Shown here: positions 1 to 60,450 of the stretch, piece by piece
Numbering within the stretch: the stretch's first letter is position 1
How the letters are laid out: the number at the start of each line of letters is the position of its first letter
Source: Pacificibacter marinus
GTDB lineage: Bacteria > Pseudomonadota > Alphaproteobacteria > Rhodobacterales > Rhodobacteraceae
DNA length: 60,450 nucleotides
Assembly: GCF_018860505.1 (NCBI RefSeq)
Contig: NZ_JAHKPU010000021.1
Location: 1-60,450, forward strand
Direction of reading: 5' to 3'
The notes under the pieces: model-generated
The model's database searches: none
What the model was told of the DNA's origin: nothing
What the model saw: the letters and a program-made list of their open reading frames with translations, nothing else
Made by a program: the position numbers and the translations under genes

Positions 1-1
1 G

Positions 2-2548
2 GAACGTAAGCGGGACAAGACTATCGACGATGAAGACCCGGTTGAAACCCCTGTCGTGCGCACCACGGGTAAAGATGCCAGCGGGGCAACTGTTATTCTG
101 TCGTTTCCCGCAGGCTTGGTGCGCTTCAACGATGACGGGCAAAAGCGCACACATTCCGTGACCGTGCGCCTTGAGCAGCGCTTGGTTGAGGCGACCGAAT
201 GGCAAGAGGTTGAGACGTTAGAGATCAGCGCCAAGAAGGCCGAAGGGTTCTACCGTCAGCATTCTTGGACCTTTTCCAGCCGCGCGCAGTGGCAAGTCCG
301 CGCCACGATGATGACGGACGAGACAGATGACAGCAAAAAGCAACAGCGCACCAATTGGGCCGCGCTTCAAACGCTGCGCCCTGAGTATCCGCTCAATGTC
401 ACGCGGCCTCTTGCGCTGGTGGCTTTGCGGATCAAAGCCACGCACCAGCTCAATGGCGCGTTGGATAATCTCTCCGTCCTTGCCAGCCGTGTCTGTTTGG
501 ATTGGGATGCGCCCACCGAAACATGGATCAACCGCGCCACCCAGAACCCTGCCAGCCTTTATCGCCACGTTTTGCAAGCGCCTGAGAACCCGCGTGCCGT
601 GGCCGATGCGGAGCTGGATTTAGAGCAGATTCAAAACTGGCATGAATTTTGCGCCGCCAAAGGCCTGACCTACAATGCGGCGCTCTCATCCACGACCACT
701 TTGCTGGGCGATGTCTTGGCCGAGATTTGCGCAGCCGGACGCGCCACGCGCAACCATGACGGTTTGCACTGGGGCGTTGTGGTGGATCAGCCAACTGAGG
801 ACGCGCTGATTGTCGATCATATCTCGCCGCGCAATGCTTGGGCCTTTTCTGGATCGCGCTCTTATGTGACCCCGCCCGATGCCTTTGTCGTGACCTTCAA
901 AGATGCGGGCAATGACTACAAAGAAACCCAGCGCGAAATCCCATGGCCAGGCTTTGTGGGCGACATCGAAGAGGTCGAGGCGATTGCCATGCCGGGCAAG
1001 GTCTATGCGGCGGAAGTCTGGCGCGAGGCGCGGCGGCGTCAGCTGGAAATCATCCACCGCCCCGACACATTTGAGGCCACCCAAGACGGCGCGCTGCGCG
1101 TCACCACGCGGGGCGATCATGTCATGGTCAACGACTACAGCCTGTCGCGCGATCATCTGGACGCGCGCGTGTTGCAGGTTTCGGGCAATCTGCTGGTGAT
1201 CGATGAGCTTGTTGGCATGGAACCGGACACAGATTACGCGGTGCGGTTTCGCCACTTTGAGGATGATGAGGACACAATCGGCACCTCCGTTGTGCGTCTG
1301 GTGCAGCACGCCAGCGATGAGGTTTCTGTTTTGACATTAATGGGCAGCGGCCCTGTGCCTGATCTGCGCGCTGTGATCCAAATCGGTCCTGCAACATTCA
1401 CCGCCCATCAGCGGATCATCACTGGCATCGAACGCACGGCTGACGGATGTTCTATTTTGCGCCAAGTCGATGCCGCGCCGCAAATTGATGTCGCGCTGGA
1501 CGCCACCGAGATCCCCGCGTGGTCCAGCCGCGTTGGGGCCGAGATTGACGACAATCTATTGCAGCCCTCCGCGCCGCGCTTCACATCGATTACGTCGGGG
1601 TTTGCAGGCACAGATACCGCTGATCTCATCACCTTCTTGATTGCGCCCGGTTCTGGCGCGATCTCAACCGCCTCTTATGAAATTGACCACCGTTTGAGCG
1701 GCGGAGCTTGGACCACAGTCACCCTGTCAGCAGGCTCCGGTGGTGGCCAAATTGAGGGGTATACAACGGGCGATGCGATAGAATTGCGAGCGCGTGGCGT
1801 GTCAGCCACGGGCATCTTTGGCCCCTATTCTACGGCCATCGCGATGACCGTAGGCGCGGGCGATGCGGATATTCCGACCGCACTTGATGAGGCTGCGATC
1901 ACTGTGACCACGCTTTTGGGCGGCGCTTTGATTCAGATCGCGACCGGTGATGATGCGGCGACAACGGCCTTGCAAATTTACCGCTCGACATCTGCCACGT
2001 TGGACCGCGAAACGGATGCAACAGGCCAGCCTTTGGCGGTTGAGCCGCAATCGACGATTTCCACAACGCTTGGCGATACCACCCGCGAGAACCTTGTCTC
2101 AGGCGGTGCGATGACCAATGCGGCCGCGTGGGATTTGGATGCGGGCTGGGCCATTGCAGGCGGTGTCGCCACGCATACGGCGGGCTCATCGGATGCCATT
2201 AAACAGGCAATTACCGCCACGACGGGCAAGTATTATCGTTTTGGGTTCACTGTCGCGGGCACCTCAGCAGGCACACTCACGCCGCGCCTCACGGGCGGCT
2301 CGACCCGTGCGGGAACGGCCATCACAATGGACGGCACTTACAGCGACCGCATTCAAGCTGTGTCCGGCAACGACACGGTTGAGTTCTTGGCTTCCACTGA
2401 CTTCGACGGATCGCTTGATAGCGTGGTGGCCTACTTGGAAACCTCAGGCTGCCTCGATCGAGGCACCCATTACATCTGGATCGAGCCGCAGAACGCGGAC
2501 GGTCTGCCGGGGCCGGTGTCTGGCCCTTTTGAAATCACAATTATTTAG
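2..2548 (+). CDS. Phage tail tip / host-specificity protein J-like, 5' truncated by the window edge
   Basis: The frame is open to the first base, so the true N-terminus lies outside the window; a GTG at 56 is only an internal candidate. The visible ~849 residues begin in the middle of a TipJ/host-specificity protein. A stretch around residues 120-280 (motif YPLNVTRPLALVALRIKATH, then QNPASLYRHVLQ) matches what I recall of the conserved J-protein body that sits at the tip of non-contractile tails. Fibronectin-like beta modules follow (about 520-620). A C-terminal jelly-roll, carbohydrate-binding-like segment (about 690-810, beginning ENLVSGGAM) probably contacts the host surface. The fibre gene starts 9 bp downstream, so the two are co-translated. 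Family call is confident; receptor specificity is unknown. Confidence 0.8.
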   Translation, partial: ERKRDKTIDDEDPVETPVVRTTGKDASGATVILSFPAGLVRFNDDGQKRTHSVTVRLEQRLVEATEWQEVETLEISAKKAEGFYRQHSWTFSSRAQWQVRATMMTDETDDSKKQQRTNWAALQTLRPEYPLNVTRPLALVALRIKATHQLNGALDNLSVLASRVCLDWDAPTETWINRATQNPASLYRHVLQAPENPRAVADAELDLEQIQNWHEFCAAKGLTYNAALSSTTTLLGDVLAEICAAGRATRNHDGLHWGVVVDQPTEDALIVDHISPRNAWAFSGSRSYVTPPDAFVVTFKDAGNDYKETQREIPWPGFVGDIEEVEAIAMPGKVYAAEVWREARRRQLEIIHRPDTFEATQDGALRVTTRGDHVMVNDYSLSRDHLDARVLQVSGNLLVIDELVGMEPDTDYAVRFRHFEDDEDTIGTSVVRLVQHASDEVSVLTLMGSGPVPDLRAVIQIGPATFTAHQRIITGIERTADGCSILRQVDAAPQIDVALDATEIPAWSSRVGAEIDDNLLQPSAPRFTSITSGFAGTDTADLITFLIAPGSGAISTASYEIDHRLSGGAWTTVTLSAGSGGGQIEGYTTGDAIELRARGVSATGIFGPYSTAIAMTVGAGDADIPTALDEAAITVTTLLGGALIQIATGDDAATTALQIYRSTSATLDRETDATGQPLAVEPQSTISTTLGDTTRENLVSGGAMTNAAAWDLDAGWAIAGGVATHTAGSSDAIKQAITATTGKYYRFGFTVAGTSAGTLTPRLTGGSTRAGTAITMDGTYSDRIQAVSGNDTVEFLASTDFDGSLDSVVAYLETSGCLDRGTHYIWIEPQNADGLPGPVSGPFEITII

Positions 2549-2557
2549 GAGAACGAC

Positions 2558-4954
2558 ATGGCCAATGGAGTAGGCACAAACAATCTCGACAGCGTTACTC
2601 TCTGCGATGAGGTACTTGTCAACAAAGATGGATCAACTGCGCGCCAAAAGGTCTCTGATTTGGCCGCGCAGGTTGCGGGATCAGACGCGTTTGCTGAGCA
2701 GATTACACCTTTGCAAGATCGCGCAGCGGTGCTCGAGGCGACATCTTCAGATCAAGGCACGCGCCTATCAGTGCTTGAGGATGGCACCTATGCTGAGGCC
2801 ATTCCCTATGCAACATCAGCAGCAGGGATCGCCAATACGTCCGAAGGGCAGCGATTCAAAGTCGACAATGCCGACCCAAATGTGGCCTATGATGTCTATC
2901 TACACGATACAGGCAGCGTGGCTGTATTTGTCGAAAGCCAGCCCTCAGTCGCAGCTCTGACATCGAAGGCCGATCAATCGGCATTGGAACAAGAAGCAGT
3001 TGATCGCGCAACGGCAGATGATTTGAAGCTCGATAAAACCGTGCGCTCCGCTCTGTCTTTCCATTGCGCAGTGGGCGGCACAGACAACGCAATCACCCTG
3101 ACGAATACAGACGTTCCAAACTTGGTAGCTGGATTGAGCTTGCGCTTCACCGCGACAGCCACAAATACAACGGCTGGTGTGACGATCCAAGTGAACGGCG
3201 GCGGAACGTATAACCTGAAATTGCAAACTGGCGGCAATCCGGGTGTAGGCGCGATCAAGTCAGGTTGGACCTATGATCTTGTCTGGTCCGGTGCGCCCTC
3301 AAACGCGTTCAAGCTTTTGAACATTGCAGATCAATATATCTCAAAGGCAAATAATTCGTCGTTGATCCCGAGCGTAGTTGGGGGCACGGCGAATGCCATT
3401 GAGGTGACGACAGACTTTGCTCGTGTCAACGGGTCCATCCTGATCTTTAGGGCTGCGGAGACCAACACGATTACAAGCCCGACGCTCAATGTAAATGGGA
3501 TTGGTGCTTCTACAATTCGTCATGCGGATGGTGGGCTTTTGGCTGCAGGTGACATTGAACAAGGCCGATTGCATTTAGTGCGGTATGATGCAAGTGGCGG
3601 CAATCCTTGGGTCTTGTTGGCGTCTGGTATAACCCTTGGTGATCTGAAAGAAATCGCGGATGGCGTAGCAGCATTGGACACTCGTCTGACTATTGTTGAG
3701 GCAAATTCAGGTTCGTCTGGGGCTTTTGAAACAGAAGCCATGGAGCTGATGGAGAAGATCAACGGACCATCGTCGGGTGATGCCGATTGGGCTACAAGTG
3801 AACGAAACCCTAACAACTTCTTCACATGGTCTGAGGGTATCAGAACACAAGACGCGCCTTTGGAGCTAAAAATTCTTGGTTTGGGCTCATCCATCGACAC
3901 TGGTGCTGGTGCGGATGATGGCGGGGCGTCAGCACCTTCTCGGATTTTGCGGGACTGTCTGAACGAGACGTTTGGTTACATGCGTAACGTCGAGTTCTCG
4001 GCGGAGGTAAACGCTGTTGGCGGAGAAACCGTTGATCAGTTTATGGACCAGCTAACAAACACCACTGCTGGCGACTACGATCTAATCGTCGGGTTCAACA
4101 ATATGAACAGCGGCGGTATTTCCAGCAGTTCGGGTGCTGCCACTATGGAAAGTGTGTATGATGACTATATCGAACTGATTGCGGCCATTCGCGGTGTTGA
4201 CCGCAACGCTATGCCGATCATCACAAATACTTTCCACCCGCACACAGACTTCCTTTCTGGTGGTGGAGACCCTCAACAATTCCCTGACGGCTATAAGTCA
4301 TCTTGGCCGACCAGCAACACAACCTACAGCGCTACTCATACGCACACATTCGACGCTGCCGCTGGCACTATTGCACTGCTTGCCATCAATACTTACGGGT
4401 ACACATTTGCTATTGGCGACGAGTTGACTGTTTTCTCCGGTGATGCTGCCGGTGTCTACACAATCGCGTCAATAGACTGGGCGACTGGTGTTGTAACGGT
4501 GAATGAGACAATCTCATACACTGGCACCTATTCTGTCAAAATCCAAAATACCACCGTTGACGAAGAACGTGTCATTTGGCCCGCCAACAGTGAGCGTCTG
4601 GTGAAAATGGATCGCACAGGCAGTGGCGTGAAGCATTACGGATGGCGCACTTACGATGAACAAAACTTCCGTATCGGTCAGGCATGTACTGACGCAGGGG
4701 CAATGCTCTGGGACTTGCAAGCGATGCAATACCGATACTACGACCTCGCGTGGGCCTCTGGTAACTTCACAGAAGCGACTTTGCCAAACTCTATGTTCCG
4801 AGCTGACGCGACCATCGACGGTGACGGTACTGGACTGATCCAGCACAACCATCCGAACGCTGCGTTCTATAAGTTCGCATATGGCGCGTTGGCTGCTCAA
4901 TTTGCGCTGCATGTCCGTGACGGAACGCTACACAAAAACAGGGTTTTGGGGTGA
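2558..4954 (+). CDS. Phage tail fibre with C-terminal SGNH/GDSL-hydrolase-like domain
   Basis: 798 residues, start ATG with an AGGAG ribosome site overlapping the stop of the tip gene. The N-terminal ~140 residues resemble attachment regions of Roseobacter phage fibres (a short helical LxxRxxxLE segment near 50-75). The middle (about 165-370) has two related beta modules, each opening with a GGTxNAI motif. The C-terminal ~430 residues read like an SGNH hydrolase: block I LGLGSSID, block II AVGGETVDQF, block III GFNNMNSG, block V HNHPN. In block I the serine follows Ser rather than the usual Asp, and block III has FNN where G-x-N-D is common, so catalysis is plausible but unproven. If active, it would deacetylate or de-esterify host surface glycan. 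Confidence 0.65.
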   Translation: MANGVGTNNLDSVTLCDEVLVNKDGSTARQKVSDLAAQVAGSDAFAEQITPLQDRAAVLEATSSDQGTRLSVLEDGTYAEAIPYATSAAGIANTSEGQRFKVDNADPNVAYDVYLHDTGSVAVFVESQPSVAALTSKADQSALEQEAVDRATADDLKLDKTVRSALSFHCAVGGTDNAITLTNTDVPNLVAGLSLRFTATATNTTAGVTIQVNGGGTYNLKLQTGGNPGVGAIKSGWTYDLVWSGAPSNAFKLLNIADQYISKANNSSLIPSVVGGTANAIEVTTDFARVNGSILIFRAAETNTITSPTLNVNGIGASTIRHADGGLLAAGDIEQGRLHLVRYDASGGNPWVLLASGITLGDLKEIADGVAALDTRLTIVEANSGSSGAFETEAMELMEKINGPSSGDADWATSERNPNNFFTWSEGIRTQDAPLELKILGLGSSIDTGAGADDGGASAPSRILRDCLNETFGYMRNVEFSAEVNAVGGETVDQFMDQLTNTTAGDYDLIVGFNNMNSGGISSSSGAATMESVYDDYIELIAAIRGVDRNAMPIITNTFHPHTDFLSGGGDPQQFPDGYKSSWPTSNTTYSATHTHTFDAAAGTIALLAINTYGYTFAIGDELTVFSGDAAGVYTIASIDWATGVVTVNETISYTGTYSVKIQNTTVDEERVIWPANSERLVKMDRTGSGVKHYGWRTYDEQNFRIGQACTDAGAMLWDLQAMQYRYYDLAWASGNFTEATLPNSMFRADATIDGDGTGLIQHNHPNAAFYKFAYGALAAQFALHVRDGTLHKNRVLG

Positions 4955-5122
4955 CGCTAATACCAACTATGCCGTGTCAGCGAAATGCTGAGTAGTGGGC
5001 TGGGTATTTAAGGCCGCTTAAAACGACACAACAAAAGCAGGCTTAACGCAACCATATTTCCCAAGTGTGAAAATATATCAAAAAAACTGCCTAGCAGCCA
5101 GCTTGAGGATGCATATCTGTAG

Positions 5123-5323
5123 TTTATCAGATCATCTGGTGATGAGAATGGTAAAGCCCATTACGCACATTTAAATCCTGCAAATAGTCTTAAATGGAGG
5201 AATGCTATCACTTTGCCCAACTACCATCAGAAAGTGCAAATCCACGGTTCATTGACTGTTATGGCAAATCACATTCACAGCCGAAACTTAACCAAAAACC
5301 GTGTTTTGCAGGTTGCAGGGTAA
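5123..5323 (+). pseudogene. Relic of a second tail-fibre C-terminus (SGNH block V region)
   Basis: An open stretch of 66 codons without a credible start follows an in-frame stop at 5120. It contains HLNP (5168) like an SGNH block V motif and ends with KNRVLQVAG. The intact fibre just upstream ends with HKNRVLG, and both have a Pro-Asn, then about 25 residues, then the KNRVL end. I read this as a decayed paralogous or recombined fibre tail end. The stretch 4955-5122 before it shows no readable homology to me. Confidence 0.45.
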
Positions 5324-5445
5324 GTCAAATATGAAATTTCATTTGCATTTTCCATTAGTAAAACCCTAGAATTTTTATGTTTATCGTGGATAAATAAAGT
5401 TATTTAGAACTTACCAATGCTCTAAACTGTCTTGAGGAAAAGCCC

Positions 5446-6630
5446 ATGTCTGAAACATATGCATTTGACCAACACCATTTGTATATTCCGGACGAATTTC
5501 ATCACCTAGTAAGAAATGCAATTAACCGTGATCTACGTGTGCCAGCAGATATCATTTTAAATGACATGAACGTTGATGAACGCAATTGGAGAATGGCCGC
5601 AGCATCATTTTTCAAAGTTGTGGTTGGTCAGATGTTGGCGTTGAATCGTGCTATCAACAAGGGAAAAGTCTACATTTGTTTTGTAGCTAGTACTCAGGCA
5701 GAAGAAGAGCAAATACATCAGTTCCGCGCGCAAGCTATACAGCTTAACAAAGACGATTTTTGCATCGCGGTTTGGATAGCAGACATGAATGCTGCGTCGC
5801 TCCAAGTTAAACGGGCGCTTCTGAGCGACAACCTGCAGGAATATTGGAATTTTGAACCGCAACACAGTAGTTTGCTCGCTGGGCGGCCAGACTTCTCTGA
5901 TCTTACAGAGAACATGGATTATTTGAGATTGCTATTGGAACTAGATGTAAGTGACGATCTAAAAGATCGCCTAGATTTCTCACAGATTTTGATGTTGTTT
6001 TGGCTGATTAATCATGAAGCTGGGCATATTTTACATGGCCATTTTGCCATCATTTCTCCCCAGCAAAGTACTATTGCAATGTTTGAAGAAACTGCCTCCG
6101 AAAAGACGGATAGTGATTGGGCACTGACCTTACGAACACTTGAGATGGATGCTGACGCCTTTGCTGCGGTTGCCACGCTAAGATACCTATCCGCACTCAA
6201 CGCAAAGGGTGGGGCTTGGGGCCTCGCCCCCTCAAGTAGCTATGATGAGCAATTCTTTCTTTTTCTTTTAGTTGCATCCTCTATGTTGTCGCTTTCCGCG
6301 ATAGAAAAGGACTTTGGTTCTGTTCAATCTAAACGGTCTCATCCGCCTTTTTACATTAGGATGAGAATGATGGCTAACACAGCCTGGAATAACCAGATGC
6401 TTCCTTTAGCCAGAACTCATGAAGATTGTGGGGACTTCTTTATCAAGTGCGAAATGGCAATGTACCATGTACAAGGGACGTCTCTAGATCAAAACGTCAT
6501 ACTTCAAGCGCATTTCAAGCAGCCTTTCACCATTCACGAGACACCTATGCTCCAACGGTATGCAGAACTTTACCCTATGCTTGTGGCGAATAAGAGATAC
6601 GATGGATCTTTGGCCGATCCCCAATACTAG
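5446..6630 (+). CDS. Putative zinc metallopeptidase (HExGH, gluzincin-like), unknown function
   Basis: 394 residues, start ATG after a GAGGAAAAG ribosome site. The zinc signature NHEAGHILHGH lies near residues 189-199. A downstream LEMDADAFAA motif (about 229-238) supplies the third-ligand Glu and the Asp/Ala pair typical of M48-like or M56/M78-like peptidases. No signal peptide is visible. A short hydrophobic patch around 270-285 (FFLFLLVASSMLSLSA) could touch the membrane. The gene is visibly AT-richer than its neighbours, stands alone between phage tail genes and a repeat tract, and uses many TTA/AGA codons, all signs of recent transfer. It may be a prophage cargo (moron) gene or a defence or toxin-like protease. 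The substrate is unknown and I do not recognise the family by name. Confidence 0.6.
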   Translation: MSETYAFDQHHLYIPDEFHHLVRNAINRDLRVPADIILNDMNVDERNWRMAAASFFKVVVGQMLALNRAINKGKVYICFVASTQAEEEQIHQFRAQAIQLNKDDFCIAVWIADMNAASLQVKRALLSDNLQEYWNFEPQHSSLLAGRPDFSDLTENMDYLRLLLELDVSDDLKDRLDFSQILMLFWLINHEAGHILHGHFAIISPQQSTIAMFEETASEKTDSDWALTLRTLEMDADAFAAVATLRYLSALNAKGGAWGLAPSSSYDEQFFLFLLVASSMLSLSAIEKDFGSVQSKRSHPPFYIRMRMMANTAWNNQMLPLARTHEDCGDFFIKCEMAMYHVQGTSLDQNVILQAHFKQPFTIHETPMLQRYAELYPMLVANKRYDGSLADPQY

Positions 6631-6710
6631 GCGCAAGCACAATCAAGTGTTTAATGCCTGATTAAAGCCCCTCACCCAAAAACGTGTTTGCTGCAACTTT
6701 GCGTGTCATT

Positions 6711-6780
6711 CACTGCAAGAATCCCTGTCGCGCTACACACTGCAAGAATCCGTGTCGCGCTAAATCCGTGTCGCGCTACA
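6711..6780. repeat. Short degenerate tandem repeat (three units)
   Basis: Three head-to-tail units built on CACTGCAAGAATCC-GTGTCGCGCTA occur at 6711-6737 (27 bp), 6738-6762 (25 bp) and 6763-6780 (18 bp, 5' part missing). The rest of the 6631-6951 gap has no gene that I can support. It marks the junction between the AT-rich island and the core genome and may be a recombination scar. Confidence 0.7.
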
Positions 6781-6951
6781 CCCGCGCCATCGGTTCACAA
6801 ATGCCAACACTATGAAAACAAAAGGAAATAAAATTAATGTAATAAACATTCACATAATGCCTTGCAAAATGATTGTTCAAACCCAATCTTAGTAATGTGA
6901 AAGGAATTTACATACTTTCAAACATACAAACATAACAAAGAAAGACACCCA

Positions 6952-7395
6952 ATGACACATGCCGCTGATTTTGAAACTGCCCCTGCCCGCCCACTCGGTT
7001 GGTTCGCACGTGCAGAAAACTGGCTCGATGACAAAGGTAAAGGCGCCTGGATCGCGGCCATGGTGCTCGGCTTTATCTTCTTTTGGCCTGTTGGCCTCGC
7101 CCTTCTCTTTTACATGATCTGGAGCAAACGTATGTTTAACAAATCCTCTTGTGGCCCACGCAGCCACCGCCATACCCGCCACGCCGCTTTTAAATCTTCT
7201 GGCAACACAGCGTTTGACTCTTACAAAGCCGAAACGCTGCGCCGTTTGGAAGACGAGCAAGGCAGCTTTGAAGCCTTTCTTGAACGTCTGCGCGCTGCAA
7301 AAGACAAATCTGAGTTTGACCAGTTCATGAATGATCAAAGCAAAAAGGCGAGCGAGCTGGCTGAAACCGACAAAAGCGTCACTTCAGACGCGTAA
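6952..7395 (+). CDS. DUF2852 family membrane protein
   Basis: 147 residues. The N-terminal third carries the DUF2852 hallmark: an aromatic GWFARAENW stretch, then one membrane segment (about residues 31-53, AAMVLGFIFFWPVGLALLFYMIW) followed by a positively charged WSKRM. The C-terminal half is charged and probably helical, with Glu/Lys-rich sequence and a conserved-looking EAFLERLRAAKDKSEFDQF segment. The family is common and uncharacterised in Rhodobacteraceae. The start is the ATG after an AAAGAAAG stretch. It stands alone, 108 bp from the next gene. Function unknown. Confidence 0.7.
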   Translation: MTHAADFETAPARPLGWFARAENWLDDKGKGAWIAAMVLGFIFFWPVGLALLFYMIWSKRMFNKSSCGPRSHRHTRHAAFKSSGNTAFDSYKAETLRRLEDEQGSFEAFLERLRAAKDKSEFDQFMNDQSKKASELAETDKSVTSDA

Positions 7396-7503
7396 GTCAT
7401 AAGCTCAGCGGCAATCGGCACGGGTGTGCCCTTCTACCCAAGGCACACCCTATATCGCCCTGTCCGCGTTGCTTTTCAAACCCCGATTTAATGACACACT
7501 CCC

Positions 7504-7992
7504 ATGACCCTTATTTTGCACGAGGCAGAAACGATGCACCACGACGACACCGCCCTTTGGGGCCTTCCCGATCCCCACAATCAGAGCGGTTTTTATGAAA
7601 ACCTGCCGACAAAGCGCTTGATCGCCTTTGTAATCGACCTTGTGGTGGTTGTGGTTTTGGCCGCTTTGATCGTGCCATTTACGGCCTTTACGGGGATCTT
7701 TTTCTTTCCGTTTTTGGTGGCGGTGGTCAGCTTTGCCTACCGCGTCGTGACACTGGCCCGTGCCTCTGCCACCATAGGGATGCGAATGATGGGGATCGAA
7801 TTTCGCACAGCAAAGGGCGAACGTTTTGATCTTGGCATGGCCGTTTTACACACCGGTCTTTTTACGGTTTGGTCCTCAATGGGACTGCCGCAAGTGGTCT
7901 CAGTGGTTTTGATGTTAACCACGGCCCGCAATCAAGGTCTGTCGGATGTGATCTTAGGCACGGCAGCGATCAACCGGCCGTCACAGTTTTAA
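7504..7992 (+). CDS. RDD family membrane protein
   Basis: 162 residues. After a hydrophilic N-terminus comes RLIAFVIDLVVVVVLAALI (about 38-56), the Arg-Asp signature that names the RDD family. Two further membrane segments lie near 60-80 and 120-140. RDD proteins are small polytopic inner-membrane proteins; some take part in ion transport or act as accessory membrane proteins, but no role can be assigned here. A second ATG at 7534 gives a 152-residue alternative and neither start has a strong ribosome site. A hairpin lies immediately downstream at 8021-8044. Confidence 0.75.
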   Translation: MTLILHEAETMHHDDTALWGLPDPHNQSGFYENLPTKRLIAFVIDLVVVVVLAALIVPFTAFTGIFFFPFLVAVVSFAYRVVTLARASATIGMRMMGIEFRTAKGERFDLGMAVLHTGLFTVWSSMGLPQVVSVVLMLTTARNQGLSDVILGTAAINRPSQF

Positions 7993-8020
7993 CCAAACCG
8001 AAACCTGTCGAATGTTAACC

Positions 8021-8047
8021 AAAGGGCGCAAATATGCGCCCTTTCGC
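8021..8047 (+). terminator. Probable intrinsic terminator downstream of the RDD gene
   Basis: A 10-bp perfect stem AAAGGGCGCA/TGCGCCCTTT with a 4-nt AATA loop, followed by a short TTTC. The U-tract is weak. The symmetric A and T flanks mean it could act in either direction. Confidence 0.5.
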
Positions 8048-8142
8048 GCAGTTTGCATCGCATTTGAACTCTTGCACTCTTGCAGGGGCACAGAGGTTTG
8101 GTACAATAAACCCACCCCAAAAGAACGGTCCGTTTCCCAGTT

Positions 8143-9003
8143 ATGCGTCACTCGCTTCCACATGCTCCGCAGTTTTACGTGACCACGCCGCAGGCTTGCC
8201 CGTATCTTGATGGTCGGATGGAGCGCAAACTGTTCACGGCCTTGCAAGGCGAAGGCTCTGTTCAACTCAATGACAGCTTGTCCAAACAAGGGTTCCGCCG
8301 CTCGCAAAACGTGCTCTACCGGCCCACCTGTGTGGACTGCAATGCCTGCATGTCTGCGCGCATTCGTGTCAAAGACTTCGTACCAACCAAAAGTCAAAAA
8401 CGCGCGGCCAAGAAAAACGCCTACCTCAAACGCGCAGCCACATCACCTTGGGCAACTGAGGCGCAATACGAAATGTTCCGCGAATATTTGGAAGCCCGTC
8501 ATGCGGATGGTGGCATGGCCGACATGGACGTGTTCGAATTCGCCGCGATGATCGAAGAAACGCCAATCCGCACACGTTTGATCGAATATTATGCTCCTGC
8601 GACAGAGACAAACACCCGCGCTTTGGCCGCGACCTGTTTGACCGATTTACTGGATGACGGCCTATCGATGGTCTATTCATTTTACAAACCGGAATTGACC
8701 AAAGACAGCCTTGGCACCTTCGTCATTTTGGACCATATCGAAATCGCCCGCGATGCTGGCCTGCCTTACGTCTATCTGGGGTATTGGGTGCCTGGGTCGA
8801 AAAAAATGGGCTATAAAGCGCGCTTTTCAGCCCTCGAAGTCTATCGAGATGGCGCTTGGGTCAATGTCGATGATCCCGACACTTTTGAGGCACCCGCAGC
8901 AGATGAGGACACCCAACCCATCGCAGAGCAGGTCGCCAACATCAGCTTACCTAACCGCGAAGCTGATGATTTGGATATGCCATCAACGATCACTGAGTTG
9001 TAA
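8143..9003 (+). CDS. bpt: Arginyl/leucyl-tRNA-protein transferase (Ate/Bpt family)
   Basis: 286 residues, close to the usual bacterial Bpt length. The N-terminal domain has the typical [14 protein letters not shown] segment (about 19-32) and a Cys-containing patch [12 protein letters not shown] (about 64-75). The C-terminal GNAT-like half includes [20 protein letters not shown] (about 206-225), the family signature. The enzyme transfers Leu (Bpt) or Arg (Ate) from tRNA to proteins with N-terminal Asp or Glu, feeding them to ClpS/ClpAP by the N-end rule. Bacterial members of this subfamily are usually leucyl-transferases, so Leu is the better guess. The C-terminal ~35 residues are acidic and look disordered. 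No operon partner is evident. Confidence 0.9.
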
Positions 9004-9018
9004 ATTTTTCACTGATCT

Positions 9019-9483
9019 TCAGTGATATGCCGCCCGGTTGGGCCTGTTGAAAACGGCCTGACCGATGTTTCCCCCGACCAATAGCCCCAACTGCTGGGCA
9101 AGCCCAACGGCCACGGGCACCACATCCGCACGCAATAGCAGCATCCCCATAAGCATAGCGTCTTCTGCGTCGCCCTCTGCCGCCAAACGGACAAATTGCG
9201 CGAAACTCGCCTCATCAGCGCCAATACAGCTACAGGCCCCGCCATGTGTCATTAAGGGGCGTCGTGCGTTGCGCGTTACAAACTCCATGAGAGTGGCAAA
9301 AGCTGACCGTGCAGTATCTGCACGTTCAACATCTGTCAGCGCGGCATAGTTTTCCCAAAGGTCTATTTCCCTCGCCGTTCCAAAGGCTCTGAGCGCTGTG
9401 ATCAAGAACAAGGTCTGCCCATCCACGGCTTCCACACGAGAGACAGGGGCAGCGCCAGCAAGACGCGGGTCGAATTGGGTCAC
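9019..9483 (-). CDS. Conserved hypothetical protein, all-alpha
   Basis: 154 residues on the minus strand, its end only 15 bp from the end of the convergent transferase gene. The sequence is rich in Ala and Leu and predicts as mostly helical. A central THGGACSCIGADE segment (about 79-91) with two closely spaced cysteines is the most distinctive feature. There is no signal peptide and no clear membrane segment (the GLAQQLGLLVGGNIG part is short). I believe it belongs to a small Rhodobacteraceae family without known function. It may bind a metal or a cofactor through the Cys-x-Cys pair, but this is speculation. Confidence 0.6.
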   Translation of the reverse strand: MTQFDPRLAGAAPVSRVEAVDGQTLFLITALRAFGTAREIDLWENYAALTDVERADTARSAFATLMEFVTRNARRPLMTHGGACSCIGADEASFAQFVRLAAEGDAEDAMLMGMLLLRADVVPVAVGLAQQLGLLVGGNIGQAVFNRPNRAAYH

Positions 9484-9586
9484 AGGCGACTCCTCAAGTT
9501 AATACCTTAGTATTTGTATAAGATTACAGGATGCAGATCAAAAATCAATACCTGATTATTTTAGTCAAATATAAAGTCACGCCTAT

Positions 9587-9617
9587 AAAAAAAAGGCCCC
9601 GCAAATTGCGAGGCCTT
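9587..9617 (-). terminator. Intrinsic terminator of the TRAP operon
   Basis: Read on the minus strand, a stem GGCCTCGC/GCGGGGCC with an AATTT loop is followed by eight Ts. It lies 23 bp beyond the stop of the large permease gene, a textbook Rho-independent terminator. Confidence 0.85.
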
Positions 9618-9639
9618 TCTTAATACATCAGTCTAAAAT

Positions 9640-11994
9640 CTACCGTGCCAAAAGGTTCGGAATGATCGTGACCACATCAGGGAACAACCACAACGCAGCC
9701 AGCCCAGCGACTTGGATCAACACGAACGGAATGATCCCGCGATAGATATGCCCCGTGGTGACAGAGGGTGGTGCAACACCGCGCAGGTAGAACAGCGCGA
9801 AACCAAAGGGCGGCGTCAAGAACGAGGTTTGCAAGTTCACGGCGATCATAATCGTCACCCATTTCGGGTCCATCGTGCCGCCGTAAATCACAGGTCCGAC
9901 GATGGGCACAACAATGTAGATGATTTCAAGGAAATCGAGCACGAACCCCAGAACAAACAGCACAGCCATGACCAGCAAGAAGACAGTGAATTCATTGTCA
10001 AAGCTACGTAGGAATTGCTGGATGTAATGTTCGCCCCCAAAGGAAATCACCACAAGGTTCAACAGTTGCGATCCGATCAAAATGGTGAACACCATAGAGG
10101 TCACCTTGGCCGTTTCGCGCACCACAACTTTCAGCGTGCCGTCCCCAAGCAAAACGTAGCAAGAGTACAAGATGCCAAAGAAAGCAAAGTAGTAACAGCC
10201 AAGCGCAACGAGATAAGCGACCCAGTCTTCAAACGGCACATCGTCCCGCGTGATCCGCAGATCAAAGTTCGCGCCAACCAAGATCATCACAACCACAGCA
10301 AAGGCACCGCCGATGATGATCTTAGACACTTGTTGTTGATCGCGCAGCTTGCGGTAGGCGGCCAGCAACAGCGCGCCCCCTGCCCCAAGACCCGCAGCCG
10401 GTGTCGGATTGGTCACCCCACCCAAGATCGAACCAAGCACGGCCACGATCAAAATTAGCGGTGGGAAGACAACGCGGAACAATTCATTGCGTGCCAAGTT
10501 GACCACAGCCGTTTTCATACCAAACGCAATCAATGCGAACGGAATAAGATAGATCATGAACGCCGTGCCAGGTGAGGTCAGAGGGCCGACAAACAACATG
10601 TCCAGCGCCAAAACCGCAACCACGCCAACAGCGCCGACAACCAAAGGACGTGCGTCAGATGACAGGGACACGCCACGGCCAAAGCCCAATGCGATGGATA
10701 ACATCACCATTACAACCAAGATGCCTTTGCCGATCAATGGCGCATCAGCAACGGCCTGTGCGGTCAAATCGAGCATTTCAGCATCTGTACGGCGCACGCT
10801 TTCTTGCGAGCTGCCACTGTTGTTAATCGCCAGTTGCTCTGCAACCGCCACGTCCCAAGCCTCTTGACCATGCAAAGTGATCATCGCCGCTTGGCAAGTC
10901 TCGTTTACATTGGTGCGCAGGCTGGCACGGTCGCCAATGTCCGTAAACTGGTTCACTTGGATGGCTTGCGATCCTGCAAGACCAAACTGGCCGGACATGA
11001 TCGCCATACCAATGACAAACACAGGCATCGCGATGAACCACAAAATGCCTTCGCGACGTGTGATCGGCTCAGATGAGGCTGATTCAAAGTGAACGGGTGG
11101 CGCTTTGGACGGATTAAAAAGCGCGTAGCCAAAGGCGTAAAGCGCATAGAAGCCTGCCAGCATAACGCCCGGCAAAATCGCCGCTTGGAACAATGTCCCA
11201 ACAGAAACAACCGCAGGTTTGCCCAAATAGGTCAAAGCATCCGTACAGCCAAAGGACTGCGCGCGTGCCTCTTGCGCGGCAGAATACAGATCGCCAGCAA
11301 GCGTGCCGAGCAACACGATAACGATAGAGGGCGGGATGATCTGCCCCAAAGTGCCTGACGCTGCAATCACACCGGTCGCCAATTCAGGCGAGTAGTTATG
11401 TTTAAGCATGGTCGGCAAAGACAACAGACCCATGGTCACAACCGTCGCGCCCACGATACCAGTAGAGGCCGCCAAGAACGCGCCCACGATCACAACAGAC
11501 ACAGCCAAACCGCCGGGCAACGGGCCAAAAACACGCGCCATTGTGGTCAGCAAATCGTTGGCAATCTTGGAACGTTCCAACACGATGCCCATCATCACGA
11601 ACATCAAAACAGCCAAAAGAGTCTCGATAGATGCCCCCGCGAACACACGTTCGTTCATGCGGTTGACGATAAAGGACAGGTTGCGATCCATCGCCCGTTC
11701 CCAACCGCCTTCAAACAAGGGCTGAGCGTAGGTGGGCAGATCAGGATACCTGAAATGCGATATGTTAACAGGGTTTATCCCCGAAGCCGTCAGATCCTTA
11801 TAGGCCTGCGACCCTGTGTCGATCGCCTCGTGGATCAAAATACCGGCGCTATCGAGCGCAGCGATAATACCAAAGGACAAAAGCCCCGCGCCGCCGATGG
11901 CAAAAGCCACCGGAAAGCCTGTCAAAATCCCAGCAAACAGACTGAGGAAAACGATAATGAGGCCAATTTCTACGCCATCAAGTCCGAAAATCAT
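9640..11994 (-). CDS. dctM: TRAP transporter large permease (DctM/TakP-type, with long insert)
   Basis: 784 residues, much longer than the ~430 of classical DctM. The N-terminus GLIIVFLSLFAGILTGFPVAFAIG is the DctM start. Helices containing GGLAVSVVIVGAFLAASTGIVGATVV and ASGTLGQIIPPSIVIVLLG (about 155-225) are the conserved ion/substrate-translocation core. A polar insert (about 290-420) follows, then extra helices, then a second DctM-like half ending FGFALFYLRGVAPP. This enlarged architecture goes with TakP-like transporters for 2-oxo acids or similar carboxylates. It is the last gene of a P-Q-M operon read leftward and uses a Na+ or H+ gradient with the DctP receptor. Exact substrate unknown. 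Confidence 0.88.
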   Translation of the reverse strand: MIFGLDGVEIGLIIVFLSLFAGILTGFPVAFAIGGAGLLSFGIIAALDSAGILIHEAIDTGSQAYKDLTASGINPVNISHFRYPDLPTYAQPLFEGGWERAMDRNLSFIVNRMNERVFAGASIETLLAVLMFVMMGIVLERSKIANDLLTTMARVFGPLPGGLAVSVVIVGAFLAASTGIVGATVVTMGLLSLPTMLKHNYSPELATGVIAASGTLGQIIPPSIVIVLLGTLAGDLYSAAQEARAQSFGCTDALTYLGKPAVVSVGTLFQAAILPGVMLAGFYALYAFGYALFNPSKAPPVHFESASSEPITRREGILWFIAMPVFVIGMAIMSGQFGLAGSQAIQVNQFTDIGDRASLRTNVNETCQAAMITLHGQEAWDVAVAEQLAINNSGSSQESVRRTDAEMLDLTAQAVADAPLIGKGILVVMVMLSIALGFGRGVSLSSDARPLVVGAVGVVAVLALDMLFVGPLTSPGTAFMIYLIPFALIAFGMKTAVVNLARNELFRVVFPPLILIVAVLGSILGGVTNPTPAAGLGAGGALLLAAYRKLRDQQQVSKIIIGGAFAVVVMILVGANFDLRITRDDVPFEDWVAYLVALGCYYFAFFGILYSCYVLLGDGTLKVVVRETAKVTSMVFTILIGSQLLNLVVISFGGEHYIQQFLRSFDNEFTVFLLVMAVLFVLGFVLDFLEIIYIVVPIVGPVIYGGTMDPKWVTIMIAVNLQTSFLTPPFGFALFYLRGVAPPSVTTGHIYRGIIPFVLIQVAGLAALWLFPDVVTIIPNLLAR

Positions 11995-12043
11995 GAGCCG
12001 AGCCCCTTAGTGCAAAGATTGATATGTGTGGAGTAGGTCATGA

Positions 12044-12973
12044 TCAATGCGTCCCCTCAAAGGCTTCTTCGCCTGCACCAAGCGTGTCTTTGTCCAAGTA
12101 CTTCCCAGCGCTTTCTTCGCCCTCAACGAACTCAAGGAACGAGCGGTAGAAAAAGGCTATTGCTTGAACAAAGATAAGAACAAGGAAGGATAGGATCAGG
12201 ATTTTAAACATGAAATATGCATTGAAGCCATCGCCGGTAAAGGACACGGTTTCCACATTCCATTTCACGATCCGCGCTTTGCGCAGCATCAGTTCCAACT
12301 TGTCAGAGGCCGATACCTTTGGCGTGATAAGGTGACGCCACAAGAAATACCATGCGTACATCCATGTCAGCACCGCCACAGGGATCATGAACATCAGCGA
12401 CCCGAACATATCGATCGCGCGCTTCACACGGTGAGACACGCCCGCATACACCAAATCCACGCGCACGTGACTGCCCTGCACGAAAGCGTAGGACACACAA
12501 AGCGCCACAACGATGGCGTTCTCGAATTTGATGCTTTCAGACCACCATGTCACAGACTGGGTAAAGCCTGTCCCAAAGGGCGCGACCGAAATTTCACCGA
12601 TACGGAAAATTGATTGCAAGAACACGATCATAATCTGTTGCAGCACCATCAAAAGGCCCGCCCAAGCGGCCAGTCGTCCGACCCCGTTGGTAAAGCCCTC
12701 GAACAGGCGCACCACGCCCCACAAAAAATCGCGTTTGAAAAATCCGATGATTGTGACGATGAGGAACAGATTAAAAAATACGAAAAACAGTTCGGTGGAA
12801 CCGCCGTAATAAACAAAGCGCAAAAGGCTTTCTTTGTTCGACCAATCCAGCCAAAGGCTTGGATGCGAGATCGCATAGGCCATGTGCCAAAAGCCCATGC
12901 CAATACTGCTGATCAACCACCAAATCCCGCCAATGACAGCCCCGAGGACCGATGTTGCGGCGTCTTCTTGCAT
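12044..12973 (-). CDS. dctQ: TRAP transporter small permease (DctQ-type)
   Basis: 309 residues from the ATG at 12973, chosen because GGAGAC sits 8 nt upstream; a longer reading to 13036 has no such site. Several hydrophobic segments are visible: ISSIGMGFWHMAYAI near 18-35, FVYYGGSTELFFVFFNLFLIVTIIGFF near 55-80, AAWAGLLMVLQQIMIVFLQSIF near 100-120, FGSLMFMIPVAVLTWMYAWYFLW near 190-215, and a last one near 260-280. It is larger than the usual 4-TM DctQ (~170 aa), matching the enlarged large permease. It is followed by dctM with a 49-bp gap. Together they form the membrane part of a tripartite carboxylate importer. Confidence 0.85.
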   Translation of the reverse strand: MQEDAATSVLGAVIGGIWWLISSIGMGFWHMAYAISHPSLWLDWSNKESLLRFVYYGGSTELFFVFFNLFLIVTIIGFFKRDFLWGVVRLFEGFTNGVGRLAAWAGLLMVLQQIMIVFLQSIFRIGEISVAPFGTGFTQSVTWWSESIKFENAIVVALCVSYAFVQGSHVRVDLVYAGVSHRVKRAIDMFGSLMFMIPVAVLTWMYAWYFLWRHLITPKVSASDKLELMLRKARIVKWNVETVSFTGDGFNAYFMFKILILSFLVLIFVQAIAFFYRSFLEFVEGEESAGKYLDKDTLGAGEEAFEGTH

Positions 12974-13080
12974 GTTTGAATGTCTCCTGAATCCCCAGAC
13001 CTTTTTGGCATCACGCGCAGAACAAGCGCAGTGCAAAAAAGGTCATCCCAGTAAAAAAAGCCAGCCATAAAGGCCAGTCA

Positions 13081-13111
13081 AAAGGAATGCGCGCAAAATA
13101 GCGCACATTCC
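13081..13111 (-). terminator. Hairpin between dctP and dctQ (partial terminator or mRNA stabiliser)
   Basis: On the minus strand GGAATGTGCGC-TATTTT-GCGCGCATTCC followed by TTTTGAC, 25 bp after the dctP stop. Such intra-operon hairpins are common after binding-protein genes and keep the receptor more abundant than the permeases. A second weaker stem (GGCC...GGC then seven Ts) lies at about 13053-13080. Confidence 0.6.
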
Positions 13112-13135
13112 AATCATATCAAGCTGTTATTTAGC

Positions 13136-14230
13136 TTACTTAAGGTTAGACAAAACGCGGTCACGTTGTGATGTGTAAACACCGTCAGACCGACCAGCCC
13201 AGCCAGATGTCGCAGCCATCGCGGCTTCAGCAGAGTTGCGGATATCCGCAAACATTGTGTCGTCCATGTAACCGTCAAGCACCTCTTTAGAGCCTGCACC
13301 GTAAGCATCCCAAACATCATCAGAGAAAGACATGATTTGAGTGCCGCCAGAGATCAAACGCTCAAGCGCTGGACCGTTGTTCGCCATAAACAAAGAGTAG
13401 TTGTGCTGATGCGCATCACCAGACGCCACTTCGATCGCTTTTTGCTGCGCTGGCGTCAACTCGTTGAAAAGCTCCAAGTTGGTTGCAACTGACAAAGCTG
13501 CACCTGGCTCGTGGAAGCCCGCTGGGTAGTAGAAGTCACACACTTCTTGCAAGCCGAGTTTTTCATCAGACCAAGGACCGATCCACTCAGTGCCGTCAAG
13601 CGCGCCAGTGGACAAAGCTTGGTAGATTTCGCCACCCGCCATGGTCACAACAGATGCGCCGAGTTTCGCCAAAGCTTCGCCGCCAAGACCAGGCATACGG
13701 AATTTCAAACCCTGAAAATCAGCTGCTGATTTCATTTCTTTGCGGAACCAACCGCCACCTTGACCACCGGTTTGACCGGCGATGAAAGATTTCAAGCCAA
13801 AAATTTCGCCAAGCTCGTGGTGCATTTGCATGCCACCCATGCCGTAGTACCACACCATCATTTCTGGCGCTGTCATACCGAAAGGAACGGTTGTGAAATA
13901 CGCCCATGCAGGGTGCTGACCAGTAAAGTAGTAGTCAGCGCCGTGGTACATGTCGGCTTGACCGGATGTCACCGCGTCAAATACTTCAAGACCGCCAACA
14001 AGTTCGCCTGCTGCTTTTGGCTCGATGGTCAACTGGCCATCTGTCATCTCTGTGACGGATGTTGCGAAACGCTCAACAGAATCCCAAACACCAGCAAGGC
14101 CGCGTGGCCAAGTTGTGACCATCGTCAAAGTACGTTTACCTTGAGCGTAAGCAGGTGCTGCCAATGTGGCTGCTGCGGCAGCGGATGCACCACCAAGTGC
14201 GGATGTTTTCAAAAAAGAACGACGATCCAT
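13136..14230 (-). CDS. dctP: TRAP transporter substrate-binding protein (DctP/TakP-like), Tat-exported
   Basis: 364 residues with a twin-arginine signal MDRRSFLKTSALGG and a cleavage-like APAYAQ near residue 29, so it is exported folded to the periplasm. The body matches TakP of Rhodobacter as I recall it: AGELVGGLEVFDAVTSGQAD (about 73-92), GGWFRKEMKSAADFQGLKFRMPG (about 158-180) with the conserved Arg that binds the substrate carboxylate, and DGTEWIGPWSDEKLG (about 212-226). TakP binds 2-oxo acids such as pyruvate with a cation, so a monocarboxylate or 2-oxo acid is the best guess. It is the first gene of the operon, preceded by GGGAGGAAAC, and divergent from a sensor kinase that probably controls it. 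Confidence 0.9.
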   Translation of the reverse strand: MDRRSFLKTSALGGASAAAAATLAAPAYAQGKRTLTMVTTWPRGLAGVWDSVERFATSVTEMTDGQLTIEPKAAGELVGGLEVFDAVTSGQADMYHGADYYFTGQHPAWAYFTTVPFGMTAPEMMVWYYGMGGMQMHHELGEIFGLKSFIAGQTGGQGGGWFRKEMKSAADFQGLKFRMPGLGGEALAKLGASVVTMAGGEIYQALSTGALDGTEWIGPWSDEKLGLQEVCDFYYPAGFHEPGAALSVATNLELFNELTPAQQKAIEVASGDAHQHNYSLFMANNGPALERLISGGTQIMSFSDDVWDAYGAGSKEVLDGYMDDTMFADIRNSAEAAMAATSGWAGRSDGVYTSQRDRVLSNLK

Positions 14231-14398
14231 AGAATAGTTTCCTCCCGTTAAATCTATGACAAGTTCGTAGCCCTATTTACGGCGCTACAATTACAAACAC
14301 GGCGCCCATGGACGCCGAGATTCGAAACCGACCTCACGCAATAAAAGGCCAAACTCACAAAAACGATACCTTTCCTTACCAACTGGATAAATACCCAA

Positions 14399-14410
14399 GT
14401 CTACGTAGAC
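14399..14410. promoter_or_regulatory. Palindrome in the divergent dctP / sensor-kinase promoter region
   Basis: GTCTACGTAGAC is a perfect 12-bp palindrome, 168 bp before dctP and 129 bp before the kinase gene. It contains TAC/GTA half sites like those bound by NarL/LuxR-type response regulators. The rest of the 308-bp gap shows no gene. That the linked response regulator binds here is inference. Confidence 0.4.
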
Positions 14411-14539
14411 CTGCTGGTTTTGTCGGCTTTTTCGGACAAATCGCATATATTTTGTGTCATAGACAAACGTCTTCTTCACATGCATTGACGGCAAAGCGCT
14501 TGCGCCTATCCTGCGATTCGACCAGATAAGGCCCCACTG

Positions 14540-15985
14540 ATGTTAAAACGCCTGACGCCCCTGTTACCTTTGAGCTATGCGCAAAAGCTGTTTTTGCTGG
14601 CCACGATACCGCTTTTACTCGCGGTCGGGGCCATTTCTGTGCTGGTCGCACATCAGGCGCGTGAAATGGCAGAACGCGAAATATCAGAGCTAGAAAACCA
14701 ACTGGTTTCGGCAAAACAAGAAGAATTGCAAAACTACCTGCAACTGGCGCGCGCCTCGATTACAACCGAATACAACCCTGCTGGCCCCAATGACACAGAG
14801 GCCAAACTGAAGGTGACGCAGATTCTCTCGGCGATGACCTTTGGACGCGAGGGCTATTTCTTTGTCTTCGATTACGATGGCACCAACCTTGTGGCCCCTC
14901 GGCGCACCGACCTGATCACACGCAATTGGGCGGGCCTGACCGATAGCCAAGGCACACCAATTGTCGACGAGTTGATCCGTTTGGCGCGCAACGGCGGCGG
15001 TCATCATTCTTATATGTTCACCAAGCCCTCAACGGGTAAAGAGGCGCAAATGATGGCCTATGTGATCGGCCTGCAAGATTGGCAGTGGGCGATTGGCACG
15101 GGGGTTTTCGTCGATGATGTGCTTGATTCCGTGGCGGCTGCGCGGGCCGAAGTCGAACAACGTGTGCAAAAGACGTTCTTATATATTGGCGCCATTGCTT
15201 TGACGGCTGTTTTACTGGTGTTTTTATCTGGTATTTTCATCACCGTGCGCGAACGCAGATTGGCCGACGCCAAGCTCAAAGAATTAACTCAGCGCATTTT
15301 TGACACCCAAGAAGAAGAGCGCATTCGCGTGGCCCGCGAACTTCATGACGGGATTTCGCAGATTTTGATCGGGGCGCGGTTTGCCATGGATTTGGCTTGG
15401 CGCAGGCTGCAAAAAGGCGATACGCGCGCCAAAGAAAGTTTGGAAAAAAGCGTTGATATGCTAGGCGGCGCTATTTCTGAGGTGCGGCGCATCTCGCGCG
15501 ATTTACGCCCTGGCGTGCTGGACGATCTGGGGCTTGGCTCGGCGCTCAAATCCGTTGCCGAAGAATTCGAGAGCCGCACAGGTATCACGACCTCATTGGA
15601 AACCGTGGTGTTTCGCAATCGCCTGGACGAAGAGGCCAAAACCGCCCTCTTTCGCATCGCCCAAGAAGCCCTCACCAATATCGAACGTCATTCTGGGGCG
15701 ACGGAAGTGCATATCAGCGTACGCGGACACAGGACAGGTGCGACGATGATTGTGCGCGACAACGGAAGCGGGATTGACATTGCAAATGGCAAAAAGGGTC
15801 TTGGTATCGGATTGCGCAATATGCAAGAGCGCATGGAACATCTGGACGGCACATTGACCATCACCCAACTGTCCCCTGGAACATTGATTGACGCCACCGT
15901 GCCACTCAAGCATATCTTGCCCCCCGCAAAGCCAGTAAAACGCAGCCCAAAAGTCACCTTGAAGGGGGACAATAATGACAAGTAA
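14540..15985 (+). CDS. Sensor histidine kinase with extracytoplasmic Cache domain (HisKA_3 / NarL-type)
   Basis: 481 residues. TM1 lies near 16-36 and TM2 near 215-237. Between them is a single-Cache (sCache_2-like) sensor domain with FGREGYFFVFDYDGTNLVAP (about 99-118) and GLQDWQWAIGTGVFVDDV (about 176-193). The cytoplasmic part has EEERIRVARELHDG with the phosphoacceptor His at residue 269, the HisKA_3 dimerisation helices, and an HATPase_c domain with NIERHSGAT (N box), DNGSGID and GLGIGLRNM (G boxes). sCache_2 domains typically bind small carboxylates. Together with the divergent TRAP operon, this suggests it senses the transporter's substrate. Its stop overlaps the response regulator by 11 bp. 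Confidence 0.9.
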   Translation: MLKRLTPLLPLSYAQKLFLLATIPLLLAVGAISVLVAHQAREMAEREISELENQLVSAKQEELQNYLQLARASITTEYNPAGPNDTEAKLKVTQILSAMTFGREGYFFVFDYDGTNLVAPRRTDLITRNWAGLTDSQGTPIVDELIRLARNGGGHHSYMFTKPSTGKEAQMMAYVIGLQDWQWAIGTGVFVDDVLDSVAAARAEVEQRVQKTFLYIGAIALTAVLLVFLSGIFITVRERRLADAKLKELTQRIFDTQEEERIRVARELHDGISQILIGARFAMDLAWRRLQKGDTRAKESLEKSVDMLGGAISEVRRISRDLRPGVLDDLGLGSALKSVAEEFESRTGITTSLETVVFRNRLDEEAKTALFRIAQEALTNIERHSGATEVHISVRGHRTGATMIVRDNGSGIDIANGKKGLGIGLRNMQERMEHLDGTLTITQLSPGTLIDATVPLKHILPPAKPVKRSPKVTLKGDNNDK

Positions 15986-16622
15986 CGCCCCCACCCGCGT
16001 GCTGATCGTGGATGATCACCCTATGGTGGCCGAAGGCATCTGTGCCTTGCTGGAAACATTTGATGATATTGAAGTTGTTGGCACTTTGACCAATGGGGTC
16101 GAGGCTGTGGAACATGCGCTAAACCTATCGCCAGATGTGATTTTACTTGACCTCAATATGCCGCAAATGGGCGGACTGACGGCGACAGAGATTTTGCTGG
16201 AACAACGCCCCGACACGCGCATTTTGATTCTCACGATGCATGACAGCCCCGAATATATCTCGGCAGCGCTCAATCATGGGGCTGTTGGCTATGTGCTTAA
16301 AGACGTGCCAACAGAAGATTTAAAAGACGCAATTGACGCGGTGATGGCAGGCAAAACCTATCTGTGCAGCGGCGCGCGGCGGGCAATTGATCCCAAAATC
16401 CAAGACGGTCGCGAACCGTTGACGGAGCGCGAACAAACCGTGCTGCTGGAATTGGCACAAGGCAAGTCCAACAAAGACGTGGCCTGCGCACTGGATATTT
16501 CGGTCAGAACGGTCGAAACGCACCGCAAGAACATCAAACGCAAACTAGGCATTTCATCGACCGCAGGCCTGACGCGCTACGCGATGGAGCATGGTGTTTT
16601 GCAAGGCTCAGGACGCTTTTAG
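15975..16622 (+). CDS. LuxR/NarL-family response regulator
   Basis: 215 residues. The receiver domain (1-120) has the acidic pocket DDH (residues 13-15), the phosphoacceptor Asp at residue 59 (VILLDLNMPQMGG), the Thr of ILTMHDS (near 85) and the Lys of YVLKDVP (near 104). A C-terminal HTH_LuxR domain (about 150-210) reads LTEREQTVLLELAQGKSNKDVA, then VRTVETHRKNIKRKLGISS. The gene overlaps the upstream kinase, so the two are an obvious cognate pair. The likely target is the divergently transcribed TRAP operon. No linked gene follows: PhoX is convergent. Confidence 0.92.
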   Translation: MTSNAPTRVLIVDDHPMVAEGICALLETFDDIEVVGTLTNGVEAVEHALNLSPDVILLDLNMPQMGGLTATEILLEQRPDTRILILTMHDSPEYISAALNHGAVGYVLKDVPTEDLKDAIDAVMAGKTYLCSGARRAIDPKIQDGREPLTEREQTVLLELAQGKSNKDVACALDISVRTVETHRKNIKRKLGISSTAGLTRYAMEHGVLQGSGRF

Positions 16623-16683
16623 AACCGACCAGTCGGGCTTATTCCTACGCCAACCTCCCTGCCCGCTAACCCAGCCTTAAATG

Positions 16684-16710
16684 AAAAAGGGTGCAGCCGA
16701 AGCCACACCC
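16684..16710 (-). terminator. Intrinsic terminator of phoX
   Basis: On the minus strand GGGTGTGGC-TTCG-GCTGCACCC forms a 9-bp stem (two wobbles) capped by a TTCG tetraloop and followed by CTTTTTC, 44 bp after the phoX stop. Confidence 0.8.
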
Positions 16711-16753
16711 AAATCATGCTAAAAAGGTCTTGGGTCTTAAACCATCGTGGCCT

Positions 16754-18643
16754 TTAACCGATTGTTGCGCCATCTTTGCGCCAGAAGGCCACAACAGATG
16801 AACGTGGCTTGTCGCCGTCCCCCATGTCAGGCCATGTGCCTGCAGGGTGTTGCACACCGACAAAACCGGTCTTTTTATCAGCAGACCAGCAAAGCCCTGT
16901 GACTTCTGCACCATAAGGCACCGTCATAAAGCGTGCGATTTCGCCGGTTTCAGGATCGCCAACCAACATCTGATTGTTGCCCATGCCTTCAAATTCGCCT
17001 TCGTTGCTGTAATCGCCGTCTGTTTGGATCCACAACATCCCATCAGAAGAAAACGCCATACCGTCTGGCGAATTGAACATGTTGCCAGCGTTGACGTTCT
17101 CAGACCCAGCGTAGGTGTTGTCGTAAACGTCTGGGTTTCCTGCCATCACATAAAGATCCCATGTGAACGTGTCAGAGGCGTGGTTTTCATCGCTTGGCGT
17201 CCAGCGCACGATTTGACCGTAGTTGTTGGTATCGCGCGGGTTGGCTGCGTTGGCAGACATATCGTCACCACCTGCGTTTGGTTTTACGCCGCGGTCTTTG
17301 TTGTTGGTCAATGCGCAATAGGCTTCGACTTTCAGCGGATTGGCAGCCACCCATTCAGGGCGATCCATAGTAGTGGCCTGCGCGGCAGAGGCTGCCATAC
17401 GAGTGAAACACAAGATTTCATCAGCTGACATGCCTGTGGCTTCAGGTGTCAAAGCCACCCATTCGCCGGTTTGGTCATCGTTAAAGCGGGCCGCATAAAG
17501 CATACCATCGTCCAAGATACCTTCGGGTGATGTGCCCTCGACCCATGTGTTTGTGGACACATATTTGTACAAGAACTCACCACGCTCGTCGTCCCCCATG
17601 TAGACAACCACACGACCGTCAGATGCGTGGACCATTTCAGCATTCTCATGCTTAAAGCGGCCCAAAGCGGTGCGCTTGACCGGCATGGATGTTGGGTCGG
17701 CTGGGTTGATCTCGGTGACAAACCCGTGGCGGTTTGGCTCATTGGGCTCTTGTGTCAGATCGAAACGCGGGTCGAACGTCTCGTAGGCGTAGCGACCTTC
17801 GCCACCGATGCCATAACGCGATTCACCCATTGTCGTGGCGTGCTCGCCTGTTGCACCGAAGTACCCGTTAAAGTTTTCTTCGCAGGTCAAATAGGTGTTC
17901 CAAAGCGTTTTGCCAGACCCACAATTGTTCATGGTGCCTTTGACAGTCATGCCCTCAGGATCGGCATTGGTTTTAACCAAGTCAGATCCAGCCAGCGGTC
18001 CCGCCATCTTCATTTCTGTCTCATGCGTGATGCGGCGGTTGTACTTGGAATCGACGACAACTTCGAAGCCATTGCCATGATCTGCCACTTCCATCACGGT
18101 CACACCCTGAAGGTTTTTCAACAGTGTCACTTCATCTGCGTTGCGCGGCGTGCCTTCAGATTCTGATGGCAAGTTGATTTTCGGGTTTACGTATTCAGAG
18201 TTCACAGTGATCAGCGTCGCGCCATCCACCTCGTAAAGCTCCATACCGTCTGTGTTTTCGCCAAACACTTTATCGGACATCTCGACAGAGACGCCCGTTT
18301 GAGCGGAATATGCACCTTTGGCCTCAGACCACAAAGCATCCCCCCAACGCACAAGCACCTTTGTCTCATACCCACTCGGAACATGCACCAAGTCATCTGT
18401 TGCGATGTCGATCGGTTTGAAGGCGAATTTGGCATGGTTGTGCGCCGATGCGGCCGTCGTGCTTGAGAAAAGCCCAGAGCCGAAAACAGCTGCGCCGGAA
18501 CCGAACGCCAAAGCGCCGCCCAAGAAACCGCGGCGCGACACGGCGCGCGCGACAACGGCGTCAAAACCATTATTGTCTGCACGTGGGTCGCGCAACTCGT
18601 CAAACTCATCCCAAGACAGGTCAGTAATATCGGTCTTTTTCAT
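16754..18643 (-). CDS. phoX: PhoX-family alkaline phosphatase (DUF839), Tat-exported
   Basis: 629 residues. A long N-terminus precedes SRRGFLGGALAFGSG (about 36-50), a twin-arginine signal, with an AxA-like cleavage near 66-68. The mature protein shows PhoX/DUF839 hallmarks: TLITVNSEYVNPK, MNNCGSGKTLWNTYLTCEEN (about 236-255, including the Cys-x-x-E segment), GRFKHENAEM and SPDGMAFSSDGMLWIQTDGD near 535-555. PhoX is a Ca2+/Fe3+-dependent monoesterase that releases phosphate from organic esters in the periplasm or outside, and is the dominant phosphatase of many marine bacteria. The Pho box upstream and the terminator downstream make it a single-gene phosphate-starvation unit. Confidence 0.9.
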   Translation of the reverse strand: MKKTDITDLSWDEFDELRDPRADNNGFDAVVARAVSRRGFLGGALAFGSGAAVFGSGLFSSTTAASAHNHAKFAFKPIDIATDDLVHVPSGYETKVLVRWGDALWSEAKGAYSAQTGVSVEMSDKVFGENTDGMELYEVDGATLITVNSEYVNPKINLPSESEGTPRNADEVTLLKNLQGVTVMEVADHGNGFEVVVDSKYNRRITHETEMKMAGPLAGSDLVKTNADPEGMTVKGTMNNCGSGKTLWNTYLTCEENFNGYFGATGEHATTMGESRYGIGGEGRYAYETFDPRFDLTQEPNEPNRHGFVTEINPADPTSMPVKRTALGRFKHENAEMVHASDGRVVVYMGDDERGEFLYKYVSTNTWVEGTSPEGILDDGMLYAARFNDDQTGEWVALTPEATGMSADEILCFTRMAASAAQATTMDRPEWVAANPLKVEAYCALTNNKDRGVKPNAGGDDMSANAANPRDTNNYGQIVRWTPSDENHASDTFTWDLYVMAGNPDVYDNTYAGSENVNAGNMFNSPDGMAFSSDGMLWIQTDGDYSNEGEFEGMGNNQMLVGDPETGEIARFMTVPYGAEVTGLCWSADKKTGFVGVQHPAGTWPDMGDGDKPRSSVVAFWRKDGATIG

Positions 18644-18717
18644 GGCTTATTCTCTTTTGCTATCCAAGACAGGTCTACGCACTCGCGCAAACATCGCTGT
18701 TTACTTGCCTGTCCTGC

Positions 18718-18735
18718 GTGACGCGCCTGTGACGG
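18718..18735 (-). promoter_or_regulatory. Pho box (PhoB site) upstream of phoX
   Basis: Read toward phoX: CCGTCAC, four bases, GCGTCAC. This is two direct 7-bp repeats with 11-bp periodicity, matching the PhoB consensus CTGTCAT/C-N4-CTGTCAT/C. It lies 75 bp before the phoX start, a suitable place for activation through a weak -35. Confidence 0.75.
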
Positions 18736-18937
18736 CTGTGAAACAAAGATATGAAATGCTCAGACAAAGAGGATGAACGCGAAAATCAGCCCAAGTGACC
18801 GCAGTTTCACTGAGACCGACCAGACAATCATTGATAGCACCCCACCAAAAATTGCGAATAAACCCAAAAACTGACAATTTGCGCAATATTATTTCAAAAA
18901 TTCACCCCTAAATACACCTTTTCTGCGCATTTCGCGG

Positions 18938-18966
18938 TTGACGCCTTGGAAAAGGCCTCCTAATGT
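18938..18966 (+). promoter_or_regulatory. Sigma-70-type promoter of the ilv leader/operon
   Basis: TTGACG (18938-18943), a 17-bp spacer, then TAATGT (18961-18966). Transcription would start near 18973, leaving about 22 nt before the leader ATG. The rest of the 18644-18937 gap holds only the phoX control region. Confidence 0.75.
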
Positions 18967-18994
18967 CAGCTAAAGTCAATTTGGAGTGAGTAAG

Positions 18995-19045
18995 ATGGAC
19001 AATCTTCTTCTAGTCGTCGTGGGAAGTATGCGCATGGGCCGGTAA
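18995..19045 (+). CDS. ilv operon leader peptide (Leu/Val-rich attenuator peptide)
   Basis: 16 codons reading MDNLLLVVVGSMRMGR, with GGAG 8 nt before the ATG. Three Leu codons followed by three Val codons are the control codons expected for a branched-chain amino acid attenuator: shortage of charged tRNA-Leu or tRNA-Val stalls the ribosome there. The peptide is followed by a hairpin (19030-19072) and an intrinsic terminator (19072-19095) ahead of the acetolactate synthase genes. Too short for normal gene callers. Confidence 0.9.
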   Translation: MDNLLLVVVGSMRMGR

Positions 19046-19072
19046 CGGTTGACCATATCGGTTCCCATGCGC
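19030..19072 (+). promoter_or_regulatory. Leader hairpin, candidate antiterminator / pause structure of the ilv attenuator
   Basis: GCGCATGGG (19030-19038) pairs with CCCATGCGC (19064-19072). The left arm overlaps the last codons of the leader peptide, so a ribosome that reaches the stop codon would prevent pairing. A ribosome stalled at the Leu/Val codons would leave it free. The right arm abuts and shares one base with the terminator stem, which could hinder terminator formation. Confidence 0.6.
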
Positions 19073-19095
19073 CCCCGAATTTCGGGGGTTTTTTT
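19072..19095 (+). terminator. Attenuator terminator in the ilv leader
   Basis: CCCCCGAA/TTCGGGGG stem followed directly by seven Ts, located between the leader peptide and ilvI, about 180 bp before the structural gene. A strong Rho-independent terminator at a position that only makes sense as a regulated attenuator. Confidence 0.88.
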
Positions 19096-19272
19096 ATGGG
19101 ATGCCTTTGGGGTTTATCTGGGTTTAATCTGGGCGCTTGATGCCTTAGACCCGCTTTCAACCCATACACATACGGGCACGATCCCAGCCCCACAGACCAG
19201 ACACTTTATTGACGATGACAAACAACTAAGAATAACGCACGCAACGTTAAGACGCGGAATACGGAGAATACG

Positions 19273-21021
19273 ATGACACGGCAAATGACCGGAGCGGAAA
19301 TGGTAGTTCAAGCCCTGAGAGATCAGGGTGTGGACACAATCTTTGGCTATCCCGGGGGCGCTGTGCTTCCGGTATACGATGCTATTTTTCAGCAAAACGA
19401 CATCAAACACGTACTTGTACGCCACGAACAAGCAGCGATTCATGCCGCCGAAGGCTATGCACGTTCCACTGGTAAAGTTGGCGTTGCGCTGGTGACATCT
19501 GGTCCTGGTGCCACAAATGCTGTGACCGGTTTGACGGACGCCTTGCTCGACTCCATTCCTTTGGTGGTTTTCTCAGGTCAGGTGCCTACTTTTATGATCG
19601 GCACCGACGGTTTCCAAGAGGCCGATACCGTGGGCATCACGCGTCCTTGCACCAAACACAACTGGTTGGTGAAAGACACGGATGCTTTGTCTGACACCAT
19701 TCACCAAGCATTTCATGTAGCCACCTCAGGTCGCCCTGGTCCGGTTTTGATCGACCTGCCAAAAGACGTGCAGTTCGCGGATGGCGCTTATGTCAGCCCC
19801 GCCAAGGCCCGCGTCAATCATTACCAGCCTAAGAAAAAGGCCCCCATCGAAGATATCAACGATCTGGTTGCGATGATCGAGAAAGCCGAGCGCCCTGTAT
19901 TTTATACCGGTGGCGGTGTGGTCAACTCTGGTCCGGCAGCTTCACAATTGCTGCGCGAACTTGTTGAGGCGACAGGCTTTCCGATCACATCGACACTGAT
20001 GGGTCTTGGCTGTTATCCTGCCTCTGGCAAACATTGGCTGGGCATGCTGGGCATGCACGGACTGTATGAAGCCAACATGGCGATGCACGACTGTGATCTG
20101 ATGATCAATATCGGAGCGCGCTTTGATGACCGCATCACCGGTCGTTTGGACGCCTTTTCGCCGAATTCGAAAAAAATCCACGTTGATATCGATCCTTCAT
20201 CTTTGAACAAGGTGATCCAAGTGGACCTGCCAATCCTTGGCGATGTGGCCCATGTTTTGGAAGACGCGCTTAAAGTGTGGAAATCACGCGGACGCAAAAC
20301 ACAAAACATCGGCAAATGGACCAAACAGATTAATGAATGGCGCGAAGTGCGTTGCCTGTCTTACACGCAAACCGGTTCAATCATTAAGCCGCAATATGCG
20401 TTGCAACGTCTTGAAGAGCTGACCAAAGGCATGGACCGCTACATCACCACAGAAGTGGGCCAGCACCAAATGTGGGCGGCGCAATATTTGAACTTTGAAG
20501 ACCCTAATCGTTGGATGACATCTGGTGGCTTGGGCACGATGGGCTATGGCTTCCCTGCCTCCATCGGCGTTCAAATGGCGCATCCTGACAGCCTTGTGAT
20601 CAATGTCGCTGGCGAAGCCTCTTGGTTGATGAACATGCAAGAAATGGGCACGGCGATGCAATACAACCTGCCCGTGAAACAATTCATCATGAACAATGAA
20701 CGTCTGGGCATGGTCCGCCAGTGGCAAGAACTGCTGCACGGCGAGCGTTATTCCAACTCTTGGTCTGAAAGCCTGCCTGATTTCGTAAAATTGGCCGAAG
20801 CCTTTGGCGCCAAAGGTATTCAAGTGTCTGATGTTAAAGATTTGGACGACGCGTTGATGGAAATGATCAAATATGACGGTCCGGTGATTATGGATTGTTT
20901 GGTCGAAAAACATGAAAACTGTTTCCCGATGATCCCATCAGGTAAGCCACACAACGAAATGCTGCTCGGCGATGCCTCCACTGCGGATGCGATCAAATCC
21001 GACGGCGCGGTTTTGGTTTGA
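19273..21021 (+). CDS. ilvI: Acetolactate synthase large (catalytic) subunit
   Basis: 582 residues, full length for AHAS. The N-terminal TPP-binding domain has GYPGGAVLPVYDAI (about 24-37) and the catalytic Glu in RHEQAAIHAAEGYARSTGK (about 54-72). The central domain has the FAD-binding DARFDDRITGR segment. The C-terminal pyrimidine-binding domain has GLGTMGYGFPASIGVQ and the Mg2+/TPP motif GEASWLMNMQEMGTAMQYNLPVKQFIMNN (about 448-476). It condenses two pyruvates, or pyruvate with 2-oxobutyrate, as the first step of Val/Leu/Ile synthesis. Start ATG after ACGGAG. It is controlled by the attenuator upstream, and the small subunit gene follows after a small lipoprotein gene. Confidence 0.96.
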   Translation: MTRQMTGAEMVVQALRDQGVDTIFGYPGGAVLPVYDAIFQQNDIKHVLVRHEQAAIHAAEGYARSTGKVGVALVTSGPGATNAVTGLTDALLDSIPLVVFSGQVPTFMIGTDGFQEADTVGITRPCTKHNWLVKDTDALSDTIHQAFHVATSGRPGPVLIDLPKDVQFADGAYVSPAKARVNHYQPKKKAPIEDINDLVAMIEKAERPVFYTGGGVVNSGPAASQLLRELVEATGFPITSTLMGLGCYPASGKHWLGMLGMHGLYEANMAMHDCDLMINIGARFDDRITGRLDAFSPNSKKIHVDIDPSSLNKVIQVDLPILGDVAHVLEDALKVWKSRGRKTQNIGKWTKQINEWREVRCLSYTQTGSIIKPQYALQRLEELTKGMDRYITTEVGQHQMWAAQYLNFEDPNRWMTSGGLGTMGYGFPASIGVQMAHPDSLVINVAGEASWLMNMQEMGTAMQYNLPVKQFIMNNERLGMVRQWQELLHGERYSNSWSESLPDFVKLAEAFGAKGIQVSDVKDLDDALMEMIKYDGPVIMDCLVEKHENCFPMIPSGKPHNEMLLGDASTADAIKSDGAVLV

Positions 21022-21314
21022 TGATGGCCCTGCCCCGTATCACTTTGGCTGCCGCCCTCGCGACACTCACTCTAACAGGCTGCATGTCGTCTGGAGAGCC
21101 TGTCGAAGTGACGCGTGGCGGATTTACATTTCAGGTCACGCAGGACGGCACAACAGCCGTTGCCCGCAATTACCACACTGGACGGCTCAACTTTGCAGTG
21201 CTCGAAGAGAGCGCACGCGCGGCCATAGAATCCGCGTCGGGCTGCGCCGTCCGCACCCTCACCAAACGCGGTGAGATCAACATATTTGACGCCACACTAA
21301 ATTGTGCTGGGTAA
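21021..21314 (+). CDS. Small predicted lipoprotein between ilvI and ilvH
   Basis: 97 residues from the ATG at 21021, which shares its first base with the ilvI stop (TGATG), so it is translationally coupled to ilvI. The signal peptide ends in the lipobox LTLTGC (about residues 15-20), giving a ~78-residue mature outer- or inner-membrane lipoprotein. The mature part has two further cysteines and a short beta-rich sequence (GGFTFQVTQDGTTAVARNYHTG). It does not resemble an AHAS component. Such an insertion inside the otherwise conserved ilvI-ilvH pair is unusual. The function is unknown, and it may simply use the operon for expression. Confidence 0.65.
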   Translation: MMALPRITLAAALATLTLTGCMSSGEPVEVTRGGFTFQVTQDGTTAVARNYHTGRLNFAVLEESARAAIESASGCAVRTLTKRGEINIFDATLNCAG

Positions 21315-21326
21315 GGGAGACGCAAC

Positions 21327-21893
21327 ATGTCTGCACTTCATATCAAAAAGGGCTCTACAAGCCATTCCGCCTATGACCTACGTGATCCAAACGGCGAGAT
21401 CATCGAGAAACACACCTTGGCCGTTTTGGTTGAAAACGAACCGGGTGTTTTAGCGCGTGTGATCGGTCTGTTTTCGGGCCGTGGATACAATATCGAAAGC
21501 CTTACTGTGGCCGAAGTCGACCAAGCAGGTCATCGCTCGCGCATCACCATCGTCACCACAGGTACACCCAACGTGATCGTGCAAATCAAAGCCCAATTGG
21601 GCCGTATCGTGCCCGTGCATGAAGTACATGATTTGACTGTCGAGGGTGCATCTGTTGAACGTGAACTGGCCTTATTCAAAGTCAGCGGCACCGGCGACAA
21701 GCGGATCGAAGCACTGCGTTTGGCGGAAATTTTTCGGGCAAATGTGGTCGACAGCACCTTGTCGAGCTTTGTGTTTGAAATGACGGGCACTTCTGAGAAA
21801 ATCGATGCCTTTGCGGATTTGATGCGCCCATTGGGCTTAATCGAGATCGCGCGCACGGGTGTGGCTGCCCTCGGACGCGGCGGCAATGCATAA
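21327..21893 (+). CDS. ilvH: Acetolactate synthase small (regulatory) subunit
   Basis: 188 residues. The N-terminal ACT domain reads KHTLAVLVENEPGVLARVIGLFSGRGYNIESLTVAEVD (about 29-66), the classical Val-binding fold. The C-terminal ALS_ss_C domain covers about 105-185, ending RPLGLIEIARTGVAALGRG, which is nearly invariant in IlvH. The subunit activates the catalytic subunit and confers feedback inhibition by valine. It is slightly longer at the N-terminus than the E. coli protein. GGGAGACGC precedes the ATG. It is the last gene of the attenuated operon, followed by a hairpin terminator. Confidence 0.95.
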   Translation: MSALHIKKGSTSHSAYDLRDPNGEIIEKHTLAVLVENEPGVLARVIGLFSGRGYNIESLTVAEVDQAGHRSRITIVTTGTPNVIVQIKAQLGRIVPVHEVHDLTVEGASVERELALFKVSGTGDKRIEALRLAEIFRANVVDSTLSSFVFEMTGTSEKIDAFADLMRPLGLIEIARTGVAALGRGGNA

Positions 21894-21927
21894 AGTCACG
21901 CCATCTCTAAAAGCGTAAAAGCACACG

Positions 21928-21963
21928 AAAAGGGCGCACATCTCACAGGTGTTGCGCCCTTTG
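21928..21963 (+). terminator. Bidirectional terminator between ilvH and the HTH regulator gene
   Basis: AAAGGGCGCA/TGCGCCCTTT 10-bp perfect stem with a loop of about 15 nt, flanked by A and T runs. It lies 35 bp after ilvH and 34 bp after the convergent gene, so it can serve both. Confidence 0.75.
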
Positions 21964-21996
21964 TCTGACCTTCAAGCGTAAACTTTAAACATCAGT

Positions 21997-22833
21997 TTAC
22001 GTAAAATACCCCTGCACGATGGGCTTCATATCCGTGATATGTTTATACCCAATTTGACGCCGCGCCGCGATCATCGCGGCACGCGTAGGCGTAAGCCGCT
22101 CCAGCAAAATGAGATCTGAAATCTGCCCCAAATGCCCAAATCGCAATGTGTTCATGCATTCGCCCGTATATATGTCCGTATTGCCCATATAGCTGTATTC
22201 CATGAAGGCGAATTGCCGAAGCCCCGTACCTTGGGTCCTGAGCGCAAAAGAAACACCCGTAGGATGTTGATACATTTCGCCGATGCGACGGCGGTCTTTG
22301 AGACGCACAGACAAACCTAAAGCCTGCGCAATATTACGCGGCATGATCGACGTCATACCAATTTTGCCATCGGGTCGCACGACGCTAGTGGCCAAATTGA
22401 CTGACAGATAGTCTTTTTTGAGAAAAGACCGCCAATACAGCAAGCAAGGTCCAAGTGGCATCCTCGTGACATCTATGGCAGGTGCAGCCACTTTACGGTT
22501 CAGTCCGCCGTGGCCATAGCCATCGACATGTAACGGACCTCCGGCCGCCCCGCCCCTATCAAATTCCGCTTTCAAGGGTTCAAGCAATATCCGAGCATCG
22601 ACACCGAAATACCGACAAATTTGATCCAGTACATCTGGGCGCGGAAAGGCTTCCCCCTGCAAATACCTATTAAACTGAGTCCGATTTATCCCAAGATCGC
22701 GACAGAGCTCCGCAATCGATGGCGCGCTGGCACTGAGCTGACGCAGGTTTGTTCCAAATACTGCACGCAGCTGCACAGGATCGGCACGCGGACCTGATGT
22801 TTTCGCACGTTTTCTATGTGTGTCGTCAGGCAT
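21997..22833 (-). CDS. XRE-family HTH transcriptional regulator
   Basis: 278 residues. The N-terminal helix-turn-helix (about 25-80) reads FGTNLRQLSASAPSIAELCRDLGINRTQFNRYLQGEAFPRP, with the recognition helix RTQFNRYLQG. The remaining ~190 residues form an uncharacterised effector or oligomerisation domain with strand-like RMPLGPCLLYWRSFLKKDYLS and TQGTGLRQFAFMEYSYMGNTDIYTGECMNTL. It does not look like a phage repressor (no Ser-Lys protease motif). The gene is convergent with the ilv operon and probably not related to it. The target is unknown; a GGTTAACC palindrome upstream (22920) may be an autoregulatory site. Confidence 0.75.
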   Translation of the reverse strand: MPDDTHRKRAKTSGPRADPVQLRAVFGTNLRQLSASAPSIAELCRDLGINRTQFNRYLQGEAFPRPDVLDQICRYFGVDARILLEPLKAEFDRGGAAGGPLHVDGYGHGGLNRKVAAPAIDVTRMPLGPCLLYWRSFLKKDYLSVNLATSVVRPDGKIGMTSIMPRNIAQALGLSVRLKDRRRIGEMYQHPTGVSFALRTQGTGLRQFAFMEYSYMGNTDIYTGECMNTLRFGHLGQISDLILLERLTPTRAAMIAARRQIGYKHITDMKPIVQGYFT

Positions 22834-22912
22834 ACCATGCCTCCACTATCCAAACGTATTCCGGACCGCGAACAGATACCGGTCATGGATTTTTGGGGCT
22901 AAAAAAGTCTGT

Positions 22913-22936
22913 TTCCTCAAGGTTAACCTAAGGTAA
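22913..22936. promoter_or_regulatory. Candidate operator upstream of the HTH regulator gene
   Basis: AAGGTTAACCTAAGGTAA contains the perfect palindrome GGTTAACC and a near-palindromic TTAACCTAAGGTAA overlapping it, about 85 bp upstream of the regulator start. Function inferred only from symmetry and position. Confidence 0.3.
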
Positions 22937-23111
22937 TATCGACAATAATCAAGAATGACACACAAAATAGGTCAATTTGACGCTCATCAGCGTCATGTGT
23001 CGTAGCGGAAAGACACATTTTAGGGCATTTAATGACCCGCTCACACATGAGAATTTCGTTGAAACAAAATATTGAGTGACCTCTTTGGTTTAGCGTATTG
23101 GAACACAGTGA

Positions 23112-23387
23112 ATGTATGGATTGATACTTTGGTATGACTCTGAAAAGAAAAAAGCCATAGTCTGGTGTGACGATAGCCAAAAGCTGGCGTATGCGTCTGC
23201 AACAGACATAGATATCAATGATGCACAGAGGCTTGAGGTTGGCGATTTGGTCAGCTTCAAAATGATAACATTTGGCGATTTTCGCAGCTGTACAAACCTC
23301 AAACTTGTCGAATCCCAAAACGCCCCAGATATTTCGAAGTCTCTATTGGCCAGCGCCCAACCACAAATACGCGCATTTTCCGCTTAG
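23112..23387 (+). CDS. Small cold-shock-domain-like (OB-fold) protein
   Basis: 91 residues. The opening GLILWYDSEKKKAIVWCDD followed later by LEVGDLVSFKMI resembles the first and fourth strands of a cold-shock or S1-like OB fold (compare G-x-I/V-K-W-F-D ... G-x-x-V-x-F). The usual RNP aromatic motifs are degenerate, so nucleic-acid binding is uncertain. The ribosome site is weak, with only GAACACAG before the ATG. It is a single gene, and the next feature downstream is a hairpin that acts mainly on the opposite strand. A hypothetical assignment, but the hydrophobic pattern argues for a real protein. Confidence 0.5.
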   Translation: MYGLILWYDSEKKKAIVWCDDSQKLAYASATDIDINDAQRLEVGDLVSFKMITFGDFRSCTNLKLVESQNAPDISKSLLASAQPQIRAFSA

Positions 23388-23419
23388 CGCGATCGCCGTG
23401 CAGACTGCCGCCATTGGCA

Positions 23420-23452
23420 AAACAAAAAAAAGGGGGACCCATTGGCCCCCCT
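23420..23452 (-). terminator. Strong intrinsic terminator on the minus strand
   Basis: On the minus strand GGGGG-G-CCAATGG-GT-CCCCC is followed by eight Ts. It ends the transcript that comes from nrdJ and the small gene after it, or from the structured element at 23455-23640. Confidence 0.75.
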
Positions 23453-23454
23453 AA

Positions 23455-23640
23455 GGTTCGCTGATCAGGCTCATCATTGATTGCTGCCCTATAGTGTTTT
23501 TGCCTGCGGCCTGATCAACGCCGGGAGCGAACGCATCCGCTCCGGAAACTGGGGTCACGTGACCCTTGGATGAGGACAATCCTTTAAAAAGACCGCAGCC
23601 CCCACCCTTGCAGCGCCCCGATAAAGGGGCACCGCAAATT
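23455..23640 (-). ncRNA. Unassigned structured RNA element downstream of nrdJ
   Basis: A ~185-nt non-coding stretch dense in complementary segments. TGATCAGGC (23461-23469) can pair with GCCTGATCA (23509-23517), and GTTCGCT (23456-23462) with AGCGAAC (23526-23532). GGAGCG/CGCTCC forms a local hairpin that competes with the last pairing. GGGTCACGTGACCC is a 14-bp palindrome (about 23553-23566), and GATGAG/CTCATC can pair at long range. It ends in a terminator on the minus strand. I do not recognise it as tmRNA, RNase P, SRP RNA or a B12 riboswitch. It may be a 3' UTR structure or an independent small RNA. Confidence 0.35.
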
Positions 23641-23645
23641 TCATA

Positions 23646-23909
23646 TCAATGCAGCACGCGCCCCGCGCTGCTGTTCACTGAAAAGACCGCCGTACAGCCA
23701 TCAATGCCGTCGGACTGAAAGTCTTGCACAGAATACGTCACTGACAGCGCAGGGATGCCCATGATCGACACGGTGTGGCTGCCCGCAAAGGCATCCGCCA
23801 ACGTCGCCTCGACACCAGCGGCAAAGTTTGCCTCGATGGTGTTGCCACGCATTTGCACATGATCGGCCACACAGTGCTGTCCAGCGATATCAAAAACCAA
23901 ATTCATCAT
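23646..23909 (-). CDS. Conserved hypothetical protein co-transcribed with nrdJ
   Basis: 87 residues, beginning 8 bp after the nrdJ stop with AAGGAATAAG as ribosome site (two adjacent ATGs at 23909 and 23906). The sequence alternates polar and hydrophobic residues like a small beta protein (HCVADHVQMRGNTIEANF, then TVSIMGIPALSVTYSVQDF), and there is no signal peptide. Its position directly behind nrdJ suggests a role linked to ribonucleotide reduction, but no family is recognised. It contains two cysteines, 13 and about 72, that could be redox-active. Confidence 0.6.
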   Translation of the reverse strand: MMNLVFDIAGQHCVADHVQMRGNTIEANFAAGVEATLADAFAGSHTVSIMGIPALSVTYSVQDFQSDGIDGCTAVFSVNSSAGRVLH

Positions 23910-23917
23910 CTTATTCC

Positions 23918-26900
23918 TTAGCTACAGCCCGAAGTGCCGCCGCAGGTGTTACATTTCATACAAGTGCCATTGCGCACGAGTGTGTAATTGCCACATTCGC
24001 CGCATGGATCGCCTTCATAGCCCTGCATTTTCGCTTTGGAGCGCAGATCAAGTGATGTCGCGCTACTAGACACAGCCCCCGATGATACGGCTGGACTTGC
24101 GGCCGGTGTCGCGTTTTGCGTCAAAGCCTGCATCGCCATTTGAGTATCTGCGGCCCCATCAAGCGCCACGCCCCCGCTTCCACCTTGCAGCACGACCAAT
24201 TCCTGCGGCATGCGTTTGCGCAAGTATCCCGTAGAGGAAATCTGCTTGAGCACCTCAATCGATTTGGCAGAGGCATTTTCAGATGGAGAGCGTACATTGG
24301 ACACGCCCTCTTCTTCGCCACGGCCCAGATCGTCGAAAGCATGACCTTCGGGTTTCACATGGGCCAAATCGGTGCGATCCAAGTAGGACACAGCCAATTC
24401 ACGGAAGATGTAATCCAAAATCGATGTTGCATTTTTGATGCTGTCGTTGCCCTGCACCATGCCAGCGGGTTCGAATTTGGTAAAGGTAAAGGCATCCACG
24501 AACTCTTCGAGCGGCACGCCATATTGCAGGCCAACAGAGACCGCGATAGCGAAGTTGTTCATCATCGCACGGAAACCCGCGCCCTCTTTGTGCATATCGA
24601 TAAAGATTTCACCCAAGTTGCCGTCTTGGTATTCACCGGTGCGCAGGTACACTTTGTGCCCGCCAACGATAGATTTCTGCGTGTAGCCTTTGCGGCGCGA
24701 TGGCAGTTTTTCACGGCCACGAGCAACCTCTTTGATGATCACTTTTTCGATGATCTTTTCAGCCAGCACCTGCGCTTTTTCTTGAGTTGATCCTGAGGCG
24801 AGAATTTCTTCGGCTTCCTCGTCGTCTTCGATCAAAGCGGCGGCCAATGGTTGCGACAGCTTTGATCCGTCACGGTAAAGCGCATTGGCTTTGATGCCCA
24901 ATGACCATGACAACTCATATGCGGCCAGACAATCTTCGATCGTGCCGTCGTTGGCCATGTTGATGGTTTTGGAAATTGCGCCAGAGATAAAGGACTGCGC
25001 TGCCGCCATCATTGTGATGTGGCTTTCAACAGACAGATAACGCTGACCTTTTTTTCCGCAGGCATTGGCACAATCAAAGATGCTGTAATGTTCTTTTTTC
25101 AGATGTGGCGCGCCTTCTAGGGTCATCGTGCCGCAAACATGGTCATTGGCTGCATCGATTTCAGCTTTGCTAAAGCCCAAAGAGCGCAGCAAATCAAAAG
25201 ACGGATCGTTAAGCTTTTCAGCGGGAATACCCAGCGTGCCCGTGCAGAAATCTTCACCCAAAGTCCACTGGTTGAACACGAAACGAATATCAAAGGCAGA
25301 CGGCAGTGCAGCTTCGATCTTGTTGATCTGCTCTTTGCCAAACCCGTGACCAATCAAAGACGTGTGATTGATCCCCGGTGCGTTGCCGATGGACCCGTGC
25401 CCCACAGCGTAGGATACGATTTCTTCGATCTCAGCAGGTTTATAGCCCTGTTTGGCCAAAGCGGCAGGCACAGAACGGTTGATGATTTTAAAGTATCCAC
25501 CACCAGCAAGCTTTTTGAATTTCACCAAGGCAAAATCTGGCTCGATGCCTGTGGTGTCACAATCCATCACCAAACCAATGGTACCTGTTGGGGCAATCAC
25601 TGACACCTGCGCGTTGCGGAAGCCGTTTTTCTCGCCGAGTTCCAAGGCCTCGTCCCAAGACATCTTGGCCAGCTCAATCAAAGACGCGTCGGGGCAATTG
25701 GCGTGATCCAATGGCACAGGTTTGATATCCAAACCTTCATACCCTGTGGATTTTCCGTAGGCCGCTGTGCGGTGGTTACGGATGACCCGCAGCATGTGCG
25801 CGCGGTTTTTCTCAAATTTGGAAAAGGCACCAAGCTCGCCCGCAATCTCAGCAGATGTCGCATAAGAGACACCCGTCATGATCGCCGTCAAAGCGCCAGT
25901 CAACGCACGCCCTTCATCTGAATCGTAACCAAAGCCCATGTTCATCAACAAACCGCCGATGTTGGCATAGCCAAGGCCCAAGGTGCGGAAATCATAGGAC
26001 CGCTGCGCGATCTCTTTTGATGGGAATTGCGCCATCATCACAGAAATTTCCAGCGTCAAAGTCCACAGGCGAGTGGCATGCATGTAGCTTTCTGCATCGA
26101 AAACGCCGCCTTTTAGAAAGGTCAGCAAGTTCATTGAGGCCAAGTTACAGGCCGTGTCATCCAAGAACATGTACTCAGAACACGGGTTTGATCCACGAAT
26201 AGCACCGTCCTCTGGACAGGTGTGCCATGCGTTCACTGTGTCGTGGAATTGGATACCTGGGTCAGCACAGGCCCAAGCGGCGTGGCCGACGTCTTGCCAC
26301 AAATCACGTGCGCGCACGGTTTTGGCAACAGAGCCATCCGTGCGGCGGATCAATTCCCAGTCAGCGTCCTCTTTCACAGCTTTCAAAAACGCATCGGTCA
26401 CGCGCACGGAGTTGTTCGAATTTTGCCCAGACACAGAGGCGTAGGCTTCGGAATCCCAATCTGTATCATATGTTGGGAATTCGATTTTGGCGTAGCCTTG
26501 TTTGGCATAATCTAGGACGCGTTTGACATAAGTCTCTGGGATGCAGACTTTCTTGGCCTCTTTGATCGCCGCTTTTAACGCAGAGTTTTTCGCAGGGGTA
26601 AAGGCATCTTCTTCAGCACCATCCCATGTGCCGATGGCGTCGAAAATCTCGTTCAACTGGCGCTCGTGCATTTTTGAGCCAGCAACAATGGAGGCCACTT
26701 TTTGTTCTTCGATGACTTTCCAGTTGATGAATTCTTCCACATCAGGGTGATCCATATCACAGATCACCATCTTGGCCGCACGACGCGTTGTGCCGCCTGA
26801 TTTGATCGCGCCAGCCGCACGGTCACCGATTTTCAAGAACCCCATAAGGCCAGAGGATTTGCCACCACCTGAGAGCGCCTCGTCAGAGCCGCGCAAGGAC

Positions 26901-27607
26901 GAAAAATTTGTGCCTGTACCAGAACCGTATTTAAACAAGCGCGCTTCACGCACCCAAAGATCCATGATGCCACCATCACCAACCAAATCGTCGGATACCG
27001 ATTGGATGAAACAAGCGTGCGGCTGTGGGTGCTCATAAGCGGATGTGGATTGGGTCAAAACACCGGTTTCAAAGTCCACATAGTGGTGGCCTTGGCCCGG
27101 TCCATCGATACCGTAAGCCCAATGCAGACCTGTGTTAAACCACTGCGGCGAATTCGGCGCAGCCATTTGGCCCGCCAACATAAAGCGCATTTCGTCAAAG
27201 TAAGCGCGTGCGTCGTCTTCAGAGGTGAAATAGCCCCCCTTCCAGCCCCAATACGTCCAAGCACCCGCCAAACGGTCGAACACCTGCTTGGCAGAGGTCT
27301 CCCCTCCAAAGCGCTCAGATTCGGGCAACTTCGCGAGGGCTGCATCATCAGGTGCGGATTTCCACAAAAACGACGGGACGCCCTTTTCCTTGATCCGCTT
27401 CAACGCTGCTGGCACGCCCGCTTTGCGAAAGTATTTTTGCGCGATCACATCTGAAGCCACTTGGCTCCAATTGGCGGGGATTTCACATTCATCAAGTTTG
27501 AACACAACAGTGCCATCTGGATTTCGGATTTCCGAAGACGTCTTTTGAAACGCCATATCGGCATATGCATCTGATCCAGACTTAGTGAATTTGCGTTCGA
27601 TCTTCAT
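23918..27607 (-). CDS. nrdJ: Vitamin B12-dependent (class II) ribonucleotide reductase
   Basis: 1229 residues from the ATG at 27607 ([11 protein letters not shown]); an upstream TTG at 27628 is less likely. Visible features are NSPQWFNTG (about 131-139), the cysteine-containing [21 protein letters not shown] segment carrying the radical-site region, and the APTGTIG motif. A long C-terminal extension ends with the Zn-ribbon-like [19 protein letters not shown], then CGGTSGCS. The enzyme reduces ribonucleotides to deoxyribonucleotides with adenosylcobalamin and needs no oxygen. The C-terminal cysteines probably shuttle electrons or bind zinc. It is full length for the large class II type found in alphaproteobacteria. 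No NrdR box is obvious upstream. Confidence 0.95.
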
Positions 27608-28547
27608 GGATAACTGCCCCGTATTCAACTTACTGTTTTACGCGTCACCAGAGCCTTGTGACGCTGGTGCGGCGGGCCTTTTGACCCTGAATTTCATACC
27701 TTTGAGCTGAAACAATCAGCTCGCCTTGCCATCGATCAAGATCACTCAGGCCAAACAGCGTCAGGAAAACATCGCAAAAATCGGCAAACCGTTTCCACGC
27801 TGGACTTGTGAAGATTACAAATCCAGTCAAAGGCAAAGCCCTTGGATATTATGTGCGAGTGTCGCCCAACACGTCTAAATCTTTGATCGTCTCTCATTTC
27901 GGTAACGCCGTATCGTGTCCGGCCCTGCCTAGAGTTCTTATTTCAAAGATACGTTTGATCGTCCCTTGTTGATCGCCTTGATCGCCTCTTGTCCCTGATC
28001 GCCATTGAGCCACTAAATGTAGTATCTCGCCAACCGACCAGCACAATGTGCAGCGTTATACCCCGTTCGGTCAACGCCAAAATTAGCACTTAGGCAACCT
28101 CTTTCTTATTGACGGATTTCACCCACAGGGCACATCGATTCGTATCCTTTATCGTTAATACAAATCTCTTTTATTTCTAGGGCTTTGCCGACGCTGTTTA
28201 ACCAATTGGCTGAGAGCTTGTGGATAAGTGCGGGGGATAAAAAAAGGACGGTTGGGATCAAAACAACCCTATGCTGCACAAACTATGCGCATACAACATG
28301 TAGTAGCAGCATTTGGTGAGGTCGACGTTACAAGACCCTGAAATTCCTAAAATTAAGGGAAAACACAGCACTTATCCTCGAAAATTCAGTTCATATTTAA
28401 GAATTTTAAAACCAAATACACATACCCCAAAATTGACTGATCTTTTTGACGAATCAAAGAATCGAAACGTAACGATTCTACGACGACCACACAGATGACA
28501 TGCCGCGCACGACCACAACATGTCGTGTGACCAAGTTCTTTAAACGC
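27608..28547. other. Long intergenic region upstream of nrdJ, no supported gene
   Basis: About 940 bp without a credible protein gene. It contains five copies of TGATCG (27884, 27956, 27970, 27979, 27996), four of them within 46 bp. TTATCCACA at about 28217-28225 resembles a DnaA box (reverse orientation). An inverted pair ATGCTGC/GCAGCAT (28272-28278 and 28307-28313) surrounds the palindrome TATGCGCATA (28285-28294). The nrdJ promoter must lie in the part near 27608, but I cannot place it with confidence. Confidence 0.5.
27956..28001. repeat. Cluster of TGATCG(CC) direct repeats
   Basis: TGATCG occurs at 27956, 27970, 27979 and 27996, three of the four as TGATCGCC, and a fifth at 27884. Spacing is irregular (14, 9 and 17 bp). 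It may be a multi-site operator or slipped duplication in the nrdJ upstream region. Confidence 0.5.
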
Positions 28548-28573
28548 AAAAAACGCCTCAAACCCCTAGAGGC
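28548..28573 (-). terminator. Terminator of the tRNA-Pro gene
   Basis: On the minus strand GCCTC-TAGGGGTTT-GAGGC followed by GTTTTTTG, 34 bp beyond the tRNA 3' end. Confidence 0.7.
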
Positions 28574-28606
28574 TTAATGCGCTTTGCATATCGTATATTT
28601 AGTAAA

Positions 28607-28683
28607 TGGTCGGGACGGCAAGATTCGAACTTGCGGCCTACGGTACCCAAAACCGTCGCGCTACCAGGCTGCGCTACGCCCCG
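28607..28683 (-). tRNA. tRNA-Pro (anticodon UGG)
   Basis: 77 nt with encoded CCA. Acceptor stem CGGGGCG is paired with the 3' CGTCCCG strand (one wobble). The D arm contains AGCGCAGCCTGGTAGCGC. The anticodon stem is ACGGT/ACCGT around the loop TTTGGGT, giving anticodon TGG. The T arm is GCAAG-TTCGAAT-CTTGC. It closely resembles E. coli proM-type tRNA. This tRNA reads CCN, mainly CCA/CCG, codons. Confidence 0.96.
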
Positions 28684-28724
28684 ACTGAGAGTTCTATAAT
28701 GGCAGTGATTGGGGATGAAAACCC

Positions 28725-29339
28725 CTATTTCGCATCACAAGGCAAAGAAGTGAAAAAATCGTAAGCTGGGTGCAAAAGCACGTCGCCAATTTCGATGCTT
28801 TTAGCCTTAGAAACACCGGCATTTATCTCCAAAACAGAAAAAATGGCCTCTCCACCAAAAATTGCAGTTTCATCATGAGGAATTGCATTTTCATGGATCG
28901 AGACAATGACACCGCTCTGATCTGTGAAAATCATATCGAGGGGAATCAATGTGTTCTTCATCCAAAAGCTCACAGGCCGCGGATCTGGATAGACGAATAA
29001 CATCCCTGCATCCTCATCCATCGCCTCAACGAACATCAACCCACGGGCGCGTTCTGCTGCGTCATCGGCCACATCAACGGAAAAGCTATGAGACCCGCTT
29101 TGCGTTTCGATGACAACGTGGTCCGCAGCGCATGTCAATGCCTCGGCCCGCTCTGTGCTGGCCGCGCTCACCGCCAAAGCCGCAGCGACGAGGGACAGGT
29201 AGGCTTTCAGTGGCTTGGATGCAGACCTTTGCGTTACAGGCTGCTGATCAAACCACTTACGCGCAGACAGGCCTGAACACTTAGAAAAAAGGGCCGCACA
29301 TTGTGCAGCCCTTAAATATAAATATGAATTACTCTGCAT
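28725..29339 (-). CDS. DUF192 family exported protein (start uncertain)
   Basis: The C-terminal ~120 residues are a clear DUF192 domain: ERARGLMFVEAMDEDAGMLFVYPDPRPVSFWMKNTLIPLDMIF, then a conserved FGGEAIFSVLEINAG segment. Ahead of it is a signal-like helix KAYLSLVAAALAVSAAS, so the protein is secreted or periplasmic. The only ATG starts (29339, 29372) lie inside the end of the cold-shock gene, and the ATG at 29339 would put the cold-shock gene's terminator inside this reading frame. CTG codons at 29270 and 29210 would place the signal peptide at the N-terminus. DUF192 proteins are small beta barrels of unknown role. The adjacency to a cold-shock gene recurs in Rhodobacteraceae as I recall. 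Confidence 0.7.
   Translation of the reverse strand: MQSNSYLYLRAAQCAALFSKCSGLSARKWFDQQPVTQRSASKPLKAYLSLVAAALAVSAASTERAEALTCAADHVVIETQSGSHSFSVDVADDAAERARGLMFVEAMDEDAGMLFVYPDPRPVSFWMKNTLIPLDMIFTDQSGVIVSIHENAIPHDETAIFGGEAIFSVLEINAGVSKAKSIEIGDVLLHPAYDFFTSLPCDAK
29282..29310 (-). terminator. Terminator of the cold-shock gene, overlapping the 5' part of the DUF192 reading frame
   Basis: On the minus strand AAGGGCTGCACA-ATGTGCGGCCCTTTTTTC: a GGGC(T)GCACA/TGTGC(G)GCCC stem followed by six Ts, 20 bp after the cold-shock gene stop. Confidence 0.75.
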
Positions 29340-29916
29340 CAGTGTACAACTCCAACGGGGTATCATCGGCATACCCTACCCCAGCATCATCACGCGCCGC
29401 CACATCCCAGGCGATCACCTGTGCCGCCATGCGACCTCTGCGCCCATCAATAACCCGCAGCGCGACAGCTTCACCAGGCATAAGATCGGCAAGTCCAGAA
29501 CGACGTAAAACTTCGACGTGAACAAAAATATCATCAGATTTGCCAAAGACATTGGCGAATCCGAATCCCTTACCCTTATCGAACCACTTGACCCGTGCCG
29601 GTTCAAGCGGCGTGTCCAGATCCGCGCCTTCCAGATGTTCAAGGTCTTCCAGTGACGGTCCAACGGATGCCAAAGGTGGCTCGATCGATAGAACTTCTAT
29701 GGCTTGAATGCCCCGATCTGTTTCTTGCACAGTCAGCCGAATATTGGCTGCATCGGCAACAGTGCTTTGACCAAAGACCCTAAGGACATTGGCATGTAGC
29801 AAAATATCGGGGCCGCCGTCATCTGCGACGACAAAACCAAAACCTCTTGCGGGGTCGAACCATTTCACCTGTCCGGCCACCATTCTTTCTAAATTGTTGT
29901 CGCTCATATTTCCCAT
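29329..29916 (-). CDS. Two-domain cold-shock protein
   Basis: 195 residues with two cold-shock domains. The first (about 13-80) has GQVKWFDPARGFGFVVADDG and DILLHANVL; the second (about 107-172) has ARVKWFDKGKGFGFANVF and DIFVHVEVLRRSG. Both keep the RNP1 (K-G-F-G-F) and RNP2 (V/L-H) motifs that bind single-stranded RNA or DNA. An acidic linker joins them and an acidic tail follows. A second ATG at 29907 is an alternative start. Tandem-CSD proteins are typical of Rhodobacteraceae and act as RNA chaperones, often constitutively rather than only under cold. Confidence 0.9.
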   Translation of the reverse strand: MGNMSDNNLERMVAGQVKWFDPARGFGFVVADDGGPDILLHANVLRVFGQSTVADAANIRLTVQETDRGIQAIEVLSIEPPLASVGPSLEDLEHLEGADLDTPLEPARVKWFDKGKGFGFANVFGKSDDIFVHVEVLRRSGLADLMPGEAVALRVIDGRRGRMAAQVIAWDVAARDDAGVGYADDTPLELYTDAE

Positions 29917-30083
29917 CTCTTTTGAAGGCGCAACATCCGCTCTTCAAATATTTTGGGGCACCTGCCCCTCATCCCGAGGTTAAGGTGCGACAAACTGCAC
30001 GCAGTATCAAGGTGTGAAGGACATGTCTTTTTGTTGTTATGGTAACATTACTGACCCGAATATCAAAATTACCTTACGTAAGC

Positions 30084-30692
30084 CTAAGGGTTAAGCATTG
30101 AGACGGACCACGAATCAGCCTCTGTCGCTCGCGTCCAACGGAATCGGTCATGAAGTCGAAAGTCCCCAGCCGCCCAAAACTCGATTTCTGTTGGCACGAC
30201 ACGATAGCCACCCCAGAACGGCGGGCGCTTGGGGTTTGGTCCATGTTTCAAGCCTTGTTTGGCAACAGCTTCCATAAGAGAAGCCTTGGACACCAAAGGG
30301 CGCGACTGCGCGGAGGCCCAAGCGCCAATGCGACTGCCAAGTGCACGCGATTTGTAGTAGAGATCAGAAGCCTCGTCACTTTCGCGCATAATGTTCCCGC
30401 GCACCCGAATTTGGCGCTGCAAACTTTTCCAGTGCATTACAAAAGCGGCTTTGCCTGCGGTTTCTATTTCACCCGCTTTGGCGCTTTCATAATTTGTGAA
30501 AAACACGAAAGCATCCTCTTCGATCGCTTTGAGCAGCACCATACGCGCATTGGGCATACCCTCTGTGTCAACGGTCGACAAAGCGATGGCGTTGGGATCA
30601 TTCACTTCAGTTGCCGTGGCCTCAGCGAGCCAAGTACGCGCGATCTCGAACGGGTTATCGCCTTTGAAAATACCACTGCGTTTGACGTCCAT
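30084..30692 (-). CDS. pdxH: Pyridoxamine 5'-phosphate oxidase
   Basis: 202 residues from the ATG at 30692, preceded by AAAGGAGATC. FMN-binding split barrel. [29 protein letters not shown] (about 48-76) holds the FMN phosphate-binding Arg/Lys and the conserved TNYxSxKAxE motif. QIRVRGNI and the C-terminal [11 protein letters not shown] (about 179-189) form the substrate pocket. It oxidises PNP and PMP to pyridoxal 5'-phosphate, the cofactor for the aminotransferase encoded 3 kb downstream, among others. It is divergent from fabI with a shared, palindrome-rich promoter region. The two adjoining genes on its strand are the cold-shock pair. Confidence 0.95.
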
Positions 30693-30795
30693 GAACTGAT
30701 CTCCTTTGCATGACATAAGTGGAATATCGCGTCCCCCGCGCCTCAACAAGGGGACGGATCAACCGCAGGGGACTTCGCCGCATATCACGGGGCGC

Positions 30796-30839
30796 TGCGA
30801 CACATATATAGTGTACGACACATATGTATGTCAGTCGCA
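30796..30839. promoter_or_regulatory. Inverted/direct repeat element between pdxH and fabI
   Basis: Outer inverted arms TGCGAC/GTCGCA (30796-30801 and 30834-30839) enclose two direct GACACATAT copies (30799, 30817). The first lies in ACACATATATAGTGT (30800-30814), which resembles an NrdR-type box; the second lies in ACACATATGTATGT. The 18-bp spacing does not fit the usual NrdR box spacing. Its location suggests an operator shared by the divergent genes. Confidence 0.4.
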
Positions 30840-30943
30840 TGTCAAAACCACAGGCTTGATAGCGCGGGCCAAACCGCATAAAGCCTATACCCAACGCAGC
30901 ACAAACGCAGCACAAACGCAGCATATAGGTGGGAGAACCGACC

Positions 30944-31747
30944 ATGACAAAACTTATGGACGGAAAACGCGGTCTGATCATGGGCCTCGCCAACGACAAA
31001 TCAATCGCTTGGGGCATTGCCAAAGCACTGGCCGAGCATGGCGCTGAGCTATGCTTTTCATACCAAGGCGAGCAACTCAAAAAACGCGTTGATCCTTTGG
31101 CGGAAAAACTTGGCTCTGACTTTGTGGTGCCTTGCGATGTGTCTGATGGTGCCTCAGTGGATGCGCTTTTTGCCCAGATAGAAGAAAAATGGGGCAAGAT
31201 CGATTTTATCGTGCATGCCATCGGTTTTTCCGACAAAGGCGAATTGCGTGGGCGTTACGTTGACACCACCCGCGACAACTTTAACCTGACAATGGATATT
31301 TCTGTCTATTCCTTCACGGCCGTCGCGCAGCGCGCAGCCAAGTTGATGACAGATGGCGGCTCTATGTTGACCATGACCTATTACGGTGCCGAGCGCGTTA
31401 TGCCGCATTACAATGTTATGGGCGTGGCCAAAGCCGCTTTGGAAGCCTCCGTGCGCTACTTGGCCGAAGATCTTGGCAAAGACGGTATTCGCGTCAACTC
31501 CATCTCTGCGGGTCCGATCAAGACTTTGGCGGCCTCCGGCATTGGCGATTTCCGCTACATTATGAAATGGAATGAGTACAATTCACCGCTGCGTCGCAAT
31601 GTGACCATCGACGATGTGGGCGGTTCAGCTTTGTACCTCTTGTCCGATCTGGGCGCGGGTGTCACAGGCGAAACACACCACGTTGATGCAGGGTACCACG
31701 TTGTCGGCATGAAAGCCGTTGACGCGCCTGACATCACCAAGGGCTAG
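30944..31747 (+). CDS. fabI: Enoyl-[acyl-carrier-protein] reductase (NADH)
   Basis: 267 residues from the ATG at 30944, chosen for the GGGAG ahead of it. SDR fold with the FabI-type nucleotide loop GLIMGLANDKSIAWGIAKAL (about 9-28). Catalytic Tyr-x6-Tyr-type active site: TMTYYGAERVMPHYNVMGVAKAALE, with Tyr near 145 and 155 and Lys 162. C-terminal ETHHVDAGYHVVGM is also typical. It carries out the last reduction of each fatty-acid elongation cycle and is the triclosan target. LysE-type exporter and xpt genes follow with tiny gaps (3 and 10 bp), forming a mixed operon. Confidence 0.95.
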   Translation: MTKLMDGKRGLIMGLANDKSIAWGIAKALAEHGAELCFSYQGEQLKKRVDPLAEKLGSDFVVPCDVSDGASVDALFAQIEEKWGKIDFIVHAIGFSDKGELRGRYVDTTRDNFNLTMDISVYSFTAVAQRAAKLMTDGGSMLTMTYYGAERVMPHYNVMGVAKAALEASVRYLAEDLGKDGIRVNSISAGPIKTLAASGIGDFRYIMKWNEYNSPLRRNVTIDDVGGSALYLLSDLGAGVTGETHHVDAGYHVVGMKAVDAPDITKG

Positions 31748-31750
31748 ACC

Positions 31751-32368
31751 ATGACATTGGCGGCGCTTGTCGCGTTTTACTTTGTGCATCTGGCCGCGGC
31801 GATTTCGCCGGGGCCAGCTGTTTTATTAGCGGCGCGCACAGCCCTGCGCGAAGGCATGCTTAAAGGCGCATATCTTGCCATAGGCATCGGGCTTGGCGCA
31901 TGTTTTTGGGCGCTGGCAGCCCTTTTCGGACTGGCAATTTTGTTCCAAGTCGCACCGGTTCTTTTGACCGTGCTCAAAATTTGTGGCGGTCTGTATCTTG
32001 GATATTTGGCCTATAAAATCTGGAAACATGCGCCTGAGCCAATGACCACAGAAATGCCGGAAGGCTATGAGGGCTTGTCGGGGCTTGCTTTGATCTGGCT
32101 TGGCATCACCACGCAATTGGCCAATCCGAAACCGGCTTTATTCTTTGGAACGATTTTTTTGACGCTCGTGCCTGCGCACCCCCCACTTTGGGTCTATCCC
32201 GTCGTTCTTTCTATAATCTTTTTTAACGATTGCGGTTGGAATATCATCGTGTCGCGAATCTTTTCGCTTGAGCGCACGCGCCGCACCTATCTAACTCTAA
32301 AAACAACCATCGATCGCGTTTTTGGCGGCCTACTGGCGGCCCTCAGCGCCAAACTCGTTCTCAGCTAA
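31751..32368 (+). CDS. LysE/RhtB-family amino-acid exporter
   Basis: 205 residues, six predicted membrane segments. The N-terminal [32 protein letters not shown] (about 18-49) is the LysE/RhtB signature, and [19 protein letters not shown] (about 119-137) is the second conserved region with Asn-Pro-Lys. Family members export amino acids such as Lys, homoserine or Thr. The substrate cannot be told. It begins 3 bp after the fabI stop with little room for a ribosome site, so translation is probably coupled. Confidence 0.85.
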
Positions 32369-32378
32369 GGACCATGAC

Positions 32379-32882
32379 ATGACAGACCGTTTGCCACACG
32401 AAAAAGGGTTTCACATCAGCTGGGATCAAATTCACCGCGACAGCCGCGCTTTGGCATGGCGCTTGGATGGTAAAGGCCCCGACGCAGGCGCATGGCGTGC
32501 TGTCGTCGCGATCACCCGTGGTGGCATGGCCCCTGCAATGATCATCGCACGCGAGTTGGACATTCGCACCGTCGATACGATTTCTGTCAAATCCTATGAT
32601 CACCAAAACCAAGGCGCGGCCGAAGTGCTCAAAGCACCTGATAAAGATATGATGGGCGATGGCACGGGGATCTTGGTTATCGATGACCTTGTGGACAGCG
32701 GCAAAACACTTGAGCTGGTTCGCGAACTGTATCCGCAGGCGCATTTCGCGACGGTTTATGCAAAACCGCAAGGTCGGCCTCAGGTCGACACCTTTATCAC
32801 CGAAGTCTCGCAAGACACATGGATCTTTTTCCCATGGGATATGGCGCTGCAATACGTTCAGCCCTACCGTGGCAAAGACTGA
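32379..32882 (+). CDS. gpt: Xanthine(-guanine) phosphoribosyltransferase
   Basis: 167 residues from the ATG at 32379, with AAGGACC upstream. The PRPP-binding motif [17 protein letters not shown] lies near residues 106-122 (acidic pair followed by D-S-G-K-T). [20 protein letters not shown] (about 46-65) and the C-terminal WIFFPWDM (about 147-154) are characteristic of Gpt-type enzymes. It salvages xanthine and guanine to XMP and GMP with PRPP. It is the last gene of the fabI cluster, with a terminator 30 bp later. Confidence 0.9.
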
Positions 32883-32910
32883 TTCAGGGGCAAATTTTAC
32901 ACAGATCAAA

Positions 32911-32930
32911 GCGCCCTTCTTGGGCGTTTT
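32911..32930 (+). terminator. Intrinsic terminator after gpt
   Basis: GCGCCC-TTCT-TGGGCG followed by four Ts, 28 bp after the gpt stop. Confidence 0.75.
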
Positions 32931-33002
32931 AATCCCCTAGGCATTCAGCAACGCCAGTTTCAGCAGCACCGCGAACCAGTGCTCACGTCAACTTGACATA
33001 CG

Positions 33003-33281
33003 TCAAGCTGCATTCAAATCAGATCCGCCCAACAAAGCAGCCTCTTTAGCCTGTTGGATTGCAGACCGTGCTGTCTGTGCGCTCGACAATGCATCAAAGG
33101 CGCTAGCGACATGTTCGACCGCTGCACAAGCAGCGCGCATAAGAAACGCACTTTGTCGTGGCATGATGTCATATGACCCGTCGCGGACCTCATCCAACAG
33201 GGTCGCCATCAAGGTGATATTTTGCACCTGTGCGCAGGCCAGAGCGCATTCTAATTTCTCAACCAACTGATTTGTAAGCAT
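33003..33281 (-). CDS. Hypothetical all-helical protein
   Basis: 92 residues from the ATG at 33281, which has GAGG 6 nt upstream; an ATG at 33293 is possible but lacks a site. The sequence is helical, Ala- and Leu-rich (KLECALACAQVQNITLMATLLDEV, RAACAAVEHVASAFDALS), soluble, with three cysteines. It could be a small coiled-coil or four-helix protein. It stands alone, between gpt (convergent) and an aminotransferase gene. No family recognised. Confidence 0.5.
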   Translation of the reverse strand: MLTNQLVEKLECALACAQVQNITLMATLLDEVRDGSYDIMPRQSAFLMRAACAAVEHVASAFDALSSAQTARSAIQQAKEAALLGGSDLNAA

Positions 33282-33607
33282 ATTGAACCTCATTAACTTG
33301 GTGAAGTATTGTTATGATTGGTCGCAGCCTCAACATAGGTGGCGACGACAGATCAACTATCCCTCAAACACCCCATCGAAAAGTTAACGTCGTGCAACGC
33401 GGAGCACTTCAAAGCGCTCAAACCAGCAACACGATAAAAATTGCGCCGCATCCCGCTGCAATTGCAAAGAAAAGAGGCGCGAAAGGAATTGATTTTCATG
33501 CGGCAATTCGCACAATCCTGAGGTGATTGAAAACCCGCATCAGGAAGGTTAGCTGTAGGTCACTGCCGCTGTAAAACCATTATGATCTGCCACAAAAGGA
33601 CATCGCC
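33282..33607. other. Intergenic region, no supported gene
   Basis: About 325 bp between the hypothetical helical protein and the aminotransferase. Only a poorly supported 70-codon frame is open. The aminotransferase ribosome site AAAGGA is at its end. No clear promoter or hairpin stands out to me. Confidence 0.4.
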
Positions 33608-34804
33608 ATGTCATCGTCGACCCCTCTGCCACTTTCAACCGCAATGCAAAACACGATGGCGCCGCCAATCATGGAAGCATCGACTTGGCTTGAAGGGGTT
33701 TCATTTTCCGCAGACAAGCCCTTGATCAACCTTTCACAAGCCGCCCCGACACAGGCCCCGCCCCTTGCACTGCGCCGAGAAATGGCGCGCATTGCTGTCG
33801 AGGACGACACAGCCCATCATTATGGCGACGTTTTGGGCCTGAAAGCGCTGCGCAGTGAGATCGCCAATCAGTGGAGCAGCAAATACCACGGCCAGATCAA
33901 AGCCGAAGACGTGGCCATCACATCAGGATGCAACCAAGCGTTTACCGCCGTGATGTCGACGCTCTGCGCGGCAGGTGACGAGATCATCTTGCCCACACCT
34001 TGGTATTTCAATCACAAAATGTGGGCCGATATGAATGGTGTATCTGTGGCCCCCTTGATGACAGGACCAGACCTGTTGCCAGATTTGGAATCGGCGGCGA
34101 AACTGATCACCCCGCGCACCCGCGCCATCGTTTTGGTTAGCCCCAACAACCCCGGCGGTGTTGAATATCCAGCCGAACTGGTCACGCAGTTTTACGCGCT
34201 CGCCAAAGCGCGCCGGATCGCCTTGGTCATTGATGAAACCTACCGCGATTTTGACGCGCGTGACGGCGTGCCGCATTATCTGTTCCAGCAACCCGATTGG
34301 CGCGACACAGTTGTGCAGCTTTATTCCTTTTCCAAGGTTTACCGGATGATGGGGCACCGTGTGGGCGCAATCGTTGCTAGCCCTGCACGTTTGGCGCAGG
34401 TTGAAAAGTATCTAGACACCGTCACCATCTGCGCAAATCAGTTGGCGCAAAAAACAGCACTTTGGGCGATGCAAAACCTATCTGATTGGGTCGCGTCTGA
34501 GCGTGATGAAATTCTTGCGCGACGTGCGGCCATCGAAGACGGTTTTAAAACGCTGTCAAACAAAGGCTGGCATTTGCGGGGCTGTGGCGCCTATTTTGCT
34601 TATGTCGAGCACCCGTTTGATATGCCCTCGTCCGAGCTTGCCCCTTGGTTGGTCAAAACCGCGGCACTCTTGGTCTTGCCCGGAACGATGTTTATGTCAA
34701 AGGGGCATCGAGACGGCGAAAAACACCTGCGGATCGCCTTTGCCAATGCTGATCTCGCGCAAATCTCGCAGCTTTTTGATCGTCTGGCACAGATTGAGCC
34801 CTAA
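33608..34804 (+). CDS. PLP-dependent class I/II aminotransferase
   Basis: 398 residues. Fold-type I: HYGDVLGLKALRSEIA (about 76-91), TSGCNQAFTAVMSTLCAAGDEI (about 103-124), VLVSPNNPGGVEYP with the cofactor-binding Asn (about 178-191), DETYRDF (Asp and Tyr contacting PLP), and YSFSKVYRMMGHRVG with the Schiff-base Lys near 245. C-terminal HLRIAFAN holds the substrate carboxylate Arg. Similar to aspartate/aromatic or kynurenine-type aminotransferases; the amino acid substrate cannot be fixed. Start ATG with AAAGGA 8 nt upstream. It is followed 74 bp later by a foldase gene. Confidence 0.85.
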   Translation: MSSSTPLPLSTAMQNTMAPPIMEASTWLEGVSFSADKPLINLSQAAPTQAPPLALRREMARIAVEDDTAHHYGDVLGLKALRSEIANQWSSKYHGQIKAEDVAITSGCNQAFTAVMSTLCAAGDEIILPTPWYFNHKMWADMNGVSVAPLMTGPDLLPDLESAAKLITPRTRAIVLVSPNNPGGVEYPAELVTQFYALAKARRIALVIDETYRDFDARDGVPHYLFQQPDWRDTVVQLYSFSKVYRMMGHRVGAIVASPARLAQVEKYLDTVTICANQLAQKTALWAMQNLSDWVASERDEILARRAAIEDGFKTLSNKGWHLRGCGAYFAYVEHPFDMPSSELAPWLVKTAALLVLPGTMFMSKGHRDGEKHLRIAFANADLAQISQLFDRLAQIEP

Positions 34805-34878
34805 TCTGGCCCGATCTGCCTTGCGAGCCGCCGCCGAACCCCCTAGACATTTCGCAGTTTGATGGGAGACAGATCGAC

Positions 34879-36729
34879 ATGGCGAGCAAAAACGGTTCCG
34901 GCAAGAAAATGGTTGTTTGGGGTATCCTCGGTCTTTTGATCGTGGGCCTTGGCGGATTTGGCACGGCCAACTTTGGTGGATCGATCAGTAATGTCGGCTC
35001 TGTCGGTGACCGCGATATCGACGTGAACACTTACGCCAATGCCTTGACGAACGAGATCAGCCGCCTAGAGCAGCAGATCGGTCAGCAGATGTCGATTGAG
35101 CAAGCCGAGCAAATCGGCATCCCTGCCCGCGTGTTGAATCAATTGTTCAACCAAGCCGCACTTGACGGCGAAACAGCACGCCTTGGCCTGTCTGTTGGTG
35201 ACGCGGCTGTACGCAGCCAGCTTTTGTCCATCCCTGCATTCCAAGGCTTGGACGGCACATTTGATTCCGACACATACAGAGCCTCGTTGAACGGAATCGG
35301 TGAAAACCCATCATCTTTTGAAGAAGGCCTGCGCGAAGATCTGGCCCGTGCTTTGTTGCAAGGCGCTTTGACCACAGGCGTCACCATGCCCGAGATTTAC
35401 GGCGATGTCGTTGTGGAATGGATCGGCGAACGCCGCACAATTTCAGTCGCGACCATGGGCGGCGAGGCACTGTCCACAGGCGTTCCTGTGCCAACAGAAG
35501 CGGATATCAAGGCACAATATGACGCCAATCCTGACGCCTATACCGCGCCCGAAACACGCAATATCACCTATGTCTGGCTGACCCCTGCCATGATCAGCAA
35601 CGAGGTTGATCTGGATGAGGCCAGCCTACGCCAGATATACGACGATAATATCGCGCAATTTGTGCAGGCAGAACGCCGCTTGGTCGAACGCTTGGTTTTT
35701 GGCTCCGCCGAGGATGCCGCAGCGGCCACTGCGCGCCTACAAGCGGGCGAAACCACGTATGAAGATGAAATCATTGCACGCGGCTTGGATATCATTGACG
35801 CAGACATGGGCGATGTCGCCCAAAGCGATCTTGGATCTGCCGGCGATGCTGTCTTTGCCCTTGAGGTGTCCGGCGTTTCTGATGTGATCATGACTGATAT
35901 CGGTCCAGCCATTTTCCGTGTAAACGGCATCTTGGAGGCATCTGAAATTTCGTTCGAAGAGGCTCGCGCAGATCTGTCGGTCGAAATGGCCTCAGACGCA
36001 GCCCGCCGCGATATTTCCGACATGATCGAAGATCTTGACGATCTCTTGGCCTCAGGTGCGACCCTAGAAGAAGTCGCCGCTGAAACCCGCATGGAACAAG
36101 GCCAACTGGGCTGGACTGCCACATCAGAAGACGGGATCGCGTCTTATTCTGCTTTCGTCGCAGCAGTACGCGCCGCCGAAGTGGGCGATTTCCCCGAAAT
36201 TGTTGAGCTGTCTGATGGCGGTATCTTTGCCATGCGCCTTGATTCTGTGACCCCTGCCACGCTGACCCCGCTTGAAGACGTGCGTGACCAAGTCGTCGCC
36301 GATTGGGAAGTCGCAGAAACAGCCCGTCAAATGCTTGTGCGTGCACAAGATTTGGAAAGCCAAGTCGCCTCAGGCACACCGCTCGCGGACTTAGGCTTGC
36401 CTGTTGAAACATTCGAAACCATCACGCGCCAAGACTTCATCTCGACCATGCCAGAAGGCTTTATTGATGTTGTGTTTGAACCAGGTTTGGCTGCGGGGGC
36501 AACAACCCTAATCGAAGGCGACGGACGCGTTGTCATCGCTCTCATTGATGCCGTGTTACCGCCAGAGGACACTGCGGATAACACAGCCATCGCCGACAGC
36601 TACATCGCCTCTGCGGCACAAGGCGCTGCCCAAGATGTGGTCACTGCTTTCTCAAGTGCACTGCGCACTCGTGAAGGGATTTCCATCAACCAAACTGCGG
36701 TTGATGCGATCCACGTTCAACTGCCGTAA
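34879..36729 (+). CDS. ppiD: Periplasmic peptidyl-prolyl isomerase-like foldase (PpiD/SurA_N type)
   Basis: 616 residues. Single N-terminal membrane anchor MVVWGILGLLIVGLGGFGTANFGG (about 11-34), then a SurA_N-like helical chaperone region (VGDRDIDVNTYANALTNEISRLEQQIGQQMS, LNQLFNQAALDGETARLGLSVGD), a parvulin-like segment (about 200-360, weakly conserved) and a C-terminal extension. Architecture and length match PpiD, an inner-membrane-anchored chaperone near SecYEG that helps outer-membrane and periplasmic proteins fold. Catalytic parvulin residues look degenerate, as in other PpiDs. It is 32 bp upstream of trpE, an arrangement I recall in Rhodobacteraceae. Confidence 0.85.
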   Translation: MASKNGSGKKMVVWGILGLLIVGLGGFGTANFGGSISNVGSVGDRDIDVNTYANALTNEISRLEQQIGQQMSIEQAEQIGIPARVLNQLFNQAALDGETARLGLSVGDAAVRSQLLSIPAFQGLDGTFDSDTYRASLNGIGENPSSFEEGLREDLARALLQGALTTGVTMPEIYGDVVVEWIGERRTISVATMGGEALSTGVPVPTEADIKAQYDANPDAYTAPETRNITYVWLTPAMISNEVDLDEASLRQIYDDNIAQFVQAERRLVERLVFGSAEDAAAATARLQAGETTYEDEIIARGLDIIDADMGDVAQSDLGSAGDAVFALEVSGVSDVIMTDIGPAIFRVNGILEASEISFEEARADLSVEMASDAARRDISDMIEDLDDLLASGATLEEVAAETRMEQGQLGWTATSEDGIASYSAFVAAVRAAEVGDFPEIVELSDGGIFAMRLDSVTPATLTPLEDVRDQVVADWEVAETARQMLVRAQDLESQVASGTPLADLGLPVETFETITRQDFISTMPEGFIDVVFEPGLAAGATTLIEGDGRVVIALIDAVLPPEDTADNTAIADSYIASAAQGAAQDVVTAFSSALRTREGISINQTAVDAIHVQLP

Positions 36730-36761
36730 GACACTAAAATCAAAGTAAAAGGTCATTCCAA

Positions 36762-38276
36762 ATGGCAAAAATCATCCCTGCGTTTGACGCCTTTGATGCC
36801 GCTTATTCGGCGGGTGAAAACCAAGTGGTCTACGCCAAAGTGGCCGCTGATTTGGACACGCCTGTGTCGATTATGCTCAAACTCGCAGGCGCGCGTTCGG
36901 ATAGTTTTATCCTTGAATCCGTCACTGGCGGCGAAGTGCGGGGGCGTCATTCCATCATCGGCATGAAGCCCGATCTGGTGTGGAAATGTGATGGCACGAC
37001 AGCGCAAATCAACCGCGATGCGCGTTTTGATTCTACGGCTTTTACATCTGAAACCTCCGATCCTCTGACCTCATTGCGGGCCTTGATTGCCGAAAGCAAA
37101 ATTGATTTGCCTGCTGAGTTGCCCTCGCCCTCTGCGGGCCTATTTGGCTATCTTGGCTACGACATGATCCGCCATGTCGAACACTTGCCCAATGTGAACC
37201 CTGATCCTATTGGCACCCCTGACGCGCTGATGATGCGCCCCACTGTTGTGGCTGTGCTTGATGGCGTCAAAGGCGAAGTCACGGTTGTATCCCCTGCTTG
37301 GGTCAAATCCGGCCAGTCGTCCCGTGCCGCTTACGCCCAAGCGGCGGAACGTGTCATGGACGCGCTACGTGATTTGGAACGCGCGCCTGAGGGCACATCC
37401 CACGATCTAGGGGAAAGCTACGAGGCCCCAGAAGGGGTATCGAATTTCACCCGTGAGGGCTATAAACAAGCCGTTGATAAGGCGAAAGACTACATCAAAG
37501 CGGGCGATATTTTTCAAGTTGTCCCTTCGCAGCGTTGGACCCAAGACTTTCCACTGCCGCCCTTTTCGCTCTATCGATCTTTGCGCCGTACCAATCCGTC
37601 ACCCTATATGTTCTTTTTTAACTTTGGCGGCTTTCAAATTATCGGCGCTTCGCCCGAAATTTTGGTGCAGGTCAAAGACAGCACAGTCACCATTCGCCCC
37701 ATCGCAGGCACCCGTAAACGCGGCGCCACCCCTGCGGAAGATACTGCACTTGAGTTGGATCTTTTGGCGGATCAAAAGGAACTGGCCGAACATTTGATGT
37801 TGCTGGATCTGGGGCGCAACGACACTGGCAAGGTCTCAAAAATCGGCACAGTGCATCCCACTGAAGAGTTCACAATCGAGCGCTATAGCCATGTTATGCA
37901 CATCGTGTCCAACGTTGTGGGTGAGCTGTCCGACGACCAAGATGCGCTGTCCGCTTTGCTGGCAGGCTTGCCCGCAGGCACTGTGTCTGGCGCCCCGAAG
38001 GTGCGCGCGATGGAAATCATTGACGAGCTTGAGCCCGAGAAACGTGGTATCTATGGCGGCGGTGTTGGCTATTTCTCATCGGGCGGCGATATGGACATCT
38101 GCATCGCGCTGCGCACGGGTGTGTTGAAAGACAAAAAGCTCTACATCCAAGCGGGCGGTGGCGTGGTTTATGACAGCGATCCCCAACTTGAGTTTGAGGA
38201 AACAGTTAACAAATCCAACGCCCTACGCATGGCGGCACGGGACGCAGGCATGTTCTCCAAGGCGGGCAATTCCTAA
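36762..38276 (+). CDS. trpE: Anthranilate synthase component I
   Basis: 504 residues, full length. The N-terminal domain has the LLES-like Trp-site motif SFILESVTGGEVRGRHSIIGM (about 47-67). The chorismate-binding domain has IKAGDIFQVVPSQRW, GASPEILVQV, RPIAGTRKRG (about 312-321), HLMLLDLGRNDTGKVS (about 345-360), GTVSGAPKVRAMEIIDELEP (about 406-425) and YGGGVGYFSSGGDMDICIALRT. With TrpG it makes anthranilate from chorismate and glutamine, the first committed step to tryptophan, with feedback by Trp. No trpG/D/C follow: the next gene is convergent, so the trp genes are split in this stretch. No leader peptide is visible in the 32-bp gap. Confidence 0.96.
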   Translation: MAKIIPAFDAFDAAYSAGENQVVYAKVAADLDTPVSIMLKLAGARSDSFILESVTGGEVRGRHSIIGMKPDLVWKCDGTTAQINRDARFDSTAFTSETSDPLTSLRALIAESKIDLPAELPSPSAGLFGYLGYDMIRHVEHLPNVNPDPIGTPDALMMRPTVVAVLDGVKGEVTVVSPAWVKSGQSSRAAYAQAAERVMDALRDLERAPEGTSHDLGESYEAPEGVSNFTREGYKQAVDKAKDYIKAGDIFQVVPSQRWTQDFPLPPFSLYRSLRRTNPSPYMFFFNFGGFQIIGASPEILVQVKDSTVTIRPIAGTRKRGATPAEDTALELDLLADQKELAEHLMLLDLGRNDTGKVSKIGTVHPTEEFTIERYSHVMHIVSNVVGELSDDQDALSALLAGLPAGTVSGAPKVRAMEIIDELEPEKRGIYGGGVGYFSSGGDMDICIALRTGVLKDKKLYIQAGGGVVYDSDPQLEFEETVNKSNALRMAARDAGMFSKAGNS

Positions 38277-38299
38277 GCGCCGCACAGACGCCACCGTGC

Positions 38300-38761
38300 C
38301 TAAACTGGCAATTCGGTGGTTGATTTAATTTGTTCCATCGAAAGAAGTGCAGTGACGTTGTAGATGTTCACCTCTTTGATCAGGGCTTGATAAAACGCGT
38401 CATAGGCCTTTGCGTTTGAAACGCGTACTTTGAGAATATAGTCAATCTCCCCTGCCAAACGGTGCGCTTCCAACACTTCAGGACGGCGTTTTAGCACTTG
38501 CAAGAATTTTTCCTGCCAACCCGCTTCATGGGCATTGGTTTTCACCAAAACAAAGAAACAGGCCTCAAGCCCAAGCGCATCGGGATCAAGGATCACAGTT
38601 TGCTGCCCAATGACGCCGTTTTCGCGCATTTTTCGGATGCGATTCCACACTGGCGTCTTGGAAGACCCCACTTTTCGAGCAATTTCGTCCAAAGATTGAC
38701 TTGCATCGACCTGCAACTCGCCCAAAATTTTCCGATCCATTACATCCAATTGGACTGCCAT
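38300..38761 (-). CDS. Lrp/AsnC-family transcriptional regulator
   Basis: 153 residues. N-terminal winged HTH: LDVMDRKILGELQVDASQSLDEIARKVGSSKTPVWNRIRKMRENGVI (about 5-51). The C-terminal RAM (ACT-like) effector domain (about 70-145) has AHRLAGEIDYILKVRVSNAKAYDAFYQALI. Members form octamers that bind amino acids. It is divergent from the DUF2849-cysI operon across a 142-bp gap containing inverted repeats. A role in controlling sulfur assimilation, perhaps by sensing Cys or a precursor, is a reasonable inference. trpE is convergent and likely unrelated. Confidence 0.9.
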   Translation of the reverse strand: MAVQLDVMDRKILGELQVDASQSLDEIARKVGSSKTPVWNRIRKMRENGVIGQQTVILDPDALGLEACFFVLVKTNAHEAGWQEKFLQVLKRRPEVLEAHRLAGEIDYILKVRVSNAKAYDAFYQALIKEVNIYNVTALLSMEQIKSTTELPV

Positions 38762-38807
38762 TTCGGTTTTCTCCTTATTTGCGGAACCAGCACCCTGTGC
38801 AGCCCAC

Positions 38808-38867
38808 GGAATGGAACAAATATCCTTATTCCCCAGACCCTATAGTAGTTTCATAGGATAATGTTCT
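38808..38867. promoter_or_regulatory. Candidate Lrp operator in the cys operon / lrp divergent region
   Basis: GGAAT...ATTCC arms (38808-38812 and 38828-38832) flank an AT-rich core, and GAACAAATATCC (38814-38825) is nearly inverted by GGATAATGTTC (38857-38867). Spaced AT-rich inverted half sites are typical for Lrp-type octamers. They sit 47-96 bp upstream of the DUF2849 gene start. Confidence 0.45.
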
Positions 38868-38903
38868 AAATAAGAAGAGAAATTACACAAGTCTGGATCG
38901 CAC

Positions 38904-39200
38904 ATGGCCCGCCCTTTTACGCCCAAGATTGTCACCGCAAACGCCCTGCTTGAAGGCGATGTTATCTATTTGTCAGCCTCTGACACATGGGTGCGCGCTC
39001 TGAGCGATGCTGCACTCTTTGACACGCAAGAGGTCGCAGAAGAACGCCTCGCCTTTGCAGCCAAAGACGGGTTTGCCGTTGGCGCCTATCTTGTTGATGC
39101 TGTTGCGGGCGAAAACGGTCCAGAACCAACCCATTTCCGTGAAGATTTCCGTCGTACCGGACCTTCTAATCACAATCACGGCAAACAGGCGGAGCTTTAA
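38904..39200 (+). CDS. DUF2849 protein of the sulfite reductase operon
   Basis: 98 residues, soluble, start ATG. Sequence PFTPKIVTANALLEGDVIYLSASDTWVRALSDAALFDTQEVAEERLAFA fits the small DUF2849 family. It is found immediately before cysI in many alphaproteobacteria. Genetic context ties it to sulfite/nitrite reductase function, possibly as a small accessory or electron-transfer adaptor, but its role is not known. It has no cysteines, so it is not a ferredoxin. The stop is 1 bp before the cysI ATG. Confidence 0.85.
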   Translation: MARPFTPKIVTANALLEGDVIYLSASDTWVRALSDAALFDTQEVAEERLAFAAKDGFAVGAYLVDAVAGENGPEPTHFREDFRRTGPSNHNHGKQAEL

Positions 39201-39201
39201 G

Positions 39202-40872
39202 ATGTACTCTTACAACGATTTTGACGAGGCTTTTGTGCGCGAACGCGTATCTCAGTTTTCTGGCCAAGTGGCCCGCCGCATTGATGGCTCTTTGACAGAA
39301 GAAGAGTTTCGCCCTTTGCGTTTGATGAACGGCTTGTACTTGCAATTGCACGCCTACATGCTGCGCGTTGCGATCCCATATGGCACGTTGAATCCTGATC
39401 AAATGGATCAGCTGGCGATGATCGCTGAAAAATTCGACAAAGGTTACGGCCACTTTACCACGCGTCAAAATATCCAGTACAACTGGCCAAAACTGCCAGA
39501 TGTGCCTGCCATTCTTGAAGCTTTGGCCGATGTTGAAATGCACGCCATTCAGACCTCTGGCAACACCATTCGCAACGTGACAGCCGACCACTTTGCTGGG
39601 GCAGCTGCTGATGAATCCTTTGACCCGCGCCCTGTGGCCGAGCTTATTCGCCAATGGTCAACAGATCATCCAGAATTCCAGTTCTTGCCACGCAAGTTCA
39701 AGGTTGCCGTAACGGGCGCATCGCATGATCGCGCGGTTGTGCGCGCCCATGACATTGGTATCGTTTTGAAAGAACAAAACGGCGTTAAGGGGGCTGAAGT
39801 CATCGTGGGTGGTGGCTTAGGTCGCACGCCGATGGTTGGCAAAACCTTGTCCGACTTTGTGCCCTTCGCAGATTTGCTGCCCTACATCGAGGCGACAGTG
39901 TCCGTTTGGAATTTGTTAGGCCGTCGTGACAACAAATACAAAGCACGTATCAAGATTACGGTTCATGAGAACGGCTTGGACGATATCCGTGCCCGTGTAG
40001 AAGAACGTTTTGCGCAAATCAAGCCGACATTCGGCGGCGTAGACATGGACATGCTTGCACAAATCGAACAATTCTTTGTGTCGCCCATTTTTGTCGATAA
40101 GCCCATGGAATCCTACACTCGTGCCTATGAAAACGACCCAGTGTTTCGCGCTTGGGCAGACACCAACTTGGCCGCACATAAGAACGCAGATTATGCAATT
40201 GTAACAGTGTCTTTGAAAAAACCAGGCACAACACCAGGCGATGCCTCTGCAGATCAAATGCGGTCTTTGGCGCAGCTGGCACGCGACTATGCACATGATG
40301 AATTGCGCATCTCTCACGAGCAAAATGTGATCTTGCCACATGTGCACAAATCGAACCTGCCTGCACTGCACGCAGTGTTGAAAGCCAATGATCTGGCGAC
40401 AGCCAATGCCGGTTTGATTTCAGATATCATCGCCTGCCCCGGCATGGATTATTGCGCACTGGCAACGGCACGTTCTATCCCTGTCGCACAGGGCATCGCC
40501 ACGCGGTTTGAAGAATTGAAACTGGAACAAGACATCGGCGAGTTGAAAATCAAAATCTCAGGCTGCATTAACGCCTGTGGCCACCACCATGTGGGTCACA
40601 TCGGCATTTTGGGCTTGGATCGTGCTGGCGTTGAAAACTACCAAATCACCCTTGGCGGTGACGGCACTGAAACCACGGTGATTGGCGATCGCACGGGGCC
40701 AGGCTTCGCCTATGACGAGATCATTCCTGCAATCGAGCGTTTGGTCTACGCCTATTTGGATTTGCGCCTTGATGCCGAGGAAACCTTTTTGGCGACCTAT
40801 CGCCGCTTGGGCATGCCGCCATTCAAAGAGGCGCTTTATCCCGTCAAAGAGGATAAAGCAGATGCCGCATGA
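39202..40872 (+). CDS. cysI: Sulfite reductase hemoprotein (nitrite/sulfite reductase family)
   Basis: 556 residues from the ATG at 39202 (MYSYNDFDEAFV), directly after the DUF2849 stop. Two ferredoxin-like plus two siroheme domains. HFTTRQNIQYNWPKL (about 89-103) and the TSGNTIRNVTADHFAG region line the substrate pocket. The cluster ligands are CPGMDYC (about 413-419) and CINACGHHHVGHIG (about 456-469), binding the coupled 4Fe-4S/siroheme centre. It reduces sulfite to sulfide with six electrons, in this lineage probably from ferredoxin via the Fpr encoded downstream, since no CysJ is present. It overlaps the cysH start by 11 bp. Confidence 0.93.
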   Translation: MYSYNDFDEAFVRERVSQFSGQVARRIDGSLTEEEFRPLRLMNGLYLQLHAYMLRVAIPYGTLNPDQMDQLAMIAEKFDKGYGHFTTRQNIQYNWPKLPDVPAILEALADVEMHAIQTSGNTIRNVTADHFAGAAADESFDPRPVAELIRQWSTDHPEFQFLPRKFKVAVTGASHDRAVVRAHDIGIVLKEQNGVKGAEVIVGGGLGRTPMVGKTLSDFVPFADLLPYIEATVSVWNLLGRRDNKYKARIKITVHENGLDDIRARVEERFAQIKPTFGGVDMDMLAQIEQFFVSPIFVDKPMESYTRAYENDPVFRAWADTNLAAHKNADYAIVTVSLKKPGTTPGDASADQMRSLAQLARDYAHDELRISHEQNVILPHVHKSNLPALHAVLKANDLATANAGLISDIIACPGMDYCALATARSIPVAQGIATRFEELKLEQDIGELKIKISGCINACGHHHVGHIGILGLDRAGVENYQITLGGDGTETTVIGDRTGPGFAYDEIIPAIERLVYAYLDLRLDAEETFLATYRRLGMPPFKEALYPVKEDKADAA

Positions 40873-41659
40873 GGCCACGCGCCTAAGGGAAGAATTCGGC
40901 ACGGTGGATGAACGTGTGGCGCGCTTGAATGCGCGCTACAAAAACCATTCTGCAACATCCGTGTTGGAACTGGCTTTGCGCGATGCAGAGCTGGGCCGTA
41001 TTGCGTTGGTATCATCCTTTGGGGCGGAATCTGTTGTGCTTTTGCATATGATTTCGGTGATCAAGCCCACCACGCCTATTGTGTTCATCGACACGCAGAT
41101 GTTGTTTCAAGAGACGATTGATTATCAACTTGAGCTGATCGAAAAACTCGACTTGCGCGATGTGAGACGCATTCAGCCAAACCCCGCGACGGTTGCCAAG
41201 GTTGACCCTGACGGGACTCTCAATCAACGCGACACCGACGCCTGCTGTAGCCTGCGCAAAACCGTGCCCTTACAAGAGGCGATGGACGGTTATGACGCGT
41301 GGATCACAGGGCGCAAACGGTTTCAAGCAGGCACACGTGCTGCACTGGATTTCTTCGAGAACGAGCTTGATACACGTATTAAAATCAATCCCTTGGCCCA
41401 TTGGGCGCCTGAGGATGTCAAAGACTATATGATCAACAACCGTCTGCCCCGTCACCCGCTTGTGGCCAAAGGCTATCCATCAATTGGCTGTGCGCCTTGC
41501 ACATCACCAGTGAAAGACGGCGAAGATCCCCGTGCGGGGCGTTGGCGTGGTCAGGAAAAAATTGAATGTGGCATTCACTTCGTGGATGGCAAAATGGTGC
41601 GTGGCCCGTTGCCAGTAACGGACAATGCGGCAGGCACCGAAAAAGGAGACGCAGCATGA
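40862..41659 (+). CDS. cysH: Adenylyl-sulfate / phosphoadenylyl-sulfate reductase
   Basis: 265 residues from the ATG at 40862, overlapping the end of cysI; the upstream open frame is cysI-internal. The PP-loop-like motif SSFGAESVVLLHM (about 56-68) binds the nucleotide. Two Cys pairs, C128-C129 and C210-x-x-C213, are the 4Fe-4S ligands of APS-type reductases, so APS rather than PAPS is the likely substrate. The catalytic Cys is in IECGIH (about 237). It reduces the activated sulfate to sulfite for CysI, with thioredoxin as donor. Its stop overlaps the next start (ATGA). Confidence 0.93.
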   Translation: MPHEATRLREEFGTVDERVARLNARYKNHSATSVLELALRDAELGRIALVSSFGAESVVLLHMISVIKPTTPIVFIDTQMLFQETIDYQLELIEKLDLRDVRRIQPNPATVAKVDPDGTLNQRDTDACCSLRKTVPLQEAMDGYDAWITGRKRFQAGTRAALDFFENELDTRIKINPLAHWAPEDVKDYMINNRLPRHPLVAKGYPSIGCAPCTSPVKDGEDPRAGRWRGQEKIECGIHFVDGKMVRGPLPVTDNAAGTEKGDAA

Positions 41660-42039
41660 GCGTGATTGTACAAGACAGCGGCTTTGTGGCTGAAGATTTC
41701 ACTGGTGAGTGGCTGGATTTGCCCTCTGACACCGACCCGTCGACCTTGGCGCAATTCTCAGGTGCGGCAGCCATTCGTATTGATTTCCCGGCCTTTTCTG
41801 ATGGGCGCGGCTTCACTTTGGCCAAATTGTTGCGCCTTGCAGGCTTTACGGGGCGCTTGCGTGCCAATGGCCATGTGATTGCGGACCAATACGCCATGGC
41901 GCGTCGGTCTGGATTTGACGAGGTGTCCATATCCGATGATTTGGCAGCACGCCAACCTGTGGATCAATGGTTGGCCCGAGCTGATTGGCAGGCGCATGAT
42001 TATCAAGCCCGCGTGCGCGCCGCTGCAAAATCAGGTTAA
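41656..42039 (+). CDS. DUF934 protein of the sulfate assimilation operon
   Basis: 127 residues, start ATG overlapping the cysH stop and with AAAGGAG upstream. Core DUF934 motifs: AAAIRIDFPAFSDGRGFTLAKLLR (about 37-60), then GHVIADQYAMARRSGFDEVSI (about 74-94). The family accompanies cysH/cysI in proteobacteria and is thought to be an accessory of sulfite reduction (sometimes called CysX-like in annotation), but biochemistry is lacking. The RxxGFDE segment is characteristic. Last gene of the tight four-gene block. Confidence 0.88.
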   Translation: MSVIVQDSGFVAEDFTGEWLDLPSDTDPSTLAQFSGAAAIRIDFPAFSDGRGFTLAKLLRLAGFTGRLRANGHVIADQYAMARRSGFDEVSISDDLAARQPVDQWLARADWQAHDYQARVRAAAKSG

Positions 42040-42150
42040 CGAGACGGTCAAAGCAGTAGCGACTTGACGCCTTTCCTCTGACCTAAATCAAAGTTATATG
42101 GGAAAAACCCATTATAAAGGGCCCGATACCCGCGGGCATTGAGTGATCAA

Positions 42151-42984
42151 ATGACAGACCAAACAGCTGTAACAGAAAAACCCAAAACGGTTCCAACCTT
42201 GCCAAACGCAGCAAAAGTGACCGCTGTCACCCATTGGACGGACCGTTTGTTTTCGTTCAAAGTCGAGCGCCCGCAAACTTTGCGGTTCCGGTCTGGTGAA
42301 TTCGTGATGATTGGCCTGATGGGCGACCCTGATCCGAACACTGGCAAGCAAAAACCGCTTTTGCGTGCTTATTCCATTGCCTCCCCATCTTGGGATGAAG
42401 AGCTTGAGTTCTATTCGATCAAGGTGCCCGATGGCCCGCTGACCTCGCGTTTGCAGCATATCAAGGTGGGCGATGAGATCATTTTGCGTCCTAAACCTGT
42501 TGGTACGCTGGTGACCGATGCGATTTTGCCAGGCAAACGCTTGTGGATGTTTGCCACAGGTACTGGCGTCGCGCCATTCGCGTCTTTGATGCGCGAACCT
42601 GAGGTGTATGAAAAATACGAAGAAGTCATTTTGATGCACACCTGTCGCGAAGTTGGTGAGCTGGAATATGGACGCAAGTTGGTCGAGCACATCAAATCTG
42701 ATGAAATTCTCTCAGAAATCGAAGCTGGCAAGCTGCGCTATTACCCGACCACCACCCGCGAAGAGTTCCATCACATGGGCCGCGTCACGGACAATCTGAC
42801 CTCGGGCAAAGTGTTCGAAGACTTGGGCGTGGCACCGCTGAACCCAGAAACAGATCGCGGCATGGTTTGTGGCAACTTGGCGTTCAACAAAGACATCATG
42901 GCGATTTTGGATGGCTTTGGTCTGCGCGAAGGGGCCAATTCTGAGCCGAAAGAATATGTGGTCGAAAAGGCCTTTGTCGATTAA
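42151..42984 (+). CDS. fpr: Ferredoxin-NADP reductase
   Basis: 277 residues from the ATG at 42151 (MTDQTAVTEKPK) with GAGTGA upstream; a TTG 12 bp earlier is weaker. FAD-binding barrel: LLRAYSIASPSWDEELEFYSIKVPDGPLTSRL (about 70-101), the RxYS-x-x-S flavin motif and the KVPDGPLTS phosphate site. NADP domain: MFATGTGVAPFASLMREPE (about 134-152). C-terminal end YVVEKAFVD is typical of bacterial subclass I Fprs. It passes electrons between NADPH and ferredoxin or flavodoxin. Position after the cys operon (111 bp) suggests it supplies CysI. A terminator follows. Confidence 0.93.
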   Translation: MTDQTAVTEKPKTVPTLPNAAKVTAVTHWTDRLFSFKVERPQTLRFRSGEFVMIGLMGDPDPNTGKQKPLLRAYSIASPSWDEELEFYSIKVPDGPLTSRLQHIKVGDEIILRPKPVGTLVTDAILPGKRLWMFATGTGVAPFASLMREPEVYEKYEEVILMHTCREVGELEYGRKLVEHIKSDEILSEIEAGKLRYYPTTTREEFHHMGRVTDNLTSGKVFEDLGVAPLNPETDRGMVCGNLAFNKDIMAILDGFGLREGANSEPKEYVVEKAFVD

Positions 42985-43012
42985 AGGGCTCGCCCCTTTC
43001 CCCTCGATCAAA

Positions 43013-43039
43013 CCCCTGCCCTTAGCGGCGGGGGTTTTT
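43013..43039 (+). terminator. Intrinsic terminator after fpr
   Basis: CCCCTGCC-CTTAGC-GGCGGGGG stem (one wobble) then five Ts, 28 bp after the fpr stop. Confidence 0.8.
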
Positions 43040-43089
43040 CGTTGAGGCCATGCGCATAGTTGCGGTTGACCCGTCATAATCTCGCGCCA

Positions 43090-43123
43090 TAAAAAAAGCC
43101 GCGCAATCTGAGACCGCGCGACT
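43090..43123 (-). terminator. Terminator of the repeat lipoprotein gene
   Basis: On the minus strand AGTCGCGC...GCGCGGCT then seven Ts, 25 bp after the stop codon. Confidence 0.75.
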
Positions 43124-43147
43124 TAAAAGAATGTCTATAGAAAAGGC

Positions 43148-43975
43148 TTAGAGACCGAGAAGCGTACGCGCTTTTTCCAGTACAGCGTTCAACAAGACAG
43201 GGTTGTTTTGCGCTTGCTCAAGAGCCGTGGTTACAGTTGCTTTTGCTTCGTCACCGATTGGAGCCAAGGCAATGTAACCTTTGGCTTTTTCAAGGTCAAA
43301 GCCTTCAACTTGCAAGGCGTCACTTGCCGCTGTCGCGTCAAACTCGGTCACAGACTCAGCAGCTTCCGTTGCTTCTGTGGCCATTTCAGTTGTCGCATCA
43401 GCAGCCTCTGTCGCGGCTTCAGTTGTATCTGTTGCCATGTCTGCTGCACCTTCAACGCTGTCAGTTGCAGCATCTGTTGCCATGTCAGCAGCGTCGCTAG
43501 CCATGTCAGTGGCTGCATCCGTCGCGTCAGTGGCCATGTCTGTCGCGCTTTCAACAACGTCAGTCGCAGCACCTGTTGCCGCGTCAGCAGCATCGCTTGC
43601 CATCTCAGTGGCTGCATCCGTCGCGTCAGTGGCCATATCTGCCGCACCTTCGACAACGTCAGTCGCAGCATCTGTTGCCATATCAGCAGCGTCGCTTGCC
43701 ATGTCAGCAGCAGCATCGGCAGCATCGCTTGCCATAGCAGCAGCCTCAGCCGCAGCATCAGCAGCGTCATCTACAGCACCTTCAACGGCGTCTTTTGCAG
43801 CGTCGATCATAGAGCCTGCAGAGTCAGCTACAGCATCGGCAGCCGATTCAGTTGTTTCCGTTACAGATTCGACAACAGCAGATGTTGCCTCAGCCGCTTT
43901 TTCTTCTTCTTTACAAGCAGCCAAGCTAAACGCGAGGCCAGTTGCGACAGCCGCAGTAACAAAACGATTGGTCAT
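43148..43975 (-). CDS. Ala/Asp/Thr-rich repeat lipoprotein
   Basis: 275 residues. Signal peptide with lipobox LAAC at residues 18-21, so lipid-anchored. Residues ~45-210 are almost only Ala, Asp, Thr, Met, Ser, Glu and Val in a helical pattern with the recurring units ATDMASDAADMATDAATD and VVEGAADMATDATDAAT (period about 33 residues, with an inner heptad/11-mer rhythm). The absence of Pro, Gly-poor composition and regular Ala/Met spacing predict a long amphipathic helix or coiled coil, like LEA or YtxH-type stress proteins. A C-terminal ~60-residue globular domain (LQVEGFDLEKAKGYI...) follows. DNA repeats make copy-number change likely. Function unknown; a periplasmic spacer or desiccation-type protein is possible. 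Confidence 0.75.
   Translation of the reverse strand: MTNRFVTAAVATGLAFSLAACKEEEKAAEATSAVVESVTETTESAADAVADSAGSMIDAAKDAVEGAVDDAADAAAEAAAMASDAADAAADMASDAADMATDAATDVVEGAADMATDATDAATEMASDAADAATGAATDVVESATDMATDATDAATDMASDAADMATDAATDSVEGAADMATDTTEAATEAADATTEMATEATEAAESVTEFDATAASDALQVEGFDLEKAKGYIALAPIGDEAKATVTTALEQAQNNPVLLNAVLEKARTLLGL
43380..43760 (-). repeat. In-frame degenerate tandem repeats inside the lipoprotein gene
   Basis: Successive ~99-bp units in which GCAGCATC...GTTGCCAT and CGTCGCGTCAGTGGCCATATC-like blocks recur on the + strand (for example 43497-43545 and 43602-43640). They encode the 33-residue protein repeats. Confidence 0.7.
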
Positions 43976-44177
43976 TTTTTAGTCCTTACCAAAACAGGTT
44001 AATTCTTTCATACCAAGCTCATATGACATGCTGCATTTGCAAAGAAAAGGGTGTGAAAAGGCACAAAAGTCCCCATAAAGGGAAACAAGCGCATCATTGC
44101 CTAAATTGAGGTTGTAAGCGCTGCACAAAACACTTACTTTTCGCATGTATATTATTAACAGCTTATAGGAGCTCATC

Positions 44178-44723
44178 ATAGCCCGCAGACCTCACAATGC
44201 CCCGCCCCAACGCGATACCGGCCCTCGGACGAACGAAGCTATTCGTTGCCCAGAGGTGCGCCTGATCGGTGCAGAGGGTGAAAATGTCGGAGTCGTCACG
44301 CCAGCGCGTGCGATGGATCTCGCAGCCCAAGCAGGGCTCGACCTCGTAGAAATCTCTCCGAACGCGGCGCCGCCCGTGTGTAAAATCATGGATTTTGGCA
44401 AGTTCAAATATGAACAGCAGAAACGTGAATCTGAAGCACGCAAGAACCAAAAGATCATCGAAATCAAGGAAGTCAAATTCCGTCCAGGAACAGATGTGCA
44501 TGACTACCAAGTCAAAATGCGCAATGTTTTGAAATTCTTGGGCACAGGCGACAAAGTTAAAGTCACTTTGCGTTTTCGTGGTCGTGAAATGGCGCACCAA
44601 GATTTGGGACGCCAACTTTTGGAACGTGTTGCTGCTGACGTGAAAGAAATTGGTCGCGTTGAAAGCATGCCAAAAATGGAAGGCCGTCAGATGATTATGA
44701 TGGTCGGTCCGCTGCCAAAATAA
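44178..44723 (+). CDS. infC: Translation initiation factor IF-3, non-AUG (AUA) start
   Basis: 181 residues. The usual family N-terminus [30 protein letters not shown] is present only if translation begins at ATA (44178), or less likely ATC (44175). AGGAG at 44167-44171 fits ATA with 6-nt spacing; the first conventional start (GTG 44256) would remove the first 26 residues. Rare AUU/AUC/AUA starts on infC are known and let IF-3 repress its own translation. Body: IF3_N ([51 protein letters not shown]), linker, IF3_C with [19 protein letters not shown] and [13 protein letters not shown]. It prevents premature 50S joining and proofreads start codons. Confidence 0.93.
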
Positions 44724-44818
44724 CGCAGCCAAAGCTACATAAAAACGGTCGCACGCCCGAACCAATCGGGCGGCACCATCAGACGCCCTCTTTAAAAGAG
44801 GACCAAGTCTGGCAGGGT

Positions 44819-44853
44819 TACCCTCGAAGCGTCAGGCTTCGGGGGTATTATTT
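44819..44853 (+). terminator. Intrinsic terminator downstream of infC
   Basis: ACCCTCGAAGC-GTCAG-GCTTCGGGGGT stem followed by ATTATTTT. A smaller hairpin, CGCCCGA/TCGGGCG at about 44752-44772, precedes it. Confidence 0.75.
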
Positions 44854-45011
44854 TGACTGAAGCTCGATGAAAACACCCTGAATCGCCCAGTTCAGTGTAA
44901 TGAATTAGCGATATGACCGCTCTAACGTGGCGCAAGCTAGCCACCAACACTGTGCAGTAAAAGCCTTAGCATTGCATCAAGACGAGCAATATACCTCAAC
45001 CCCAATTCCCT

Positions 45012-45053
45012 AAAAAAAAGGCGTCGCAAGTGAATTACACACTCTGCGACGCC
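45012..45053 (-). terminator. Intrinsic terminator of the small RNA / fadJ-like transcript
   Basis: On the minus strand GGCGTCGCA (45053-45045) pairs perfectly with TGCGACGCC (45028-45020), and eight Ts follow. It lies 240 bp past the fadJ-like stop codon. Confidence 0.85.
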
Positions 45054-45169
45054 GAGATCATTGTCAGCCCACGCACAACAGGCGGACAATGTTGCAAATG
45101 CGCATTGCACTCACAGGAGGGAAGCAAAGCATCATCTGACGAAGGGTCATCATCGTTGCTTTGCGCTCA
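45012..45169 (-). ncRNA. Candidate FNR-activated small RNA
   Basis: On the minus strand, a perfect FNR box (45204-45217) is followed at the class II distance by a -10-like TATTCA (45181-45176), predicting a start near 45169. Within the ~155-nt transcript is a hairpin GCAAAGCA/TGCTTTGC (45124-45164), then an unpaired CCCTCCTGTGAG (45115-45121 region), which is complementary to Shine-Dalgarno sequences. A second hairpin around GCAAATGCGCATTGC follows, and the strong terminator 45012-45053 ends the transcript. The only frame is ~29 codons with no ribosome site. It lies downstream of the fadJ-like gene on the same strand. Inference from sequence signals only. Confidence 0.5.
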
Positions 45170-45203
45170 TAAGGTTGAATACGATGTCAGGTGGGCTACA
45201 GCT

Positions 45204-45217
45204 TTGATCTGCATCAA
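45204..45217 (-). promoter_or_regulatory. Perfect FNR/FnrL box
   Basis: TTGATCTGCATCAA on the + strand (TTGATGCAGATCAA on the minus strand) is a full match to TTGAT-N4-ATCAA. The -10-like TATTCA is centred 32 nt away on the minus strand, the spacing of FNR class II promoters; the + strand has no comparable -10. Confidence 0.7.
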
Positions 45218-45292
45218 GTTGTGTTTGAAAACCGCATACCCCAATAGCTTTACGCTGTGGCGACAGATTAAACGGCCTCTAAACCCAAAGCC

Positions 45293-47398
45293 TTAGCTCA
45301 AATTGAGGCTCTCAAGATCATCGCCATTTTTGATAAGGTCTGCCCACATCTGAGCGGGCTCCCAGATGTCGGGCGCCTCTGCTGTGAATTCACGCAATTT
45401 CTTTTGCACCACCAAAGGACGCATGACATCTGCGGTCAACATCGGCCCGCCTTGCCAACGTGGAAACCCTCTTCCCAACAGCATAACGGCGTCGATATCA
45501 ACGGGCCGCGCGGCAACGCCCGTTTGCAACAGACGCGCGCCAGCGTTGGCCTGCGCCAAAATAATGCGGTCGCATATTTGTGCATCACTCAAAGTCACAC
45601 GATCGATCCCAGCCCCTTCACGCAGCGCGTCAATAAGGGCCAGAGCCGCGTGATCGTCTTTGCGTTGCGGGGTTTGGTCGGTCAAAACATAATCGTAAAA
45701 CCCGCCATTCCCACCGCGTCCAGTTCGACCAGCCTCTTTAAGTACGCTGACAGCCACACCGTTAAAATGCGCCAAACCAAGCGCATCCATATTGGCGCAA
45801 GGCCCCACAGGCATCCCAAAATGTGTCATCGCTTGATCAATGCGCGACGGGGCAACGCCCATCAGCAGCAGCACATCAACGGCATCCCAAGCGGCCTTTT
45901 CCAGCGTATTGGCGATCAAACCGTCATGTGCGGACAGACAAACAGGCACCTTACCCATTTTACGCACAGTCGCATGGGCCGTGGCCAAAGCCACCTCAGA
46001 AAGCCCTTCAGTGCGCACCACTTCAACCACGCGGGTCGCTTGGGCTGGGGCAAAGAAATGCAACCCCAAAAACCGCTCTGGATGTGACAGATCTTGCGCC
46101 ATTCGAGCGAATCCATGATCGTTAATGGTCGCCAATACGGCATCTTGTGGGATGAATTCTTCGATCCGCGACAAAATTTGAGCGCGCCGTTCAATCGTCC
46201 CAGATGTAGCGTCGATCACCAGATCACATTTCGACAGGCTTTGCAGATCAGATGCCCCTGAAAATCGCCCTAAAGTTTTATCACGGATTTCTGGCGTGAT
46301 ATGTCCTTGTTGCGCGGACAGTTCATATGAACGCGTGATTTTGCGTTGTGCCAAAGCCACCTGATTGGCGTCTGAGCCAAACACCACAACCTCAAACCCA
46401 TGATCAAGTGCAGCCATCGCAATCGCCAGCGCCATGTTTGAGACCCCCGCGATGCCTATGGTGGACACGGCGCGGGATTGGTTAAGGTTCAGGCCAGCGG
46501 GACGTGCAGCGCGGCGCTCGGCCAAATAGGCGTGACGCATCGCACGCACTTGCTTTGATCCCAAAGCATCCAAACGCGCTGCGTTTTCACGAAACACGCC
46601 AGCTTCAAACGGCAGCAACAGAGCCGCTTCAACACAGTCAACAATGTAGCCAAAAGCTTTGATATGGGACTGGCCCGCACGCGCGCGATGTTTGGTTACG
46701 GCATCCATATAGGCTGCCCCATCAGACAGCCCCGTCATGACATCACAGGTGCGCCGCACACCAAGATCATCATTGATCAAAGCTTGGCAGAACGCATTCA
46801 CTCCACGCAGGTCGCGCATATCGACAAGCTCATCACAAATACCAAGTAATTGTGCATGTTGCCCCGCCACGGATTTGCCAGACAGCATCATTTCAAGAGC
46901 CGCGGCAGCCCCAATCAAACGCGGCAACCGTTGGGTCACGCCGCCCCCTGGCACCATGCCAAAGGTGATTTCAGGAGCGCCAAGTCGCGCTTTTGGGCCA
47001 CACACACGATAATGCGCGGCCAAGGCCAAAGCCAGCCCGCCCTCAAGCACCGCTCCACGCAAGGCCGCGACAACGGGTTTGGGGCTATTTTCGATGGTGC
47101 GACACAGGTCGTCAAGAGATGGAGTAGCCTCTAATGATCCGGCCTTAAGGTCGGCCAATTCTGCGGCCACCAACCCTGTTGAAAACCCTGCCCCCTGCCC
47201 GCGCAAACATATAACTTTGACATTTGGATCATCTTGCGCGATCTGCAAACTGCTCAGCAATGACCGCCGCACATCAAGTGTCAGAGCGTTCATAGGTGGG
47301 TTGCAAAGAACGATATAGGCAACGCCGCCATCGTGGCGCGTATCAACTAAGGGGGGCTGTGTCTGCTCTGCGGCAGACTTGGCATCGGATGTGGTCAT
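45293..47398 (-). CDS. FadJ/FadB-like enoyl-CoA hydratase / 3-hydroxyacyl-CoA dehydrogenase, degenerate motifs
   Basis: 701 residues. N-terminal crotonase domain (about 15-200): LRGQGAGFSTG, AALRGAVLEGGLALALAAHYR, LGAPEITFGMVPGGGVTQRLPRLIG. NAD-binding 3HCDH domain (about 310-490): TIGIAGVSNMALAIAMA. C-terminal 3HCDH domains: HFFAPAQATRVVEVVRTEG, then FGMPVGPCANMDALGLAH. The hydratase Glu of the second pair (PEITFG) is kept, but the Glu expected after GGG in the first pair is Ala, and the dinucleotide motif GxGxxG reads GxSxxA. So one or both activities may be altered. Probably a beta-oxidation-related enzyme with unusual substrate, or on the way to decay. No thiolase partner nearby. Confidence 0.75.
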   Translation of the reverse strand: MTTSDAKSAAEQTQPPLVDTRHDGGVAYIVLCNPPMNALTLDVRRSLLSSLQIAQDDPNVKVICLRGQGAGFSTGLVAAELADLKAGSLEATPSLDDLCRTIENSPKPVVAALRGAVLEGGLALALAAHYRVCGPKARLGAPEITFGMVPGGGVTQRLPRLIGAAAALEMMLSGKSVAGQHAQLLGICDELVDMRDLRGVNAFCQALINDDLGVRRTCDVMTGLSDGAAYMDAVTKHRARAGQSHIKAFGYIVDCVEAALLLPFEAGVFRENAARLDALGSKQVRAMRHAYLAERRAARPAGLNLNQSRAVSTIGIAGVSNMALAIAMAALDHGFEVVVFGSDANQVALAQRKITRSYELSAQQGHITPEIRDKTLGRFSGASDLQSLSKCDLVIDATSGTIERRAQILSRIEEFIPQDAVLATINDHGFARMAQDLSHPERFLGLHFFAPAQATRVVEVVRTEGLSEVALATAHATVRKMGKVPVCLSAHDGLIANTLEKAAWDAVDVLLLMGVAPSRIDQAMTHFGMPVGPCANMDALGLAHFNGVAVSVLKEAGRTGRGGNGGFYDYVLTDQTPQRKDDHAALALIDALREGAGIDRVTLSDAQICDRIILAQANAGARLLQTGVAARPVDIDAVMLLGRGFPRWQGGPMLTADVMRPLVVQKKLREFTAEAPDIWEPAQMWADLIKNGDDLESLNLS

Positions 47399-47511
47399 AT
47401 CCTCTCCGCGGGTCGGTTTTTTACATCTTTGCGGAGAGTGGCATCAAAAAGCAAGACCCCTTTGAGTTCAGTGAAAAGTCAAGTGGCTCTGTGCCAAATT
47501 TACCATTTGGA

Positions 47512-47739
47512 TCAATCGCTTGTGCGACCTTGAGAGGCAATTGGATACGCGGCATCTGCCTCGTTTTGCTTCAATACGCGCTCCAAGTCGACAAGATCTT
47601 GCGGCAAGGGCAAGCCCATAGCGCGCAATTCAGACAGTTTTTCGCGCAAACTCTCTTGTAAGATATGTCGATCCGCGGGACGCGCTGCAATTTCGTCAAG
47701 GATCATATAAGCTTGGATTTTAAGCGCTTCGAATGCCAT
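47512..47739 (-). CDS. Small hypothetical helical protein
   Basis: 75 residues, helical and charged, no signal peptide. Sequence LKIQAYMILDEIAARPADRHILQESLREKLSELRAMGLPLPQDLVDLERVL suggests a two-helix protein. GGAGGCC lies 5 nt before the ATG. It follows another small gene by 36 bp, and together with the frameshifted gene upstream forms a compact operon of tiny proteins behind an FNR-type site. Family not recognised. Confidence 0.55.
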   Translation of the reverse strand: MAFEALKIQAYMILDEIAARPADRHILQESLREKLSELRAMGLPLPQDLVDLERVLKQNEADAAYPIASQGRTSD

Positions 47740-47775
47740 GTCGGCCTCCCTTTCATATTATAAATATGCTGTCGT

Positions 47776-47964
47776 CTAAACTGGGATATTATCCCACAAA
47801 TCGTCTCCGGTATCGTCATCATCTTGAGGTTGCGCTTGCGTGATCTCGCCAAATCTGGGGTCGATCTGCTCGTGCAATTTGGTCTTCAGCTGCTTGGCAA
47901 CGACATCATCGACCACAAGGTCATCGACGATTTGATCAATTTTAGTATCGGTTTTGGTGTACAT
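47776..47964 (-). CDS. Small acidic hypothetical protein
   Basis: 62 residues from the ATG at 47964, preceded by the strongest ribosome site of the neighbourhood (AGGAGG, 6 nt spacing). A longer frame opens at 48015, and that ATG overlaps the stop of the upstream small gene (ATGA), so both starts are possible. Rich in Asp and Gln with a helical DQIVDDLVVDDVVAKQLKTKLHEQID centre and an acidic DDDDTGDDLWDNIPV tail. Function unknown; the tail looks like a protein-interaction peptide. Confidence 0.55.
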   Translation of the reverse strand: MYTKTDTKIDQIVDDLVVDDVVAKQLKTKLHEQIDPRFGEITQAQPQDDDDTGDDLWDNIPV

Positions 47965-48011
47965 ATGATCCTCCTGAGGTGTGCAGATTAAAGTGAACGT
48001 TTCATAAGGGT

Positions 48012-48162
48012 TCATGCGGCGGCACAGGTACTGGGCACATAAGACAGAGCCTCATGGCGCGTCTTATCCATATCATCGTGATAAAATCGGACACCCAAAC
48101 GCGATCCGATCTCGAAACACAGCATCTCGACGGCGTGGACGCATGTTGTCGTTATCCATCAT
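48012..48162 (-). pseudogene. Small gene interrupted by (or using) a +1 frameshift
   Basis: A strong ribosome site (AAGGGGG, 7 nt spacing) precedes ATG 48162, which starts MMDNDNMRPRR and then runs into meaningless sequence and a stop. In the +1 frame from about 48129, the reading continues as EMLCFEIGSRLGVRFYHDD... and ends CAAA at 48012, overlapping the next small gene by ATGA. Skipping one base at 48129 joins the parts to ~49 residues. Alternatives are translation from ATG 48125 without a ribosome site, a real inactivating mutation, a sequencing error, or programmed slippage at the CGA codon. Confidence 0.4.
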
Positions 48163-48210
48163 AAGCGGCCCCCTTCGTCAAAAGGATCGCGCAAACTGAC
48201 GTGGACTGCC

Positions 48211-48224
48211 TTGATGCAGGTCAA
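48211..48224 (-). promoter_or_regulatory. FNR-type box upstream of the tiny-gene operon
   Basis: TTGATGCAGGTCAA matches the relaxed FNR/Dnr pattern TTGAY-N4-RTCAA. It overlaps the last codons of the FliM-like gene and lies 49 bp upstream of the frameshifted gene's start. The -10 at the expected place is weak. Confidence 0.5.
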
Positions 48225-49366
48225 TCAATCGAGGGTAAATCGCCCAAGGCGGAAAAATCAGACAGATCCCCGAGATCGCCAATATCACCAAGCGGCGGCA
48301 GATCGCCTCCCATGTCGCCGAGCGATGGAAAATCATCGGACATACTTTTCATCGCAGGAAAAGCGTCTGCACTTTGCATGTCAGCCTTTAAATTATCAGG
48401 CATGCCATCCGCCTCGAGTGCAGGGAAATCCGTGCCCCCCATGCCAGCCTTTCCAAGGCCACTCAAGCCATCGCCCGTGTCATGATGACCATCAAGACTG
48501 GCAGGTGCATCCATATCCACACGAATGGCGCGGTGGCCGTCCACCTGCCCCAACCGACCAAATGAAACGCGACGCCCGTCTGCGACAAGTTCAACACGCA
48601 TCAACGCCTTATGCGGGATTGGGATGGTCATGCCAACGCCCAAGTTTGCCGCATCCAACAAAGGCAATGAGACACGGTGCAACACGGTATCAAGATTGGC
48701 CTCAGTCCTCATCACCGAGGTCTTGAAGTCTCTTTGCCAATCCGATTGCGACCCTAGTTCAGGTTTTGGTTTTGGGCGAGACGCAGGGTAGATGAACATA
48801 ATTTCACCGCTGCGCAGGCCCTGCCCCAAGTCGACGGTCATATGGAACATGCGGTAGCGAATGTCATCAAAGGCGATAGGAATGGACCGCGTCTCAGACA
48901 ATTGCGCGGCAGTACGATAACCCTCAATGTCTGGTGGGTCAGCAGCCTCTTGAACGATATGTTCGAAATGTGCGAGCATTTGGTCAATCAGCTCAAAACA
49001 CATCACGGAATCTGTGGAGGTGGGTTTGCGTTCTTCAGGCATGTGTTTTTGCACGTTGCCGGTGGTCATCTGTTCCACAACAGAGGTCGTGACAGCGAGG
49101 CTAAACACAGCCAAACCGTAAGCATTTTCAGGTCCTTCAAGCAAGGCCAAGAGGGAATTGTCAGAGATTTGATCTGGCAGGCGACTGGTCGATGTAAGTT
49201 TTTCCATCACATCAGTCACCTGCATCACCATGCCCGTGCAGTATTCAGCCGCTTTGGCTGCAGCCAAGCGCAAGGCTTTTGCAGAAGACATAGATGTGAC
49301 CTCAGGCGGAGGACGCCCAACGCCAGCCTTGCGACGCATTGCGGAAATGAGATCATCGTCAGACAT
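48221..49366 (-). CDS. FliM/FliN-family (SpoA domain) protein
   Basis: 381 residues. N-terminal ~60-210 resembles a FliM-like middle domain in divergent form (SLLALLEGPENAYGLAVFSLAVTTSVVEQMTTG, MTVDLGQGLRSGEIMFIYPA). The SpoA/FliN-type C-ring domain covers about 215-300 (LDTVLHRVSLPLLDAANLGVGMTIPIPHKALMRVELVADGRRVSFGRLGQVDGHRAIRV). The C-terminal ~80 residues are a low-complexity, Asp/Gly/Leu-rich tail with repeated SLGDMGGDLPPLGDIGDLGDLSDFSALGDL. I recall Rhodobacteraceae 'FliM/FliN family flagellar motor C-terminal domain' proteins of this form outside the main flagellar cluster. It is not a canonical FliM (no N-terminal CheY-binding peptide). May act in a C-ring-like or unrelated assembly. 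Confidence 0.75.
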   Translation of the reverse strand: MSDDDLISAMRRKAGVGRPPPEVTSMSSAKALRLAAAKAAEYCTGMVMQVTDVMEKLTSTSRLPDQISDNSLLALLEGPENAYGLAVFSLAVTTSVVEQMTTGNVQKHMPEERKPTSTDSVMCFELIDQMLAHFEHIVQEAADPPDIEGYRTAAQLSETRSIPIAFDDIRYRMFHMTVDLGQGLRSGEIMFIYPASRPKPKPELGSQSDWQRDFKTSVMRTEANLDTVLHRVSLPLLDAANLGVGMTIPIPHKALMRVELVADGRRVSFGRLGQVDGHRAIRVDMDAPASLDGHHDTGDGLSGLGKAGMGGTDFPALEADGMPDNLKADMQSADAFPAMKSMSDDFPSLGDMGGDLPPLGDIGDLGDLSDFSALGDLPSID

Positions 49367-49529
49367 TGCGCTGCATCTTTAGCGTGTTGAAGTGGTCTTG
49401 GCTCAATTTAAGATCCCCGAATGGGTTTCTTTCACTTTTGACCAGACGAGGTAAATAAATCGTTGATTGAAGCGTATTATATTTTCATCGCGTCATTTTA
49501 ACACAAAACGGCAACATCTTTGCCCAAGG

Positions 49530-52235
49530 TCAACGCCCTTTGTGATGCACCCGTGGCACATCAATGCGAAAGGCCGCCCCGCCTTGACCTGGCAGATAGG
49601 AAATACTGCCACCCAAATTGGCCACGATTTCGCGACAAATCGCCAGCCCCAAGCCCGCGCCGCCCGCTTTTGCCTGATCCGTCAATCTGGAAAACTTCTC
49701 AAAAATCATGTTCTGCTTGTGCTTAGGAATGCCTGAACCGTTATCCACAAAGTCGATTTGGATATGATCATTGACCAAACGTCGCGCCGTGATACGCAAA
49801 ACCGGTACATCGGCATCACAGTATTTGCGGGCGTTTGCGATGAGATTGATAAAGACCTGAGCCAGACGATCAGTATCTGTTTCAATCGCAATATGTTCGC
49901 TTATGGCATTACGTTCGATACCCAAATCTTGTCCCTCAAGCCCCTGTGCCGTAGTGTCTAAAGCCCGCTCGATCACATCATGCAAATTGGTGCGCGACCA
50001 GTTGAGCGAAACCTGACCATTTTCCAAAACAGACAGGTCCAACAGGTCATCCAACAGCCGCGTCAATCGCCGCGCCTCGTCGTGGATAATGCCTGAAAAC
50101 CGAGTCAGGCTTGTCGGGTCCATTGGCTCGTTCGACTGACCACCATCGCGCAGAATTTCCGAAAAGGCGCGAATAGAGGTCATCGGCGTGCGCAATTCAT
50201 GCGAAATTTGACTTAGAAATGCGTCTTTTTGAATAGATAACTCTGTGAGTTTTTCATTGGCTTCACGCAACTTACGCGCCGTACGCGCCAGTTCTTCGGA
50301 TTGCAGTTCAAGCTGGCTGGAATGTTCCAACATCTGCGCCGTTTCATCAGCCACGGCCATCAAATCCTCAACTGACACAACAATGCCGCCCGCGATTTGC
50401 CCCAACATCGCATGGGCTGTCGCCGCCCCCACAGATCCAGCCAATTCGCGTTCCAACCGTTCCAAAAACTGCGGCGTGGCATCTGGCAGGTAGCCTTGCT
50501 TTCCTTGCGCTTCAGCCTCGACATGAAACAAGGTCTGCGCTTCAGACGCGCCAATAATGCGCTGCGCCATCACCAATAAATCTTCGGCCTCGGCTGTGCC
50601 TTGTGCCCAGCTGCGCGTGGAGCCCGTGTGCTCGAACACATTGACGAATTGCGCCCCTTGCAAACGTTCAACAGGACGGGGAAATGATACAAGTGACCCC
50701 AGTAAAAACACCCCCGTGTTCAAGGCCAAGGACCAGACAACGGCGTGAACAACGGGATCAACGCCGATCACTCCAAACAAGGCTTGTGGGCGCAATAGAT
50801 TTACGCCCCAAGGCCCATGCGCCAAAAGATCTGCGCTATAGCCCGCTGCCTCGCCGAATGACGGCAAAAACATCGTATAGGCCCAAACCGCAAAGCCAAC
50901 CAAAATTCCTGCGATGGCCCCTGTACGCGTGGCTCCGCGCCAGAAAATCCCTCCAAGCATGGCTGGCAACACCTGCGCGATCCCCGTGAACGAAATCATC
51001 CCAATCGCGGCCAAAGCTTCGGACCCGCCAGAGAGGCGAAAATAGAAATATCCCAGCGCCAAAACGCCCGCGATAGACAAGCGACGTGACAGCAACACGA
51101 CAGACCGCACATCGCCCGAGACAGTGGCACCGTCTTTGCGAAACGACAGCCAAATGGGCATCACGATATGGTTTGATACCATGGTTGACAGCGCAATTGC
51201 AGCGACAATAACCATGGATGTGGCCGATGAAAATCCACCCAAAAAGCTAATTGTTGCAAGACCTTGCTGATCATACTTCAACGGCAAAGTCAGAACGAAC
51301 ATATCAGGGTTGGATGTCGCAGGCAGCACGTCCAGCCCCACCACTGCGATGGGGATTACAAACAAAGACATGCCAAAAAGATACAGCGGAAAAGCCCAGC
51401 CTGCCGTGAACAAATGCCGCTCTTCGGCGTTCTCAACCACCAAGACTTGGAACATGCGTGGCAAGGTCAAAAACGCGGCACCAGATAGGATCGTCAACGT
51501 GATAAACCGAGTACCATCGATGTTGACTTTAGATACAGGCGAGGCATCGATCCGCGCCAACATATCACCCACCCCGTCACCAATGCCCCAGACAACGAAA
51601 ATACCGACCCCGACAAGACCCAAAAACTTGACCACAGCTTCCAGCGCGATGGCAGTCACAACGCCGTGGTGACGCTCGTTGGCATCCAGGTTCCGTGTCC
51701 CAAATAATATGGTGAACAAGACCAGGCCTGCGGCCACCCATAAGGCTGTGTGATTCAGATCTGGCTCCACAAGACCACCTGGATTGGCCACACCAAACAC
51801 AGCAAAAGATAAGGCAACGGATTGAAGTTGCAGCGCAATATAGGGCGTCGTCCCGACCACAGCCAGAACGGTCACCAATACCCCCAAAGTGGTTGATTTG
51901 CCGTAACGCGATGAGATCAAATCCGCCACCGAAGTGATCCGCTGAGTGCGCCCGATGCGCACAAGTTTGCGTAAAATCCACCACCAGCCGATCATCACCA
52001 TGGTCGGCCCCATGTAGATCGTCGCGAATTCAATCCCCGAACGCGCGGCATAACCGACAGCGCCATAAAACGTCCAAGCTGTGCAGTAAATCGACAAAGA
52101 CAGCGTATAGATGACAGGGGAGCGCAACCATCCAAGCTGCCCCCGCTCGGCGCGTTTTTCTGCCCAGAACGCGACAGCAAACAAAAACAACGCGTAGCTC
52201 AGGCAAGCCAAGACAAGAAGGTTAAACGATAACAT
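49530..52235 (-). CDS. Sodium:solute symporter-fused sensor histidine kinase (CrbS/CbrA-like)
   Basis: 901 residues. The first ~500 form an SSS (PutP/ActP-type) transporter domain with 12-13 hydrophobic segments: SLSIYCTAWTFYGAVGYAARSG (about 46-67), VADLISSRYGKS, SFLGGFSSATSMVIVAAIALSTMVSNH. A linker (about 560-640) follows, then HisKA with phosphoacceptor His679 in QISHELRTPMTSIR, and HATPase_c with LIANARKYCDADV, FVDNGSGIP, GLGLAICREIV. Fused transporters of this class sense their ligand: CrbS is the sensor of the acetate switch, CbrA of carbon/nitrogen balance. Here it is followed by a two-TM protein and a receiver, and is 8 kb from acs. Acetate or another carboxylate is the likely ligand. 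Confidence 0.88.
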   Translation of the reverse strand: MLSFNLLVLACLSYALFLFAVAFWAEKRAERGQLGWLRSPVIYTLSLSIYCTAWTFYGAVGYAARSGIEFATIYMGPTMVMIGWWWILRKLVRIGRTQRITSVADLISSRYGKSTTLGVLVTVLAVVGTTPYIALQLQSVALSFAVFGVANPGGLVEPDLNHTALWVAAGLVLFTILFGTRNLDANERHHGVVTAIALEAVVKFLGLVGVGIFVVWGIGDGVGDMLARIDASPVSKVNIDGTRFITLTILSGAAFLTLPRMFQVLVVENAEERHLFTAGWAFPLYLFGMSLFVIPIAVVGLDVLPATSNPDMFVLTLPLKYDQQGLATISFLGGFSSATSMVIVAAIALSTMVSNHIVMPIWLSFRKDGATVSGDVRSVVLLSRRLSIAGVLALGYFYFRLSGGSEALAAIGMISFTGIAQVLPAMLGGIFWRGATRTGAIAGILVGFAVWAYTMFLPSFGEAAGYSADLLAHGPWGVNLLRPQALFGVIGVDPVVHAVVWSLALNTGVFLLGSLVSFPRPVERLQGAQFVNVFEHTGSTRSWAQGTAEAEDLLVMAQRIIGASEAQTLFHVEAEAQGKQGYLPDATPQFLERLERELAGSVGAATAHAMLGQIAGGIVVSVEDLMAVADETAQMLEHSSQLELQSEELARTARKLREANEKLTELSIQKDAFLSQISHELRTPMTSIRAFSEILRDGGQSNEPMDPTSLTRFSGIIHDEARRLTRLLDDLLDLSVLENGQVSLNWSRTNLHDVIERALDTTAQGLEGQDLGIERNAISEHIAIETDTDRLAQVFINLIANARKYCDADVPVLRITARRLVNDHIQIDFVDNGSGIPKHKQNMIFEKFSRLTDQAKAGGAGLGLAICREIVANLGGSISYLPGQGGAAFRIDVPRVHHKGR

Positions 52236-52562
52236 CTAAGACGACCCGTCACCAAAAGGGCTTTTGCCCGCAGGTTCAACGGGATTTTCCTGCGCCGTGT
52301 CACTGTCAAGCGCGTCATCCCGCATCAATGCCCGTGCAATCAACCCAGCAGCCACAATGGCACCAATCCAAACGGTAAAAATATGCACATAACCACGCAC
52401 GCCGCCGCCGATAGGCTCGTCGCTGCCTGCACCGCCCCAAAGCAACGGAACTAAATAGAGTAAAAACAAAAAGATCGGCAAAAGTCTTTGCGCATCAATC
52501 AAACGTCGCCTGCGATAAGACGCACGCGCCAAATACAGCGGAGAACGCCGATGTTCACTCAT
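52236..52562 (-). CDS. Two-TM membrane protein, candidate partner of the symporter-kinase
   Basis: 108 residues from ATG 52562, overlapping the receiver gene by 8 bp. Hydrophobic segments at about 27-45 (LLPIFLFLLYLVPLLWGG) and 58-80 (YVHIFTVWIGAIVAAGLIARAL), flanked by a basic N-terminus and an acidic tail. Its stop directly abuts the start of the symporter-kinase gene (no gap). Small two-TM proteins paired with SSS transporters (YjcH with ActP, DUF4212 with its symporter) have a similar topology, so a role as accessory subunit of the kinase's transporter domain is likely by analogy; sequence homology is not clear. Confidence 0.65.
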   Translation of the reverse strand: MSEHRRSPLYLARASYRRRRLIDAQRLLPIFLFLLYLVPLLWGGAGSDEPIGGGVRGYVHIFTVWIGAIVAAGLIARALMRDDALDSDTAQENPVEPAGKSPFGDGSS

Positions 52563-52965
52563 CGCGCGGCGCATCCGCAACCGTTAAATCCACCCGTTGC
52601 TCTGACACCAAAGCATTCACGGCATCCAGCATATCGGAGTTGGAAAACGGTTTTGTCATAAAGGCCGAAACACCTGCGGCCTGTGCCATATCGCGATCTT
52701 TTTTCTGTCCACGTGCAGTGAGCATCAAAATGGGCAAATTTGCATGATCGGCATCACAGCGCAGTTCGCGCAAAATATCAAAACCTGATTTTCCGGGCAA
52801 CATCACATCTAAGATGACGATGTCAGGGCGCTTTTTGCCCACCGCCGCCACAGCCGTGGCCCCATCAGAATGCGTTTCCACAATCCAACCGTCGCGCGAC
52901 AAGATAAATCTTATCGCCTCAATAATGTTTGGTTCATCTTCGATCAGCAAGACACGTTTGCTCAT
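52555..52965 (-). CDS. Single-domain response regulator (receiver only)
   Basis: 136 residues. REC fold with EDE acidic triad (residues 9-11), phosphoacceptor Asp53 in VILDVMLPGKSG, Thr of MLTARGQKKDRD near 82 and Lys of FMTKPFSNSDML near 103. No output domain; the last ~15 residues are a short tail. It is the first gene of a three-gene operon with the two-TM protein and the symporter-kinase. It probably receives phosphate from that kinase and acts by protein contact or phosphorelay. CrbR in Vibrio-type systems has a LuxR output domain, which is missing here. Confidence 0.88.
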   Translation of the reverse strand: MSKRVLLIEDEPNIIEAIRFILSRDGWIVETHSDGATAVAAVGKKRPDIVILDVMLPGKSGFDILRELRCDADHANLPILMLTARGQKKDRDMAQAAGVSAFMTKPFSNSDMLDAVNALVSEQRVDLTVADAPRDE

Positions 52966-53160
52966 CTGACTGTCCCTCTCCTATACGATTAAAAGATTAG
53001 CCATCTTTTAAAATCGCCTGTCCTCACGCTAAAATCTAAGCGCTTGAGCCCTTTCCTCTCCCAAAGATCGGGTCACAACAATGTGTATTTCATCCTGCTT
53101 AGGGCGCTTACCGCATCATGTCAAAGCCTGTTGCACTTAGAGCGCGCCCTTCAAACAGGT

Positions 53161-54549
53161 TTATGACGAGGAATGCTCCATCGCCAAAAGAGACGGCTCA
53201 CGGCGCGCAGGACAGCCCGCACGGGCACAAACGCGGCAATTCGTGCCGACCTCAACGACATCGCCGGAAACCTGCGCTGCCGTCAAGCTGTGTCCGTTTG
53301 GCAAAGCTGCCGTTGCGGCATCCATAGGAACAAAAAGCATCGTGGCCTCAACCACCTCAGGCGCATCAAATCCAGCTTGAGCGACAGGCTGGCAGACAGC
53401 ATAGGCCAGAAATTGACGTGGCGGTTGGCCCATTTGTTCGATCACTCGCCGCACAGGGGCTAAGGGGCGCAACAGCGCTTGGTACAAAGGCCAAAGCGGA
53501 CAAGCCGCGCCAAACCGCGGCGGCGCAAAACCATCAAGGGGTTTGCGAAAGGTTAAGGTTCCAGAGCCATCACAGGTCACCAGCCCCAGATCGGCACGGC
53601 CTTCGGCTGGAGGAAGTGTCGCAAGTCTGCGCATGGCTGCGGCCAGATCAGCGCCTGTCCGCTGCGCCAAGGCCGCCGGATCAGGACCGCGGGTGGTCAA
53701 GACTTCTTCGACTGTCTCAATCGGCATCATGGCAGCATCGGCACGGGCACGCGTCAACCAACGTGCGGCCATAGATCGGGCCGCAGGCGAGGTCAAAAGA
53801 TCGCTTTGTGACGCCCCAACCAAGTCTGCATCAAGGTTTGCATCAGCCGCCCCATGGCCATCTGTATCTACATCAAGGTCAGGCAAAGCATAAGCTGTGC
53901 TGGCCAACCAGCGTTCGACTTCGTCCAGTGGTGCATTTGGTGCCTCGTCCACCTTTCCGACAGTGTCCAGATAGCGCACCAAAGCTTGCGACCCCATGGC
54001 CAACCGTTGACTGTCTTCATACATATTGCGGTGAAATCGCACCTGCCATTCAGGATCAATGTCGCCGCCATTGTTCAAAATCCCAGCCGTGGACCGGATC
54101 GCTGTCACGGTTGAAATCACCTCGTGCAAAGCGTCAGACAAGAACGGGTCATGCGCCAATCGGTCACTAAGGGCTTCGACGCGGCGCTCCAATGTGGTGA
54201 TTTGCTCGCGTTGCTGCACAACAAGCCCAGCCCAACCTGAAAACCGCCCTGCGAATTCTTCGATACGGTCTGTTTCAATCGGGTATTGCACAGCACCGCT
54301 TTCTGCCACGGCATTTTTCAACCCATCAATCAAGGGAGCCTGCGCACCTTCGGTCAGGGCCGAAACTTCGACTTTGAGCTCACGCGCCAAATCAACAAGC
54401 AGTTTGCCACCGATTCTGCGCCGATTGTGTTCAATAAGGTTAAGATAGGCTGGCGAAATGCCAACAGTGCGCGCCAAATCAGCCTGTTTCAGACCCTCCA
54501 AAGACCTGCGTTCACGAATGCGTGTTCCTGTTAGCGCTGAGCGTGGCAT
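53161..54549 (-). CDS. ScfR/RamB-like HTH regulator with C-terminal DUF2083
   Basis: 462 residues from ATG 54549 (MPRSALTGTRIRERR); a TTG at 54570 is less likely. HTH (about 7-62): GTRIRERRSLEGLKQADLARTVGISPAYLNLIEHNRRRIGGKLL. The C-terminal DUF2083 includes CQPVAQAGFDAPEVVEA, then CRVCARAGCPARREPS with four closely placed Cys. Length and layout match the short-chain fatty acyl-CoA regulators (RamB for acetyl-CoA, PccR for propionyl-CoA, MccR, PrpR types). The middle M78-like part lacks a visible HExxH. It is divergent from an ABC operon that leads into acs, so it likely senses an acyl-CoA and controls that operon. Confidence 0.85.
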   Translation of the reverse strand: MPRSALTGTRIRERRSLEGLKQADLARTVGISPAYLNLIEHNRRRIGGKLLVDLARELKVEVSALTEGAQAPLIDGLKNAVAESGAVQYPIETDRIEEFAGRFSGWAGLVVQQREQITTLERRVEALSDRLAHDPFLSDALHEVISTVTAIRSTAGILNNGGDIDPEWQVRFHRNMYEDSQRLAMGSQALVRYLDTVGKVDEAPNAPLDEVERWLASTAYALPDLDVDTDGHGAADANLDADLVGASQSDLLTSPAARSMAARWLTRARADAAMMPIETVEEVLTTRGPDPAALAQRTGADLAAAMRRLATLPPAEGRADLGLVTCDGSGTLTFRKPLDGFAPPRFGAACPLWPLYQALLRPLAPVRRVIEQMGQPPRQFLAYAVCQPVAQAGFDAPEVVEATMLFVPMDAATAALPNGHSLTAAQVSGDVVEVGTNCRVCARAGCPARREPSLLAMEHSSS

Positions 54550-54648
54550 AGTATTCCCGTGTTCTTTCAATGGCTTTCTGCGAGCGCAAAACGGCTATGC
54601 TGCAATCGCGCGAAAATCATTTTACAATATAATTATGTACTTTGTGTA

Positions 54649-54660
54649 TTTGTTAACAAA
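54649..54660. promoter_or_regulatory. Candidate operator between the ScfR-like regulator and the ABC operon
   Basis: TTTGTTAACAAA is a perfect 12-bp palindrome, and a TTTGT at 54641 lies 8 bp before it as a further half site. The palindrome is 99 bp from the regulator start and 160 bp from the ABC operon. ScfR family regulators recognise TTTGC-type repeats, so this is a reasonable binding site. Confidence 0.4.
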
Positions 54661-54820
54661 AAAACCTTTTAAACAAAAGCACTTGTTGAGTCATTTTCAC
54701 TTCACCCGCAATACTTGGACATCCTGTTAACAGCTCAATCGTTAAGGGCGAGGCAGGAAACGCAACATCGGCGCGAGGAGGCGCAGATCTTGCGGACTGA
54801 AACCCTAAGGGAGGATTTCC

Positions 54821-56164
54821 ATGTCCAATTCACTTCTAACGCGGCGCGGTTTGCTGAAGACAAGTGCCGTTGCTGGCGCAGGCCTAGCCCTGCCCACGAT
54901 TTTCACATCTGGCGCGCGAGCGTTCACCAATGACCCAACAGGCGGCACGGTCACGCTTGGCTTTAACGTGCCACAGTCTGGCGCCTACGCAGATGAGGGC
55001 GCAGACGAATTGCGCGCCTATGAGCTTGCGGTAGAGCACCTCAACGGCGGCGGCGACGGCGGTATGCTCAATACCTTCAGCTCAAAAGCGCTGGAAGGGA
55101 ACGGCATTCTTGGCAAAAAAGTCGAATACGTCACTGGCGATACGCAAACGAAATCTGACGCGGCGCGTGCCTCTGCCAAATCCATGATCGAAAAAGACGG
55201 CGCAGTGATGATCACTGGCGGCTCGTCTTCTGGTGTGGCGATTGCTGTTCAAGGGCTGTGCCAAGAAGCTGGCGTGATCTTTATGGCTGGTCTCACCCAC
55301 TCCAACGACACAACAGGCAAAGATAAAAAAGCCAATGGCTTCCGCCACTTCTTTAACGCCTACATGTCTGCGGCCGCATTGGCCCCTGTGCTTAAAAACC
55401 TCTACGGTACAGACCGCACTGCGTACCACCTGACGGCTGATTATTCATGGGGCTGGACCCAAGAAGAATCCATTGCAGCAGCGACCGAAGCAATGGGCTG
55501 GAAAACAGCAGAGAAAGTGCGCACGCCACTTGGCGCTGGTGACTTCTCGTCCTATATCGCGCCTGTGCTGAACTCTGGCGCAGATGTTTTGGTCTTGAAC
55601 CACTACGGCGGCGACATGGTCAACTCGCTTACAAACGCGGTACAATTTGGCCTGCGCGACAAGCAAGTAAACGGCAAAAACTTCGAAATCGTTGTGCCGC
55701 TCTACTCTCGCCTCATGGCACGCGGTGCTGGTAAAAACGTGGCAGGTATCCACGGATCGACGAACTGGCATTGGTCTTTGCAAGACGATGCGTCCAAAGC
55801 ATTCGTTAAATCCTTCGGCACCAAATACGGTTTCCCACCCTCTCAGGCGGCCCATACCGTTTACTGTCAGACATTGCTTTACGCAGATGCTGTGGCACGT
55901 GGCGGATCGTTCAACCCCTGTTCCGTTGCAGAAGCTCTCGAAGGTTTCGAATTCGACGGTTTGGGCAACGGCAAGACACTCTACCGTGCAGACGATCACC
56001 AGTGCTTCAAAGACGTTCTGGTTGTACGCGGTAAAGAAAACCCAACATCTGAGTTCGACCTCTTGGAAGTTGTGGAAGTCACACCAGCGGCGCAAGTGAC
56101 TTATGATGCAGATCACCCGATGTTTGCTGGGGGCGCTTTGGGCGCATGTAACCCAGGCGCATAA
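54821..56164 (+). CDS. ABC transporter substrate-binding protein (LivJ/Peripla_BP_6), Tat-exported
   Basis: 447 residues, Tat signal SLLTRRGLLKTSAVAGAG with a GARAF cleavage region near residue 34. Type I periplasmic-binding fold: TLGFNVPQSGAYADEGADELRAYELAVEHLNGGG (about 46-79), VMITGGSSSGVAIAVQGLCQEAGVIFMAGLTHSN (about 128-161), YHLTADYSWGWTQEESIAAATEAMGW (about 206-231). Four Cys, two in the C-terminal region, could form a disulfide. Related to HAAT-type receptors for branched-chain amino acids, urea or short-chain amides. The ligand is unknown; context with acs and an acyl-CoA regulator argues for a carboxylate or a compound degraded to one. First gene of the operon; GGGAGG precedes the ATG. 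Confidence 0.88.
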   Translation: MSNSLLTRRGLLKTSAVAGAGLALPTIFTSGARAFTNDPTGGTVTLGFNVPQSGAYADEGADELRAYELAVEHLNGGGDGGMLNTFSSKALEGNGILGKKVEYVTGDTQTKSDAARASAKSMIEKDGAVMITGGSSSGVAIAVQGLCQEAGVIFMAGLTHSNDTTGKDKKANGFRHFFNAYMSAAALAPVLKNLYGTDRTAYHLTADYSWGWTQEESIAAATEAMGWKTAEKVRTPLGAGDFSSYIAPVLNSGADVLVLNHYGGDMVNSLTNAVQFGLRDKQVNGKNFEIVVPLYSRLMARGAGKNVAGIHGSTNWHWSLQDDASKAFVKSFGTKYGFPPSQAAHTVYCQTLLYADAVARGGSFNPCSVAEALEGFEFDGLGNGKTLYRADDHQCFKDVLVVRGKENPTSEFDLLEVVEVTPAAQVTYDADHPMFAGGALGACNPGA

Positions 56165-56347
56165 GGGGTTTTGGATTATGCCAAGCTTCGGCTGGACGCG
56201 CGCCCTGCGCGCCCAGCCAACATAATAAGAAACGACCGAACGACAGCAACTCAATCAAAATCTGGGCCTTTTCACACGCACTGCACGGGGCATGCCTCCG
56301 CGCGGATGTGACAGAATTTTGCCAGAAGAAATGAACAGGTGGGGACG

Positions 56348-57379
56348 ATGGACGCCATCCTACTGCAGATCCTAAACGGGCTTGATAAAGGCTCGGCCTA
56401 TGCGCTGATTGCGCTTGGGCTTACACTTATTTTTGGCACGCTTGGCGTGGTCAACTTTGCGCATGGCGCGATCTTTATGATCGGGGCTTTTTGTGCGGTG
56501 ACACTGTCACGACTTTTGTCGCTCTCGTTTGAAACGATTGACCCGACAAAGACCGACTTTCTTGGCAACCCTGCCACCATCAAAACACCTTATGTCGAGG
56601 CGTGGTTTGGCCCTGAATTTGGCAGCGCGATGATCGACTGGGCTGTGCCGCTTGCGATACTCTTTTCCATTCCTGTCATGATCGCTGTTGGGTTCATCAT
56701 GGAACGCGGGCTTATCAAGCATTTCTACAAACGCCCCCATGCAGATCAGATCCTTGTGACCTTTGGTTTGGCCATCGTTTTGCAAGAGGTGATCAAATAC
56801 TTTTACGGTGCGAACCCCATTTCCACCCCTGCCCCTGAGGTGTTCAAAGGCTCATTCGATTTCGGCGTGATGTTTGGATTTGATCCGAACGCGATCATCT
56901 ATCCCTACTGGCGCATGGTTTATTTCTTGTTTGCTGCGGTTGTGATCGGGGCTGTGTTTTCATTCCTGCGCTTCACCACCTTCGGGATGGTTGTGCGTGC
57001 AGGCATGGCAGACCGCGAAACCGTTGGCTTGCTGGGTATCGATATCGACCGTCGGTTTACCATCATGTTCGGCTTGGCGGCGGCTGTCGCGGGTATGGCT
57101 GGCGTGATGTACGCGCCTATTTTGTCGCCCAACTATCACATGGGGATGGACTTTTTGGTGCTGTCCTTTGTGGTTGTTGTTGTTGGCGGCATGGGGTCAT
57201 TGCCTGGTGCTGTGGCCGCAGGGTTCTTGCTTGGCATCTTAGAAAGCTTCGCGTCCATGAATGAAGTGAAATCCATTCTTCCCGGCATCGACCAAATCGT
57301 AATCTACGTCGTCGCCATCATCATTCTATTGACCCGCCCCCGCGGTTTGATGGGCAAACGCGGCGTGATGGAGGAGTAA
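56348..57379 (+). CDS. livH: HAAT-family ABC transporter permease 1 (LivH-like)
   Basis: 343 residues from the ATG at 56348; a GTG nine bases upstream lacks spacing for the AGGTGGGG site. Eight or nine membrane helices. LivH motifs: ALGLTLIFGTLGVVNFAHGAIFMIGAF (about 20-46), ERGLIKHFYKRPHADQILVTFGLAIVLQE (about 119-147), GMVVRAGMADRETVGLLGID (about 213-232) and GAVAAGFLLGILESFAS (about 285-301). Forms the channel with the next gene product. 183 bp separates it from the receptor gene, probably with a hairpin or secondary promoter (AGCTTCGGCTGG...GCGCGCCCTGCGCGCCC at 56185-56215). Confidence 0.9.
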   Translation: MDAILLQILNGLDKGSAYALIALGLTLIFGTLGVVNFAHGAIFMIGAFCAVTLSRLLSLSFETIDPTKTDFLGNPATIKTPYVEAWFGPEFGSAMIDWAVPLAILFSIPVMIAVGFIMERGLIKHFYKRPHADQILVTFGLAIVLQEVIKYFYGANPISTPAPEVFKGSFDFGVMFGFDPNAIIYPYWRMVYFLFAAVVIGAVFSFLRFTTFGMVVRAGMADRETVGLLGIDIDRRFTIMFGLAAAVAGMAGVMYAPILSPNYHMGMDFLVLSFVVVVVGGMGSLPGAVAAGFLLGILESFASMNEVKSILPGIDQIVIYVVAIIILLTRPRGLMGKRGVMEE

Positions 57380-57382
57380 ACC

Positions 57383-58606
57383 ATGCTTGGATTAAACAAA
57401 ACTGACTCAAAGTTCTTGCTAATTGTCATCTTGCTGACTTTGTTTACCCCCTTCTTGATGCAACCATTTGCGGCAGATTCTGGCCTTGACCAGTTCAACG
57501 GCGGCTACCCTGACTTGATGCAAAAAGTTGCGATCTTTGGCATCTTTGCCGTTGGATTCAACATCCTGTTTGGCCTCACAGGCTATCTATCTTTCGGTCA
57601 CGCTGCCTTTTTGGGCATGGGGTCTTACGCGGCGGTGTGGATGTTCAAACTGCTGACCATGAACGTGATCCCTGCCATTTTGTTGTCGATGATCGTCTCT
57701 GGTCTGCTGGCTGTGATCATTGGCTACATTTCCTTGCGCCGCTCAGGAATTTACTTTTCGATCCTAACGCTGGCATTCGCGCAAATGTGCTACAAAATGG
57801 CCTATTCCGTGTTGACGCCCATCACCAATGGCGAAACAGGTTTGCAACTGTCTTTAAGCGATCCGCGTATCTTGGATGGAGCAACTGAAAGCACATCGCT
57901 GCCTGTGACCAATATCTTTGGTTTGGCGATGAACAGCTCTTACAAGCTTGAGGCCCTGAACCGTGTATTCACCTTCAACGTTGGTTTTTACTTCTGTGCG
58001 GTCATCGCGATCATCGCATTCTATATCGCCATTCGCCTGTTCCGTTCACCTTTCGGGATGATGCTGCGGGCGGTGAAATCCAACCAAACGCGGATGAACT
58101 ACATGGGATTGAACACCAAGCCCTACACTTTGGCGGCCTTTGTGATCTCTGGCATGTATGCTGGCCTTGCTGGCGGTTTGCTGGCGGCGATGGACCCTTT
58201 GGCAGGCGCTGATCGTATGCTTTGGACGGCTTCTGGCGAAGTTGTGATCATGACGATCCTTGGCGGTGCTGGCACCTTGATGGGGCCTGTTTTGGGCGCA
58301 GGTGTGATCAAATACCTCGAAAACATCTTTTCCAAAATCAACGAAAGTGTTCTGCACTCTTGGTTCCACTGGTTGCCAGATGGTCTGGAAGAAGTCGTGG
58401 TTTGGGTCTTTGCGCGCTTCACCGGCGAAGGCTGGCACCTCACTTTGGGTCTAACGTTCATGTTGGTCGTGACCTTCTTACCGGGTGGTTTGGTTGAGGG
58501 CATCAAACGCCTCAAGAAACTGACCAAACGCGGAGGCAAACCCAAAGACAAATTGGACGCCCCCGACCCCGAGCACACCCCCACACCGTCCAAACACGTC
58601 GTTTAA
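57383..58606 (+). CDS. livM: HAAT-family ABC transporter permease 2 (LivM-like)
   Basis: 407 residues. Nine or ten membrane helices; LivM core [31 protein letters not shown] (about 53-83), [24 protein letters not shown] (about 120-143), [47 protein letters not shown] (about 218-264). The hydrophilic C-terminal tail is Lys/Pro-rich. It starts 3 bp after livH. Longer than E. coli LivM's core but typical of the family when extra N-terminal residues are counted. Confidence 0.9.
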
Positions 58607-58619
58607 GGAGTTATCAGAT

Positions 58620-59381
58620 ATGGGAATTCTTGAAGTCAAAGGCGTTGGAAAACGGTTCGGTGGTTTGCAAGCCTTGGGAGATGTCAATCTCTCAGTGCAA
58701 GAGAACACAGTCCACGCCATCATCGGGCCAAACGGGGCAGGCAAATCAACTTTGCTCAACTGTTTGGTCGGCAAACTCATCCCAGATACAGGGTCTGTCA
58801 CCTTTGATGGCAACTCTGTTCTGGGGCGAAAGCCGCATGAAATCAATCAAATGGGCATCAGCCGCGTCTTTCAAACCCCTGAGATCTTTGGCGATCTCAC
58901 TGTCATGGAAAACGTATTGATCCCTTGTTTTGCCAAACGCGATGGCGCGTTTCGGATGCACGCTTATGAGAGCATCGAACAAGAACCAGACATCGTGAAC
59001 AAAGCCGAACAAATGCTGATCGATGTCAATATGATCGAAAAGCGTCACATGACAGGTTCGTCTCTGTCGCGCGGTGACAAACGTCGCCTCGAAATGGCCA
59101 TGTGTCTGGCGCAAGACCCGCGTCTTTTGTTACTTGATGAACCGACAGCGGGCATGGCGCGTGCCGATACGAACAACACCATCGATCTGCTCAAACAGAT
59201 CAAAGAAGAGCGCGATATCACCATGGCGATCATCGAACACGACATGCATGTGGTGTTTTCCCTTGCCGATCGCATCACAGTTCTGGCCCAAGGCACCCCT
59301 CTGGTCGAGGACACGCCGGATAACATCAAAGGCCACCCAAAGGTTAAAGAAGCCTACTTGGGCGAAACGCAGGAAGTTTAG
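58620..59381 (+). CDS. livG: HAAT-family ABC transporter ATP-binding protein 1 (LivG-like)
   Basis: 253 residues, start ATG with AAGGAG 8 nt upstream. Walker A GPNGAGKST near residues 39-47. The signature is unusual: SSLSRGDKRRLEMAMCLA (about 147-164), where LSxGxxRRLE is the LivG type. Walker B LLLLDEPTAGMA (about 169-180), followed by the His-loop IIEHDMHVVFSLADRI. C-terminal KVKEAYLG is the LivG end. It powers transport together with the next gene product. Confidence 0.92.
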   Translation: MGILEVKGVGKRFGGLQALGDVNLSVQENTVHAIIGPNGAGKSTLLNCLVGKLIPDTGSVTFDGNSVLGRKPHEINQMGISRVFQTPEIFGDLTVMENVLIPCFAKRDGAFRMHAYESIEQEPDIVNKAEQMLIDVNMIEKRHMTGSSLSRGDKRRLEMAMCLAQDPRLLLLDEPTAGMARADTNNTIDLLKQIKEERDITMAIIEHDMHVVFSLADRITVLAQGTPLVEDTPDNIKGHPKVKEAYLGETQEV

Positions 59382-59390
59382 GAACGCATC

Positions 59391-60155
59391 ATGGCTGAAA
59401 AACAATTTAACACCGCCACAAACATCGCCGCCAATCATGCCGAATCTGCGCCTGCGTATTTTTCGGTTTGGGATCTGCACGCTTACTACGGCGAAAGCTA
59501 CATCGTGCAAGGCATCTCATTTAACGTTCACGAGGGTGAAATCCTTGCCCTTTTAGGCCGCAATGGAGCTGGTAAAACTTCGACTTTGCGGGCAATTGCA
59601 CGTCTTGACGATCCGATGGTGACGCATGGCGAAATCTGGCTCGATCATCAACATTTGCACACGATGAAAGCCCATGAGGCCGCTATCGCAGGCCTTGGTC
59701 TTGTCCCCGAAGACCGGCGCATCATTCCAGGGCTCACAGTGGAAGAAAACCTGCAATTGGCCCAAATTGTCGAACCGATTGGCTGGTCGTTAGAACGCAT
59801 TTATGAATTGTTCCCACGCCTGCGTGAACGGCGCAAACAAGAGGGCGTGACCCTGTCTGGCGGCGAACAACAGATGCTGTCCATCGCCCGTGCCTTGGCA
59901 CGCGATATCAAGGTGCTTTTGCTGGATGAACCTTACGAAGGCCTTGCCCCTGTGATCGTAGATGAAATCGAAAAAACGCTTCGGATCATTAAAGCACAGG
60001 GGATCACCACAATTTTGGTCGAACAAAATGCGGTACGCGCCTTGAACCTTGCCGATCGTGCGGTCATTCTTGACACAGGGACCGTTGTTTTTGACGGTTC
60101 AGCCAAAGAGGTGCTCGAAAACGAGGCCTTGCGCGCTGAATACCTTGCGATTTAA
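59391..60155 (+). CDS. livF: HAAT-family ABC transporter ATP-binding protein 2 (LivF-like)
   Basis: 254 residues, with ~20 extra N-terminal residues before the ABC domain (SVWDLHAYYGESYIVQGISFNVHEGEILALLGRNGAGKTST; Walker A near 54-62). Signature LSGGEQQMLSIARALA (about 156-171), Walker B VLLLDEPYEGLAP (about 175-187), where Tyr replaces the usual Thr/Ser of DEPTxGL. H-loop region reads ILVEQNAVRALNLADR, with Gln in place of His as in LivF proteins. Ten bp after livG. Complete five-gene importer operon. Confidence 0.92.
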   Translation: MAEKQFNTATNIAANHAESAPAYFSVWDLHAYYGESYIVQGISFNVHEGEILALLGRNGAGKTSTLRAIARLDDPMVTHGEIWLDHQHLHTMKAHEAAIAGLGLVPEDRRIIPGLTVEENLQLAQIVEPIGWSLERIYELFPRLRERRKQEGVTLSGGEQQMLSIARALARDIKVLLLDEPYEGLAPVIVDEIEKTLRIIKAQGITTILVEQNAVRALNLADRAVILDTGTVVFDGSAKEVLENEALRAEYLAI

Positions 60156-60240
60156 GTGACTCCCTGCCCACCACATTTTGGTCGGCAGGGCAAACCGCAC
60201 TGCCACCGTGCGCACCAACGATGTTCTGGGGAGGACGATC

Positions 60241-60450
60241 ATGACGACGAAGACTTATTCACCCGATGCCGCATTTACGGCGTCTGCTCATGTTGATCGC
60301 GCGGGCTATGAGGCGATGTATGCGGCCTCTGTGGCGGATCCTGAGGCGTTTTGGGGCGAACAGGGCAAAATCTTGGATTGGATCACGCCCTACACGACCG
60401 TCAAACAGACCAATTTCAACTTTGGTCAGGTCGATATCAAATGGTATGCC
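60241..60450 (+). CDS. acsA: Acetyl-CoA synthetase (AMP-forming), N-terminal part, cut by the window edge
   Basis: Only the first 70 codons are visible. GGGGAGGACGATC precedes the ATG. The visible sequence has the ACAS_N signature: AHVDRAGYEAMYAASVADPEAFWGEQGKILDWITPYTTVKQTNFNFGQVDIKWYA, which fits AcsA. The enzyme activates acetate (sometimes propionate) with ATP and CoA to acetyl-CoA. Starting 85 bp after livF on the same strand, it is probably in the ABC operon. The adenylation motifs (TSGSTGxPKG and catalytic Lys) lie outside the window. Confidence 0.9.
   Translation, partial: MTTKTYSPDAAFTASAHVDRAGYEAMYAASVADPEAFWGEQGKILDWITPYTTVKQTNFNFGQVDIKWYA

Follow-up and report, generated by a model that had tools for sequence, protein, structure and literature searches.

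The locus described here, part of a 60,450-nucleotide stretch of Pacificibacter marinus DNA (the window), likely encodes a family-wide acetate-assimilation switch of the Rhodobacteraceae, a reading of the regulatory logic as a whole that we consider more likely than not. The computed support comprises gene linkage, co-occurrence, a box pair before both targets, DHp homology and conserved His, Asp and Cys residues. In the proposed mechanism an SSS-type sensor kinase, whose signal is probably acetate, a related carboxylate or its flux, would autophosphorylate at His679 and exchange phosphate with Asp53 of a receiver-only response regulator. The receiver would dock on a DHp-like domain of an ScfR-class regulator, a mimic of the domain at which the kinase itself is docked, and may hand phosphate to His142 of ScfR. 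The latter would read acyl-CoA through a PrpR-like [4Fe-4S]/CoA core, bind a TTTACAAA-N24-TTTACAAA pair and activate both acs and a HAAT importer, whether these form one operon, as here, or lie apart. That the output of the two-component pair is a metabolite-sensing transcription factor that captured a DHp domain related to that of the partner kinase, so merging an outside signal with acyl-CoA inside, has in our estimate slightly less than an even chance. Acetate is among the main currencies of carbon flow in the sea, with Rhodobacteraceae as leading consumers, and in the open-licence literature we found no description of how they switch acs on. The outcome is a conserved switch, its predicted operator and regulon, and a residue-level hypothesis for how an output-less receiver reaches DNA. 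This variant of the acetate switch is new, and its signalling link possibly so; if true, a kinase-like domain in a gene-control protein would be a new way to wire a bacterial switch.

Conservation was assessed in 120 genomes from 120 genera of Rhodobacteraceae, with co-occurrence and linkage tallied by hand. ScfR and the SSS-kinase occur together in 106 genomes, 102 of which have the two linked, and ScfR without the kinase was found in none of the 120. Kinase orthologs are present in 107 genomes (the G023 copy is divergent, at 41%) and homologs of the 114-residue protein encoded beside the kinase in 103, and the HAAT substrate-binding protein (SBP), present in 84 genomes, adjoins ScfR in every one of these. 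These counts show that the kinase-receiver-ScfR-HAAT arrangement is far beyond chance. The first-pass annotation had named absence of linkage in relatives as grounds for abandoning the switch; as linkage of the kinase, receiver and ScfR with the HAAT operon is family-wide, that objection falls. The same annotation described a possibly complete acetate-switch locus, and each gene that it listed was found, but completeness is not established because acs (60241-60450, plus strand; ACAS_N), of which approximately the first 70 codons are present, is truncated where the contig stops, at 60450. A FliM/FliN-like ORF (48221-49366) adjoins the kinase in many genomes, yet was excluded from the switch because its occurrence follows that of the flagellar protein FliG.

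The kinase (49530-52235, minus strand; 901 residues) was delineated by Pfam/NCBIfam and an ORF scan, and displays an SSS (SLC5-like)-linker-DHp-HATPase organization. Pfam identified HisKA (residues 670-740) and HATPase_c, with His679 as the H-box histidine, whereas the SSS part scored 22.0 bits, just under the cut-off of 22.8. A crude Kyte-Doolittle scan located 14 hydrophobic segments, and the protein aligns to hybrid-length SSS-kinases over approximately residues 1-642; despite the weak Pfam score, it is a histidine kinase with a fused SSS domain. Between the kinase and receiver genes lies that of the 114-residue protein (52236-52580, minus strand), which contains two hydrophobic segments and has no Pfam or NCBIfam match at E 0.001. 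By position and description it is likened to CbrX, a small two-helix membrane protein encoded directly before the SSS-kinase CbrA in Pseudomonas (available portion of PMC6591292), and is a positional analogue of 114 rather than 58 residues. The receiver (52555-52965, minus strand; 136 residues) consists of a receiver domain alone by Pfam, and Asp53 is retained in 79 of 79 matches from named loci. These features bear out what had been read from the DNA at first: an SSS-fused kinase with His679, a two-TM partner and a receiver-only regulator lacking a DNA-binding domain.

The system shares an SSS-fused kinase, a receiver partner and a tie to acs with the acetate two-component system CrbS/CrbR (MxtR/ErdR). 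CrbS, however, contains a PAS domain and a C-terminal REC (PMC7918813, as far as available) and CrbR is a LuxR-type DNA-binding response regulator (PMC9100948, likewise), while in the window-type kinase Pfam detected no PAS and no C-terminal REC, the HATPase ending at residue 895 of 901. The absence of these domains and of an HTH from the receiver, together with the addition of ScfR and a HAAT importer, upholds the earlier proposal of a different version of the CrbS/CrbR switch, in which control of acs is predicted from the box pair and linkage. Four genomes (G169, G204, G332 and G362) carry both a window-type and a longer, hybrid-length kinase, and the two are therefore separate lines.

The HAAT operon comprises five plus-strand genes (54821-60155) that encode the SBP (54821-56164), permeases 1 (56339-57379) and 2 (57383-58606), and ATPases 1 (58620-59381) and 2 (59391-60155). 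The presence of Peripla_BP_6, two BPD_transp_2 domains and two ATPases, the HAAT (Liv/Urt) set, agrees with the initial call of a HAAT-type ABC operon. Liv and Urt importers are alike in domain set and gene order, but all five subunits fall under the Urt/Liv equivalog cut-offs (for the ATPases, among the matches listed), with NCBIfam scores of 58 vs 493 bits for UrtA, 187 vs 250 for UrtB and 105 vs 379 for LivH. The substrate could not be read from sequence, as the nearest solved SBPs (4maa, 3i09 and 3n0w) are named only as of branched-chain amino acid type. The module might sense and import another monocarboxylate, such as lactate, pyruvate or propionate, with acs induced as the product enters acetyl-CoA metabolism. 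GapMind reportedly lists a D-lactate HAAT transporter in Phaeobacter, for which we found no paper and which favours this explanation. Consistent with it, in the parts of the sources available, Sinorhizobium has an SSS-kinase system for pyruvate, RpuS/R (PMC9100948), and SPO1017-1021 of Ruegeria pomeroyi, a candidate ortholog, bears the annotation lactic acid ABC transporter (PMC9870897). We nevertheless consider such a module somewhat unlikely, since the box pair precedes acs itself even where acs is far from the HAAT genes, and kinase relatives outside ScfR-bearing lineages adjoin DUF294 and actP, and in some loci acs.

The candidate regulator of acs and the HAAT operon is ScfR (53161-54549, minus strand, with the ATG at 54549 preferred to the TTG at 54570 as the start), which contains an XRE HTH (HTH_3, 36.9 vs 23 bits), a DHp-like domain and a C-terminal core, and matches PF09856 (51.7 bits vs a cut-off of 24; E 1.1e-13). 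Cys350, Cys438, Cys441 and Cys446 are each present in 37 of 38 sequences, and the C-X2-C-X4-C arrangement plus a further Cys corresponds to a [4Fe-4S] motif (available text of PMC6765138). Together with a fold match to MtPrpR, this points to a CoA/[4Fe-4S]-type core with a putative cluster. The protein had been called a ScfR/RamB-like DUF2083 regulator; the ScfR part stands on the HTH and PF09856, but RamB does not, the score against the RamB equivalog NF038139 (NCBIfam) being 94.2 bits vs a cut-off of 700. The regulator represents a distinct, DHp-containing class of ScfR. That domain (HisKA-like; residues 117-205, 53935-54201, minus strand) is homologous in sequence to kinase-type DHp domains and similar to that of the partner kinase, and retains the phospho-acceptor His142 in 80 of 80 named loci; the segment from the Pacificibacter marinus window, searched alone, gave no Pfam match. 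Compared with other ScfR/IsaR regulators (RamB, PccR and MccR/PrpR), the DHp-like domain is an extra one between the HTH and the acyl-CoA core, and it was not found in the 20 paralogs tested. It sits before the PrpR-like core, as ScfR residues 205-462 match PrpR 152-471, and the idea that it replaces an IrrE-like domain was dropped because the PrpR-matching core begins after it.

As the receiver lacks a DNA-binding domain and ScfR contains a DHp, these features suggest that the receiver acts on ScfR through the DHp-like domain; taken alone, this docking is in our view an even bet. In the phosphotransferases Spo0B and ChpT a DHp-type His domain is used by a receiver-only protein, whereas here the DHp would lie within a DNA-binding regulator, with phosphotransfer as a prediction. 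Conversely, ScfR alone may control acs and the HAAT genes via acyl-CoA, with the two-component pair targeting, for example, the TM-DnaQ protein that the acs-actP operon encodes, while the DHp would serve only to dimerise ScfR. Six acs-actP-DUF294 operons from relatives (L130-L135) indeed encode their own receiver and TM-DnaQ protein, five TM-DnaQ proteins contain a DHp-like segment without the His, and no two-component partner is given for RamB of P. denitrificans in the accessible part of PMC10370305, where Pden_1785 is placed beside a two-component system. Such independence is unlikely given the invariable co-occurrence of ScfR with the kinase and the His142 kept in every one of the 80 named loci, a residue that a pure dimeriser need not retain and that the five DnaQ copies lack. 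Under the receiver-ScfR scheme, the His-less DHp mimics that other acs clusters encode in their TM-DnaQ proteins hint at a general 'kinase-mimic effector' arrangement for receiver-only regulators.

The predicted operator is a direct repeat, TTTACAAA-N24-TTTACAAA, at 54621-54660, with box 1 (TTTACAAT; 54621-54628, plus strand) followed 32 bp later by box 2 (TTAACAAA; 54653-54660, plus strand). The site flagged previously, 54649-54660, overlaps box 2, although what is conserved is the box pair and not the surrounding 12-bp palindrome. In 59 of 61 named relatives the pair occupies the divergent gap that separates ScfR from the SBP of the ABC operon. Of 49 acs regions from genomes with ScfR, 34 have a similar pair, with a spacing of 31-33, upstream of acs, compared with 0 of 12 from ScfR-lacking genomes. 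The 49 regions were picked independently of the motif, derive from 46 genomes (two each from G004, G011 and G065), and one of them is a divergent gap between ScfR and acs (G011); outside them are 14 acs regions located via the motif itself, G053 (no upstream DNA), G054 and the incomplete acs fragments of G041 and G091. Where acs is HAAT-linked, the stretch between it and the last ATPase gene contained the pair in 0 of 11 cases, as expected if the operon promoter lies upstream. This shared operator-like pair ties acs to the ScfR locus and, as it precedes both targets, a single regulator probably drives acs and the importer. The box sequence, 24-bp spacer and link to a two-component pair set this ScfR apart from other ScfR/IsaR regulators. 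That another protein binds the pair while ScfR acts on other genes is very unlikely, for although ScfR as binder is a prediction and the pair, seen upstream of ScfR in just 4 of 19 named loci without an SBP, serves the SBP rather than scfR, its near-constant position in the ScfR-SBP gap, its absence before acs where ScfR is lacking and the two near-identical boxes common at ScfR-family sites (PMC10370305, in part) argue for ScfR. The 4 of 19 likewise make an scfR autoregulatory site a weak candidate, though in the window both boxes are overlapped by sigma-70-like matches for scfR, three in all. In the ScfR-SBP gap, TTTGCAAA, which we take to be the PccR box, was found in 0 of 26 cases. Across 51 genomes, 20 of 60 places with the box pattern were near neither an SBP nor a listed acs (sorted by hand), about as many as the 23 hits of a reversed-pattern control.

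Sequence identity puts the genome of the window among the Rhodobacteraceae, near Pacificibacter marinus (80-81% for ScfR, 97% for the binding protein). Domain searches of the ORFs placed four adjacent genes on the reverse strand: ScfR (53161-54549), a receiver-only response regulator (52555-52965), a 114-residue protein (52236-52580) and an SSS-kinase (49530-52235). Divergent from this row, on the forward strand, lie the HAAT binding protein (SBP, 54821-56164), two permeases followed by two ATPases (up to 60155) and the beginning of acs (60241-60450). The first-pass annotation had proposed a complete acetate-switch locus; the genes it described are present, but acs is cut by the end of contig C13 at 60450. 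The predicted phosphotransfer residues are invariant among the matches in named loci (His679 of the kinase in 74/74, Asp53 of the receiver in 79/79). A fused enoyl-CoA hydratase/3-hydroxyacyl-CoA dehydrogenase is encoded at 45293-47398 (reverse strand), and many named relatives have a similar gene on the downstream side of the kinase.

Comparison of neighbourhoods across the Rhodobacteraceae bore out the linkage on which that proposal depended. By hand count of 120 genera, ScfR and the kinase occur together in 106 genomes and are both missing from 13; no genome has ScfR without the kinase, and one (G023) has a divergent kinase without ScfR. Only a few kb separate the two genes in 102 of the 106; they are on different contigs in G004, G102 and G116, and 40 kb lie between them in G101. 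Among 40 fetched loci, ScfR, receiver and kinase form a single row in 33, the remaining seven deriving from the split genomes G101, G111, G116 and G004, plus G023. Of 74 loci from named genomes with enough flanking sequence, 73 have kinase and receiver close to ScfR, inverted in one case; SBP is close to it in 50 of 64. SBP (72-89% identical) is found in 84 of the 120 genomes, adjoining ScfR in every one, and is missing from 22 ScfR genomes; full acs follows the importer in about 45 of the 84 (all hand counts), and among the 43 named loci with enough flanking sequence, 19 have acs there. Beyond the family, the module is found at loci L080-L082 and, as a unit, on a Neorhizobium plasmid, where it is 32-74% identical (50% for the kinase, 47% for the receiver, 32-35% for ScfR) and the 19.3 kb fetched contain no acs. 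This co-occurrence, linkage and wider distribution show that the module is ancient and moves as one unit. In several loci without HAAT-acs (L056, L057 and others), an NMT1/THI5-type ABC transporter and an amidohydrolase come after ScfR, and some acs-bearing loci have NMT1-type genes on the far side of acs, as if a cassette had been cleanly gained or lost.

Alignment of the ScfR-SBP gaps revealed two boxes in direct repeat, TTTACAAA-N24-TTTACAAA, whose starts are 32 bp apart; in the window they lie at 54621-54628 and 54653-54660 (forward strand). Exact TTTACAAA is present in 17 of 26 gaps, compared with a shuffle mean of 0.6. In 61 named gaps, which partly overlap the 26, 59 score at least 13/16 at spacings of 31-33 bp, 58 of these at exactly 32, all in one orientation; 20 shuffled sets gave 0-3 each. 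Other spacings yielded 3-11 of 61, but 41-43 bp gave 33, perhaps reflecting a third box. A search of 51 genomes for the pair, with one mismatch allowed, returned 60 places, sorted by hand into 26 before SBP, 14 before acs elsewhere and 20 others, the last close to the reversed-pattern control (23). In a less biased test, with acs upstream regions picked regardless of motif, the pair at 31-33 bp was present in 34 of 49 regions from ScfR-positive genomes (two on the opposite strand), where other spacings gave 5-20, and in 0 of 12 from ScfR-lacking genomes (the 14 such genomes except G053 and G118). The gap before acs within the HAAT operon contains no box (0/11). As the pair precedes both stand-alone acs and SBP and is missing before HAAT-linked acs, acs in both arrangements seems to be under the control of a single factor, most simply ScfR, through this candidate operator.

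Related kinases also occur apart from ScfR; the nine such loci fetched contain a response regulator with DnaQ (seven), DUF294 (seven), actP (three) and acs (two), and the row in G023 reads acs-DUF485-actP-DUF294-kinase-RR-DnaQ (DUF485, ActP and DUF294 identified by resemblance). Judged from gene content, these loci tie the kinase type to acetate. In six relatives, acs-actP-DUF294 operons (L130-L135) hold a further receiver and a TM-DnaQ exonuclease relative; such DnaQ proteins have a DHp-like part (a kinase-type docking domain) without the His. The proposed difference from CrbS/CrbR is upheld by papers on that system, which shares the kinase idea and not the domain make-up (PMC5436829, PMC5715377, PMC9100948, PMC7918813). 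A study of P. denitrificans RamB describes Pden_1785 as an ScfR-network protein adjoining a two-component system (PMC10370305), and we infer that it belongs to the ScfR class of the window. A search of the open-licence literature returned no paper that connects an ScfR of this kind with this kinase and with acs.

In the simplest reading, the receiver, which lacks an output domain, would dock on ScfR as it does on its kinase; ScfR would merge this signal with the acyl-CoA level and, acting at the box pair that lies upstream of their promoter, drive acs as well as the importer. Importer subunits score nearer to Urt than to Liv models, yet under cut-offs, so the label 'branched-chain amino acid' importer is not supported. 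Our guess is that the substrate is acetate or another small monocarboxylate.

The genome of the window has a second acs start, preceded by a box pair, where contig C34 ends (G000:C34:326948-327163, locus L136). Since C13 and C34 both stop inside nearly identical acs coding DNA, and no full acs was matched in the assembly at E 1e-150, the genome probably has two acs copies, at which the assembly broke. No strong match to acs was obtained in ten further genomes of the 120 (G002, G062, G080, G082, G087, G096, G097, G111, G114 and G118), some of which may be affected in this way too.

A divergent FliM/FliN-like gene (48221-49366, reverse strand) comes after the kinase here and in many relatives. 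It is present in 100 of 107 FliG-positive genomes and absent from 11 of 13 FliG-negative ones (120 genomes, hand count); as its presence follows FliG, it looks like a flagellar switch gene that has been left stranded. At L147 (G061:C65), acs directly adjoins the FliM-like gene in a genome without orthologs of the kinase, ScfR and SBP, where the switch may have been lost by natural deletion.
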